Assembly (NCBI GenBank): GCA_000310025.1
Contig: FN649740.1
Coordinates: 641,728 to 705,727 of the forward strand
Direction: 5' to 3'
Source of the DNA: Ectocarpus siliculosus
Taxonomy: Eukaryota; Sar; Phaeophyceae; Ectocarpales; Ectocarpaceae
DNA length: 64,000 bases
Below the pieces are notes generated by a model. The model made no database searches. It was not told the DNA's origin and saw only the letters and a program-made list of their open reading frames with translations. Positions 1 through 64,000 of the stretch are shown here, piece by piece; positions within the stretch are counted from its first letter, which is position 1, and every line of letters begins with the position of its first letter. The position numbers and the translations under genes are program-made.

Positions 1-230
1 GGGTATCGCACCCCGTTGTCATCACACCCATGTGTGTGGCAGGGGTATCACACACCCTAGTGATCACACCCCCTTCATGCCTCCCACACGGCCGCAATTT
101 ATCACCCGGGCTACACAAGATATCACCCCCCCCCCGCATAGTAACACCCCCGGTGAGATTTTTTTATCGCTAAAATGTTGTCCCCGGGGTGTGTTATCTT
201 GTGTCGTATGCGGTAGTGTGCCGATCCCGG
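1..230. repeat. Inverted-repeat fragment rich in CACCCC/GGGGTG motifs
   Basis: Several near-identical ATCACACCC-like words occur in the first 150 bases. A stretch near 111-130 (ACACAAGATATCACCCC) is answered in reverse complement near 188-206 (GGGGTGTGTTATCTTGTGT), giving a long imperfect hairpin. This resembles the end of a foldback or MULE-like transposon cut by the window edge. No coding capacity is convincing here. Confidence 0.4.
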
Positions 231-3200
231 CGCACAAGCTTACATCATCCACGCGGTGTCATTGTGTCCACCCGTACTGCAGGCGACGACCGGCGGCGGC
301 AAGGCGGAGAGCGCGGCAATGCTTCCTCACGTATCAGAACCTTGGATTAACAAGAACGGTTCGCCAAGGGCCGTTAATGCGGCTGAGGCATCGATGGCGC
401 TAGGCAGCGAGATCGCTGCCCAACAGCACGTGGGGAGTCCTGAAGCGACTCGAACTACCCCGGGACAAAGTTGTGGGGCGTTTCCTGGAGGGGAGGGAAT
501 GGTGAAGGCTGTTGTGTCCGCAGATTTCAATGGGGAAATAAAGATTTTCCTTGGTGTCGTTGGAAGGTTAGAAGGATGCGGGTGATCTAGGTCCCATCCG
601 CGGGTATGTAGTATTTGACCATGTTTATGGCGGTGTTGGAGGGTTTGCTCTTGGGCGTTTGCGTGTTTTGGACTCGAAGGTAGGCCAGGAGCATCGTCGC
701 GTGTTGCAAGCGGTGCTGTCTGCGCAAGTATCGAAGATGTGTAGTATTGTTTCTGTTGTCGATGCACGCGGGTGTTGGCGGTGTACGGCCTCCTGGGCCT
801 GCGATGTTTCCACACATCGGTTCCCTTACTGTTCGTCTAAACCGGCAATGTAAAGTACATGAGTATGCATGTTGGCGATCTTGTCTTGTCTGAATGTACC
901 AGGGGGGAGTGTTCCGTGGTTGCCGCCTGAAAGGTAGCAAGTGCACCCAAGCACGCAAGGTGTGGTGATATAGATCTGTTGTGTAAATTGCATCTGTGTC
1001 CCGCGCGAGCCAATTTTCTTCGATAAACAAGGAACACCGATCGACCGGAATCTCGCTCAGCTTTCTTGGGGTCGCCCGCCGTGCTTGGGTTGCCTGGCGG
1101 CATGTTTATTATTCATGGCCAAACCTGCAGCAGCGTGCCCCTACTCGTTGCGCAGGTACTTACAATATGCTCCACAAGGCTTGTGTTCTTTCGTGGTTTG
1201 CCAGTGCGAAGATAACATTATCCTGGCTTCAGTTTTGTGCGTGTGATGGTGGGTGTACATGGTCGCGGTTGCCCTCCGTGATAGAGGTTTTGTAGAAAGG
1301 AAGCGTTGTGGCACCGCCACCGCGTCTTGATAGTATTGTGCGGGAGCGAGAATTTTGACGCCTACAGTACGCCGCGCAAGGAGAGCTAGCGTGTTGTTCT
1401 GCTTATTTTTCTATGTTTGTGTGTACATACACCTTCTGTGTTTTTTGGAGCGGAGAGACTTCGAATCCGGTCCCACCGCCTTGCTGTCCCGCTATTTCGT
1501 GTGCGTCTTTTGGTAGGTAAAATTTAAGTTGTAGATTGTCTACTTGTAGAACGGAACGGAGCAGGTGTCGTGTTGTAGCGCGTCGCTGTGCTTGTGTCAT
1601 GTTCCCCTTCGGGCCCTTCGGGATATTGATGATGTTAGTTGTAGTTTCTAACAGCGACAGCAGCTTGTTGTTCGTGCCTCTTGTCGGTCCGGTCTTCAGT
1701 ATTTTTTCGAATATCTGTCTCTGTTGGTTGTGTGTGTCCGGTTGATATGTGTGTGTGTTCCATAACGGGTACTTCCAAAGTGTGATTCGATCCAACTTGC
1801 TTGGTGCTGGTAGGAATGGATGGTATGTATTCAAGGGGGCGAAAAGTTTCCGAGACATGCCTTTCTCTCAGCAGCAAGTACCTTTCTGCTTGCTCACGAT
1901 ATGTTACTGCGATATTTAGGGGGGGGAGAGCGAGAAGAGAGCTTTCCAAGAGTTGCAGGAGAATCGATACTAAGCACCGTAAGTATCGGCATATCGCAAA
2001 ACCTTCCTTGCAGATGGTAGCATGGTAGCCTACCTGCTCCTGAATAAGGAGTCGAGACACTGCTACATGAGCGATCTTTCATTCAGGCAGGTCCCTCAGT
2101 GGTGCTGGTTGAAGGTGTCTATGCCCGGTTCGATCGGTGGAACCTCTGGGCACGAGTGTCCATTCCTGTACTCAAACCTACTTGTATACTGTATATCCCT
2201 GTCTGTTCTGAATATTAGTAATAGTGCCCGTCCCTCTTGTGAATAGTGCCGGTGAACTTGTCTTTACCGGCACTACTGAGGGCCCTCTACTTACTGTAGT
2301 CCCCCCGTATGTAATTTACACTCCTTTTCATGTTGCACACGAAGACAAACAAGTATGTATGTAGATCTGGCTTACAGCAGTTACAGTACAGTTACAGTCT
2401 CTTGCTTTTTTTGAGTCGAAGGACCAGCCGAAATAGTCCATTTTCACATCATTCTTCTGCTGCCCGTACTACTGTATGCATATATATATCCAAACCAGTT
2501 TGGCTACTGCTGCTGTAGGTATCGCGCACATCAAGACTACAATCTTTCCCACGCAGGAGGAGGACGGGCGGAACCGCCCCCATTTAAAAGCCACGCTGGT
2601 TTGCACGCCGGCGGTCGTACATTCTGAGTTTCTGTCGCCGATATTCTCAGAACCTATATTCGAAAACGACCCCACTTCTTCCGACCCCACTTTTTTTACC
2701 CCACCAAAAAGTGACCCCACTCTCTGCATTTCACTTGATTTCAGAGGAGGTGATCTCCGGTCTCTTCTCTAAAAGCAAGTTGTTTTTCTTCGGTCGATGT
2801 TTCTCGAGCTTCCATCGATAGATTTTCGTGGGGCTGGAAGAGGTGTTCCTCCTGGCCCGTTCGGCCCCTCCTGCGAGTTTCGTGTTGACGCTTGTGTCAG
2901 CTTGTGAGAACGCGTCCGTTGTTGTATGTCTCATTCGTAGATCTCCCTCGTGCGCGAACAACCGAACCACCCCTCCCTCATCATTACCCCCAGTTTTACC
3001 CCCACTTGTCGCAAGTACAGCCGCACCCACGACGGGAAGGATGCACGTCCACGGTTGGTTGTGGTACAGAATCATGCACGAAAGTCGACGACTTAGGACA
3101 TAGCCCTGTTATAATGAGTGAAACATGCCTTAAACGTTCACCGATCACCACTCAGTGTATGGTACCCCTGTACTACGCGAGGTTTCATTTTCTTATCTGG

Positions 3201-3920
3201 TCGGACTGCCTTTATTCCCGCTTTTATTTCGACTTCATTTCCCCGCGTGTGTTTCACTCGGCGGACCTTAGTCCACTTTGTTTGCCCGTGCGCGTGCATG
3301 ACTGATTTTCGCGCCTGGCCTTGCCTGGTTTGTTTCTGGCTTCTTTTGCGGTTTGCCGTTTGGTTGCGGTATTCGTCGCGCTGCAGACAAACACGTGCGT
3401 GCCTGGACCATCACAAAGAATTCCCACCACATCTATGATAATCTTCAATCTTCGCACAAATAACCCATCGCGGCTGCCCTCGGTCATCCTCTCCCGTACG
3501 TACTTGACGACAGGAGAAAAATATGTGGTTCACGCTTCCCCGTCTACCCGACAAAGCGTAGCCTTGCCGATCCTCATCTGACGCCAATCAATGGCTACCA
3601 TGGTCACGGCCGACGGCCATCTGTCGTTTTTCCGACTCGGTACCCATCATGCCAACGCCACAAAAGTCAAGACGAGGAAAATTTTTGCTTCGTTCCTTCG
3701 TTCAACTTCTTATTATCACCGCGAACAACGATACTACTACTATCATCCTCGACCCCCCATAGTCTAGATAGATATCTACCCTCTCCCTGACCACAATAAA
3801 AGGAAAGGGCTTCAGATGAGGCCGGGGCTACCCCCCGGGCTGTTATATATATATATGTGTACACCTAAAATATAGCTGTTCGAGTGATAGCAGCAGGGAG
3901 TGAGTCCGTTTCGGAAGGGA
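231..3920. other. Stretch without a supported gene
   Basis: Open frames here are short, lack matching splice partners and show no recognisable domain. Overlapping frames on both strands have similar length, as expected by chance in GC-balanced DNA. The only structure found is the hairpin at 2245-2274 and a group of GACCCCACT words at about 2670-2720. Confidence 0.5.
2245..2274. repeat. Perfect 9-bp hairpin, dispersed repeat
   Basis: AGTGCCGGT at 2245-2253 pairs with ACCGGCACT at 2266-2274 across a 12-nt loop. The sequence just after it, CGGCACTACTGAGGG, recurs near 36.63 kb beside another AGTGCCGGTGA. This marks a small dispersed element, probably MITE-like. Confidence 0.45.
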
Positions 3921-3922
3921 GG

Positions 3923-4020
3923 GTGTGTGTCTTTATTGTTAGCATCGACCGCGCTAACCGGTTGACCAATGAAAAGACGTCAGTCTTATTTTAGTGCGGT
4001 TGAAAACACAAAACACTTCT
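3923..4020 (-). repeat. SINE-like dispersed repeat copy, reverse orientation
   Basis: Read on the minus strand, this segment matches the two copies at 50.10-50.56 kb over roughly 90 bp. Shared landmarks are AAGTGTTTTGTGTTTTCAAC, then CATTGGTCA.CCGGTTAGCG and CGCGGTCGATGCTAA, then an A/C-rich tail. The GGTTAGCGCGG core resembles the D-arm/A-box region of tRNA genes. It lies directly upstream of the retrotransposon Gag frame. Confidence 0.5.
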
Positions 4021-4208
4021 TTGTTTGTGGGTCTCGTGCGAGCTCTCGCTCCCTTTTCCCTCACGGGCGGAGGTACAAAAAGCTAAACATCGTTCCTGAA
4101 TAAATGAAATGTAACCGCTGCCCTATGAATATGTAGTCGGGAACTTGTCCACTGAATGAACCAGCCGGCGAACCTGCATCTTTCTTCTTTCTGTGATTGA
4201 TTGCTTGA

Positions 4209-7200
4209 TGTTCGGCCTACAATACGTTTTCTGTGACGCTGGGTGGGCCGGCCGGGGATGCCGACGGCGCGTCAGACGACGAAGCCGAGGAGTACAGGTT
4301 TCACGCAGTAGACACAGCGTTCCTGTCCCGCCCCCTTTCCACGCCCACAGATGTGATCACCTTCCATGATGCTGACCGAACTAGTGCCCTTTTCGCGTGG
4401 GCTGGCCTCCAACAAATCGTGCGTGACCGCTGTCCTGACTCTTATACAGACCTTGGTTTTGCACATCTTGTATCGAGTCCGTTCCTCGACCAGCTAGAAC
4501 CGTCCATACGACAGAGTGTGTTTCTGTTAGTGTCTGCTCTCCGTAGGGCTTCCTTCACCGAGGGTCCCCAGGGAACCGCGGTGGTGGTGCACAATGGGGG
4601 AATTCGGTTGCCGCTAGCTCGTACGGCAACCAACGACGATTTTCAGCATGATCTGCAGCTCCCACAGCAGGATTCTGCACGCCGTGCGCATGGTTCCGGA
4701 GGGACCAAGGACTACAGTCTGTCGGCGGCTCCTGCCTCCGCCAGCCGGAGGAGCCGTTGGGGTGATCAAGCCCCCACGGCCAAGAGCGGGACGGCCGAGC
4801 GCACTTCGCGAGGGCCGGGTGTTGAAGATGGCGGGCGGGGGTACGCGGAATCTTCGTCCAAGCGTCGACACCGCGAGAGCCGGAGCCGGAGCCGGAGCAC
4901 CGACCGCCAGCCACGTCACGCACCTTCGTCTCGGCGCGGTCGCAGCCGGAGCAGCGACCGCCGCGGGAGCAACACGCCTTCGCGTAGGCGTAGCCGCAGC
5001 CGGAGCCCGACGAGGAGCGGGGGCAACAGCAGGGCGACCAGCTCGGACAGCGGTCGAGGGGGCAAAGGGCGACGGAAGTCAGGTCGGGGTCGCAGGCAAG
5101 TGCAGTATGATCGGTGTGATTTTCGTAGTTCTGGGCTGTTGGGGGAACGTAAGACTGCCTCAGAAGATGGTTCACTCTGTTCTTCGCCACCGGTTTTGCC
5201 CCCCCCCGCTGATGTAGGACCGCCGCCCGTGTCTACTTTGGCGTTCAAACTTGCCAACATGCAACTTCGTGAACATTCCGCCGCGGTTAAAAGCCATGCC
5301 CCTACACACACCGTGGTAGATCAGCCCACATCTTCCTTGCTTTTGGACGAACGGGTTGGTTCACCACGCAATGCTGCATCACACGCCTCGACTTCGGCTT
5401 CCCGTACTGAAATGCTGTTGGAACAAGTGCTCACTCTCCTGCGCGCGCAAACGCCTGGCCAAGTTGTGGATGCTGCTGCCGACTCGAATGTACCACCTTC
5501 TGTGCCCTCGAACGCCCCTAGCATGCCACCTTCTGCCCCTCCCTTTTCGTCACGGGCGCATTTGGCACCATTGCAAGACCACGCTTCGAGTTCCTCGGGA
5601 GTTCGTTCAGGGTACGAGGTTCACGATGAGGCAGCTGCCAGGGCCACGGCAGTGTCATTGTCATCAGCGCCGGCCGCCCCAGCTCTGCCGCAACAGCCTT
5701 TGGTGGTGTCATCAGCGTCGACCGCCCCAGCTCTGCCGCAACAGCCTTTGGTGGTGTCATCAGCGTCGACCGCCCCAGCTCTGCTACAACAGCCTTTGGT
5801 GGTGCCCCCCCCTCTCCCGCGTACGTCTATCCTGATCGATCCTCGCCCGGCGACCGGCCACGTCATGGCGTCACCGGCCAACGCGACATCGCCGTTGCCT
5901 CAGGATGATGCTAGCTTGCCTTTGTCTTCCACGGGGGCGAGGACGAGGCAGGAGGCTTTGGACGCTGCGGACGCCGCTGCAGCGGAGGCCGACACCATCC
6001 GCATTCAAGACAAGATGGACAAGCTGAAGCCGGAACAACTTGATAGTGTCACACGCTTGCCCCTTGGTTCTGATCCTGATGAATTTGCTCGTTTCGCGTC
6101 TAGCTGCAAGGGCGTGGTCACCGAGATCTTCAACAAAAGCGACGTCAAACGCAAGCAGACTTTCGCTTCCTCCACCTGGGTCGCAGGATGGCTTCCGTTG
6201 TTGCGCAAACGTGTTCGTGCTGCTGTCGTTGAAGGTCAAACCACCAACCGTGCCACGCTGGAATTTCTTGATGCCACTTTCCAACAGGTAGAAAACCATC
6301 TGCGCAAGGAACCGGCCGGGCCCTCGACGTACGCGTTCTTTATCCAGAAATTGGCGGCCGCTTGGGACACTCAAGACAAGAGCTCGGGGATCGATCGCCT
6401 TCGTAGTTTTGGCGTGTCCACCGGCGAGACGTACGGAGAATACATTCGTCGCTATAAGGCTCTGGCCATGACTGTCATGGTTTCTCATCACGCGTTCAAG
6501 CCTTCGGATGCACAAGTGCAGATAGCTGTTCGAGACTCCATGTTGAAGCAGTTTCCCGTAGTGTCTGGACAGGTGTACAAGGATGAGCAGCTCTCCATGG
6601 AAGCCCCTTTTGGGCGACATGCTTCGTGTTTGGACGATATGTGGGATGTGTTGGACAAGCGGGCATTCGCGCACACGCCGGCGGTACATGGGGACGATTT
6701 TTTTTCGGTGTCTTCCACGAATGCTAGGAGTTCGTCTGCGGTTTCGCGTGCTGTAGCTTCTTCGGCGTTGCATTCGTCGGTGACCCCTTCGTGGAGCCGA
6801 GGTTCTTCGGCTGCGGTGATGAGTGTTGACCCTCTGCCTAATGATGATCGGGACCCTTTTCTGTTGCACTACAGCGACTGGCCGTTGCAAGGACACTTTC
6901 AAGAGGTGTACAATGTCGCTAGTGAGATGGCTCTAACCAAGAATGACCCGCCATTGTTCACCCCCTTGGTCTCAGCTGAAGACCGCCGCAACGCGCTTCG
7001 GCTGTACAAGGGCAAGTGCCTCAACTGCTTAGGCGAAGATCACTCCTTCAAATCCTGTACTCGTGGTTTCATTAACGCCACAGGCCTGCTTAACAATGAC
7101 ATCAAGCTCTGCATGGAAAAAGATCCCGCACTTTGGAGTCGGTGGAAAAAGCGCATGACCTCGTATAGACGCCCTACAGGACGCAACCCACCCCGTAATC

Positions 7201-7319
7201 ACTCCTCCGGACGAGCCCGCCGCTCATTTGACACATCGGACATGAAACAGTCCTCACACACAGAATCCTCGTCGGAGACTTCCACTTCGGCTAAGAGGGG
7301 CTGGAAGGGTAAGAAATGA
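4209..7319 (+). CDS. gag: Gag polyprotein (retrotransposon capsid/nucleocapsid)
   Basis: This is a structural protein that would package the element RNA. The frame is open from 4209 to a TGA at 7317-7319, about 1,036 codons. In order it has an acidic N-terminus, a long Arg/Ser-dipeptide-rich stretch (about nt 4855-5090, resembling SR proteins), Pro/Ala/Ser-rich linkers with three tandem copies of an APALPQQPLVVSSAST-like unit (nt ~5668-5805), a helical capsid-like region (nt ~6000-6660), and one CCHC zinc knuckle starting at nt 7017 (CLNCLGEDHSFKSC, spacing C-x2-C-x4-H-x4-C). A basic Ser-rich tail follows. There is no in-frame ATG before nt ~5258. The nearby ATG at 4208 is in the preceding frame, so an indel near the TTTT run at 4227-4230, an upstream splice or a non-AUG start must be assumed. 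The length exceeds usual Ty3 Gag because of the low-complexity insertions. Confidence 0.85.
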   Translation, partial: CSAYNTFSVTLGGPAGDADGASDDEAEEYRFHAVDTAFLSRPLSTPTDVITFHDADRTSALFAWAGLQQIVRDRCPDSYTDLGFAHLVSSPFLDQLEPSIRQSVFLLVSALRRASFTEGPQGTAVVVHNGGIRLPLARTATNDDFQHDLQLPQQDSARRAHGSGGTKDYSLSAAPASASRRSRWGDQAPTAKSGTAERTSRGPGVEDGGRGYAESSSKRRHRESRSRSRSTDRQPRHAPSSRRGRSRSSDRRGSNTPSRRRSRSRSPTRSGGNSRATSSDSGRGGKGRRKSGRGRRQVQYDRCDFRSSGLLGERKTASEDGSLCSSPPVLPPPADVGPPPVSTLAFKLANMQLREHSAAVKSHAPTHTVVDQPTSSLLLDERVGSPRNAASHASTSASRTEMLLEQVLTLLRAQTPGQVVDAAADSNVPPSVPSNAPSMPPSAPPFSSRAHLAPLQDHASSSSGVRSGYEVHDEAAARATAVSLSSAPAAPALPQQPLVVSSASTAPALPQQPLVVSSASTAPALLQQPLVVPPPLPRTSILIDPRPATGHVMASPANATSPLPQDDASLPLSSTGARTRQEALDAADAAAAEADTIRIQDKMDKLKPEQLDSVTRLPLGSDPDEFARFASSCKGVVTEIFNKSDVKRKQTFASSTWVAGWLPLLRKRVRAAVVEGQTTNRATLEFLDATFQQVENHLRKEPAGPSTYAFFIQKLAAAWDTQDKSSGIDRLRSFGVSTGETYGEYIRRYKALAMTVMVSHHAFKPSDAQVQIAVRDSMLKQFPVVSGQVYKDEQLSMEAPFGRHASCLDDMWDVLDKRAFAHTPAVHGDDFFSVSSTNARSSSAVSRAVASSALHSSVTPSWSRGSSAAVMSVDPLPNDDRDPFLLHYSDWPLQGHFQEVYNVASEMALTKNDPPLFTPLVSAEDRRNALRLYKGKCLNCLGEDHSFKSCTRGFINATGLLNNDIKLCMEKDPALWSRWKKRMTSYRRPTGRNPPRNHSSGRARRSFDTSDMKQSSHTESSSETSTSAKRGWKGKK

Positions 7320-7328
7320 CTTGCCGAT
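7308..7328 (+). other. In-frame TGA between gag and NADAR frame, possible readthrough site
   Basis: Gag ends AAG AAA TGA CTT. The same reading frame then stays open from 7320 to 9158. This is the arrangement of elements that express Pol by stop-codon suppression, and TGA followed by C is a leaky context in many eukaryotes. A point mutation creating the stop is equally possible. Confidence 0.4.
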
Positions 7329-9158
7329 GGCGGAGTTCAGCCGGTACTACCGTCAACAGCAACCACCGTGCACCCTTTTGGAGTCTCCCAAGATGTTCGT
7401 GTACAGCCTACTTCTTTGGATACTCCCGATGTCCCCAAATCACGTTTAGTTTCTCGGCCCGCCTCCTCATCGCCCGCCTCATCGTCTGCTGGTATTGGAC
7501 ATGACAAACCCACTCCGGCACAACCTTTGTGGTGTGGGCGACAGGGAGGTAAGACGTCGAGCGGTTCACCCCTGCTCACCTCGTCGTCTCGGGTTACAGA
7601 AGGAACAAGAACCTCGTCTACTACTGTTCGCCAAGACTCTTCTGGTGTTGTCAGCCGGGCCTCTTCTCGGATAGCACACGAGCCTTCTTCTACATTCGCC
7701 GGGGATCCTGTCGATTCTCCTTCTCTTTCGCAGCTTTCGTTGTCTTCGACCGTCCGCTGCCCCCGTGTGACAGCACCTGATACGAATGCGTCTTCCTCTG
7801 CTGCCCACAACGTGCTGACTGCACCACTGCCATCGGGATCGGATGGTAGTGCCCACCATTCGGTGGAAGGTTCGGCTCCTTTGTCACGGGGGAGTAGTCC
7901 AGAGCGCCCTGCGTCCATTCACGCACATTCGTCTGCCGCAGGAAAGACTTCTCCTAACGAACGGGTCTCTCATAGCCGAATGGCCTCTGCTAACATTGAC
8001 CTCGCCGGAGCCGCCGCTCGTAGGCCGCCCTCCGGATCATGGACCGGAACGACTTCGCCCGCTCCTCCCTCGCTTTCTGGGTCCTCCCCGTCGGAGATGA
8101 GGACCCGTCCGCTTGGCTCACCCCCGCCCGTGCCTGGTGCCCGCTCTTTGCCCCTCCGCCCTGCACCGGCTCCGCCGTTTGATGACAAATGCGAGTACGC
8201 TTCGGATGACGTCCTCCTCTTCTGGAAACCTCCGTCTGTGTTCTCGCAATGGACTCCCTCGGCTTTTGACGTACTGGGGGTACGTTATTCATGTGGTGAG
8301 CAATTTATGATGTCTGAAAAAGCGAAGTTGTTTGGGGATATGACGTCGTATGACAAAATCATGGCTGCAACCGATCCTAAGACACACAAGTACTTGGGTC
8401 GTAACGTACGTCCTTTTGACTATGCCGAATGGGAGCGTCGTCGAGAAGAGATCGTGCTTACGGGGTCGTATGCCAAATTCGCTCAGAACCACGACATGAA
8501 ACAACATTTACTGGAGACGGGTACCCGCCTCCTTGCGGAAGCCAGCCCCTTTGATCGTGTTTGGGGTATCGGCATGTCTGCATGCTTTCCGGAGGCTAGC
8601 ATTTCATCCAAGTGGGCGTCTAGCGGTAAAAACTTGTTGGGAAAAGCTTTGATGGAAGTTCGGCGCCTTTTGCGGGATCATCCCCTGTCTGGCGAAGCTC
8701 TCCCCGCCTCCACTTCCCCCACCCCCCCCATTTCGCAGCCTCTTCCCCATGGCCGTAGACGCATCCATGAGGTTGCTACCGCGGCCGGTTCGTCGTCACG
8801 GGAGGACCGGGGTGAAGACCCAGCTTGTCTCCGTTTGGACGCTCCGGGGGACCATGCTTCTGGTGTTCATCTGGTGGCCTCGACCTCCGCTTGTGCAGAC
8901 CAACCTCCTCTTCTGGAACACGGGCCCGATCTGGTCGGCGGCACGCTCCTGTTGGACTCGGACTCTTACACCACCCGGGTTCTGCTGCATGGCGGACCTA
9001 CAGCCACTTCTCAACTCGCGCGAGTGGCACTTGCTGGACTCTGGGTCTCCTGCGTCTTTTGTGTCCGACTCCGTGGTCACCGCCATGATAGCTGCTGGAG
9101 CCTTGACAGCTGGCAGCGTTCGTGTTTCGCCCTCTCGTCGTTGGGGTGGGTTTGGTGA
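7320..9158 (+). CDS. NADAR-domain protein within the retrotransposon Gag-Pol
   Basis: This 612-codon frame continues the Gag frame after its TGA and has no ATG near its start, so it is most likely a Gag-fused product. The first ~290 residues are Ser/Pro/Thr-rich linker. Residues ~296-455 (nt ~8205-8685) form a NADAR (YbiA/DUF1768-type) domain. Visible landmarks are LLFWKPPSVFSQW, a GEQFMMSEKA segment in place of the usual VEHYFQ helix, KFAQN, the LLETGTRLLAEASPFDRVWG block and the closing NLLGKALMEVRRLL. Known NADAR proteins act on ADP-ribose-related N-glycosides, including removal of ADP-ribose from guanine in DNA. The catalytic core looks undamaged. The last ~150 residues are linker that overlaps the protease frame by 410 nt. 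A role in reversing host ADP-ribosylation of element nucleic acid is my inference. Confidence 0.85.
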   Translation, partial: LADGGVQPVLPSTATTVHPFGVSQDVRVQPTSLDTPDVPKSRLVSRPASSSPASSSAGIGHDKPTPAQPLWCGRQGGKTSSGSPLLTSSSRVTEGTRTSSTTVRQDSSGVVSRASSRIAHEPSSTFAGDPVDSPSLSQLSLSSTVRCPRVTAPDTNASSSAAHNVLTAPLPSGSDGSAHHSVEGSAPLSRGSSPERPASIHAHSSAAGKTSPNERVSHSRMASANIDLAGAAARRPPSGSWTGTTSPAPPSLSGSSPSEMRTRPLGSPPPVPGARSLPLRPAPAPPFDDKCEYASDDVLLFWKPPSVFSQWTPSAFDVLGVRYSCGEQFMMSEKAKLFGDMTSYDKIMAATDPKTHKYLGRNVRPFDYAEWERRREEIVLTGSYAKFAQNHDMKQHLLETGTRLLAEASPFDRVWGIGMSACFPEASISSKWASSGKNLLGKALMEVRRLLRDHPLSGEALPASTSPTPPISQPLPHGRRRIHEVATAAGSSSREDRGEDPACLRLDAPGDHASGVHLVASTSACADQPPLLEHGPDLVGGTLLLDSDSYTTRVLLHGGPTATSQLARVALAGLWVSCVFCVRLRGHRHDSCWSLDSWQRSCFALSSLGWVW

Positions 9159-12100
9159 TGGACCCGCCCTTGTGACCACTCGGTCAGTTCGTCTCACCGT
9201 TAATTTTCTTCATGGAGCTCGAGCTACCGCTTCGTTGGCGGTCTGGGCCTGCGTTGTTCCAGATGCCGCCATGGGGCACGCCGTGCTTCTGGGTCGCGAT
9301 AGCTGGATGCGGTTCAACTCTCGAGTGTTCACCACCCTCCCCCACCCTGGACCGGACGGCCGGGTTATGGGCGAGCTCACGCTCTCTCCACGTTTCACCG
9401 CTGGCGCTTGTGTTTACGCTACACACGACGACGCTCCTGCCTCTTCGTTTCACCTCAAATATGCAGGGAGCTCGGGCATTTCCTTGGGGCCGGAGCCTGC
9501 CCTTGTTGAGGTGGACCTCGTCCGTTCTTCGGGCATGCCTGCGCTGATCGGCGAATATCTCGTATCGTTCCGACCTGAAGTGGGTGCACTTTCGTCCCCC
9601 GATGCATTTGTTTCCAATGGTCTTCAGCGTATTCCCCTTGCAGGTTGTGCCGAATTGGAGCCGGGCGACGTTATTGGCGTGTCTGCTGCACCGCTATTAC
9701 GAGCACCGGTAGAAACCCTGAAGGCGGCTCCATCTTCGACTCCCACCGCCCCCCCGTCCTCTACATCACCGCATCGGGTCAACGCCGTTGGCCCCAAGTC
9801 CGGGACTCGCCGCTCTCCGGACCCAGCCTCCGCCCCGCCTCCTCCGAAGCCGCCTCCGCAAGAACTGCTTGACCGCTTCTCCGAGGCCCAGCGCTCCAGT
9901 TTTCTGCGATTGTGGACTAGGCTGCCCGCACATATGCACGACATCGCTTTCGATCTACACAACCCGGGATGGACACCGGAGGCTATTGATCGTTTGGCCG
10001 ACGCCCTTGTTGAGTATTCCGACGTGTTCTCTACTTCGAAAACCGATTTTGGTTCCTGCACCGTCATGCCATTCACTCTTTCCGTCCCCGCAGGGACGAA
10101 GCCCGTCGCATCACGCCCGTATCGTATTAACCCGTTAATGCAGAAGAAAGTGGATGCCGTCTTGGACCAGTATTTGGCGGCAGGGCTCATTCAGCATTCC
10201 ACTTCTCCCTGGGCTTCTCCCCTGGTCGTCATCCCCAAGAAGGACGGATCGGTTCGCATCACCGTCAACTACAAACGACTCAACGCCCTGGTGGACTTGG
10301 ATGGACAACCTCTCCCTCGGGTGGACGGTATCTTGGATTCTCTCTACACCGGGAAAGTGTTCTCCATCTTCGATCTCAATTCGGCCTTCCACCAGATCGT
10401 TTGTGACGAAGACACTGTCCCGCTCACCGCCTTTTGCACTCCCACGCAGTTGTTCGAATGGCTTCGGATGCCGCAAGGAGCCAACGCCAGCCCGTCTTGG
10501 TTCGTCAAGGTCATCAACAGAGTGGTGCACGGTCTGGAGCGTGTGCTTGCTTATCTGGATGATGTTATCTGTTTCGATGAGGAACCTCTAGGACACGTGC
10601 TCAACATGATCGAGTTTTTCAAACGGCTGCGCCAGTACAACCTCAAGCTGTCTCCAGGGAAGGCTCGTGTCGGCGCCACCCACGCCAATTTCCTCGGTCA
10701 CACCATCTCCCCGGCTGGGGTTAGCCCTGATGGCGTCAAGGTTCGGGCGCTCACGCACATGCCGCCGCCGACGAATGTTAAGCAGCTTAGGAGCCTCCTC
10801 GGTGGCCTCAGCTACTACCGGAAATTTCTTCAGAATCTCGCCACCAAGGTGCGGCCTCTCAACTCTCTTCTCAAACAAGGCGTCCCCTTCAAGTACACCC
10901 CGGGCATGGTCAAGGTTGTCAAAACGTTGTTGAGCGAACTCGCGCGTCCCCCGATTTTGGTCTTCCCGGATTGGGCTGCGGTCGAGGACAACAGCCGTTC
11001 TCTCCGTTTGTGCTCCGACGCGTGCATTGACGGCTTTGGAGCCTCCCTGGAACAAGAACAACTCGATGGCTCGGTAAGACCCATTGTGTACATCAGCCGC
11101 GCTACTCTTCCGGCGGAGCGGAACTGGACTGTTCTGGATCTGGAAGCTGGTGGCATTGTTTGGGCCATTAAGCGCCTTCGGGGCTATTTGTGGTCAACCA
11201 AGTTCATCATCTATTCAGATCACAAAGCCTTAGAGAGCATTGGAAAGGTTGGAGAACACAACGCCAGGGTACAACGATGGCTCGAATTCCTGTCCAACTT
11301 CACCTACACCCTGAAATATCGGAAAGGTTCGGCAAACGGCAACGCGGATTTCCTTTCGCGGCTGCCTTTACCAGCACAAGACACGGACACAACCGGCCCC
11401 GATTGCATTGATGGTGTCGATCACGCTGGTGTCTTCCTCATTCGGGCTTGTGGACTCAACTATCACTCGTCGTCTACGCCGGAGGTCGGTTTGGGTGGGC
11501 TCCGCCCTCCCTGCTCGGCGGGTGTCTTTTCACCCCCAGCGCTACAGCCATCTGATTTTGGGGATTTCCGCCGTCATCACCCGCGCCTGCTGGATGTTCG
11601 ATCGGACTCCCCGATTGATTATCAAGATTCTCGGAGGTCTTCGGGAGTCTTCGTGGTCTCACATGTTTTCACGTCTCCGGTGCCTGTTTCCTGTTTGGCT
11701 CCGGCTACGTCCCGCGGAATGTCTCCGGCCGCGTCTTTGGCGAATAGATATGTGCACGTCCTGTCTTCGCTTCCGGAGCGGGGACCGCTCATTTCTTCAC
11801 GAACTCGGGCCAAGACCACCGCTGCTTCTGGAGGCACCGTCACCGGTCCCACCTATTTCGGACGCCAGCCGCGGGCTACCATCGTCCCTCGGGCATCGTC
11901 CACTGCCCGTCGTCCTAGCCGGTCCCGCTCGACAAACAAGACCATCCGGACCGGCACGCGTCCCCTGCCGTCATCTGCGACGTCCACGTCGGCGTTTTCG
12001 TCGACTGCCTCTGCGCCACAGGTGCCTTCGCCGGCATCGGCGCGCGCTGCATCCTCGGTTTTGCCCTCTATCCAGGTTTCGCCTGGGACTTCGCCCCGCC

Positions 12101-12688
12101 CAATGCCTCCTCCTGAGGTGACACCGCGGTCTGCAACTTCACCACTCGTTGAGGCCCCTCGTTCTCCAGCCTCTTCCGTGGGATCGCTTGTCTCTGGGTT
12201 GGAGCCGACTGACTTGGACCCCTCACATTTGCGAGCTTGCGTTCAGAGTTTCGGCACTGTGGACTGGGCTAGGGAACAACAGCGGGAGAGCGAATGCGTG
12301 GTGGCTATGCGCTTTCTGTCTCATGGCTCTCCCTTCCCCCCCCCTTCTGACTTGCTCACCCTTAGTGCCCCGCTCCGCTCCCCTCGGTTGGACGATGTCC
12401 TTGCGTTGGCGGCGAAAACCAGGCTGCACACGACCGATGAGAACGTCACCCTCCTCGTACATAAACCGGCGCCATCGCCGATCGGGCGCTCTGGCGGCAG
12501 GACCACTCGTCTACCGGATACTGGTGTGCCCCGTGTCTACGTGCCCATGTTGATGCGTCCGTGGGTCCTTCATGCCTGCCATACCGCCGCGTCCTTCCAT
12601 CTTGGTGTTCATCGTACACAACGTCTGCTTGAGCGTTTCTACTGGTGGATTGGTCTGGATCGGATCCGTACGCTGGTGGCTTCGCGCG
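8749..12688 (+). CDS. pol: Pol: aspartic protease, reverse transcriptase, RNase H, start of integrase
   Basis: This frame is +1 relative to the Gag/NADAR frame. It shows a retropepsin active site (LLDSGSPASF, Asp codon at 9037) and a Ty3-type RT at nt ~10100-10900. RT motifs include KKDGSVRITVNYKRLN, the first catalytic Asp in FDLNSAFHQI, MPQGA and the YLDD box at 10552-10563. RNase H follows (nt ~11005-11370) with Asp in LCSDACIDGFG, Glu in LDLEAGG, and Asp in IIYSDHKAL and NADFLSR. About 380 codons of low-complexity Pro/Ser/Arg linker separate RNase H from the integrase zinc finger, unusually long for this family. The His pair of the HHCC finger is in this frame near 12570-12620, but its Cys pair is in the next frame. 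The ATG at 8749 is probably not the true start. Translation is expected to enter from the NADAR frame between ~8750 and 9010. The frame itself runs to 13170, but beyond ~12688 it encodes nothing recognisable. Confidence 0.88.
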
Positions 12689-14452
12689 TGTTTGGTGTGT
12701 CAAGCTCGCAAGACTTCGCTTCAAACCGCTCGGTGGCCCGTCATCGCTATGCCATTGCCACAGGGGCCTGGTACGGTCGTAGGCGTCGACTTCTTCGGCC
12801 CCCTGCCCGTGACTGCCAAGGGCAACTCCTACATTCTATTGTTCACAGACCGTTTCAGCCGGAGAGCCGACATGTTCGCGGTTACAGCGGCGGAATTTAC
12901 GGCGAAAGGGACGGCTCACATCTTCGTCAACCAGTACATGACCAAGTGGGGATGTCCGACTACGTTATTGTCGGACAACGGACTGCATTTTTGCTCGAAG
13001 CTCTCCATGGCGATCTACGAGATGATGAAAATCAAGAAAGTCACCACCAGCTCCTACCACCCGCAAACCAACGGCGGCACGGAACGCGTCAAGCACACGA
13101 TGGCTCAGATGCTTGCGGTAGTCGTCAACGAACAGCAAAACGATTGGGACATACATCTCCCGCACGTTGAATTTGCCTACAACAATTCCGTGAACCAGTC
13201 GACTGGATTGGCGCCGAACGAGATCCATATCGGACGCATTCCGCGGCTTCCGCTTTCGGTCTTCGATCATCCAACGGTAGGTGGTCATCAAAGCTTAGCC
13301 CGTGACCAACTCGAGTACTGCAACTTGGCTGTCGATCGTCAGCGCCGGGCCTACGACCTGGTCCGTGAGTACAACGCCCTGAAGATCTCGCGAGTCGAAC
13401 GCCGTAATTCATCCCTGCTGGACGCCATCCACAAGCTCCCGCAATTTACTGTTGGCGGGTGGGCTTGGGTCTACAACACGGCTGCTACAATTCGACAGGG
13501 TGTGCGGAACGACACGGATCACCAGGTGCTCAAGGCCAAATTCGCGCTTTCCTGGACGGGGCCTTACAAAGTTCTTGCGGTGGGTCCCGCGTCGGCCGAC
13601 GCCACCCCAGATGGAAGCCCGTTGGCGCGTAAACTCCTCTACCTGGACCTGCCTTCTGATCTTTCCGGCCCAGCAGCTCGATGTCGCGTATCTGTCCTTC
13701 GTTGCAAGCCCTGTCGCAATCCGTACGAGAAGGACGACCTGCCCCAATCTCTACCCGCTGAGCTTTCGCGTTATGTCCTGCACTCTTTCGGCGATAAATG
13801 TCCACCGTTTCACGTCACCGCGGATGATGTGTCGGTGCCTGTCGGGCGCCTCGAGGTCGACTACATTTCGGGACACCAATTGGTGCGGGGCCGTAGCGGC
13901 GTTCTCGCTGTCCTGTACCAGACGCATTGGCTAGGCCTGACTACTCCTTCTTGGGAACGGGAGTCCGACCTCGATCAATTCCGTCGACACATCCTCTTGT
14001 ACTGGTCTCGAGAGGTCTGCCAAAGCAAGCAGGGTAACCGCACGTATCGAGTGGCTCGGACACGCGCGGCACAACGGGAGCTCGCCCGGAATCGTGGCGA
14101 ACGCTATTTGCCTCCTGGGGCTGACCTTGTGCTTCACGCGACTTGGCTCCGTCGATTCAGCATTTCGCCCCTTCCAGTAGGAGCGCGGCTGTGGTACAAG
14201 GCCCGCGACGGATTATGGTGGACAGGACGTATTGGTGCTCATCAGGACGGCTCGTACATCGTTCGATTTCTGGATGACCCGGGCCCCAGCGTTCTCCCTC
14301 TGCCTGCGCACCTCTACTCCACCGCCTTGGACGCCGTTTGTGGATCGTGGTGTTTAGAAAAACATCGCTCGCGCCCTTTGGGCGACGCCCGGGATCGCAC
14401 TCCTCCCATTACTGACTCCTTACCGTCGGCTGTTCCCAATATCTCTTCCTAG
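12684..14452 (+). CDS. pol: Pol continued: integrase core, chromodomain and Tudor-like domain
   Basis: This third frame takes over within the integrase zinc finger, starting with CLVCQARK (Cys codons at 12689 and 12698). The DDE core follows: Asp in VVGVDFFGPLP (nt ~12785), Asp in LLSDNG (nt ~12972) and Glu in PQTNGGTER, with exactly 35 residues between the last two. The usual NGQTER is NGGTER here. A chromodomain-like segment lies at nt ~13836-14009 (VGRLEVDYISGHQ to LLYW). After a basic spacer, a Tudor/Agenet-like stretch at nt ~14178-14304 (ARLWYKARDGLWWTGRIG, then IVRFLDDPG) precedes the TAG at 14450. Chromodomains direct chromovirus integration to marked chromatin. A second reader-like fold is unusual. 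The frame change may be a single-base indel or programmed. Confidence 0.85.
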
Positions 14453-14491
14453 CGTCGCCGTTTTAGGTTCGAGCTGGTCTATCTTGGATTT

Positions 14492-14533
14492 TGTTTGTTT
14501 GTTTGTTCGTTTGTTTGTTTGTTTTTTTTTCTT
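14492..14533. repeat. (GTTT)n microsatellite and T-run
   Basis: About nine GTTT units with one GTTC variant are followed by a run of T shortly after the Pol stop codon. Confidence 0.85.
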
Positions 14534-14560
14534 TTCCTTCTTGTTTTCTCCGAGTGGTTT

Positions 14561-14745
14561 GCCTCTGAACACTTGGAAAAAGAGTTCCCCAAGTTTCGTC
14601 GGTGTTATTTGCCTCTGAACACTTGGAAAAAGAGTTCCCCAAGTTTCGTCGGTGTTGTTTGCCTCTGAACACTTCAACAACGAGTTCCCCAAGTTTCGTC
14701 GGTATGTTCGCCTCTGACCAGGCAAACCCCGAGTTTCTCGTGTTT
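14561..14745 (+). repeat. 50-bp tandem repeat in element 3' region
   Basis: Units start at 14561, 14611 and 14661 with GCCTCTGAACACTT and contain GAGTTCCCCAAGTTTCGTCG. A partial, diverged fourth unit starts near 14710. The first two units are nearly identical, indicating recent array growth. Confidence 0.85.
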
Positions 14746-15729
14746 CCCTTGGTTCGCCTTTCGCCAACTCATTTTTCTTTTTAGCTCCACCGTATCGCCG
14801 AAGTGTCATCTAGGCTTGTTACTTCGGGCTTCCATCCCGTGGCGTCGTCTTCTCCCGTGGACATTCGTCGTCGTCCACACTTCGTTCCACTTCGTCTCCG
14901 TCATCGCTACCTGCCGGCGACGCCTTCATCATCGTCGAGCCCTTGAGTCGTTGTGTTGTTGTGTGTATCTCTGCGATTTTTCTGTGTTATCTGAGTCTTC
15001 CTGTGTTGTGCTTTGCCCGCGCGCCAGGGAAAGTTCGTCAGATCGCTTCTCAGACGTTGATCATTCATGCTTTGCATTCTTGGTTTTCATCAGGTCTTGC
15101 CGTGGCCGCCTCTCTATACGGTTTGAGTTCTCTGACACTCTGGAAATCTGTTGTCAGTGTGTTCGCCTGCCATTCATTTCTCCTGCTCTTCTTTGACGCT
15201 TTCCTAGATTGGTTGCGTTGATATCTTCCCCTTTACGTCGCGTCCAGTATCAAAGGCCGTATTCGTTCGGAAATTTTGCTTGGGTTTTGAGTTTTGTTGC
15301 AGTATTTTGGGGCTCTCTCGGGTAGTCGCCCTCATTCCTCCCATTGTTATACGCGCGGGTGCGCGTAAACGAGTGGTGTGTGGCGTTTAGGTTTTGACTT
15401 TATTTCTCTTGCCGTCGTCTGTTGCGGATAGCGTGCTGTGCAGCACTACATATTTTTCTTGGCCTTATCCCTTCATTGATAGGAGCGTTGTCATTGAGAT
15501 GTCGATGTGTCGTCTCGTGGCCGTTCGCATCCATCTTTCGTCTCAATGATGGTGTGGGGGTTGATTCGGGATGTTTCTACAACTCACCCTCCTTTTTGGA
15601 TGTTTTGTGAAGAGTCATATCTTCGATTCATGAGCATCAATCGTCAGCTAAAATCTTCGTTGTAGCTTTTAGGAGTTGAGCATTGATTTGAGTATAGAAT
15701 CTGCATATATGATATTCAGGGTGGGCTAG

Positions 15730-15919
15730 TGTTAAGGAGTGTGGCTGCTAGCTTAAATAGGGTACATCTTATTGTTGATAGGATGTGGGTCGGTCTCAGG
15801 AGGTATACCCTTCAGACACCTACCCTCTTAGGATTTTGTCTAGTCTGCGTACCCCCCTGAGGTGAAGTTGGATCCCCACTTCACCTCAGACCCTTGCTGA
15901 TCGTCTCTCAGCAATAACA
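15730..15919. mobile_element. LTR-like 190-bp element with TGTTA...TAACA ends
   Basis: The segment begins TGTTAAGGAG and ends CAATAACA, forming the classic TG...CA inverted ends. Inside are a TATA-like TTAAATAGG and a perfect 12-bp inverted repeat (CTGAGGTGAAGT / ACTTCACCTCAG near 15855-15887). It could be a solo LTR of a small LTR element. Flanking bases do not show a clear target duplication, and it has no counterpart upstream of Gag, so assignment to the large retrotransposon is unproven. Confidence 0.35.
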
Positions 15920-16119
15920 AGCAACTTTCTCATCTCTACGTGATCGTGGACAAGCGTGTCAACGACAGAACCTACCTTCATCTATCTCTAGGAGCAAGCT
16001 ACCACCCACGGCTTCCCCTTCCTTTAAATATGCGTACATACGTACGCATATACATACATGCATACGCACGCATTTCATACCTCTCACTGAAAAGACTCCA
16101 CCACATCCCGTTCGAACGT

Positions 16120-16345
16120 GGGTGGGTATATATATATATATATCTCGAACGGATAGTCTTTCCGTGTGTTTCTAGTTTTCCTAATACGTACCACCGTACA
16201 CTCCTCATCCGCTACATACAGACGTAGACTATGCATACGCAATACACCTCCGAATGAATGTATAAACATGTAAACACACACACACACACACACGCATAGC
16301 CGGTTAGCGCGGTCGATGCTAATAATAAAAACACACACGCATACA
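16120..16345. repeat. TA and CA microsatellites with SINE-like fragment
   Basis: A TA run at about 16126-16142 and a CA run at about 16275-16292 flank a 50-bp fragment (16293-16341) with CCGGTTAGCGCGGTCGATGC and an A/C-rich tail. This fragment is shared with the copies at 3.9 kb and 50.1-50.6 kb. Confidence 0.6.
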
Positions 16346-16783
16346 TACATTTTTGCGCCGGTAGAAATCCTTCGACTAGAAAGTGTTAAGGAGGACCCGA
16401 TTCGCAGGGTATCCGTCGATTGATTGACTTTTACCAGAATCGGTACACCTTCGCACATGGCGTCAGCTGGATATTGGTTCGAATCTCCTTGGGTGCACGT
16501 TTTTTCTCCTGACTTGGACATTTTCCCATGGACACAATGTGTGTCAGTCCTGAGAACACCTCTTGGAATCGATCCTACAAAGAACCTTGTGACACTTCCA
16601 TCGAATTACCCGTTCTGGCCACAAGAGGTTCCCAGTTGAGGGTAAATTCTGTGGGTGGAGAGTGTTAAGGAGGACCCAATTCGCAGGGTATCCGTCGATT
16701 GACTTTTACCAGAATCGGTACACCATCGCATACATACATACATACATTTTTGCGCCGGTAGAAATCCTTCGACTAGAAAGTGT
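16341..16783 (+). repeat. Rearranged duplicate blocks (GTTAAGGAGGACCC family)
   Basis: Two blocks each occur twice. One has GTTAAGGAGGACCC and CTTTTACCAGAATCGGTAC (about 16387-16450 and 16660-16725). The other has TTTTTGCGCCGGTAGAAATC (about 16350-16386 and 16745-16783). Their order is swapped between copies, so a tandem duplication was cut by a ~200-bp unrelated spacer. Confidence 0.7.
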
Positions 16784-17165
16784 ATATATAGGCTCCATCA
16801 TCATCTCACTCTGTGGTTCTTTGGAATGAACGCCCCAAAGCAATCATCTCGTTGGTATACGTACGTTGAACAACCCGCAGAGCATCCACAACTGATTGCT
16901 GCCGCGGTGACGACACCTGTCTGTGCTCAGGTGTCTCCTTTCCTTAATTAATCGATTCAGGCACTACTCTGTACATTTTGAAAGCGTGCGTGCACAGCCA
17001 GAAAGATAGAGGTTTTCACGCATGCATGCATGCATATAAAAACCTCGACCCGTTACTACACAACAACTACTACATACAGCAGCAGCAGCAGTAGTTGCAT
17101 CAAATTTGCCCGCTTTTTTTAGTCCCGACCGACGTATGCACACTTCTTCGACGTACATATTTTCG

Positions 17166-17212
17166 GTCGTCCGGGTAGCCCGGTCGATGCTGTAACCAAA
17201 ACACACATACAT
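17166..17212 (+). repeat. Partial SINE-like fragment
   Basis: GTAGCCCGGTCGATGCTGTA followed by an A/C-rich tail matches the 3' end of the dispersed repeat at 50.1-50.6 kb with several changes. Confidence 0.4.
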
Positions 17213-17426
17213 TCTAACACACACACGGGTTTTAGTGTGGGTTCTTGTGTGCTATAGACAGCAAGCAGTCGACTATATATACACAGGTGGCCAAAGTACC
17301 GCCTTGTAGAGGCACATTGGGCAACCTCGAAAAAAAAACATTGGGCACCGATCGCAACCTGCTGATCTTGGGTAATTCTTGCAATCAATGATGAGGTGGC
17401 CAGATTGGGCAACCTGGACTTTTCTT

Positions 17427-17830
17427 GGAGGTTGGGGCGTAGTCTACAAGGCGGTTGGTGGGTTGGTTGGGGATGATGCGCAAGGTGTGCCTTTTTTGGA
17501 GGTTGGCGGACTGTCCACAAACTGGTACGCGGGCAGGTTGCCGATGCTGTTGCAAGGTGTAATTTTTGTGGAGGTTGGTGGACTGTCTACAAGCCGGTTG
17601 GTGGGTAGGTTGGGGATGGTGCGCAAGGTGTGCCTTTTTGTGGAGGTTGGGGCACTGTCTACAACCTGGTACGCGGACAGGTTGCCGAAGTTGGTGCAAG
17701 GTGTACCTTTTTGTGGAGGTTGGGGCACTGTCTACAACCTGGTACGCGGACAGGTTGCCGATGCTGGTGCAAGGTGTGCCTTTTTGTGGAGGTTGGCGCA
17801 CTGCGGTGTACAAGCCGGTTGCCTAGGTTG
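17427..17830 (+). repeat. 72-bp minisatellite, about six units
   Basis: Units starting with GGAGGTTGGGGCACTGTCTA-like sequence begin near 17427, 17498, 17571, 17641, 17714 and 17787. Each contains a variable GGTACGCGGACAGGTTGCCG and ends GTGCAAGGTGTGCCTTTTTG. The array keeps long open frames on both strands only because the unit length is a multiple of three. No protein is implied. Confidence 0.85.
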
Positions 17831-18039
17831 TCGGAGACAACAGCAGCATTGCTACTCAGCAACAACAATGTGGGTTCAATACCCCATCATGACCTTTTTT
17901 TTTCCTCCCTTTTTTCCCCATGATTTTTTCGATGCGGGTATCGGAACAGTATCGCGACTCATCATCTCGAGCCCGTTGTCGACAACTCTGGAGTTGCATG
18001 AACCCTAAGCGAAAACCAAAAATAAAAAATAAATTCATC

Positions 18040-18512
18040 CAAGAATCGTTTTTTTTTAACTTCCGCCAGCGACGTCGATCATGGAGATGATCCGCGCATG
18101 CAACACTATATAATCGTTGTCTTAAGGTCAGGGAAAGACGACTCAATCGGGGACAACAGCTACACGTACTGACGGCGCGTTTTCCCAATGCACATGCACT
18201 CGTAGAAACGACTGCCTTCTCCCGACACTAAACAAAGAATTCCCCCTCCCGCCGCCCCGAAAGCCCCAGCAGTATCCAATATACATATGGTTCCTGTCCT
18301 TGTTGAATTTTTCCCTGCACCACCCGCCAACGTTGACCATGGAGATGATCCGCAAGAAAGCAATACCATTGAGTGTTGACGACGGATAGACGACGAAGCG
18401 GAGACAACAGTTACACGTAGCGAAAGCGGGCTCCCCCAATACACTTGTCCAAACGACCGATTCGATGTCAGAAAATACAGCACCCCCTCTCTCGCCGCCC
18501 CCGAAGTCATAG
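18040..18512. repeat. Diverged tandem duplication of about 250 bp
   Basis: Two copies share GA(T/C)CATGGAGATGATCCGC (18079 and 18338 regions), a GGGACAACAG/GGAGACAACAG(C/T)TACACGTA stretch and a terminal CGCCGCCCC(C)GAA. The copies are roughly 75-80 percent alike by eye. No domain was recognised in any frame. Confidence 0.55.
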
Positions 18513-19090
18513 TTCTAGACACGAAGAAATGTCACTGCCCGAGAACAAAATAAAGGCATACTGCAGGGACTGCAGAGAGAGACGTCTCTACCCTCCAAAC
18601 ACCACAAAAAAACACCTCCAAGATGGCCTTCCCCACGAGGGACAAGAAAGAAGCATGACGGCAACGACTGAAGGCAAGAGGCCGCCGCAGCGATAGATTC
18701 CAGACGCACTTGGAGACACTGTAAAAAAACTTCCCGAGAGCACTAAGCACCTCACAGCATTCTTCATTCAAACGCAAACAGAGCCAATGCGAGCGGGAAG
18801 GAAAATTTTCCGCCTTCTCGTTCAACACTCCGGCCCGTTGTGGAAGAGAGGACCCGGGAAAACGCGTCGAACGGCGTTGAAGCGGAGATCCCGTCGACTA
18901 CACCTGGGGTTTGCCGATCAGCAGCGAAATAATATTAAGTGTGAGAGGAGAGTAAACGTGGGCCGTCGATGAATGGGGGTGCAGATATGCATTGTCAACA
19001 ATACTAATTAAAACCAGGCATGGGGGGTTGGAACAAAACCCACAGCTTAACCGCAGGTCGTAGAATACGCCAGAGACGAGGTAAATTCAA
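18513..19090. other. No supported gene
   Basis: Short frames exist on both strands without domains or matching splice sites. Nothing else was recognised. Confidence 0.4.
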
Positions 19091-20052
19091 GGGGAATTGA
19101 CAAAATGGGGTATACCCGCGTGTTCAGGCACAAAATGGGGCATCCCTTTTCTCGATGTGGGGCGCAACGCCTGACGCCGGGTAGCCGCCTTCTAATGCTT
19201 CAGCCCCATGCACCACGTCCTCAGGAAGGACGCCCAGCTTTTCGTTTTCTTTCACTGTCAGGAACAGGGTAAACTAGGGCCTGGAAGACGGGAGCTTATT
19301 GGAGGACCCCATTTTGTCCACGAAACCGTGGGGTACACCCCCCTGTCTGCTAAAAGTTTATCTATCTAGTACGCCATTCTGTTCACAAACATATCCTATA
19401 GTGTTCAAGGCATATCCCTTATTGTTCAGTGGTAACCCTCCCGCGGACTGCCAAAACGTCAACCAACAACCAACCGCAGACCGCACCGTATCTCTGTACT
19501 TTCTGTCTCCTTGCCGCGCCGCAGACGACAACAAAGCCCGCGTGTTGCACCGCAGACCACCATACCCCAACCACGCCTATATGTATGGTAGTATGCTGTT
19601 GGTTGTTGGTTGACATTTTGGCAGTCAGCAGGAGTGTCCCCACTGNNNNNNNNNNNNNNNNNNNNNNNNNNNNNNNNNNNNNNNNNNNNNNNNNNNNNNN
19701 NNNNNNNNNNNNNNNNNNNNNNNNNNNNNNNNNNNNNNNNNNNNNATGGGATATATTTGTGAACATTATGGCGTACTAGATGTAACTTTTAGCAGACAGG
19801 GGGGTTTACCCTACGGTTTCGTGGACAAAATGGGGTCCTCCAATAAGCTCCCCTCTTCCAGGCCCTAGTTAACCCTGTTCCTGACGGTGAAAAAAAACGA
19901 AAAGCTGGGCGTCCTTCCTGAGGACGTGGTGCATGGGGCTGAAGCATTAGAAGGCGGCTACCCGGCGTCAGGCGTTACGCCCCACACCGAAAAAAATGAT
20001 CCCCCATTTTATGCCTAAACACGCGGGGTATACCCCATTTTGTCAATCCCCC
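19091..20052. mobile_element. Foldback (MULE-like) DNA transposon with long inverted arms
   Basis: The left arm (19091-~19472) and right arm (~19598-20052) are reverse complements over about 380 bp. Both outer ends read ATTGACAAAATGGGGTATAC, and the inner ends share a GTCAACCAACAACC word. Several CCCCATTTTGT copies lie near the tips. The arms are bordered by a likely target duplication, TAAATTCAA at 19082-19090 and TAAATTTCAA at 20053-20062. Long arms plus a 9-10 bp duplication fit non-autonomous Mutator-like foldback elements. The ~125-bp loop has no transposase. A 100-N gap interrupts the right arm. Confidence 0.75.
19646..19745. other. Assembly gap (100 N)
   Basis: A run of exactly 100 N lies inside the right arm of the foldback element. 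Comparison with the left arm suggests only about 30 bases are really missing. Confidence 0.95.
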
Positions 20053-20267
20053 TAAATTTCAACATCAGGAGTGGCTAACGGACACGCTGGCATGGAGAAG
20101 AGTATATCGAAGGGAACCGCGGGCATAACGATTGCACGACAAGAAAAACGCAAGTATCCAACACCGTTTCAGGCAGAGAAAGAGGAAGAGAGGCACGACA
20201 CACCTTGTCAACACGGGTTAGGCGTGCGCCGAGGCTTTGGGGCCAGCGTTGTCGTCAGGACCATCGC

Positions 20268-20489
20268 TTATCTGGCTCGGAGATGAAAAACCATCCCCGT
20301 CTCCATCCTTAGCTTCCCCTCCGCCCCCATCTTTATCCACCCCGGGGTCACCTTCGCCACCTCCAGGCCCTCGTCCTCCAAGAAGCACGGCTTGAGGTAG
20401 CGCTTAGCGTCGTCCTGCTGATCAATACTCTCGGCGGAGGGGATCGCCCATGTGTATTTTAGCCGAACTGCATGAAGCTTTCCTAGAAC
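20268..20489 (-). CDS. Terminal exon of an unrecognised minus-strand gene
   Basis: A good acceptor (TTTCGTGTCTCAG, minus strand) opens a frame of 73 codons ending in TAA at 20270-20268. The translation is well mixed and globular-looking (for example KYTWAIPSAESIDQQDDAK and EGLEVAKVTPGWIKMG) rather than repeat-like, which argues for real coding. Acceptor phase is 0. I do not recognise the family. It probably belongs with the exons at 20810-21033 and 21801-21953, although the donor of the middle exon is phase 2, so a further small exon or another junction is needed. Confidence 0.5.
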   Translation of the reverse strand, partial: VLGKLHAVRLKYTWAIPSAESIDQQDDAKRYLKPCFLEDEGLEVAKVTPGWIKMGAEGKLRMETGMVFHLRAR

Positions 20490-20809
20490 CTGAGACACGA
20501 AACAAAGAACAAAGAGCGTTTCATTCGAATGTCAGCTTGTCTGACGCCGAGGGGTTCATCTCGTTAATAGCTTGGGCAAAACCACCTTCGCGTCGACTCG
20601 AATCAACGCCAGGGCGCACTGAAACTGCGGTAAAACCAAATGAAAAGGCTGGAAACGCGACAGGAACAAAACAATTGAAAGTGTTGGACTTTCAGCTCGC
20701 ACGCCCAATGAGCGCTCATCAGCCTGACAAACAGTTGATAGTATGCCACGGGAGACAGGGTTAGACGAATAAACAAATTACAACGAAGGGCCAGCCTTAC
20801 AGAGCTTAC

Positions 20810-21033
20810 AGTAGATCACATATCGACACAAAGGCAACGTACACGTCCCGGATGACGTCCAACGTTTTGGTCGCCGCCGCCATACTTCCCAGCAACGCCT
20901 TTTCGAATAAAGGGTGGCACATCGGGAAGGTACGGTATACCGTCATGGTCGGGGTCACTCTTGTTGGCGAAGTGTGCCCTGGAGTGCCCATCCTCGTCTT
21001 GACGACATCCGCGAGGATGCACTTCTCGAGTAT
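20810..21033 (-). CDS. Internal exon of the unrecognised minus-strand gene
   Basis: A frame opens after an in-frame stop at an AAG acceptor (phase 0) and runs to a CTACT|GTAAGC donor. It encodes residues such as ILEKCILADVVKTRMGTPGH and a helical stretch FEKALLGSMAAATKTLDVIR. The composition is protein-like, and the other two frames of the same strand are less plausible. The function is unknown. Confidence 0.45.
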
Positions 21034-21800
21034 CTTCGAAAGGGATCAATCCATGCCGTGAGGGGGGCGAGGTGGTGCTTAGCGGGGGCTGGATGGATGC
21101 ACCAGAGCAAGGTTGACAGTAGATAGTGTGGACTTACTGCTGAAAGCAGCAGGCAGCAGGGCGAAGATGGACTCCAGCAGTTATCCTCGTTTTCAAAACG
21201 TACGTGGCGATTCCAAAATTCAAGCATTATTATCACGGAAGCGGCCTGAAGATTGTAAGGACAAACACTCATTGCCCCCGGTCCTGTTGCGTGGCACCAT
21301 GACATGTTTGGTAGATGCGCACTATCGCTCACCGTGCGCTCACCTCTATCCTGCACGACAGGCAAACGCTACAGCATGCGAGCCCCTCAAACCAACACAA
21401 GTAGTGGTACATGTGCGTCAAAAAGTCTCTACCCCTTCCACAAGCAATGAATCGCGAGGATTGTTGCCTGCACGTCCCCCCGTTCCTTCCCATTCTGCTC
21501 ATGAATGAACGAATGAACAGCGTTCGAAAGAAGGAATTCGTCGCTCCTTCCGTTCACATTCAAATAGGAGCGGATGTATTGAAAACGTGAGTGGACCTAT
21601 GCCGGAGTGATCAGCGATGTTATGCACGACTCTGACAGCAGGTGCAGTAGCAGACCTCTATCTGTTCCCGGTGGACAGAGGTGTAGGGGGGTTGCGACAT
21701 GAACTTACCATCATAACGTTGTTTTTCAGACCACAGGGCACCACTTCTGAAATATATCTCGCATTTACCGCAGGGAGTTCACTTAATAACCCGACCGTAC

Positions 21801-21953
21801 CTGAAATATGTGGCGGTGCGCTTGCATCAGTCGACCTGGTCGAAGCTCACGCTCTGCATGGTCTCGCCCTCCGACCCGGGAAATGCCTTGCTTGGATGGC
21901 CCTAGAACCTTTGAGAACATGACGGTACCGAGCCCGCTCATGGCCGTCTCCAC
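21801..21953 (-). CDS. Internal exon of the unrecognised minus-strand gene
   Basis: A 51-codon exon lies between a CGTAGTAG acceptor and a CAG|GTACGG donor, phase 0 at both ends and compatible with the next exon at 21033. The peptide includes SGLGTVMFSKVLGPSKQGI, which slightly resembles a loop of MFSD8-type transporters. The rest does not fit, so no family is assigned. The 5' part of the gene was not found. Confidence 0.4.
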
Positions 21954-21959
21954 CTACTA

Positions 21960-22990
21960 CGATACAGGGCGGGGGGGGACAAAAAGTGCGTGAGACGCAA
22001 CATGTGAACGACGCACATGTATACCCCTCTGCTCTGCTATGCACACTACTGGTGCCCTCTCCATTTCTCAATGGTGGCGCGGCTTCATTCGGTCGAGAAT
22101 TTGCGTAACATGAAGTGCTGTACGTACCGGAAGATAATTTCATCTATACTGCTGTCCGGTTCGCCAGTTCCTAGAAAGCTACATACCAGTTATGCATACA
22201 ATCACTGAAAGACTACCCGTTCAGGAAAACGCAATAGTCAAAGGGAATGAATGTGCTAATGCCTGTACCATTTGCTTTTGCTGTTGGCCCCTTCGCCACA
22301 CTTGGGGGCACCCACTGCGACAGCCTTTCTTCATGCTGTTGTTGCTGTCTTGAGATAAAAATATAAACGTTCCGATCTCTGACACGCCTTGTTTTCAGGG
22401 GTTTAGGCTGTTCGTAATTTATCGTTTTTCTCGGGAAAAAGGTGTAATTTATGAAATCGGACAATAAAACGTTTCTTATACACTGTAGGACTAGAAATTA
22501 CAAATTTGTTTCCGGCTGAAGATTTTCGACTTCGTTTCAAGCGGCCATGCGTTCGGAAGTGACGAAGTTTTTTTTTATCCGATGGCGCGTTTGTTTATTG
22601 CGTTTGGAAATGCACACCACACGGAAATAAACATCGATTGCGCAGCAAGTTGGTCGTAGCAACCCTCGGAGCACTGTGCTGCCATCTCAGCCGTTGATAT
22701 TTGGTTGCCGTGTGGCGAGGTGCGCTCAAAGCGAAATGTTGGCCAGCTCACGCAGCACCGCTTGTTCAGACTTGCAAAGAAAAGACCCGCAAACAGACGC
22801 AGCATCATCCCAACACACACATTCATGGACAAAGTCTTCAATTTCTTGCTCGCTAGATCACCCTCCTGCTGAAACTTGCGAGGATGTGAGCTCCATCAGG
22901 CCGCTCTCTATCGGGGGGACTGCGTCGTTGCTGTTGGCTTGTTCAGTGGAGGGATAACTACAACGCCACTGGTGAAATGGCAAGAAATAA
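21960..22990. other. No supported gene
   Basis: This may hold the missing 5' exons or promoter of the minus-strand gene ending at 20268. I could not single out an exon or a repeat. Confidence 0.35.
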
Positions 22991-23004
22991 ATATGTACAG
23001 CAGT

Positions 23005-23385
23005 GAGCGGCAATCCATTTTTCGAACAGCAGTCGACCCTCGCCAACTTCGTTGCTCAGCCCTCAGCCCGTCACGGCCTCTGAAAACCACAGCACAAGAA
23101 GCACCATATACGCAGCTACGGGCGGGTGGCATTGTGGTATCTGTTGGTTCGGTCAGTTAAGAGGGGTCGCTACGAAACTAAACCTGTGACGTTGCAAATA
23201 ACTTGTCACTAGCTGTGTTCGAGCTGTGTGTTCGGAGTGTGTTCGAGCGGGGTGTCTTCTTCGAACAGCAGTTGGCCCTCTCACCAACTTCAATTCTCAG
23301 CCTCCCCGCGCCTCACGGTCTGTAATAACCACCCCACATGAGGCACCATACATACGTACAGACATGGGCGCATGCTTTGCTATTG
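23005..23385. repeat. Diverged tandem duplication of about 140 bp
   Basis: Two copies (about 23005-23145 and 23247-23385) share TTCGAACAGCAGT, (C/T)CACCAACTTC..TTCTCAGCC, a CACGG(C/T)CT word and GGCACCATACATACG-like sequence. The copies are separated by ~100 bp and clearly old. No function is seen. Confidence 0.55.
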
Positions 23386-24784
23386 CTGTTGTGTCACCCA
23401 GTGCGCAGAGATCCAAGAAAACACAAACCGACCGATCGTGATATGGTATGGGGTAGAAAGTGTTATGAAAATAGGGGTAGAAAGTGGTTCTCATGAGAAA
23501 CCGCCTTACTCGGTATTTACGGCCAACAAACGTATATTTCTATTCCAAAGTGCACATCAATTTCCCGAGGAAAAGAAAAAGAAAAAAAGGGCGGTGGAAG
23601 AAAACGATGGCGCAGAGGAGAATCGAATCCACTGCTGTCTCACAGCAGTTGGTTGCTTAAGATATCACGCCCCCTGGACCAATTTCCAAACCCTGTTTAC
23701 TCCCCAGGGTAGCATTGGAACTGTCCAGTCCAGAACTTTCCAAAAATGTATCGTTTGACTTTGGCATATCATTGTCTTTGTCGGGAAAAATAGAGGTGCG
23801 AAATTCGGTTAAGGGGGGTGTGGTATCTTATGCAACCTACGGTAGTCGATTCTTGCTTTCAAAACGAACGCATGTTTACAATATTGCGACGTGTGAACGA
23901 CCCTGTGTCAATCGAACAATTACAATTTGTCTAAAAAAAACAGGGCGTGTTAAGGGCTGAGCGTCGGCTGATGCCTCTGGACGGTTCACGCGGTCTCTGC
24001 TAGGCATGTGTGTGGACACGTCATACAGCCGACATGCGCGTTGTCACAAAATACTGATGAAAAATACTAGTACTTCAAGCACGACCCCCGCAAAAAACCG
24101 CTGAGAAATGGCGAAGTGCCTACAGCAGCACGTACATCCCCCGCCCTAAACAATGTCTAATGAGGCTGGGCACTGATTGACGCCTTCGGGACAATTCCCC
24201 GTTGTACATGATGAGTAAGAGCTGCATGCGCGCAGTAGGCCCAGAGCCATTGGGTGTGCAGGGCCAACTGCTGGTGTCTGAGCACATGTAACAACACTAA
24301 ATGCTGAGTTCGCGCCTCTCCCGCAGGGGACACAGGGATACACAACACACAACTTTCCCTTCATTCATCCTTCTTTTGCTTACCTAAGCAGAAACCGCTG
24401 CCGGCATGTCGCTCTCTCTTGTCCGCGCGCGCCGTGTAGAAGCTCGTCTTGCCGCTCTTAGCAGCACAAGTGCGGCGGCAGCTGCCGTGCCCGAAGTCCG
24501 AGCATCTAGAGATAGTAGCCTGTTGCCTTGGTTACGAAAGGAATGCCATCAGTCTAATCGTATTCGTCTTGGCACGCTGCGGCCTCTGGTCGCCTGTGTC
24601 AAGGCTCGTCATGTGCAGTGTGGAAACGAGGGCGCGCAGGCCACAACGCAACACACCACCACACACAACGCAAACCCACCAACAGGGGGCTCGCTGGTTT
24701 GAATGCACACACCCCACTCTAGCTTCCCATCTGTCTGGCGGGATCGGTTGCCAACTGCCTCCCAACCTGTGTATCTTCGGTGCT
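23386..24784. other. No supported gene
   Basis: Frames are short and compositionally ordinary. An Ala-rich frame starting with ATG at 24405 could be a first exon but has no good donor. Nothing else was recognised. Confidence 0.35.
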
Positions 24785-25040
24785 TTCACCACCAGGAGGT
24801 CTGGCCTAAGGTTGTAGCTGCTTCCCAACCTGTTGGGTCTGTGTTTGTTTGTACAACCAGGAGGGCTGGCCAAGGTTGTGACAGCCCTCCCAACCTTCAG
24901 CACCCAGCCTTGTACAACCAGGAGGGCTGGCCAAGGTTGTGACAGCCCTCCCAACCTTCAGCACCCAGCCTTGTACAACCAAGAGGGCTGGCCAAGGTTG
25001 TGGCTGCCTCCCAACCCCCCTCCACAACCTGCCCGGCATT
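24785..25040 (+). repeat. 61-bp minisatellite
   Basis: Units start GTACAACCAGGAGGGCTGGC at 24851, 24912 and 24973, with a diverged unit before them from 24785. The first two are identical over almost the full unit, and the last diverges at its 3' end. Confidence 0.85.
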
Positions 25041-25964
25041 GGGGGTGCTCCCAACCTACCCCCAATGTGTACTTTGGCCACCTGTGTATAGTCGTTCGTG
25101 AAATCGAACGCTCGGTTTTCTGTAGTCTAGTGTGGGTGGCAGGGATGCGCTGCTGTGCTGCTCTTGGTGCTCTCTGGTCTGTGGGCGTGTTCTTTGCCGA
25201 TATCGTATGTATGCATAGGTGGGTACAATGCATGTAGGCGAGGAGGGAACAACAATCAAATCAATCATTATCCTGCTGATGATTGACAACGAGAAGCCTA
25301 CAAGTATCCGACGGCGGCGCAGCTCAGTTGACACATCGATGTTTGTGGTGCGTTGGAGGAATGGCACGAAGGCTATTCTTTTTGGTCAACTCCTACAAAA
25401 TTATGGGCCCACGTACACGCACCTAGACTATTCATCATCACAGCCACGCAACAAGTTACGAGAGATACAATTAAATATCCGAGGCAAAATGGCACCAGAG
25501 CTGCTCTGCAGGAGAAACAGGACGGCGAGCGATTGCCAAAAGATGCGCCGCGGCGGCAGGCTGCCCTCCTTGGGCATGGGCAGAGAGCGGGCTGAGAGAG
25601 CGCGCGCTCGATCCCATCTGTCTGAGATGGAAGCCACGGGGATATGTCGTCACTCAGGAGCTCATGATGAGGAGAACGAGCGAACTCGCAACGAAGATTT
25701 CGCTACCTGGTCGTTGTTCTTTCAGCGACCAGCGGCCCAAAATCTGCCGTTTGAAAAGCATTTTAGCGGGCTGTTGGGCTGAATATGGGGGATCAATGAC
25801 CGATCTGGTGCAAACGTCAGAAAATCCAACGCTGATGACTCCCGTGTTCCTGCCCAGAGGCGAGTTTTCGGGAGGTGGTTTTCGACAGCAGGCACCTCCC
25901 GCAGACGAAGGAGGGCTTTCCTTGCTACTTTCTCCGTGCGTGCCACCCAAGGCTCAACCTCGAG

Positions 25965-26260
25965 ATGGGCGATAACGACGGCGAGGCCTCTGCCGCCGGT
26001 GTAGTCGGTAGCCACGGAGGAAACGACAACGACAACCGCAACGACAACAACATTTTGACAACCAGACGCAAGAGATTGGGGTTCGCGCGCGTAGTCCCGG
26101 AGGAGGGCAAGAAGAGAGTGAACTACGGCAAGGGCGATGCTCGCCGAATCATGGAAGAAGCTGTTTCGCTGTGCGAAGCCATGGCACTGGGGTACGAGGT
26201 GGTGTTCCACGGCAGGCGTCGGAGCTTCAAGTCAAGCAGCAGCATTGCCGAAGGTGTCAG
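25965..26260 (+). CDS. First exon of a small unrecognised gene
   Basis: ATG at 25965 opens a frame of 98 codons that ends in a good donor (GTCAG|GTAAAT) in phase 2. The N-terminal half is Gly/Asn/Asp-rich and disordered (GGNDNDNRNDNN). The second half is a compact basic segment (RRKRLGFARVV, then NYGKGDARRIMEEAVSLCEA and GYEVVFHGRRRSF), which looks like a small folded domain of unknown family. The phase matches the exon at 29644, giving a product of about 136 residues if no exon lies between. The upstream frame is open for 30 codons, so the start could be earlier. Confidence 0.45.
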
Positions 26261-29200
26261 GTAAATATGTGTTCAAAACACGAGTGCGACACAGCTGAAT
26301 GTATCCCTCTTTTCGTCCGTCTCTCGTGCCCACCTCTCTTTCAACATCTCATGCACAACGCACGTGAGGCCCTAGCCGCTATTGTATACTCCTGGACGCA
26401 TAGCATGAGTGGTTTTCACAGCGGGCATGGCAGGAAGGGAAGGGATACGTACTCGCGTTGTAACTACAGTGCCGAAACGGAAGAAAAAGTACGTTTGCAT
26501 GCGTTTTGCGTGCGTTTGTGTGCTTGATTCGCGTGCCGCTTTGCACCAGCTGCTCCCTCTCTCGGATCCATGATAAAAAGATCGAATGACCGGCCCATTC
26601 CTCCGTTCGCAAGAACCAATCGAGTTAGCGGATCACGGTTATAGCAGTCAACAATGCCAGGTGTGCATCGACGCGATGAATACTGCATCTGAATGGAGAA
26701 CATTTGCCCGCCAGCGTGGAGGGACGAAAAAGTATGCACTCCTGTGATGGCTGCTTGTCAATCTTAGTCTATACGTGTTGCATACTGCAGTGTTGTTGTT
26801 GTTGTGGTTGTTATTGTTGTCTTCACATCAACAACCATCCCGTTCTCTCTACCCAGTACCTCCTCCTGTCCGTACTACTATTGTAGTTTAACACTTAAAA
26901 CGCCACGGGTCGATTCCCGTAGTCACAGGCTAACTTACCCAAAAAAAAGTATTATTAATATTATGCTGTAGTTGCCCAGGGAGAAAGTTGGCGGCACACA
27001 CCTGCCCCGCGCATTTTAGGGCATGTGCGTGAGCTGATACAGGGTTCTCAACGTGTTAACTGTTGACAAGGGTTTTCGGGCTGTGTGTGCGCTAAATAGA
27101 GGGTTCTCAACGTGTTAGACGTTAACCCTTACGTAACTGGGTTCATTTTGATATTTTTTGTTTTTTTCCCCACAACTGGCTCTCTGCGGTCAAAGATCTT
27201 CCAAGCATGCGTGTACACCCATAAATCACGGCCGCAAGGATGGTGCAGCAGTGAATCCACGTGTGGGGCTCACAGGGATGGGTACGCGGTATATGTAAGG
27301 GTGACGAACAGGAGTAGTACTACGTACTGCTGTACAGTAGTGGCAGCTACATATATATGCGGAGAGAAGTAGACTGTACAGCAGCAGCAGTTTCTAAGCA
27401 GGTGTGCATGCCTGTCTCCGACAGCAACCGTCCGCACAGAGGATGTACCTGTGCAAGAAATACCTGTTGGCACATCTTCTCCACCTCATCCTTGGACAGA
27501 GCATACGGCAAGCGCATATGCTAGCGGCGCTAGATGCGAAGACGCTCACGGGAAACCGCCTCACAGAAGCGCCAGATCGACGAAAAAAACGGCCCGCTCA
27601 TCAGAATCGAGAACATCATCCACTACTGTATCGCAAAAAATGCATAAAAATGCGAGTATTTCTGACGGATCCTACCAAAGGGGGGGAAGAGTCAGAAATT
27701 GGTGTTTATTGGAGTTGGAAGAAGTAGGCCTTTTTTTTATATGGCGAAGAGGATATCTGCGTGCTTGGTCGAGACAGACGCACGCGGATCATTCTTACTC
27801 GAGTCTACCACGCACGTCGGGAGCATAAGCGCTAGGAATAGCGCAGGGAGAGCTAGACGTGCGAGCGGACAACACTGCCGGTTGCTACCTGCTGTTAAGA
27901 CCATTCTGTTCCTGGGAGCTGGTGTTGCCGTTTTTCGCCTGCTGTTCAGTGTGGCGAGGGGAAGACGCGGCAAGCATCGACACGGCACAAACAGAGCCCG
28001 CGCGTCAGGAACATTGGCTCGCTTGGTACGTTTGTACTATAAATAGAGAGCTGTGATCGGAGCTGTGATCGGAGCTGTAGTCCCGAAAACCCTTGCCTTT
28101 GAGCGAAATTTTGCACACAGCAGACGAACCACCCTTCACTCCCAATACTGGGAACCACACGCACCGCAATCACAACAACATCAAGCACCGAGGCAGTACG
28201 CTAGCATCGGCTCCGGTGTGTGCTTTCTCTGCTCTCCCCCGCGGATGCGGCACCGGGTTGATCACATGTTCAAGGTGTTGTATGTACCCTCCGGTGGTAT
28301 TTTGCGTGTGAATCTTACAGTGCCGGTAGGCAGTAGATTGGATCTGGAAAGGATATCTGCCCCACGTAAGAGAGATTAGGCATGGGTGAGTAGTATTGTA
28401 CTATGTGAGTCCTGTGCGCATTGCTGATAAGCGTGCTTTTGGGGTGGGCTGCCTGTGTCTCCCTGCTGGTCTCTATGTATGTTTTTTGTTCTTAGCCGAG
28501 GCACAACGGCAACTTTGGCACGCAAAGTGATCGGAGCTGAGAACGGAGCTGAATCCGCCTGTAGTCACGTAAGGGTAATTAACAAACGCGAGCTCTAATG
28601 TTTTCTTACTGATTAACTCGCTTCCCTTTGACGAGCGGTACGTGGATCCTTCCTCGTAGCTAGGCTACCTCTCATTTCCTGTTGATGATGACGTGGTTTT
28701 GTCCTCACAATAAAAATCGTTCCGATCTATGTTCAGCACCTTCTTCCATCCGTGTACTGTTCCAACTGACGCGGGCACCTTACGTGGCCATGGGGTAAAT
28801 ATCGAATATCGAAAACATTATCAAACGAGAAAACAAAGAGATGAAACGACCGAGAAAAACCAAAACAATGTCCCAAAATTCAGAATTCGCAGCAGCAGGT
28901 GGCATGTCGGACAAAAGGAGGTCGGCAATGAGGGATCGACGCAGGAGGGAGCCCACCGCTACCACTCGACATGCAAGGCGACGCAGACATAGAAAAAAAA
29001 TTGGACACTCATGACGTAATTCACAGTGAAGACAAGAAAGCCGAGTGGTTATGTGCTTGTTTCTCTACTACTATAGCTACAGCGGTAGGTGGGGGTTATT
29101 CACCGCCGGGTTCGCACCGGCCATGCCATTTCCCCGCCGCACATACCGACAATTGTGTGGGGGGCTCAAGTTCAAGCCACAGACGATTGCCTGTATGTTC

Positions 29201-29643
29201 GATTCGAAAAGACAAGGGCAAGAGATAACCTTTATGCCCCGCATGCCTACTTTTGCGCAGTATTCCGTGCCAGGTTCTCTCTGGTCAGACTCTCGCCCCG
29301 GGCGATACATGAAAAAGCATTCAGCTGCGTGCCAACATGTACGAATTACATAGGCACACCAGAAACTAAATGCAACGTCGAGAAATACGCCACATCGGGG
29401 AAAGGGGTGCAGGGGAGGGGAGGGATTAGTAAGATATGGCAAATGGGTATGTTGCGGACGTTCGCATTCAACACGTAAATATCTTGCTACCCGTGCTACG
29501 ATCTCCCTTCTACTAATCGGACACAGCTTCTTTCTATGTTTGTCCCCATGTGTCCCCACCACCTTGCGGTTTCCTTTAACCGCACGAGGGACCGCCTATA
29601 CATCTGTGTTTCAACGAACTTTAAACTTTTCCTCTCCCCGCAG
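26261..29643. other. Putative intron or intergenic stretch
   Basis: It contains a GT-rich trinucleotide run near 26790-26820, a T-arm-like hairpin at 26903-26918, a direct repeat of AGGGTTCTCAACGTGTTA (27040 and 27098) and a short triplicated GTGATCGGAGCTG word at 28053-28079 that recurs near 28530. No convincing exon was found. Confidence 0.4.
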
Positions 29644-29755
29644 CACCCCGGCGTACCACGGCACCTCTTCCTCCACCTTCGCTGCGACAAATAAGATAGC
29701 GCCAGGCACCCCAGCTATCCCGTCGACCCTGCCAATCAACCCCGAGTGGGCCTAA
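29644..29755 (+). CDS. Terminal exon, possibly of the gene starting at 25965
   Basis: A strong acceptor (TTTTCCTCTCCCCGCAG) precedes a phase-2 exon of 37 codons ending in TAA at 29753-29755. The peptide is Pro/Ser/Thr-rich and ends LPINPEWA. Joining to the exon at 25965-26260 keeps the frame. The 3.4-kb intron is long, so intervening exons are possible. One candidate is the Ser/Thr-rich open stretch at about 27434-27720, but its phase does not match directly. Confidence 0.4.
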
Positions 29756-30774
29756 AGCCGTGTAGAGCTCTTTAAGTCGCCGCTCATGCGTTTTCGCGGA
29801 TCCTGTTGCCGGTCGGAAGGGGCCCGGGTTGTCTCCCTCCGAGCGAGTTGCCAAACAACGCTCGCTTGCGGAGTCGTACTTTCCATGGCGCTGTACGGCG
29901 ATGAATGACTGGTGTTTGTTTTTTTTGCGTGTTTTTCGTTTTGCGCTTACGTTCCTGTGGAAACACGCGCTCTCTTGGAATAGATGCTGTTGTTTTAAAC
30001 GATTGTTTGCTCGTGTCATCCTTTGCTAACAACCACCTTGAACCAAGTAGAAACGAGAACAACAGATAACGACACGCGAAACGGCGGAGCTACTGCTGTT
30101 CCTACGTACACAATTTCTACATAGGGATTCGTGTTCTCTTGATGCTCCGTTACATGCTTTCTCTCTCCGCTGAGCTTGGTTTTCCTTGAACCCCCTCCCC
30201 TAGAAGACCCAAAATACAATGGAATACATTGGTTTCGTTCGCCTGGAGGGGACAAATTACTCTCCGGGGCTTAATTATATCAATAGTGCAGTTTTGGAGT
30301 TTATAAAAATTCAAAACCGCTTGTACGGAGATAGGGGAGTCGTGTTGTTTACGATCAAGATGTCGCTTCATGTTCTTCAAGGAAATGGAAGTAGTCCCAT
30401 TTCGCTATATTTTGTGACTGGCTGACCGACAAAACACCGTTTTTTTTCTGGGTTTCCTGGCCTCTCAGCAACTCTCCGCTCCTCCCTCGAGGCCTGGCAG
30501 TGCAACATTTAAAACCTTTCTTGTCGGAGTGTCGGTTTCTCTATCAATTCGAAGCGCCCCTCTTTCTCTCTATATCTCTCTCGTCTTTCGATCGATCAAC
30601 ATGGGCAGACCCTCGTCGCATCTCTCTTCCAACACGTCCTCTACTCTAGCTACCGTCTACCGGACTTTTCCGATCTTTCCACTACAGTCACTATCCGTCT
30701 ACCACACTACTGCTGTATGTAGGTCTTGGTTTTCCGCTTACTATTTCTCCAGAAAAATGGGAGAGTCGTCGCGC

Positions 30775-30815
30775 CCCTCTCTCTCTCGCTCTCTCTCTCC
30801 CTCTCTCTCTCTCTT
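30775..30815. repeat. CT microsatellite
   Basis: A nearly pure CT run with a few interruptions. Confidence 0.9.
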
Positions 30816-33109
30816 CAATCTTTAGGAGAATTTTCTATATCGACAGGGATGGGCACATCTCCTCCCATCACCCCTCAACCTCGGCCTCTACTCTCTCTAC
30901 CGTCTGTTGGGGTCGCCTGTTCATTGGGTCTGCGACTACACTCACTGCTGTCTACCCACTAAATAAATACAAGTAGGAATTTGGTCTTTTCGAATCTAAC
31001 TTTTATGTTTCTGCTGGTCGTCACCGTAGTAGTTGGTGGGATCCTGAATCTCTTTATAATTTCTACCGTTTCTTGGACAACAGCGACGGTACCGATTAAC
31101 GGGTGCGCGCTGTTTAGGATTTGGTCCTTGGGCACTATATTGGAGGAAGGGTTTGACATGTTTGGACGATTAATGGTTGGGGCCATTGTGCTTTCCGAAT
31201 TCTCGTTTTGATTGGTCAAGAAGTTGAGTTTTTGTTTTGTTTGAGGATTTGGTGCGAACTCTTTTGAAGTTGTTTTCTCCAGAAATAAGTGTCCGTTTTT
31301 GTTCCGACGCTTTTCTGATGTAGCACAAATAATTGTTGAGTACTTTTCTGAGGTTAATTCTTTGTGTCAACGGTTTGAGAATATTTCCAGAGACGAACGC
31401 GTTGGATTCGTGACTAAACTGATGGAGACGCTTTGTGTTTAATGCGTAGCCAGTTTTGTTGAATATGTTTTCTCAAGGGGTGTTTTTCTCTGTTGGCTGA
31501 TCACGCGTGAAGGGTTGCAAGGTCGTACATCGTATCAAGTAGGGGGAGTGTTTGTGGTACTTGGATATGAGTGAGTCCGATCTGTGCATCCTCTGTGGGG
31601 GGTACGCGTATGGGAAGTATGGGTGTGATGGGTATGTATGCGGTTGGGGTCCAAGTGCGACCCCCCCGAGAGAGCATACGGTGGTGTGCTCCTGGCACTT
31701 GCCTGAGGGGCTTACGTGTAGGTGAGCACTCCATGTCGTAGGTAGTGTGAGCAGCTTGCCTGAGGGGCTTGCGTGTCGGATAAATAATACATGGTCCTTT
31801 TCTTCATCTGCTGTTCCTGGGATAACATAGTACCCAGTCTCAACACCACAGACCGCTGAGGGCGGTAGTGCCACAAACAATACCTACTGTTGTTGCGGAC
31901 CCCGAATAGTCACAGCCTGTGTCTTGACCGAACAGTAACATGTTCACACAACTTTGTTTTACTGCTGCTGGTGCCATTCTACAGCATACAGACTTAAGCC
32001 TACGCAAGGTTCCTCGCCGTCCCCGTGCTCCGGATGGTGTTTTTCCCCCAACCATATACATATTTTTCTCACAGGTCAAACGGCTAGATAGAAATCCTGA
32101 GCGGTGCCCCCGCCGACTGCTGTAACATCTCAATTGTCCCGTCTGGCGGTTAGCCCTAGGAGACACAAACCTCCACATCTTTTTGGAGAAATCATACCAG
32201 CTTGAGCAACCCCGTCGATCAATATGTGCCGCTTTTCAGTTTAGGCCTTGTAGCGCGAGATAGAGCTCTAGGGATTTGCTATTTTCCTACGCGTAAGAAG
32301 CCCAAATACTTTTTTGAGGCTAAGAAAAGGGCCCCCCCCAAAAAAAAATGCCGACAAAAAGGTTGCTTAAGACTCGGCCTCATTGTTAGCATGATGTTGA
32401 GTGAGAAAAGTTTAAATGATAGGCCTACATCTCTATCTATCCGTGCATGCATGCTATTTGTGTTTCGCGTGGACTGCCTGGCCTGCACACCATGTTGACC
32501 TTTGTCTTGGAATTGCTCAATTTGGGCGGTGGCGCGAAGCGTCGAAAACCTGATAGGTTTGTATCGATTGTTGCAATGTTGTGTGGCGCCAGTGATGTTT
32601 GTCGTGAATACTTTGTGTGTTTCGTGTTGCTGCAATGGAGACTTCCTCGTTGCGGTTCAGCAGTAGGAGCGAGTGGCGCAGTGTAGCCGGTGCAGACAAC
32701 GGAACAACCCGAACAGTCCAGACGATGATGCACTCACCCTTGCCTGCTTACTCCACCAGGTGCTCGTTTTTTCGATCCTAGACTTGGCCTGTACGTGCCG
32801 TGCGCGCACTGCCGTGCCAGGGGCATTCAGTGTGCGTTATTTCGGAACCGTTTACTACTGTTTGTGAGTCAATCGAGGGAGCACCGATGGTATCTACACA
32901 AGGTCGCTCCGCAGTGTTCCACGTACAATGTCAATGAACCGGCGACTTGAAACTAGAATACAGAGGAATTTTGTGTATGGACAGGATATGTATCTAGATC
33001 GCCCTTTGGAGAAACGATAGACGGACCCACATGTCGGTCCTATACTGTGGTTCCTCTTGCAGCATCACATGCGCAACCTTTCCGGATCCGTACGCCTAAG
33101 CGTATCACA

Positions 33110-33165
33110 CCATCCTACGGGACACCAGCATCCCACGGGACACCAACATCCCACGGGACATCAGC
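33110..33165 (+). repeat. Short tandem repeat, 18-bp unit
   Basis: Three to four copies of CATCC(C/T)ACGGGACACCAG occur in a row, the last one diverging. Confidence 0.8.
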
Positions 33166-33835
33166 GAAACTGGTCCTGTCTCGTAGGTTGGTGTGAGCCG
33201 ATCACGTTATTCAAATTGGCTGCCTTGTTGCCGCGTCGCTGGCTTCCTTCAAGTACGTAGGAGACTTGGAATTGTTTCTGGGTTTCTGACTTCCCACGGC
33301 GACTGTTTGCATACCATAGTCTATAGACGAAGGTGGGCTACTCTCGTGGGCACAGGATGTTGGTGAGGAGCTGTGGCGATGCACATCTGAAACGCTCTCT
33401 CTCCGGTTCGAGGGTCTTCAAACAGTCGAGCGTCCCTAAAACCGAATTTTGAACAGCTCGATCTCTGCGTCGAGCTACAAGATCTCCGTAGATGCGGGGA
33501 AACAGCCCACAGAGAATATCAAGCTGCCGCAAACCAAGCAGAACACGCACTTTACACACAGAGCCTACGCTTTCGCCCTCTCCCGGGGTAGGAACGGGCA
33601 AGGTTCGGCAACAGAGGGGTGTACACCTCGAATTTTTTACGTTGCAGACTTTTTAGGGGTCAGAAACGGCTTGAGCGTTTGTGGCGGCCACAGTACCGCC
33701 AGGGAAACCCGGAGGATGAACGGGAATGATCCAACTTCAGGGTAACATTGAACCCCGTTTGTTGTACCGGGTCCATCCCCTCCCCTGGTAAGAACCCCCC
33801 CTCCCCACGAAAGCACTACAGTAGGTGGGCCCGAT

Positions 33836-34420
33836 TAGCGGCAACCTGAACAACGGAATTGCCGATTCAGCGGCATCAAAATACCAAAATATCTCGTCAC
33901 AATTTCGACTCGATATAGCGGCAATGTGCCACTATAGCGGACGAAGCCCGATGTAGCGGCACTTTAGGGTGTCGCATACCCCAATAGCGGCAATTCCAAG
34001 AGTGGGAGCCCCCATGTGTTTCACCCGCGCGCACCCAAACACACACCCAGTGGGCGTCACACGTATCACGCTAGCATGTGCGGATCTAGAACTTTGTAAA
34101 CTCCCAAACCTACCACTGGGAGAGAAGGACGGTGGGCACCAATGTCGCTAAACCGACACGCACGGCTGTTGGACTTCAGAGCGTTTACCCAGTCATAGTG
34201 GAAATAGTCGGTAGACGCCCACGGCTGCAAAAGCATTGTGACGGTTGGGATCCTACTCCTTTCCCGTCATGTAGTGTGCGCATTAAAACGTTTTCTCCGC
34301 TTTAGCGGCAATGTGGCTGGTATTGGGGGGGTCAATAGCGGAAACATTTCCGCTACAGCGGAATAGCGGCACTGCCCTTTCTAGCGGCATGTTTTTGGCT
34401 TGCCCCTACATGCCGCTATA
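33836..34420. repeat. Field of dispersed TAGCGGCA motifs
   Basis: The word (T)AGCGGCA or AGCGGAA appears about ten times: near 33836, 33868, 33916, 33934, 33953, 33984, 34302, 34336, 34355, 34363 and 34382, plus one reverse copy near 34410. Spacing is irregular and the motif is often preceded by GATAT or AATA. Similar words occur at 35380-35480. It looks like the subterminal region of a transposon family rather than a satellite. Confidence 0.5.
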
Positions 34421-35807
34421 TCGGGCCACGTACAAATCGTGCGGGCCTATAAGTGAGAAGTGAAGGATGGTACACAGGCACTCCATGAGACTCGGTATTA
34501 ACGAGGTTCGAACAATCAACAGCAATTAACAATCAAAATTGAGCTCTGATAGATCGACGACCAAAACTAAAGCCTTGTCTAAGTTCCCACAAGAGCTCAA
34601 TTTAATTTATTGACTTGGAACACAACAGGTTAAACGTCCTCGGAGAACTTTTAGCTTCAAACTAAGTCAGCAAAAGCAGAAAATAAATAAAATGGATATG
34701 TTTTTCTTGGCCAACAGATCCCGTATTCGTTGGTTTTGATTTCTTACACGGCCTGATGCGCGAAGAACAGCGGAGGCCTCGATAAGCATGGCACTCTTGA
34801 CACAAATTTGATGGACCCACTCGAAAGGATAACACATCACAAAAGCGAAGCACCCACTGTATTTCACCCGAAAGACCGCAAACGCCCAGGCGCTACACCG
34901 CCGCACTTACCGACTTATATTCAAAATATGTCGTGCGACACCCTCTACACTGACGATGAGGGTGCCAGAAGCACGGTGGCAATACAGCATGCAATGAAAA
35001 GCACTGTTGCAAAGAACAGGGTGTACGCCCCAACGGCGACACGAATTGCGTGTGTGCGCGGGGAACGAGAGATGGAGAGCAACAGCTGCCGCAAGCGAGA
35101 GGTCCGAAACTCGCCAAACTGCACGAAGAAATAATCGGAATGCGCAGAGGATCTTATGCGTTCTAAATCCAAGCGAAATGAAAATGGTGGCCTCTGGGCT
35201 CGAACACAAGCAATGGTCGCCAATGATTATCCCTCACGGAAATGAAAACCTGGTGCTTTGAACAGAGCAAAACGACAAAATATACATCTGTTGTTGGCGT
35301 ACCTGACGGACCGGGAAACCTGAACACAAACGCTATGAGGTCCGAGCGTCCATGAATGAAGGTTCACCGTACAGCCGTGGCTCCGATATAAGCGGGTGGC
35401 GGTGTGACAAAGGCCGTTGACCCTCTTATATGAGAGCCCCCGCTTAAAACCAGGATAGGAAGTTACCCAACTATACTATAGCGGGTCGAGTCCGTGGAAA
35501 CCGATGTCGACCCTCTTCGTCGACCACGACTGTATAGACCAGGAGTGGGTGTCCAAATGTGCACGTGAACGTGACGAGCAAACGACACACCACGCTTTTG
35601 TGGAACGCAGCTATTTGCGCACGTAAACAAAAATCGTGAACTGTCGTCTTGCTACTTGGAGAGATAAAAAGATGGGAGCCATGCACGATGCTGCGATGAC
35701 AACATTTGTCTTGTTCTTCCTTTTTGGCTGGCATCCCATGATGACATCGCAGGGGCTTGTCGGTTGAGCCAATAGATACCGCGCGTCGAGATGACGCCGA
35801 CGCCAGC

Positions 35808-38056
35808 ATGGACGACTCTGAAGTAGCCTACATCGCCAGGTCGAAGCGGGATGTCGCTGAGCACTTCGGAGTAGCGTGGTCCACCATGCAGCCGCGGCTC
35901 GTGGGGAAAGTAGGAGGGAAGGTGAGCAATAACCCTATCCCGGACTCTATACGTGCTTCCCGCGGCAACGACGTCTGAAAAATATCGACCTGTAGATTTT
36001 ACCTATATGAAAAGATGAGTCCGCCGACAACGGTGCGATGTAATCGGCATGTGGAGACACACACCGGCGGCACCGCACAGCCAAGTGTATGGCGAGTTTG
36101 TTTGTGGCTGCTCTTGTAGGTGTAGCTTGGAAAATCACGCGCAAGTGGTGCTCGACCGGTGAAGAAGCACCCGCTGTCACTGGCTCATGGTCGTTCGTGT
36201 CGATGACAATACTGTACTCCTACGCGTGGAAACTACAACAAGCAGCCGGCGTCGTCAGCGCGCGCCACAAACCTACCAGACGAAGTGGAGACCGAGCTGT
36301 TTCAGCATGTGTTGTGGCTGTGCGAGAACGGCCACTCGACGAACTGGGACAACATCAAAGCAATTGCTTGGAAGCTGGGGAAGATGGCTGGGATAGAGGG
36401 TGAGTTTGTATGTTTTTCTGCACCGCGGCAGTGTGGGAACGGAGCAGGAGTGTCGCGCAGGGGGGGGTAACGGCAAGGATCGCTCGCTACATCACCGCTG
36501 GCGCAAAGGGGATGGGAGGGGTTGGGGTTAGATCAGTGATAAGGTGCGGTTTCGTCAATCGTATGCATAAGTTGAATAGTGCCAGTACGGTGCAGTGCCG
36601 GTGACGTAACTCTGGCGGGCACACATCGGCACTACTGAGGGACCCCTGCTGTATCCTGCCCGGTAGTCGTGATGGTAGGGTCTGATCTGGCATTGTAGTG
36701 TAGTACAGCAGTGCAATGCGGTATACGTGCATCAGTGTCTGTTTGTGGCAGTCGAACCCGGTTAGGGAATCAGAGGACGAACGAAGAAATCAATTGTGAA
36801 GTAGACGCGGAACAAGCAATCCGCCTTGCATACTTCGTTGTTAATGGCTTGGTCGCTTTGCCTGCGCGTGGCTGTGAGCCGCATCAAACCCCGCGTGCGG
36901 TTGATCCAGCGCTCGATGCTGAGCAAACTTCGCCCCCCCCGGATATGGCGCAGACTTTGCGGCGTCAAATCATTGGCTGAAGAGGTTCAAGGTTCGCTTC
37001 CCTGCCCTCGAAGCTCGCTACAGCCATCACCTACGTACAACCCAGCTCAGCAAGGTTGGTTTCATTGCCTAGGTTTTCTGACGGAACGCAGCAGCGGAGG
37101 GGATAAAATTTGTCTGTACGACCTGGTTTTGGGAACGGGGGTACACGAAGGGGCCAAAAGGCAGTTTGAAAGATGATTGTTCGCTTTTCAATGTTGAACG
37201 AGCACTCTTATTTTCGTGTGGTATGCACGTCTCTTAGCGTCACACCCCCTCCCCGTTCGTTCGTCGATAAATAGTAATACTGTAGGTCATGCTGCCCGAA
37301 TTCATTCAACCTTCACGCACGACGTCTTGCTCCGTGTGGCCTCGTCGTTCGGTGACACCGCCAGGCGGATATGGCCTACGCCGAAAGGGGAAGGGACGAG
37401 CGCGACAACTCAGACGCTACCTCGTTGGGTGACGGGGGTTGCAGCGGTGGTGAAGGTGGTGGTGGTGGAAGGAGCTACGTTGTTCCAACTGACCTTAAGG
37501 TGACCACCGCTGCGGGCGGGTACCTCGCGCTGGAACGTGCTAAAGTCGAGGCCGAGGCTAGTACGGCTCGACGGCATCAGCAGCAGCAGGCGGCGGGAAT
37601 CGCGCCGAACACGGCGGGAGCGGTGACACCGGCAGCGACGCCGGCGGGGGCGGGGGCGGCGGCGGGGGCGGCGGCGGGGGCGGCTACCTCGACGTCTTCT
37701 GCACATCAAGAAGCACAGCTGCGGCTTGCTCCCGCACCGGTGGGAGGCCTGCCGGGGCACGTGCTCAGCGCCCACCCTTATAACGGCTCGCAGCTTCAGA
37801 TAGCGCCGTCGCCGCACGGTCGCCACAGATTGCTGGATTCGACGGTTAGGGGCGGGGTCTGGGGACAAGCGGGGACGGGCGTGCTGGTGGGTTCGCCAAG
37901 TACACTCGGAGAGATATCGCCCACGACGGCACCTCCCCCAAATTTCCAACTTCAGCAACAATACCAGCACCTCGGCCTCGGGCTTCATCAGGCGGGACAG
38001 ATGGGAATTGGAGGACAGAGGATTGTTCCGATACCCGGGCAGCTGAAGCAGGAGCC

Positions 38057-38111
<55 letters not shown>

Positions 38112-38873
38112 CACCTTGTGAGCGGAGGAGGTGCGCCCGGAGTTCCCTCGGGACAAATGGATGCCAGCATAATGCAAGCGGTGCGATCGCAAGGTCCGAC
38201 GCCCATGCAATTCGCCGGCATAGCGGGTCAGAACATGAACATGGGTTTGGGGGGGGGAGCGCATCCGCAGCAGGTGGGTATAGTTATGGACGCAAGGGGT
38301 GGTGCCATGACTACCATGTACGCCCCGGCCGGGGTGGGGGGGGCGGGCACGCAAGCCATGGGGATGGTGGGGCCATGGCAAGCGGCGGTCGGGTGGCCCG
38401 AGCAACTGATGGGGCCTTGGCAGCACGTGGCCATCTCACAGGTTCAAGGAATACAGCAACAGCAACTCCTTCACCCGGCCGCTACTCCACCGAGCAGCTA
38501 CGAGAGCCAGGGTATGCTCAATCCCAGTGGTACCGGGCTCGCATTGCTGCTGCAGCAGCAGCAGCAGCAGCTACTACAGCAACAACATCAACATCATCAA
38601 CAACGACCGCAACAGCAACAGCAGCACCAGCAGCACCAAGGGCCAGCTTCTTCGGCATGGTTGAATTCGCCCGTAGGGCTTGGTTTGGGGCAGCATCCGC
38701 AGCCGGCGATGTTGGCGTCCGTCGCGCTAGGGCATGCTGGGGGGAACGGTGGCGGCGGCGGTGGCGGGCCCGAGTCGCTTCTCGATATGCAACAATACGC
38801 TGCTGGCGCTACCGCTGGTGCCGGTTCTGCGGAGCAAGAATCAGTACAGCATCAGGAGCAGCCGCCAAAGTAG
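35808..38873 (+). CDS. Helix-turn-helix (psq plus CENP-B type) protein with Gln-rich tail, four exons
   Basis: Exons are 35808-35921, 36246-36399, 36954-37054 and 37365-38873. The donors and acceptors (GTGAGC/CAG, GTGAGT/GCAG, GTTGGT/CAG) keep one frame with phases 0, 1 and 0, giving about 625 residues. Exon 1 gives a psq-like HTH (VAYIARSKRDVAEHFGVAWS). Exons 2-3 give a CENP-B/Tc5-type HTH: LPDEVETELFQHVLWLCENG, then NHWLKRFKVRFPALEARYS. Both resemble the DNA-binding half of pogo/Tigger transposases. Exon 4 has no DDE domain but a 500-residue Gln/Gly/Ala-rich tail with a run of about 19 Gln. The likely role is sequence-specific DNA binding with an activation-type tail in the nucleus, as in host genes derived from transposases (inference). 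The ATG at 35808 is the first in frame; an upstream exon cannot be excluded. Confidence 0.65.
36583..36640. repeat. Dispersed AGTGCCGGTGA...CGGCACTACTGAGGG repeat
   Basis: It carries the same end words as the hairpin at 2245-2290, here with a longer and imperfect loop. It lies in an intron of the helix-turn-helix gene. Confidence 0.45.
37365..38873 (+). CDS. Large last exon: Gln/Gly/Ala-rich tail of the HTH protein
   Basis: This single open exon of 502 codons ends in TAG at 38871-38873. It contains an Ala/Gly tract from GGC/GCG triplets (nt ~37640-37685), the main CAG tract (nt ~38056-38112), further Gln/His-rich stretches (nt ~38550-38640) and a Gly run (nt ~38740-38767). If the four-exon model is wrong, the ATG at 37371 would still allow this exon to stand alone. 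A long opposite-strand frame across it is a by-product of the triplet repeats. Confidence 0.7.
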
Positions 38874-39175
38874 CAGCAGCCCGACCAGTAGAGGGGAGTA
38901 GGGGCGAGGTAAGCAGAGGGGGTTCATCTGCGTCCGTCAGCGTCACCCCTGTGACGATGCCCGGATACGCAACGTGTCGGGAGGGTACAGGGGGCGGAGG
39001 CGGGGCGGCGGAGGCGGGGGCGGCGGGGGGAGAGCGTGTGGTCATGAACAGGATGACTGCCTGTTTTTTTCCCGTGCTAACAGCGTCGCCGAGAAGCGGA
39101 GGTGGATTATTGTAGCAAGAATAGTAGGCGGAAGCCAGTAAATTTGTCCACGACGGGAGCGGGGCGCGCGGGCGA

Positions 39176-39515
39176 GGGGGGGGGGGGGTGTACTCATAGT
39201 CGTGCATGCCGTAGTCGTTTGACCATTGACCTCGCATCCCTACAAAGCCGGGACGGAGCACGCCGGGTTCTCACCGGACCAGGCTCTCACATCACCAAGC
39301 GTGAAGCGCCGTGAGGTATTTGGCGAGTCGCATGAAGGGTGAGCTGCATCCTGCTAAGGGTGTTCGGCATCTTGTGCTTACTTCCTTGCGTACGGATGAC
39401 AGCTACGTATGACTTAATTTATTTTCTGGTGCTTTCACTTCCAGAGACAGTTGTAAGCACTGTGTAACTGCCTCGAGGAAGCTTGACCATTTTAACACAA
39501 CGTGGTGCGATCATC
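39176..39515 (+). mobile_element. LTR-like repeat preceded by a G-run, copy 1
   Basis: About 340 bp starting TGTACTCATAGTCGTGCATG and ending GTGCGATCA, the TG...CA form of an LTR. A run of G directly before it resembles a polypurine tract. It is nearly identical to 53399-53728. A shorter diverged copy of its start lies at 40050-40103. Confidence 0.55.
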
Positions 39516-39651
39516 CCCCGTTGCGCGGAGTGAGGGTTCTCGACCCCGCACAACATGATCTACTCGACCACCATTATGGTTACCGCCAAAAAAAAAAACC
39601 GAGGTAAAAAAAAAAACGGTAACCTGGTTGTCGAGTTCACGAAGTGAATTG

Positions 39652-39860
39652 GCTTGTTTTACAACGTCGTTGCCAAGCGACGAAAACCCAATCCCGATGG
39701 CAAACACCGAGTGGGGGGCTTGTTTTACAACGTCGTTGCCAAGCGACGAAAACCCAAACCCCGATGGCAAACACCGGGGGGGGCGGCTTGTTTTACAACG
39801 TCGTTGCCAAGCGACGAAAACCCAACCCCCGATGGCAAACACCGAGGGGGGGGTGGAGGG
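39652..39860 (+). repeat. 67-bp minisatellite beside a gap
   Basis: Units start CTTGTTTTACAACGTCGTTG at 39652, 39719 and 39787. Each contains the small hairpin CGTCG/CGACG and ends GATGGCAAACACCG plus a variable G-run. The array runs into the N gap, so the true copy number is unknown. Confidence 0.85.
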
Positions 39861-39871
39861 GGGGGGGGGGG

Positions 39872-39971
39872 NNNNNNNNNNNNNNNNNNNNNNNNNNNNN
39901 NNNNNNNNNNNNNNNNNNNNNNNNNNNNNNNNNNNNNNNNNNNNNNNNNNNNNNNNNNNNNNNNNNNNNNN
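39872..39971. other. Assembly gap (100 N)
   Basis: Exactly 100 N, placed where a minisatellite ends in a long G-run. Confidence 0.95.
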
Positions 39972-40039
39972 GGTTTTCCAGGGGGGAGAGTTTTTAAGAT
40001 GAAAAAGAAACAGAAAGGGGGGTTGACCCAGGTCCCGGG

Positions 40040-40105
40040 GGGGGGGGGGCGTACTCATTTGTTGCTTGCCGTAGTCATTTGACCATTGACCACGCGTCCC
40101 TTTCG
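40040..40105 (+). repeat. Partial diverged copy of the LTR-like repeat
   Basis: A G-run followed by CGTACTCATTTGTTGCTTGC and GTTTGACCATTGACC-like sequence matches the first ~55 bp of the repeat at 39188 and then diverges. Confidence 0.5.
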
Positions 40106-41039
40106 AGACGGAGGGGAGGGGATTTACGCAAGGGGAGTGGCGGCGCTCTTGGCATTTCGAAAATAAGCCCCGCCGGCCGCTGCTGATGCCACGGCGAGAA
40201 CAAGGCTGAAGGAGAAGGCGAAAGTGGCCGACCGAAGCCAAGAACAAGGGGGTTTCGGCGAGAGCATTGAGGTTGGGGAGGGGGGGCGGGACAGGACCAA
40301 AGCGGCGGGTGTTCACGTTTTTGTTTGTAGGCGGGGGGAAGTAGCCGAAGAAAAGAGGAGACGGTTGACGAGCTGCTGGTGTTCTTCCGCTATTCCACGC
40401 ACATGGGTTTCAGCCGTCGCGTCGGAAACCACGCACTGCTGTGGCTGTGTCTTTGTCTTTGTCTTTTATTTTCTGCCTTTGTTTTTCGCGTTGGGAGTGG
40501 TGGGGTGGTGGAGATGAAATGAGAAGAAGAAACATGAGCTAAGGGTTACGCAAGCAAGGTGCAGGGATGGAAGCCTGGATGCCGAGTTCTTTGTTGTGTG
40601 GTAAAAAGGACGGCCGGTCCGGCGTGTTTTTGACTTGGTGCGGAGGGCGGTTGGTGGCGTCTGGAATTCGTCACCACATGAAATCGAAGTACGAAGGTTT
40701 CCGGAGACGGAAATAGTTTCGAGTCTAGTCTAGACGAAGGCAGCGCGTGTGCATCGCCAGCGATATTTATTCACGTTGAGTTTGATTTTTTCCCGTTTTT
40801 TCCTGTTCGGTGGGAGAGGAAGGATCTTCCACGCTACTTGCTTCTCTGTTCACCAGCTTCCGTGTTTCCCTCTCTGCACACAACTAGAACAATTTTTGTT
40901 GCTTCTTGCCTTCTAAGAGGGCACCACCGCGTATTGTGCGGTATAATATGCATATCATACGCTTTGAATGTTATTTGTGTACAAAAGGTCCGAAGTGGGG
41001 GTCGGAGTGTTGGTCGCGGCTGCTGTTGGCCATATGGCT

Positions 41040-41105
41040 GTTGCTGTTGATGTTGATGTTGATGTTGTTGGTGTTGGTGTTGGTGATGTTGTTGTTATCG
41101 CTGTT
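41040..41105 (+). repeat. TGTTGATGT trinucleotide-type repeat
   Basis: Consecutive GTT, GAT and GGT triplets form a degenerate array. Confidence 0.8.
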
Positions 41106-44100
41106 GTTCTTTTGGTGGTGTTGTCTTTCTGTTGATGATGATTCAGTTGAATTTTGTTGTGATGCGAGAGTGCCCTAACACTCCCTGCTACATTTTATGG
41201 CGGGAGAGACTCATGGGTAGTGGCATTGGACTTAGACGGTGGAGCAACCACGACCGCTGATCCGAGGCAGCGAGTGACGTGTTCACAGGGTGCATTATTT
41301 GCTCCGTTCTTGAGCTTGTTCAGCTCTTTGATGCGCGGATTAGCCACCCAACACGTGTCATATGTTAACACAAGGCAGTGCCGTGTGGAGTCATCACGGC
41401 CCTTCTGCTGGGGAGACGGGGAGAGGGGGGGGGGGGGGGGGGGGTTGGTGACCGACCCCAACTGGCCTGGCGTGTACTGTGTGTTATTCCCGGGGACGAA
41501 GATGTTTGGTCTATAGGCGAGTTGACACTTTTATGCAACGCTGCAGCACAGCGGCTTTTTCCCCGTTGGCAGACAGGACAGGAGGCTGTTCGCCATCACA
41601 AATTCATCTCTGTATATATTCGCTGGTTTTCTGATCCGTATGAACAACATTTTCTAGAAACTCACAGCATTGAGCGCATCGCAAGAGGTCTGTGCTGTTT
41701 CATTTTACCTGAAGAGTTCAACCGGAGGAAAAAACGACCGCCGCGGTGTACGTGTGTATGGTGTTGGATATATTACGCCACGTGTTCGTTTCTGGGGTGA
41801 CGAGGTCACCCTTGGTGAGACTATCTGACTTGCTGGGTTGAGGAATGTTTGTGTGACCTGGTATATCATTTGGTGAAGCTTTACTTATTGTTTTCGGTTT
41901 CACTGGTGGGGTACACAGCGTTCGCGCGCAATGACTTTGGTGCTGGGTGGTTCATACAGTCGATTTTGCTCGCAAACAACCATGACGCTGTAGCACCAAC
42001 GTTGAGTTTAGACGATCAACAATGTAGCAGCATAGTGCAACGAGTAACCTTGTAGCAGAGCCAGAGGCGGGGTAAGTCACTGTCAGCAATAACATAGAGG
42101 AGGCGAGATGAGGCAAACGACAGTAGGCATTAGTACCAAATTTTCAAGGTTGCAGGGTCGCCGATGTTGTTTTGGTTCGCACCGGTGGCATGCGCGACGT
42201 TGCGCCTTACCCCCCGCCCCCCCACTTGCTTGTCATTGTCGTCGACGTCGTCGTCGTTGTTGCTGCTGCTGCTTCCGATTTTTTTTTTAGTTGGGAGTGG
42301 TGTCTCAGCCAGAAAGACTCTCTCAATGCGTCTTTGTGACCATAGACGGGGTGCATCTGACGTGCGGCTGTAGGATCCAGTTTTTTAGGTCGGTGCAGAA
42401 GCCTTCCTTCCAGTCCGATCAAAATTCAATCTGTCCCGGAATGACAAAATAGCCTGCAGTGTTTAGGGCAGTCACGGCTTTCCGGTTTCAAGTATGCATG
42501 AGGAATAGACAAGTCGTGTTCACTTGAGTTGTGGGTGCAGCTTGATGAACAGCATGTGCATGGAATAATTGTGTTGACTTATTGAAGTCCCGGCTTGGGC
42601 CTTGGTTGAGCGTTCTGTGTCTTATTCGTGAAATGTGCTTTAACTGGTGCGCGACACGGACCGAACTAGCAACATCATGGAGAGCTGGGCTGGTGGAACT
42701 GACTGGTGGTATACACGCGGGATACACGTGCTTGATCATTGGGGAGGGCGGGGGGGGGTGCAGATGAAAGCCAGTTCATCTTTTGTTTCCGCGAGGACGC
42801 AGGTTGTTTTTTGCGAAGAACGGGGTGGGAGAAAGGGAGGGACGTGTTTTTTTTGTATTGTACTTTTTTAGGACAAGGTGCGCTGAGTCTGGTTGTTTGT
42901 GCGCGCTTGGTTTGGTTCGACACTCATTCACTCTTCATCACTTGTTCTCTGTGCGTATTTTGTAGGCGGCGTTGCTGTTGTTGTTGTCGAGGCCGCTGCC
43001 GCTGCCGCCGTGGGTGCGTTCGAGGAAAACGAAGTAAGTTTGTTTGCCGTGGATGGAAATCCGACGGACACGTAACGAGTATCGAGTCACTGAGAGTTTC
43101 TACCCCACCTGCGACACGGGTGCCAGGGGTAAATGCTAGTTACAAGATTAACGAGGCGCCCAAAAGAAGCGTATATATTGCATTGGCGAGCCAATCGCGT
43201 AGCAATGGAAGCCTCATCATGTGTAGCACAACAGGCTGCGTGTTTGCCGACGATTTTTCGGACCAAACAAACTGGACCAGCCTACTACGTAAATGAGTGG
43301 GCGATGCCTGTCTCCAGCGTTTAGCTTCCTCTGCCATACGTGCGACGACGGGGGATCGATGGATCTATCTCTTTCTCCCTCGAACTCACATCGTAGACAC
43401 ATACATACGTGACGGACGTATTCATACAACCAATACAAACCAACAAGACAACAGCAACAGCAACCACCAAACATCAACAACAACCATTGATTGCCACGAA
43501 AAACTTAGCATACTTCGTAGTACGAAATAAGCAACAGGGGTTACTGCCGGCCGGTGCCAATCGTCAACCCCCCACTCATGATGTTTCATAATAGATACAA
43601 GGCTACAGTAGTTCTTCAGTATACGGAGTATTGTTCTCTCTGGGAGAAAACATTCAAGACGTGCGACGGGGATGATGGAGGATGATGATACGTAGTTGCA
43701 GCCATAGGCCCAAGTTGATTGTGGTGCTGCCAATCAGAAGGCATCGTTGTGAACCGTTCTCTATGTACGGCGTTGAAATCTATCGAAACGCGTGCGTGTG
43801 TGCTCGCCTCCTTGATTTCAAAGCCCGAATCGAGCAATATATGGAAGGGGCGGGGACCCATACCCAATCACGCTAAGAACCCACAAACTAGAGAGGCAGG
43901 GCGAGATAAATAGTTTCGTCCGTTACCCGTTGCCCTGCCCTTCTGGATCGCACGCCTCCGAGATACGTCACGTTTCGTGTACCTTTGCACGGGAGCAGAG
44001 CTCATACAAAAATAATTCATTTCTATCTTAGAAAAAAGTCGAGGGTACAGACATCACCCGAATCCGTGGGTATTCTTCATTCAGCACAAGGTGTCTTCCC

Positions 44101-44797
44101 GAGCAGATTTTTTTATTTATCTCATCTTCCTGCCAAACAATGTGATTCTTCGTTGATTCGATCAAGCGGAATGAAACGTACAACACCTCACGAACAAGGT
44201 AGAACGAACGAGTTAGCGAGGAGGTACATTCTGAAGGAAAATTTGCACGCACCGAACCGCCAAACTATAGGCGGATCCCCGCTTTTTACTTTGCCAACGC
44301 CCCCCTCATCCCCGAGCGGAATACGTTCCATGGAACCAGCCGCCGCATGATATCGCTACGGTATATCCCACTTGACCCACCCAAAAGTCTTTCTTCTCTC
44401 CTTCCACACAGGGACCCCTCCCCGCCCGAGCTTTCGGCCGTCCAACCTTCGGTCTATATCCTCTGATTGTCCCTTCTTCACGTCGCAACCTAACTGTCGC
44501 ATATTCACAGACCTGGTTACGACTACATCTATCTATCTATCTGCTGTCGCTTCCTGGCCGACTTACTGATTCTAGTGTATCTTTCCCCTCCCCTCCACGT
44601 AAAACAACAAGAAGAAGGTAAACGCAGGAGAAAATAAACATATATACATACCGTAGCATCGTACCTCCTTCTACACCTGTCGTGTTATGTCTCATTTCTC
44701 ATGATCTCCGACCCTTTGCCGGCTAACATTGCTTGCGCAGCTAAAACAACCAATTAATCAATGAGACATTTGCGACCGCTCTGCAAAGTCACAGCAG

Positions 44798-44884
44798 CAG
44801 CAGCATCAATAACAACAATATCATCAACATCAACATCAACAACAACAACACCATCACCACCACCACCACCACCACCAACAGCAG
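44798..44884. repeat. AAC/ATC/ACC trinucleotide tract
   Basis: Mixed AAC, ATC and CAC triplets ending in CAGCAGCAG lie within 100 bp downstream of the stop codon of the gene on the minus strand. Confidence 0.85.
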
Positions 44885-44974
44885 CAGCACCAAAACACGA
44901 TGCCTTGTTCATCCACTCGTTGCCTCTGCGACTTCATCCCATTCTTCTTCGCACTGTTCGTGAACAACCGTTCC

Positions 44975-46901
44975 TTACCCGCCACCCTTGGCCCAACGGG
45001 TGAGACCCACCGCACCCACAACCGCCACAACACTACAGGCGACCCCAACCCCGACAGCCTCGCCGGTGCTAAGGCCGCCCTTGCTGCTAGAGGACGGAGC
45101 GTCGTCCTCCGTGTTGGCCGCGTCGCCCGGGTCAACGCTCCTGTCTTGAGCGCCGCCGGTCGAGTCGTCAGCAGGAGCCGGGGTGGGGGAGCCGTCCCCT
45201 CCGTCGCCATTGCCACCTCCCTCCTCTCCGTCGCCATCTGTGACTCCGACACCGTCTCCTTCTTCTCCGTCCGGTAGAGAACCCCCCGAACCACCAGTGC
45301 TTGCGGGGGAAGGCGTGGAAGGCGTGGAAGGCATATCCACGCATTCCACCATGACCTTTTGGGAGGGGACGGACATAGAGAGAGGGGCGGGCTCTGAGAA
45401 TGGATAATGAAAGGTTTGAGACGTGCAACTTTTGCACTTTTTTTGCGACTACTATGGAAGAGATTAGATCACAGCATCTGGAAAAGTGACGATGTTAGTG
45501 AAGAAATGAGAACTACTTCGTATTGTTGTTGTTGTTGTGGTGGTGGTGGTGATGATGGTGATGGTGGTGGTGGTGGCGGTATCTTGGCATATTGTCCGAA
45601 CGACAATTAATAGCACACCTCTTGGTTTCACACTAAACTACCCAAGCGCGGCAGCAACAGCAAGGTGAACGACGACCATGACGACATCTTATCGTCGACT
45701 ATGTACATCACGATCACCATCATTCATCATCATCATCAACAACAACAACAACAACAACAACAACGATAACCACAACAGTGTCCTTCCCACCTCCACGGCG
45801 TGTTCGGGTGTAGCCTCGGTGGTGCCTTCCACCATCCACCACATGGCCGTGTCAATGTCGTCCGGGTTGGTGGCGCAGTCTTGCACAGTCAATGAAGAGT
45901 TGCCCGTTGCTTCTGCCAATATCCAGTAACCGCCTTGGTTTTTGATAGGCATTGGCGGAGTGAGGGGGCGGTAGTGAGGGGTTAGGAGCCCTTGAAGGAC
46001 TGATTCCCTACATCATTATTTGATTAACACATGAAAAAGCAACTATCTATGTAGAAAAAGAATGGCACACCGTAGTACTACCATGCACCGTCAGAGTTCC
46101 AACTTTTACCAGTCAATCAAGTGTGGTAATAGCTCATCACGCCAAAACTCACATTCAGAGGTGGCATTCAGGGCGGTCGTGGTCGTCGACGTCGTGTTTG
46201 TCGCCGCTCCTTCGTAGGGCACGTGGCTCATGATAGCGCTGCTGTCGTTCTTGAGGAAGAGCGTCTCGTTCATACCGGCCTGAAACAACAGAAAAGAAGG
46301 GTATGCGTCTTCATTTTTGAAACGAAGGGATGTTGAAGAAGTTCTTCGTCGCATTGCCATGGTCTTGGGAAAACGTGTGGTGGACAACTAGGAGAAGCGC
46401 CATAAACATGTACCACATACACACGGATTATGTTTCGACGAGGGACGACCTTTTCTCCCAAGAGTGCGTCAGTGTAAGCGTTGCTTTTTCTTGGTGTAAA
46501 CTTGTCTTGCAGCACAGATTTGGGGTATCACTGCAACCGAAACGTCTGTAATTAACTCCCATGAGGCCATCTTAGGTTTCGTTTTTTCCGGACTGGAATA
46601 TTTACTTCTTCGCCTTGGTGATGAGTTTGTTGCATGCTTCATTTTTACCTGTCAATAAATAAATGTCTTATGCAACTACGCACCATCATGTGGTAGATGC
46701 CGTCGAACTGCTGCAGTTCGTCGACAATAACAGAGATGGTCTTGCAGTCCATCGTTTCCATGGCGGAGGGGGAGGGAGTAGACCCGCCGCCAACAACACG
46801 ATCGGGGCCATCGGTGATGCCAGTGTCATTGCCACCGCCGCTTCCGCTTCCGCTCCCATCACCAGTATCCACAGGGGCAGCGACAGGTGGGCGCGACGTT
46901 C
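44975..46901 (-). CDS. Stalk, membrane segment and C-terminus of the Cys-rich surface protein (four exons)
   Basis: Exons 46901-46684, 46279-46153, 45933-45791 and 45355-44975 join in phases 0, 1 and 0. The first is Gly/Ser-rich and then DELQQFDGIYHMM. The second carries N-glycosylation sites (NETL, NDSS, NTTS, NATS). The third reads CGYWILAEATGNSSL through DTAMWWMVEG. The last exon has a Pro/Ser/Thr and Asp/Gly-rich spacer of ~90 residues, then a ~20-residue hydrophobic span and TRWAKGGG before the stop. Intron 3 contains a long AAC/ATC microsatellite (45728-45765), and the last intron a GTT/GGT one (45520-45580). Confidence 0.75.
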
Positions 46902-49900
46902 CTACTCTCGTTCACCGTCCGTCGGATACCATCGATAGGTAGGAAGGGTAAAAACGGTGGGAACAAAATGAAGAGTCATGGAGCTGCTGGAAAATTACCG
47001 CTTCCGAGTTGTGGGGCCCAAAAAGGTTCTCAATTGAACTTGCTTTTGTTTCGTTGTTGGCGCAGATTCGCAATCTTCTGACTATTGGGCGTCAGACCTT
47101 CTCGCGATAAAAATCAAGACAAGCACCACAGAACGAAGGGGGAGAATCAAATCCTGCGTGGCGATCCTCCTGTGACCCCGGCTGGTGCGTCCAGAATACT
47201 ACCGAAAAGGCGCAAGGACCGACGTCCGGAAAATGTTGGAAGAACAAAATTATTTGTAAAAATGACAACAGACCCTCTTCAAGAATGAGGAATCGAATCA
47301 GATATGTTCGGCAAGTGGTCCGTGAGACGTTGTGCTTTGCTGGGACACAACAAAGCACAGGAATGTATCGCAAAGAGGTATGGTGAGAGTAGGTCAACGG
47401 ATCGTCAATTCGAAAGAGGGACTAGATACCATGTGCGTTGGTGGATCTACCCGAAGTATGCTGAACCATGCAAGTCAGAGAGCGCATGCATGAAAATATC
47501 GTAAGGTTTACTCAAAGGAATGAACACAACGCAAACTCGCGACAACGACCGTCATACAGGAGTAAATCGTGCATCGTCTTGGAATACCGGCGGGATCTTC
47601 ACGAAGAAAGGAAATCGAGCCACGTGTGACCCGCTGTGAATAGGTGTCTTCAAACCGCCAATTTTTTCCAGTCTTATTTGGATAAATTCAGCTACAGCTA
47701 GATTGCTAAACAACCCACCTTCAGGGATCATGCACGGAGGCTCGACCCCCGGATCGCCACACACCACTTCAATATCCACGAAGGCTTTTAGGCAGCAGTA
47801 CGACGAAGCGGTGGCGTCTTCCGGCAGCTCCCTTCCATCGGGGAAGATATTGACCACTGGAATTGCACCGCATCCTTCCCCTCCGCACTGGCCACATCCC
47901 AGGGGACAGCAATACACACCATCGTCGGACACCCCTTCTACGCCTTCCACGTAGCAGGTGTCTTCAGCGAAATCTGCATGGTACGGTGGGAGGAAGGCGG
48001 GTGGTTCTCGGTATATCTGAACAGGAGACAAAACGCGCCAAAGCGGAAAGCATGCCTTCTACAACAACAACAGTATTCCCATCCCGTCGACGGATTAATT
48101 AATGTCCACACAACGAAGCGCCCCTTCCCGGGTCCAACCAACACCGACAACAAAGATACGAAAATGCAGCACTGTAGAAACAGCAGAAACAGCAACAGAG
48201 AGGCCTAACGCTCTTTCCTTTTCCAACAGCAACCAAACACGCCAACGAAAAAACAGCCGACGACCACAAGAACTGTAAGGACATATTAGCATTTTCTGCA
48301 TTAAAACAGAACACTCACCAGCCGGAATGAGGCAAGGAGGGTAGCCCTCGTCATCACCCGTTCCAGTCCCACACGTGACGTCTCTTGTGTCCACCCCAGA
48401 CGTGCAGCAGTAATCACCCGATTTGGCGTCGATGGGGACATCACCTTCCACAGTAGGAGCCACTAGGTTCATGTCGATTAACCCGCACCCACCACCACCG
48501 CACATTCCGCACCCCTAGCAACCGTATATAGCGAGAACACGGGGCTTAGCTCGGGTTTGGTTCATGCAATTCTCTTTTGTGGCGGCGTGTAGGTGGATGG
48601 GGTGGGGTATATGCGAGCTGGAGGCAGTGTACTGCAAGCAGAGATTTCTTTCTAAGCAGCGACAGGAATGTTTGGGAACGTGTCATGATTAGTAAGTCGT
48701 CGGGAGATGTTTTCTTCGTGGGCAAGGTTGATTGTTTCATTTTTGGCACACACATACACCGTGGTTGTGTCGGGGGTCGCAACGAATTAGGCTTTTCTAC
48801 GTCGAGGCTCGGCCCACCGAACAACGTATCCCAGCCACACCCACAGACCCACCTGTGGGCAACAACGGGTTCCGGTGGCGTCCATGATGCCAGGAATGCC
48901 TGGAAGGCCGCAGTTGTCAATCAAGTTCGAGGAAACTTCGGGGGCAAGGGTGGCGGTGACTGTCCCTGTGCCTGTGGAGGTGGGGGGTGATTAGCATGTT
49001 CAACGACGGGTGGGTGGGGGGCGGGTGTGGACAAACGGCACCGGGAAGGCACTGGTAGGGAGTCAAGAGAAAGAGCAGATCAGGAGGGTAATGGTGGAGC
49101 CAAGAACACAAACACAGCTTCAGTGAGCGAGGGGGGGGGGTGGTCCACAAGGCAGGGTGCGAGGGGGAAAAACGAAAGAAAGGGGGACGGATGAAGATGG
49201 CCGGCGGTGGATAATAAGACACGCAAAGAGTAAGAAGGTGGGAAGAACGATACAGGATACGACCAGCATAGCATTATCATCCCGTTGACGGATTAGTTCG
49301 CGGCCGCACAACATGCAAGAGCCCCCGGTCCCATCAACACCGATAACTACGTCAAAAGCAACAACACCAACAGCAAAACCACGAAAAACAGCGATAGCAG
49401 CAGCAATGCCAACACCCCCCTGCTCTTCCGACAGCAGGCCGAAACACGCCAACGAAAACACCGACGACGACGACGACGACAAGAAATAACGACACATGCA
49501 CACCAGCATATTCTGCATTAAAACAGAACACTCACCAGCCGGAATGAAGCAAGGAGGGTAGCCCTCATCATCACCCGTCCCAGTCCCACACGTGACGTCT
49601 CTTGTGTCCACCCCAGACGTGCAGCAGTAATCACCCGATTTGGCGTCGATGGGGACATCACCTTCCACAGTAGGAGCCACTAGGTTCATGTCGACTAACC
49701 CGCACCCCACACCACCGCACATTCCGCACCCCTAGCAACCGTATATAGCGAGAACACGGGGCTTAGCTCGGGTTTGGTTCATGCAATTCTCTTTTGTGGC
49801 GGCGTGTAGGTGGATGGGGTGGGGCATATGCGAGCTGGAGGCAGTGTACTGCAAGCAGAGATTTCTTTCTAAGCAGCGACAGGAATGTTTGGGAACAACG

Positions 49901-52900
49901 TGTCATGATTAGTAAGTCGTCGGGAGATGTTTTCTTCGTGGGCAAGGTTGATTGTTTCATTTTTGGCACACACATACACGTCGGGGGTCGCAACGAATTG
50001 GGCTTTGCTACGTCGAGGCTCGGCCCTCCAAACAACGTATCCCAGACACACACACAAAACGAACTCGAGTGCAAGGTAACAGCCTTGGTAGACGCGTGCA
50101 GTTTTCTTCTGTTGCTACCGTTTCTGTGTTTGATCTGGAGGATAGTTTAGCCTCCCCCATGCTGACCCCTCACGGGGTCCCAGTTCATGGCAGACATAAG
50201 TGTTTTGTGTTTTCAACCGCACTAAGGCTGACGTATTTTCATTGGTCAGCCAGTTAGCGCGGTTGATGCTAATAATAAAAACACACACGAGAAGACGATG
50301 AAAACAATGCGAAACGCACGCACATCCAACGGAGTAGCAGCCATGGCAAACACGTAAAATGTTCTTCTGTTGCTACGGTATCTATCTGTTTTTAATCCGG
50401 AGAGTAGCGTGGACTGCCTCATGACGCTCGGTCACAGGGTCCCAGATCGTGGCCTGTAGAAGCGTTTTATGTTTTCCACCGTCGTACTGAGACTGGCGTT
50501 TTTTCATTGGTCAGCCGGTTAGCGCGGTCGATGCTACAGTAATAAAGAAGACACGCACACCCACCTGTGGGCAACAACGGGTTCCGGAGGTATCCATGAT
50601 GCCAGGGATGTCTGGAAGGCCGCAGTTGTCAATCAAGCTGGAGGCGACTTCGGGGGCAAGGGTGGCGGTGACTGTCTCTGTGACTGTGGGGGTGGGGGGT
50701 GATCAGCATGTTCAACGACGGGTGGGTGGGGGGCGGGTGTGGACAAACGGCACCGGGAGGGCATAAGTCGAGAGAAAGAGGAGATCGGGAGAGTTGAGGG
50801 TGGGGCCAAGAGCACCAACAGGGATTAGGTGAGCGAGGGGGGGGGGGGGAATCCACAAGGCAGGGCGCGAGGGGGCAAAACTAAAGAAAGGGGATGGATG
50901 AGGATCACGGGCGGCGGAGTACACGACACACAAGTAGGACAGAGGGGAGAGACCAAGAGAAGACCCGGTCGTCATCAAAAAAGAAAAGAGTAACTAACAT
51001 TGTTGTAAAATTCGGAAGTCATTCCATTGAAAGCGTACTTACTATAGATTGTGAACACCATGTCTCACTACTTACTGCATGGCTAACAGCAGCAGCAGCA
51101 ACAGCAGCAGCAGCAACAACTGCAGCAGCAAACGTGTCATCGTCTTGCTTCTCTCCCTCACCTTGATCCTCAGCAGCAATTAGGCACGGGGGAGATACTC
51201 CGTCTCCGCAGGTAGGAGAGTTGACGGTGAACGAGCTCGTGCAGCAGTAGGACCTGCAGCGCGGTGACAGCAGTAGATTCGTTCCAGTCTTGAGGCATCA
51301 CATCATCATCCAGTTCTTGCCGTCACAAACTAACGTATGAATACCTTCCTCCAAAAACATATATATTTAAACTCTCATGCAACCCCATCGTGGATCTCAT
51401 AGAACGGAAAGAAAGCACCATTTCTTGAACGCGTTTACAAGATCATCTCATAATCTGATTTCACCATTTTCAGCGATACCGTCCAAGAGGGAAGGCAGAC
51501 CACACAAATATACGGGACCATGCAGCACATGCACCGAGAAAAAACTCTCCGACGTGCGGCAACCATTAGACTAGACTTAGCTCTTTATGGAACAACTGGG
51601 GGCACGCTCGAGGACGACTTGCGGCTGACGGACGGTGACAGGAACAATGACAGCAGCCATGGATCGTAGTGACGACAAGGCCACACGATTACAAGTACAG
51701 TAGAACAGTACCGACAGAGGAAATACATTAATTAAGTTGAATCATGATATTCTACCAGAACTAATAGCAGTAACTAGATTAAGTGCGATTTAGTACTTGG
51801 GGCGAACTTACGTGGACGTAGCGTTGGAGGCAGGTTCGTGGTCGAGGTACGGGGTGATGTAGCCCATGTCGATCGAGCCACATCTTCAGCGACACGGCGT
51901 GGGCAGGTGGGGAGGTCGATTTAATCTCTGGTGTAATGGTCATACCCTCCCGCCGTGATTGGGGCGAAGCGGACCTACCTCCGTTTATCTGACCGTACAC
52001 CACCAACCCCCTCAAAATGCCGCCGAAGGAATGGCGGCATTGGTATGGTTGTTGTTGTCACCACCGCATTCACGTTGAGAAACTTTCCGATCTTTGCTCC
52101 GTTTCATGCCAACTCCTTGAATTGCCTTATTTATGCACACGCACTCCAACTGTTCTGGAGAGAGGCGCAGCGTTCTCTCCGACAGGTTCCTGCATCAATT
52201 CAAGCCATTTCCTACAGGTCGCGCAACAAGACCTATGTCCTGCAGAATGCTGCCTTCTGAGGTACTGTAGCTCAAGAACCTCCCCGTGTGTGTGTCGTAG
52301 TCCATCGGAATCTATAAATGATGCGCAAACGCTGGCTCGCAAACGAGGCACCCCCCTGCGTCTTCCTACAATCTGACAACTCATGAATCACAGGCTAGAC
52401 CGCCACAAAAAAACAAGACAACGAGAACAAAAAACAAACCTCGTGTACCCTTCTCTTACCCGGTATCTCCGCATTGCCCACAGCCCTGCGAATAAACGGA
52501 AAGAGTCGGGCAGCGAATGGAAGAAGGAAGAAGGACTTTGGCGTGACACAGAAATACAGGCAGGCAGACGGGTCACACAATCAATCTCACAATTTGCTCG
52601 TTCTCGATAAATTTTAGTCACTTTCAGGTGTATGTATGCATACGAACCCGGAATAGTTTACCACCAATTAAAAGTGGCGCGCACGAGTCACGCGAGATGC
52701 GACGTTCAAAGCACATAGGCACACATGCCTTGAGAATTTTCAAGCAGAGCGTAATTGCTAGCTGCTTGTACCACAAGGAAAAAAATGGAAACTGTTAAAA
52801 AGTTAAACACTAGCTCACCAGCATGGCCACCAGCTAAACTACAACAAAAGAAAGGTACGCATGACGTTTTCGTCGAAACCTGCCACCACGATGCCATTTT

Positions 52901-55900
52901 CGTACAGCAAATGAAAGCGATAAAACCCATTGCAACGCTGTGTCAAGTAAATTTGGTATTCTCAAGGTTAAATGAGGCAATAATACAATATTCCGGCGGC
53001 TTCGATGGATTCTGAGGCACATCTTCAGCGAAGAGTCAGACGTCTTCGATGAAGAACGAAGAAACCCCAATGGATATCAAAGCAGGCAGACAGATATGGC
53101 ATGCACTTGCCAAGGGGCAGCATTTGTCGCCGGTACGAACGCCTTGGATGCCAACAACGCCGCAGGTGTCGTCGGGAAGGTCCCGTGGGGGCAGGGTTTC
53201 CACCACTGTCGCAGGAGGGCGGGCGGGGGTGGCGGCGAAGAACATGCACAACGATCCGCANNNNNNNNNNNNNNNNNNNNNNNNNNNNNNNNNNNNNNNN
53301 NNNNNNNNNNNNNNNNNNNNNNNNNNNNNNNNNNNNNNNNNNNNNNNNNNNNNNNNNNNNCATGACCTGAGCGCTTTTTCCTGGATAGGGGGGGGGGGGG
53401 TGTACTCATAGTCCTGCATGCCGTAGTCGTTTGACCATTGACCTCGCATCCCTACAAAGCCGGGACGGAGCACGCCGGGTTCTCACCGGACCAGGCTCTC
53501 ACATCACCAAACGCGAAACCCCCTGAGGTATTTGGCGAGTCGCATGAAGGGTGAGCTGCATCCTGCTAAGGGTGTTCGGCATCTTGTGCTTACTTCCTTG
53601 CGTACGGATGACAGCTACGTATGACTTAATTTATTTTCTGGTGCTTTCACTTCCAGAGACAGTTGTAAGCACTGTGTAACTGCCTCGAGGAAGCTTGACC
53701 ATGTTAACACAACGTGGTGCGATCATCCCCCGTAGGGGGGGGGGGGCACCTCAAGCATAGTTTCAGACTATTTTGTACCAGCAATATTCTCCATGGTGTG
53801 TGCCCAGATCTTCCCGCGGGAGATTGGCGGCGTTTGATAGATGACCGTACGTGCAGTCAGAGAGGTGCCCTGTGCCACTGTAAAGAACTACGGCCCGGAT
53901 TAGCTCGACAGAGTGCCACAATCGATGGAGCAAGTAGTACCAAACAGCTGTTTGCCCTGCTAAATATTCAACAGGCCTGTCTCTGGTCGCATCCAAAGTG
54001 AGTGTGGTGTTTCGGTTTGCTGCTTTTTCAACAATCGACGTACGAAGCACCACGATGTCCTTTGTCACAACCGTAAACGGCATAAGGTTGCGGCGTAGGT
54101 CTCACAACTTACTTTGCCAGATCAGGGATATCCAGCAAGCGCAACAGGAGGCTACGCTTTTGTGGGCGTTAAAGATGAAGGAAAGGAAGACAACAGAGCA
54201 AATATACTACAAAAGAAAAACTACGACAGCAACCAGAAAGACAAGGGTGGGAACACTAAAGAGGAAACGTACCCTCAGGAATCATGCACGGAGGCTCGGC
54301 ACCATCCACGCCGCATTCCCCAACGTCTCTGAAGGCAGATTGGCAGCAGAAATCCTTGCCATTGCGAGCAGCAGCAAAAAAAAAAACAAGTAGAATGAAA
54401 CGAAGAACTGGATTACGTTGTTGTAGGCCGGGCAGAGAGATGTTGAAACATCTTATGTTCCACATCGGAATACGTAGGAACGTACAAAAAAATGTACCAT
54501 AGGTAGTAGTAAAAAAAAAACAGAGGCCCAGTCGAGAATGGTAGAATCCAACTACCTCATGGCGCGATCTCGACGATATCGGTGAGAATAGCAAGACATA
54601 ATAACACACAGCAGCTCAAACTACTGTGAGGATGTTCGACACGCACATGAAAGTAACCATATGATGTGAAACGTCCAATTTGGTGTTGGGACGTTCCAAT
54701 GGCTGACGACAGTCAAATGATCTAACGATCGCCCGATGAAAGGAAGGCTCCAACCGTTGAACGTTCGGAGAGATATGCATACGAGAATTTAAGGACATGG
54801 TACTGCTGCACGAGACCTTCTTGGTTGGGCTTTTACGCACAGATAGGGCTACAAGAAAATACACTACAGTTAAATCACGGGAGCAAAACCTGGGTTGCCG
54901 AACCCTCCGGTGCGGTAGTACTCCACGGAAGTTCGCCAGGGAACACGTATGAGATGTGCTGATCGCCGCACCCTATCCCTACGCAATCTGTTTTTGTGTT
55001 TTTGGAACAAAGCGGAAGGAAACGGAAGGAAACGAGACAATAACAAGGGAAAATACAGGGAAAACGACGGAACAAAAATAGGACAGAACGTCGGAGAAGT
55101 TGATGGGGGGAATAAACTCCTAAGTGAACAGCACACCGCACATCGCCCTGCCGTCTCTGAGGATGTGTGTTCATGTTGCTAGTCTTGGCTACAACCAACA
55201 CACTCCACTGCTGTTATTACTTCCACGACTTGAGCCATCATTGTATAATGAACGACACACATTGTCTTTGCGGCGTTCTCCAGGCGCGGGGAAACACAGC
55301 GCGATACGATGTAACTCACTTGCGCAGCCAAGGGGGCAGCACGTGTTCGCGGGTCCAGCAAGGCCCTCGATGCCGTCCACACCGCAAGTGTCCACTTTTG
55401 TCTCGAACTCTGGAAGTGATTGCAGGGGGAGAAACAGGCAGTGTCGCGGGAGGGGTTGCAGGAGGTAGTCTTAGCTGGGGCAACCATAGAGAGAGCGCAT
55501 TCTTATTCGTAACCCTAGGGGTGTCGTCCGAAACCACGAAATAGCACGTTTGTCCTGTCTCTTTGTTGGCTACGCGTACCTTCTGTGATGGCACCAGTAA
55601 AGTACGGTTTGTGTTTACGGAACCGATGGTGCCATAATGATTTAGTTACAAGCCTCTTCTACCACCACTGTTCGACAACAGCATCTATCTAAACATAGCT
55701 GTGGCAGAGTGGGAAGTTGGAAGCAGTGGCTGGATCGTTGGAACGTAAGGAGAGGAGAGTTATCTCTGGTGCGACATGCTGCCTCGTCCGTCTAACGACA
55801 GAAACGGAAAAATAAGCAATCCTCATCCCATCCATGCCACCATACCGCGAGCGATCATCTATTCGTTCTTGCTGTAGGGAAGGCAAAGCGAGACAGAACT

Positions 55901-57516
55901 GACAATAAGAAGGTCAACGTTGCTGTTGTCGCTTACCCTGGGGCATGCGGCACGGAGCTTCGACCCCAGCCCCGCATACTGTTTCCGTGGTCTCGAAGAT
56001 GTCGTAGCAGCAGTAATCTGGTTTCGACGGTATTATCGGTCGATGTGTAGTAAGTTCGATGTTGGACATGACATGGCTCGACAGTAAGTTCGATGTTGGA
56101 CATGACATGGCACGACAGTATTTCGCGATTTAGGTGATAGAAGCTTCAAGTGGGGAATGAGACGAAACGCCCGCGACGGGGAATAGAAAATAAAGGACTG
56201 TCAGACTTGTAGATAGGTATGCAGTGAGTATGAACACTAAGAGGGTGAGCGCGCCTACGGAGTACAGAAGCCACAAGCTTCTTTCAAGAGGCTCGACATT
56301 CGGACCTGACTTTTTGAGTACTCACCAGCAGACGTAGCCCCATCCGGAACGCTGGGATCCACAGACAGCGGGTTGTCACCCGGCATGACCCAGGACATAG
56401 GTACTGAACTGCACGTGAGGCCGCCGCATGTACCGCAGCCGGCGGGACAGCACAAGAAGCCATCGTCGCTGAGAACACCATCGGTCACTCCACAGGGTGT
56501 GGCGTCGACAGGGTCTGCGAGATGTTCAAAATTGTTTTCGGGGGAGGGGGTCGCGTGTGAGCGACTGTTCCAATTGTCATGCTGTAGTCCATGGCGCAAA
56601 ACATCACCTTGGTATCACTGTCGCTGGCTTCATACCGTTTCGACCACTGCTCAAGGTTACCGATGCGCGCAGAGTAATAAAAACTCGGAACTTGGGTTCC
56701 ACGTGTGTACCAAGATTTGGTTGGGGTGGATGTGGCGTTGGTAATACCGCCAACAACGAGTTGCTCCGGTCGGCTTTCTATCTCTATCGGGCGTGGTACA
56801 CACGACAGTAGGATGTTAGGTGCGCGTGAAAGCCCATGTATCATGACGGTGTTTCATTCATAGGATGTCTGTTGCCGTGGTGCTTATGGCAGACGGGAGG
56901 AGGGGGAACGTCTGCGTTGTAGGCATTTTGCGGCAGTTATTGTGGCGTGGTTCCATCTGTTTGTTCCCTGTGGCGGCGTACAGGTATCCGGCCTTAGACC
57001 GCATACTTCCGATCATCATCACCATGGGAGTCGTTGCTGAAAATTTGCAGCGAACAGTCCAACGATCAATAATCCTGCGGAACTCTCGCTGCAACCAACG
57101 CTTGTAAACCAACAAACGAGCGGTTCATCACTACCCCCGGTGCTTTGAAGCTGATTGCCCCAAAGCTGAGCTCGTACCCAACTCTTTGTGCTCTGTACCT
57201 CGCAGCCTTCCCGCCTTGTAGTCCTAGCCAACCTAGAACTCTCTTGAAAATCGATTTAGTGCCAGTGGACGATTCGTGGAAATAGCGTGTGTGATCGTTT
57301 TGATACCTGTAGGCGGGAGGGCGCACGCTTCGCTCGATTCCTCTCCCCCGGTGCACCAGTCGAGAGGAGTTGCCCTGATCTCAGTCAAGAAGCACTCCTT
57401 GCCGGTGTTCTCTGCAGACGTACCGCCACACGTGCACACGCATTCACTCGCGCAGCAGATGTCGGCATTCTTGCCTGTGCCTTGGATACCGTTGCACGTC
57501 GCAACCTGGGACGGTT
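44975..57516 (-). CDS. Large modular Cys-rich cell-surface protein, single C-terminal membrane span (5' end not found)
   Basis: This is one minus-strand gene with at least 18 exons from 57516 down to 44975. It encodes seven tandem modules of about 70-105 residues. Each has an upper half (C-G-x2-G-[IV]-x-G, then CCP and C-x2-C-x-G-x2-C) and a lower half ([YF]CC, then VxCG and PPC[ILM]IPxG). Every module begins and ends in phase 1. A Ser/Thr/Gly-rich stalk with several N-glycosylation sites, a Gly/Asp/Pro-rich spacer and a final hydrophobic stretch (VGVGVACSVVAVVGAVGLTR) follow. A type I membrane or anchored protein facing the cell wall is likely. About 920 residues are visible, and the signal peptide lies upstream of 57.5 kb and was not identified. 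I do not recognise the module as a named family. Frames and phases were checked at each junction; module D remains incomplete. Confidence 0.75.
47719..47973 (-). CDS. Cys-rich module G (single exon)
   Basis: One exon of 85 codons, phase 1 at both ends, from a CATGCAG acceptor to a CTGAAG|GTGGGT donor. It is the clearest consensus copy: DTCYVEGVEGVSDDGVYCCP, GCGQCGGEGCGAIPVVN, SYCCLKAFVDIEVVCGDPG and PPCMIPEG. It is the last module before the stalk. Confidence 0.8.
48319..48971 (-). CDS. Cys-rich module F (two exons)
   Basis: Exons 48971-48853 and 48514-48319 join in phase 0. They encode NCGLPGIPGIMDATGTRCCP, GCGMCGGGGCGLIDMN, and DYCCTSGVDTRDVTCG to PPCLIPAG. Exon and intron sequence are both close to module E, showing a duplication at DNA level. 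Confidence 0.8.
49536..50683 (-). CDS. Cys-rich module E (two exons, duplicate of F)
   Basis: Exons 50683-50565 and 49731-49536 join in phase 0 after CCPQ. They encode LIDNCGLPDIPGIMDTSG, then GCGMCGGVGCGLVDMN, then DYCCTSGVDTRDVTCGTGTG and PPCFIPAG. The second exon is almost identical to its twin in module F. The intron is longer than in F because two SINE-like copies inserted at about 50.06-50.56 kb. Confidence 0.8.
50100..50290 (+). repeat. SINE-like repeat, copy 1 of a tandem pair
   Basis: It runs from TTCTTCTGTTGCTACCG through CACGGGGTCCCAG, AAGTGTTTTGTGTTTTCAAC and CATTGGTCAGCCAGTTAGCG to an AATAATAAAAACACACAC tail. The orientation is opposite to the host gene. It is absent from the duplicate intron of module F, so it inserted after the duplication. 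Confidence 0.6.
50357..50555 (+). repeat. SINE-like repeat, copy 2 of a tandem pair
   Basis: It has the same landmarks as the copy at 50100-50290 with about 20 percent differences, ending CGGTTAGCGCGGTCGATGCT and an A-rich tail. The two copies are diverged from each other more than the surrounding duplication is. Confidence 0.6.
51162..53205 (-). CDS. Cys-rich module D (three exons seen, probably incomplete)
   Basis: Exons 53205-53111, 51883-51812 and 51253-51162. The first encodes DDTCGVVGIQGVRTGDKCCP and may end at a non-canonical GC donor (TTG|GCAAGT). The second encodes CGSIDMGYITPYLDHEPA and joins the third (SYCCTSSFTVNSPTCGDG) in phase 2. The middle GCG-x-CGG part expected between the first two exons is missing and the frame does not close (259 nt), so a microexon of 20-30 nt, a sequence error or decay is likely. 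Confidence 0.6.
53261..53360. other. Assembly gap (100 N)
   Basis: Exactly 100 N in the intron upstream of module D exon 1, close to the inserted LTR-like repeat. Confidence 0.95.
53384..53735 (+). mobile_element. LTR-like repeat preceded by a G-run, copy 2
   Basis: Nearly identical to 39176-39515: TGTACTCATAGTCCTGCATG to GTGCGATCA, with the same G-run in front. It lies inside an intron of the Cys-rich gene, in the opposite orientation to it, and begins 24 bases after an assembly gap. Confidence 0.6.
54273..55409 (-). CDS. Cys-rich module C (three exons)
   Basis: Exons 55409-55320, 54987-54890 and 54354-54273 join in phases 1 and 0. They encode VDTCGVDGIEGLAGPANTCC, then NCVGIGCGDQHISYVFPG, then DFCCQSAFRDVGECG and PPCMIPEG. 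The Cys spacing matches the single-exon module G exactly, which supports all three junctions. Confidence 0.75.
55937..56514 (-). CDS. Cys-rich module B (two exons)
   Basis: Exons 56514-56326 and 56017-55937 join in phase 1. The first has PCGVTDGVLSDDGFLCCPAG and CGTCGGLTC. The second has DYCCYDIFETTETVCGAGVE and APCRMPQG. The intron falls just before the YCC half, a position different from modules E and F. Confidence 0.75.
57307..57516 (-). CDS. Cys-rich module A (single exon)
   Basis: Acceptor TACCAG at 57519-57517 and donor ACAG|GTATC enclose 70 codons, phase 1 at both ends. The peptide reads through VATCNGIQGTGKNADICCAS, CVCTCGG and KECFLTEIRATPLDWC to CALPPTG. It holds both halves of the module in one exon, with the CC of the second half replaced by a single Cys. 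It is the most 5' module found. Confidence 0.7.
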
Positions 57517-59683
57517 CTGGTATTTTTGAACGAAGAATCAGAGGTTGCGTGAATTGGGGAAGAGGGCAGAGTCAGGGCGGGTTGTGGGTGGTGGCGTGGT
57601 AGTGGGCCGTCGTGGTGATGTGAAACTATTGATGCACTTGGCAGACTGCTGCTCTTTCATAAGTTGGCGCGGTGATACGAATGCCCGTCATGCTCGGTTC
57701 TCCACTCGGGCAAACTACTCGCCTTGATTTTTCAATTTGTCTCCAGGTACATACGCCCGTTCGCACCATTTTGTAAAAGTGGCGCCAAGAAAAGAACCCC
57801 AACGCTGGAAAGTTCCTCACCGAGCCACGCAATTCCTCTCGCTTCTACAGTTCCAAATGCACCCACGCACCCTTCGCAGCAACGAAGTAAGTGATGAACA
57901 GTATACTGACCTTGGCCAGCACATGAAATGCGAATTGGTGTCCTACGTAGAGACAAAACAAGGAGAAATTTCTCCTATCTTGCAGCAGTGCTTGAATGCT
58001 TGAAGAGGAGGGTTAATCCGACCCTCAACACAACTCGGCGTGGTGCACCTCAGACCTACCCTCGCACGCAGTCGTCGTCGTCGTCGTCGCGTCAGTCGCT
58101 TGTGAGTTTACCCTGCTCGGAGGGGTCCAGAGCAGGAGCAGGAGTATGGCGGACGATCTCATCTTGTTGATGTTTCCAAGCGTTGAGTACGATTACAACC
58201 ACGGGGCCAAGTGATGATTGTGAAAGGTGAGGCGTGCGGTTGTGAGAGCCGTGGTGGATGATTGAAGGCGGCACAACAGCTGTCGGTTCGATGATGGGAA
58301 CGAATTCAGAATTATTGCGATATTGCAATGCCATATTTCGGAATCCTTCATCAGCCATCGCCTACACAACGCGTGAAAACAGAGTGATGAAACGCACATC
58401 GAAAGTACATGGGCTTGCAGTCTGACATATTTCAACACAGCAGCAGAGAGTACTACCCGCGCCACAGCGGTGATGCGGTGATGGAAAGAAGGCGGCACGA
58501 TTCATGTCGGTTCATTGATGGGGGGTTGCGTGTTTTGTGTTTTGTGTTTCGGCGATTTGAATATCCGCCAGTCGGGCAGCCATCATGCATCATACGTGTT
58601 AGAGAACGAAGAACGAAAAGGCGTCGGATACGTGTATATGGATGCATCGACTTAATACAGCAGTCCGACACAGGTCAAAAATTGAACAAACAACAGCAGT
58701 ATGGTAGACTGCCCTTTACAGCAGTGAACCCATTAGTCTTTGATGTTCTGAAATGTGATGCAATAAATCACTGCAAGATATACCACAGCAACAGTCGAAG
58801 GGGTGTTGGGAGCCGTGGCAGTGAGTGGGGGAGAAGACCTGCCGGATACTGGCCTTTGGTGCACTCTAAGGGGCCCACCTAGCCCTTGCAAATCGCGTCG
58901 GGTCGGGCAGGGTGAAGTGTCGGCGTCGTCATCATCACCAGCGCCAACGTTCCAACCGGCTATACCAAAGACCCCAGAATTGTATTTGTATGTCTTCGTG
59001 CTGTACTCCAGGAAATGTGGGACATTAAGCGTGCTCACGTTTGTTGTACGTTCCTCAGGAGCACCTACTTTAGGTACTTTCCCTTCGTGTCATGATAGAC
59101 TGTAGTGCACCATGAAAAGTCAACGATAGCGAGCCTCTCCGGCGCTTCATGGTTTGGCGCAGCAGTAGGGCAATGGACTATTAATAGACTACATATCTAG
59201 ATTCGCGAGCACTTTCCGAGTAGCGGCAGGGAGCATCCTTCGTGCAGCGATGAGGCCTCTGAGGAAACATTGTAGACTCACGGCGTGTCGGTATTGCATA
59301 TGCATGTACAGCATGGTGCATGGCGTAGTACATACAGCAATTAAGGAATAATAAGTATGTACGATGTATAGTCTAGTGGCATGCGAATCGTTGAGCAAAT
59401 TATTACCAGTTCACCATCGACCGAACGGTGACCAGTTACGCCGCACTTTGAATCGATTTTGCCGTGCTATCCTGCTTTGGTTTCTAGCACTCCACGACTC
59501 AAGACGAGGGCGTGGCTTGCTTCACAAGAGCAAGGCGTGGGCGTCACACGAACACGGTGGTGAAAGTGGGAATCTTGTCCGCTTCAATTTGTAGTGGTCC
59601 ATGTGCGGCGGCCATTGTGGGCACACATCTGAAACAGGAAGGGTCAGCTCGAACAACGTCACTGCTGTGCCGTCTACTTCGAG
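57517..59683. other. Region between two divergent genes
   Basis: It should contain the first exon or exons and signal peptide of the minus-strand surface protein and the promoter of the plus-strand membrane protein. Candidate minus-strand frames (for example around 57.8 and 58.2 kb) lack the module pattern or a signal peptide, so none is called. Confidence 0.4.
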
Positions 59684-62600
59684 ATGAGTAAGGCGGATGC
59701 CGTTGGAGGTTGGTCCCTTTTCCCTGACAAAGAGGAAATACCCGCTCAAGTCGGCGCTGCGCTAGAGTCAGGAGAAGGAAATCACAGCAATGAAACCAGT
59801 GCGGCGACGCCCGGCGTCGCAGTGCGCCCACAGAATAGTTTCAACAGTCCTCCTGTGGGCGAGCAAGGGAGTGACAGGCTGAGCCTCGGTCGGGGCAAGC
59901 AGAACGAAAAAAAGGGGGTCGCACTACTCAAAAGCAAGGCTGCGCGTTCACCTCTTCGTTCTGGGGTTCACTTCAAAGAAGGCGATGATCTCGAAGCTGC
60001 TCGGGGGACACAACCTCCAACAACAGTGGGGGCGATGCCAGGAGAGGCAGCGAACGACGAGTTTGAGGTGACAGTTTAGCCGAAACCAATTGATGGAAAC
60101 TGTTTCGACCGAAATATCTACCACACGATTGAAAACTATCAGATGGTTGGTCAACGTCATCGTGTCAATGGTCACGTTGCACCATGTTTTCGTCCTATTA
60201 GTGCGGTGACGGCCCCCGGCAGCAACAGGTACGCTCGTTTACTGCTGCTGTACAGTAGACTTCGGTCTACCAGACCACCCGTTTTCGGAGCACGAAGGAA
60301 TGTTTTCGCTCCCGTCAAGACAGCAGTGTGTAGTCCTCTGCCTTAGAAAGGCTTACCAAGACTACTCAGTCAGCAGACCCATCTTCACACGAATGTTTTT
60401 GGGCGCACTTAATTTGCACCAAGTGGTACGAACCTCGAGATACAACACCATGCACCTACAGACCAACCTGTAGATTTGGTGCTGTCGCTCTCTTTGAGTG
60501 CCGTCGCGTTCCAAGGCCTTCCTCTCGAGTTTCGCTGAAAGACAAGCTCGAAATTCCACTAAACATTACTGTACTGGTAACTAGAAGCTGGTTAAATACA
60601 TCAGCGACATCCATACTAGTGCTGCTGTTCACATCCCTTGCGACACAGCTCAGCAGTCGCACAATACCGCACAATACCGATCCCATCTGTGCTCTCTTCC
60701 GAAACATTACTGTCCCTCTTCTGCAGCTGAACGAGGACAGGAGCCCCGCGGAATGGATGAGAGTCGGGGACACGACGGGGGATGCTTTTCTGTGGTACAC
60801 TGTCATGCTAGAGATCGCGAGTGCTTGCTGCAGCATCGTGTACATTACTTCACACGATGAAGACCAGGTGAGCAAATCAATGGTCTCAAGGGTGGACAAA
60901 AGCGGCCTCTACAAGTAGGAAGCTCTAGACTAGACTATAGGACTGCTGTCAAATTTAATTGGGGTGCACGCGACTGGCACTTTGAGACCGTACAACAGTG
61001 AACCACCAAAAATCAACCGCCCACATTAAACGGACCGTCTACCAGCTGTTAAACAGGTTCTGCTTTCCCACGGTAAGTCGCTGCCATTTTTTCACCTGCA
61101 CATGTGCCCCCGGGGTTCTTCCACATTTCACACGCTTGTGTTCCCGCCCTCTCGTCCTCTGCCCTCCTTCTCGCTCCAACCCCGACCACAGCTCTTGTGG
61201 AAAACCGACTGCTGGGGGAGGTGGACGTCTCTTTCGGACGCCGAGGACGTCCAGTTTGTCGAGTTCGACACTCACATCGGCTGGCAACAGTACGGCAAGG
61301 TTGACAAGCTGGGGCTCCTTTCGGAGCTCAGCGAGAGCACCGCCGTCATGGGCAGCCTGGCGGGCGGCATGCATGGCTTGGTCATCATCATCGCGTGCGT
61401 GTTCTTCTTCTTCTCTTCGTCCGCGCTGTGGCTGAGCTACTTCGACTTCTGCTGCAGTCGACAGACACCGACCCATGAGGGGAAGGTGGGGCCAAAGGAG
61501 GGCCAGAAGACGAAGCCCGCCATGCGCGACCACCCCCTTGTTCTTGCCCGGGACTGTCACCGGTGGATGTTCGTGATGGCGGCGAGTTATATCCTCGCCG
61601 GCCTTTGGTGCTTCGGGGTGGGGTGCATTGGGTTCTACGTTGTTATCATGGGGGACTTCACGGACGGGCTCCAGGTGCTGTTATGGTCGTCGAACTTTGT
61701 TGTTTTTCTATATTCGTTATTGTGTGAGCATGAACATCGCTCCCACTATGTACTACGCCCAGTGCTTCCGCATCACAAGCTGATCATGTGGCGTGTGGGC
61801 AGGGATGAATCTCCTCGTCACCGACGAACGCCAAAATAAAACACACCCAAGCAAGCGATACTGGAAACATCACCAACATAGACTTCGCGATCCTACCAGG
61901 AACTAAATTGCCAAGATTCGGCGCTGATAGACCTTCTTTCAGAGCATTCGTGCTGTGAGGGTCGCCACTAAGGATCTACCACAGCGTTGAACAACAGGTG
62001 TTTGTTACCGCCACTAAAGGCTTTGCTCCACCACAGACAGCGTGTGTCTCGTAGGCTAGAAGGATCGGAGTTTGGTTCTGGACAATGACACAGCACGCAG
62101 CATCCTCGCGACCACCCGTTCAAAGGCCATAAGACAGTACCACAAATGTAACCGTCTCACCACTCCCTCCCACTCGTCCCTGTCTCCCTTCCCGCCCTCC
62201 GCTCCCTTCTGAAACGCTGTACATATTCCCTCACACCAACGTCGTCCACACCACACAAGGATACCATAAGCGGTTGGGGCGAGAGTGTGTCGTGCACGGA
62301 GCCCCAGACTAGCCCCCGCTACGGCTTCTTCGCGAACGGGCTGTCCATCTTGCTTTTCTTCGGAGGCGGGACCATCATCTTGTACAAGACCTACGTCTCC
62401 GACCGCGAGCTAAGCGAGGCGGTAGAGATGTGGAAGAACGACCGCGCGGAGATGGCCGAGATGGAGGCACGACTGGCCATGATCAGGAAGAAGGAGGACT
62501 ACAAGGCTCAGGTTGCTTCCGCCGCCGCGTCCGCCGCGAGCCCGGTGCCCATCTTCAAGAGCAGGAAGTCGCAGAATAACGCACCCTCCTCCTTCTCACC

Positions 62601-63556
62601 CTCGCCAACGGCAGCCAGCAGCAGGAACGGGTACCACGCCAACCCTTCTGACTTGGATGACATGCTGCCTCTTTCTCCGCCCGACCTAGTCTCTCCCCCT
62701 TCTTCCGCCGGCACCGCCTCCACTGCCGAAGGGTGGGACGGGCGCCACAAGCGGATGGCCACCAAGGCGGCTTTCTCTCCCAAAGATCTGGAGCATGACG
62801 AGCAGTCCGTCGGCAGCACTGCCGATACCCCGCGGGATCCTCGACAGTCTCCGTCGTTGTCTTTCTTGGAGTCATCGCTCTTGCAGTCCCCCGAGCCGCA
62901 GGTATCCAACATCGATCGGGACCTGGAGCTTGGGTCGGGATCAGCGGCGGCCCCTGTTGACGACGATCTGCCGCCACCGCCAGGGTGGGAGGTCAGGACT
63001 ACTCCTATGGGGGACAAGTGAGTTTGGGAAGAGCATGGTGTCCTTCGGTTGGTTGCGGGTAGTGTTGGCGGTCCGTTTCCTGAACACAACAAGAACAGCC
63101 TGAGTATATGAGTATCGTGTGCTGTGCATACGTGATACAGCACTATATATATGATGTTGATATGTATATCTTGTTAGCCTTCAATGCGCTGCTCGATAAG
63201 GTTCTGGAGAGGAACCATCAGGTTTTCTCGTTTGTTGAAGGGCGCGGCTATCGTTGTTTGAGCTTTCCGCAGAACGTACTCCCCAACCGCTCCACGCGTT
63301 AACGAGGGACGTCTACCGCTCGTCCGATCTATCTGTTTTCCCAAGGCTTGGATCGTGTCGACTTACGTTTTCGTTTCTATCTTGTAGCGCATAGTAGAAC
63401 TTGCCGCCTGCGTCTCGCCCACCTTCATATATCTTTCTGTGTCTCGCCTCTCAAAATCTGTGCACGTGTCTCGCATCTGATGGAAAACAAATATCCACAC
63501 GCAGGTTCTGGGTGAACATTGCGACCAAGAATGTGTCCTGGGATCGGCCCACTTGA
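59684..63556 (+). CDS. Four-span membrane protein with C-terminal WW domain, five exons
   Basis: Exons are 59684-60067, 60727-60867, 61192-61674, 62260-63017 and 63505-63556, with phases 0, 0, 0 and 2, giving about 605 residues. ATG at 59684 is followed by a ~125-residue soluble N-terminus. Four hydrophobic spans follow: FLWYTVMLEIASACCSIVYI, GLVIIIACVFFFFSSSALWL, WMFVMAASYILAGLWCFGVG and SILLFFGGGTIILYKTY. A loop with paired Trp residues (DCWGRWTSL) lies between spans 1 and 2. The tail has a charged coiled-coil-like helix (ELSEAVEMWKNDRAEMAEME), a Ser/Pro-rich linker, and a WW domain split by the last intron (LPPPPGWEVRTTPMGDK plus FWVNIATKNVSWDRPT). The WW domain would bind Pro-rich partners in the cytosol. 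The layout is reminiscent of claudin/tetraspan proteins, but no family is assigned. Confidence 0.7.
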
Positions 63557-64000
63557 AGACACCATAACCGCGGCTCGTCAAGTGGAAATGGTTCAACAGC
63601 AGCACTGCATCGAAAACCGGTGAAAACGCAACAACTTTACCATCAGCCAGGTCAAACGGACATGGTTATCAATAGGTTGTGGGTGTTAACCTCGGCGCAC
63701 AGCCGTCTTGAAGGGTAACCACCTTTTGTCAGGAGGCTCTTGAAGTGCGAGTTTTTTTCCATGGCGAGGTTGTTCAATGCGATTTTTTTTAAGGCAGTTG
63801 GTTGAGGTCTGTCTCACGTATTGTTCTTGTTGCCAGAAGGTGTTCCTTGTCGCCAGAAGGCTAAGTAAGGTTGAGGCAAAAGCGAATGCCGAAGGAGCCT
63901 TTGTCATGCTCATTGTACTACTTGAAGTATGTTTTTTTGTGACAGGTTGGAAGTTGTCCGTTTGTAAACGAAATCGATGTTCGTACATGGGCACGGAAGG
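63557..64000. other. 3' flank of the WW-domain gene, no further gene seen
   Basis: A short minus-strand frame (63994-63686) is present but has no domain or splice support. Two CGCCAGAAGG words occur near 63837 and 63851. Nothing else was noted. Confidence 0.4.

Follow-up and report, generated by a model that had tools for sequence, protein, structure and literature searches.

A Gypsy lineage of Ectocarpus sp. 7, of which Gypsy-12_Ec32 is an example, has been described in which a NADAR domain of the YbiA family stands at the N-terminus of Pol and a putative chromodomain at its C-terminus (PMC12477816). The fusion of NADAR with a Gypsy Pol is therefore already known, having been reported in 2025, and our literature search, which covered few subscription papers and no preprints, yielded no further report of such a fusion among the titles listed. 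The accessible part of the same account states that each of the four Gypsy lineages of Ectocarpus has chromatin readers, and that blastp matches of the domain outside Ectocarpus are almost only bacterial, for which possible horizontal transfer was suggested (PMC12477816). NADAR is also carried by Tx1 LINEs of Crassostrea gigas, and RNA processing was proposed for the Ectocarpus and the oyster elements alike; the Tx1 elements are likewise retrotransposons with a YbiA-type NADAR, but they are non-LTR elements, the domain lies in ORF1 rather than in Pol and is reported to be divergent (PMC12477816). In certain nidoviruses, hepe-like viruses and picornaviruses NADAR is similarly embedded in a replication polyprotein, although these viruses use an RdRp and do not reverse transcribe (PMC9503650). 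Bacterial, phage and oomycete NADARs take ADP-ribose off guanine (PMC11125620, PMC11543638), and riboflavin intermediates or small derivatives of ADP-ribose are further possible substrates of NADARs (PMC11125620, PMC9503650).

The stretch of DNA analysed here, referred to as the window, comprises 64,000 nucleotides of Ectocarpus siliculosus contig FN649740.1. Positions 4226-16028 of its forward strand, on which all the element features given below lie, hold an LTR retrotransposon of subfamily IV with a Ty3/Gypsy-type Pol order; homology to other copies starts at 4226 and stops at 16028. The copy is truncated at its 5' end, the 5' LTR, the leader and everything before 4226 being missing, and the 3' LTR, recognized by comparison with the LTRs of other copies, is retained at 15730-16028. 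Likened by description and not by element sequence, it very likely belongs to the published NADAR-Gypsy lineage (PMC12477816). Both have NADAR at the Pol N-terminus, as is seen in the window copy and in two other loci, L021 and L022. The published lineage has a putative chromodomain at the Pol C-terminus, and the window copy shows a weak chromodomain-like stretch there (13853-14008; PF00385, E=0.092, 13.1 bits, below the cut-off of 25.1). The UGA junction, the pocket residues, the dN/dS values and the host NADAR gene presented below were not found in the accessible part of that account (PMC12477816).

The remnant of a Gag-like open reading frame, whose frame is open from 4209, extends from the homology start at 4226 to a TGA at 7317-7319. 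The profile search gave no Pfam match for this upstream ORF; its location and a CX2CX4HX4C zinc knuckle (7017-7058) are the grounds for calling it Gag. The stop is followed by a Ser/Pro/Thr-rich N-terminal Pol linker (7320-8219), the NADAR domain (8220-8675), the aspartic protease active-site motif LLDSGSP (9031-9051), reverse transcriptase (10231-10707; PF00078, E=1.3e-25; YLDD at 10552-10563), RNase H (10990-11301; PF17917, E=2.8e-27), the zinc-binding H2C2 part of the integrase (12541-12663; PF17921, E=1.3e-5, 25.7 bits against a cut-off of 25.5) and the integrase core (12764-13063; PF00665, E=3.5e-7, 30.9 bits, slightly under the cut-off of 32.6). The protease-RT-RNase H-integrase order of Ty3/Gypsy elements is present, with the protease recognized by its motif and without a Pfam match; the LLD-GSP columns of this motif are invariant among six Pol proteins. 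The flanks named in a preliminary description of this DNA, Gag upstream and protease and RT downstream, were thus recovered. In the window copy NADAR is in a different frame from the protease and RT, and RT in a different frame from the integrase core. Since NADAR, protease and RT share one frame in L021, and NADAR through integrase in L022, these two frame changes are defects of the window copy. In the two full-length copies that were examined the LTRs are 298-299 bp long with a 5'/3' identity of 99.7%, and the outer edges carry the 4-bp repeats GTTT and AGGG, read by eye as target-site duplications; one of the two (G000:C25:884529-898318) measures 13,790 bases as computed from its LTR positions.

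Some other features of the window were recorded as well. A 50-bp tandem repeat occurs three times at 14543-14703, within the element's 3' untranslated region. Another multi-copy repeat lies upstream of the truncated element (2900-3855, with matches on C58, C23, C8 and other contigs), and the segment at 16384-16733 behind the 3' LTR, which overlaps short repeats, recurs in either orientation beside some other copies of the element. An open frame of 505 aa, rich in polyglutamine and glycine, was seen at 37356-38873.

A PF08719 profile search of the genome to which the window belongs (189 Mb, 492 contigs) returned at least 150 matches, all over the cut-off, with 150 of 230 candidates scored; these are NADAR domain matches and not a count of elements. 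The frame is open for at least 2,000 aa in 26 of the 150, two of these frames (6,365 and 10,887 aa) being implausibly long. Sixty-one copies were analysed, namely the window copy, the 20 best-scoring of the 150 matches, each read as a locus of ten kilobases, and 40 short loci picked for variety, which makes a non-random sample; grouped by eye, they fall into seven subfamilies (I-VII).

The preliminary description had placed NADAR in the Gag reading frame. The domain does share the frame of Gag; being located behind Gag's own TGA stop (7317-7319), it is part of Pol, at its N-terminus. In L021 and L022 the knuckle-bearing ORF is closed by a stop, and without a change of frame another ORF follows that covers NADAR, protease and RT and, in L022, reaches the integrase. 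At 9 of 21 loci (L011, L012, L015, L020, L021, L022, L026, L027 and the window) no stop other than the TGA interrupts the NADAR frame on the way from Gag to NADAR, and additional stops or differing frames were found there at the remaining ones. Each of the 18 alignable junctions reads TGAC (11 in subfamily I, two in II, three in III and two in IV), L016, L023 and L028 having no alignable junction. Downstream of the stop, after a spacer of 8 nt, a stem of 6-10 pairs starting from position 12 (the U of UGA being 1) is possible in subfamilies I-IV. Two of the six pairs of the core stem covary among subfamilies, the first being C-G or U-A and the third G-C, A-U or G-U, and the loop may pair further downstream (CUCCC/GGGAG in I, GCACAC/GUGUGC in III, four pairs in II and IV). 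In the window this candidate readthrough-type structure occupies 7328-7368, with the stem at 7328-7333/7350-7355 and the possible pseudoknot at 7342-7345/7365-7368. It is no more than suggestive, as shuffled sequences often reach it: the stem length was equalled in 279, 1, 214 and 343 of 2000 shuffles for subfamilies I, II, III and IV, and stem and pseudoknot jointly in 58, 1, 15 and 209. The folding energies of the junctions were at most about 2 standard deviations below those of the shuffles.

Similar Gag-stop-Pol junctions, with an in-frame stop, a short spacer and a predicted pseudoknot, are known from Tca2 and murine leukaemia virus, which are different elements (PMC2194720). In case of Tca2 the UGA is followed by a purine-rich spacer of 8 nt and a potential pseudoknot; however, these flanks were insufficient for readthrough in S. 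cerevisiae, where the junction alone gave none (PMC2194720). Readthrough of the UGA is taken here as the likely route to Pol. Alternatively, Pol could be translated by independent initiation, and the first in-frame ATGs past the stop in the window are found at 7980 and 8097.

A complete NADAR domain had been claimed at 8205-8685. The Pfam profile PF08719 matches 8220-8675, that is, residues 301-452 of the frame that opens at 7320, over profile positions 2-163 of 163; with E=6.2e-46 and 157.1 bits (cut-off 35.1) the match is not due to chance, and no other Pfam domain is present in this frame. The comparison with YbiA, which had also been proposed, showed that the fold is shared: the identity in structural alignment was 28% to E. 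coli YbiA (2b3w) and 32% to the Phytophthora nicotianae NADAR (8bau), neither of which the sources describe as part of a retroelement Pol. Counted from 8190, the residues predicted to contact ADP-ribose are E37, K44, R71, W81, R85, E117, D122 and W125 (first codon bases 8298, 8319, 8400, 8430, 8442, 8538, 8553 and 8562, respectively). They align to E43, K50, R79, W89, R93, E125, D130 and W133 of 8bau, so that all eight contact residues are shared with that protein, and by alignment all eight are present in 54 of the 61 copies. As to a loss of the catalytic pocket, which the preliminary description had regarded as speaking against its claim, the pocket residues are kept in the alignment. The residues tied to catalysis, the Lys and the YbiA-type Glu, are retained as well as those for binding.

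The catalytic position is occupied by Glu (E117), as is typical of the YbiA subfamily. The NADAR antitoxins associated with DarT1 (BC4488 family) belong to the same superfamily, but they have Asp at this position. The Lys of the E. coli C7 NADAR that is needed for toxin rescue aligns with K67 of the element (same numbering; alignment read by eye).

A search for further elements with NADAR next to Pol had been proposed in the preliminary description. Thirteen proteins match the region searched and seven of them also bear RT: two belong to Ectocarpus sp. CCAP 1310/34 (92% and 89%), and the other five, at 48-68%, come from records of ENA, Logan and EukProt. The order of domains is the same in the Pol proteins examined. 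The RT tree, which is unrooted and contains NADAR-bearing relatives only, and the NADAR tree concur on the groups {I, II, P0005, P0006} and {III, IV, P0001, P0003, P0004}; P0007 joins the second group in the NADAR tree and takes a place between the two in the RT tree. Such agreement is expected if NADAR was inherited together with Pol.

Several of the other matches differ in their make-up. P0007 (EukProt g13940.t1) is a gene model in which GAG-pre-integrase and SH3_retrovirus matches, a part that we take to be Copia-like, are fused to a NADAR-bearing Pol, and it is probably a chimera of nested elements. P0011, P0012 and P0013 (1483, 1301 and 1164 aa) have NADAR and no other Pfam match over the cut-off; on the basis of a YTDD motif in P0011 and a weak RNase H match in P0012 (E=0.046), these three may be other types of NADAR-bearing retroelements. 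NADAR-like stretches were also detected in 24 viral contigs of IMG/VR (L076-L099; 9.7-529 kb), the best segment being 30-48% identical, and the Pol query is matched there within its NADAR segment only.

NADAR is also found as a protein of its own, 209-252 aa long, in Ectocarpus, Scytosiphon, Pylaiella and one EukProt species. The host gene in the genome of the window (L075; G000:C24, approx. 2125203-2127066, minus strand) has four exons with GT-AG introns, and its predicted protein begins with a Cys/His-rich segment (PGCSRPCFIEPNGRVHDYCGVTH); the N-termini of P0166 from EukProt and of the metagenomic P0143 are similar to it. The stand-alone NADARs cluster with the element domains, and the named bacteria fall outside (22-row set, 91/81). 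The published account suggests horizontal acquisition, whereas here a spliced brown-algal gene clusters with the element domains (PMC12477816). These host proteins are an addition to the mostly bacterial matches known from that account (PMC12477816). Transfer from host to element, from element to host and from a shared donor would all fit the sequences and cannot be told apart.

The NADAR domain is most likely an ADP-ribosyl N-glycosidase acting in the particle, where it would clear either element nucleic acid or blocking NAD-derived adducts; we give this reading a probability of about 0.45. Readthrough, catalysis, packaging, substrate and benefit are what we infer, in the following form. A Ty3/Gypsy-type lineage of brown algae has kept a YbiA-type NADAR as the first domain of Pol. 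The domain would probably be produced only when ribosomes pass the Gag UGA, and its amount in the particle would then be as low as that of protease, RT and integrase. Beside RT, as part of Gag-Pol, it would remove ADP-ribose from genomic RNA or single-stranded cDNA, above all from guanines; alternatively, it may remove NAD-derived adducts that would block reverse transcription. It is a tentative idea, and rather a doubtful one, that Gypsy particles carry a de-ADP-ribosylase beside RT which guards cDNA or genomic RNA from guanine-ADP-ribose made by the host, with the host NADAR gene and the element domain being of common source and the eraser passed between them. The exon-wise search of the genome gave no match to the DarT family (PF14487) at E<=0.001, a search that a spliced gene could escape, and therefore there is no candidate here for the guanine-writer half of the story.

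It is possible, at a clearly lower probability than the glycosidase reading, that an active NADAR acts on small molecules or on host targets, clearing NAD-derived signals, or ADP-ribose on proteins or nucleic acids of the host, as a general counter to host ADP-ribosylation. The intact pocket residues agree with this as well, and NADARs of positive-strand RNA viruses, which sit in polyproteins, have been proposed to target host ADP-ribosylation and those of phages small derivatives (PMC9503650). The exon-wise genome search did give four short exon matches to PARP, with E values of 4.5e-6 to 4.3e-4 and all above the cut-off of the family, so PARP-type genes may exist. However, the placement in Pol between the UGA and the protease would tie NADAR to the particle and to the stoichiometry of RT. 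Processing of the RNA intermediate, e.g. of NAD-derived caps or termini, is unlikely: it follows the general proposal made for the Ectocarpus and oyster elements (PMC12477816), but no RNA substrate for NADAR appears in the accessible parts of the cited papers, and no KptA-like match was found in the genome by the exon-wise search, which a spliced gene could escape. A still less probable role is that of a non-catalytic ADP-ribose or NAD reader that, alongside the chromodomain-like tail, anchors Pol or the pre-integration complex on ADP-ribosylated chromatin. Chromatin readers are reported for every Gypsy lineage of Ectocarpus (PMC12477816) and the window copy has its weak chromodomain match, but the catalysis-linked Lys and YbiA-type Glu are kept beyond the binding residues, and NADAR and integrase are at opposite ends of Pol.

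The conservation of the domain was compared with that of the rest of Pol in seven proteins (L021, L022, L028, P0003, P0004, P0005 and P0007 minus its first 600 residues), some of which are incomplete. The mean identity was 58% for NADAR, 53% for the protease region and 67% for RT with RNase H, and 25% and 34% for the linkers behind NADAR and before RT, respectively. Since several rows are incomplete, a mean value for the linker before NADAR is unusable; in this part L022 is 18% identical to L021 and 17% to L028. Between subfamilies IV and VII dN was 0.155 and dS 0.95 (0.154 and 1.03 by YN00), and between V and VI dN was 0.165 and dS 2.43; in the other 19 subfamily pairs the synonymous sites were saturated or undefined. 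Fisher tests on rounded counts gave 3e-15 and 2e-27. These values support purifying selection on NADAR between subfamilies. The pooled within-subfamily pN/pS, obtained from 55 of the 61 copies, was 0.64, 0.48, 0.23, 0.18, 0.29, 0.23 and 0.14 for subfamilies I-VII, where the pairs are non-independent and number merely 3, 3 and 1 in II, VI and VII. Thus the copies of subfamily I are near neutral decay, and the purifying selection for which the preliminary description had proposed a test is supported between subfamilies (IV/VII and V/VI); a single copy in neutral decay, an outcome that would have spoken against its claim, is not what was found, as the family has many copies and low dN/dS between subfamilies. 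That NADAR is a captured passenger, now functionless and spread by hitch-hiking only, is disfavoured and very improbable: some copies do have stops or frame changes inside NADAR and subfamily I has its high pN/pS, but the dN/dS between subfamilies is low, NADAR is conserved near the level of the protease while the linkers diverge, and the eight pocket residues persist in most copies.

The glycosidase reading can be tested directly with one recombinant domain, since the pocket residues are kept, Pol frames are open and a host homologue exists. If NADAR is active, the particle of an LTR retrotransposon would hold a repair enzyme for nucleic acid or NAD metabolites, which would point to ADP-ribosylation as an obstacle to reverse transcription in a eukaryote; conflicts of this kind are known from bacteria and phages. 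If the domain does act as a de-ADP-ribosylase in the particle, this would imply a defence of brown algae against retroelements that is based on nucleic-acid ADP-ribosylation.
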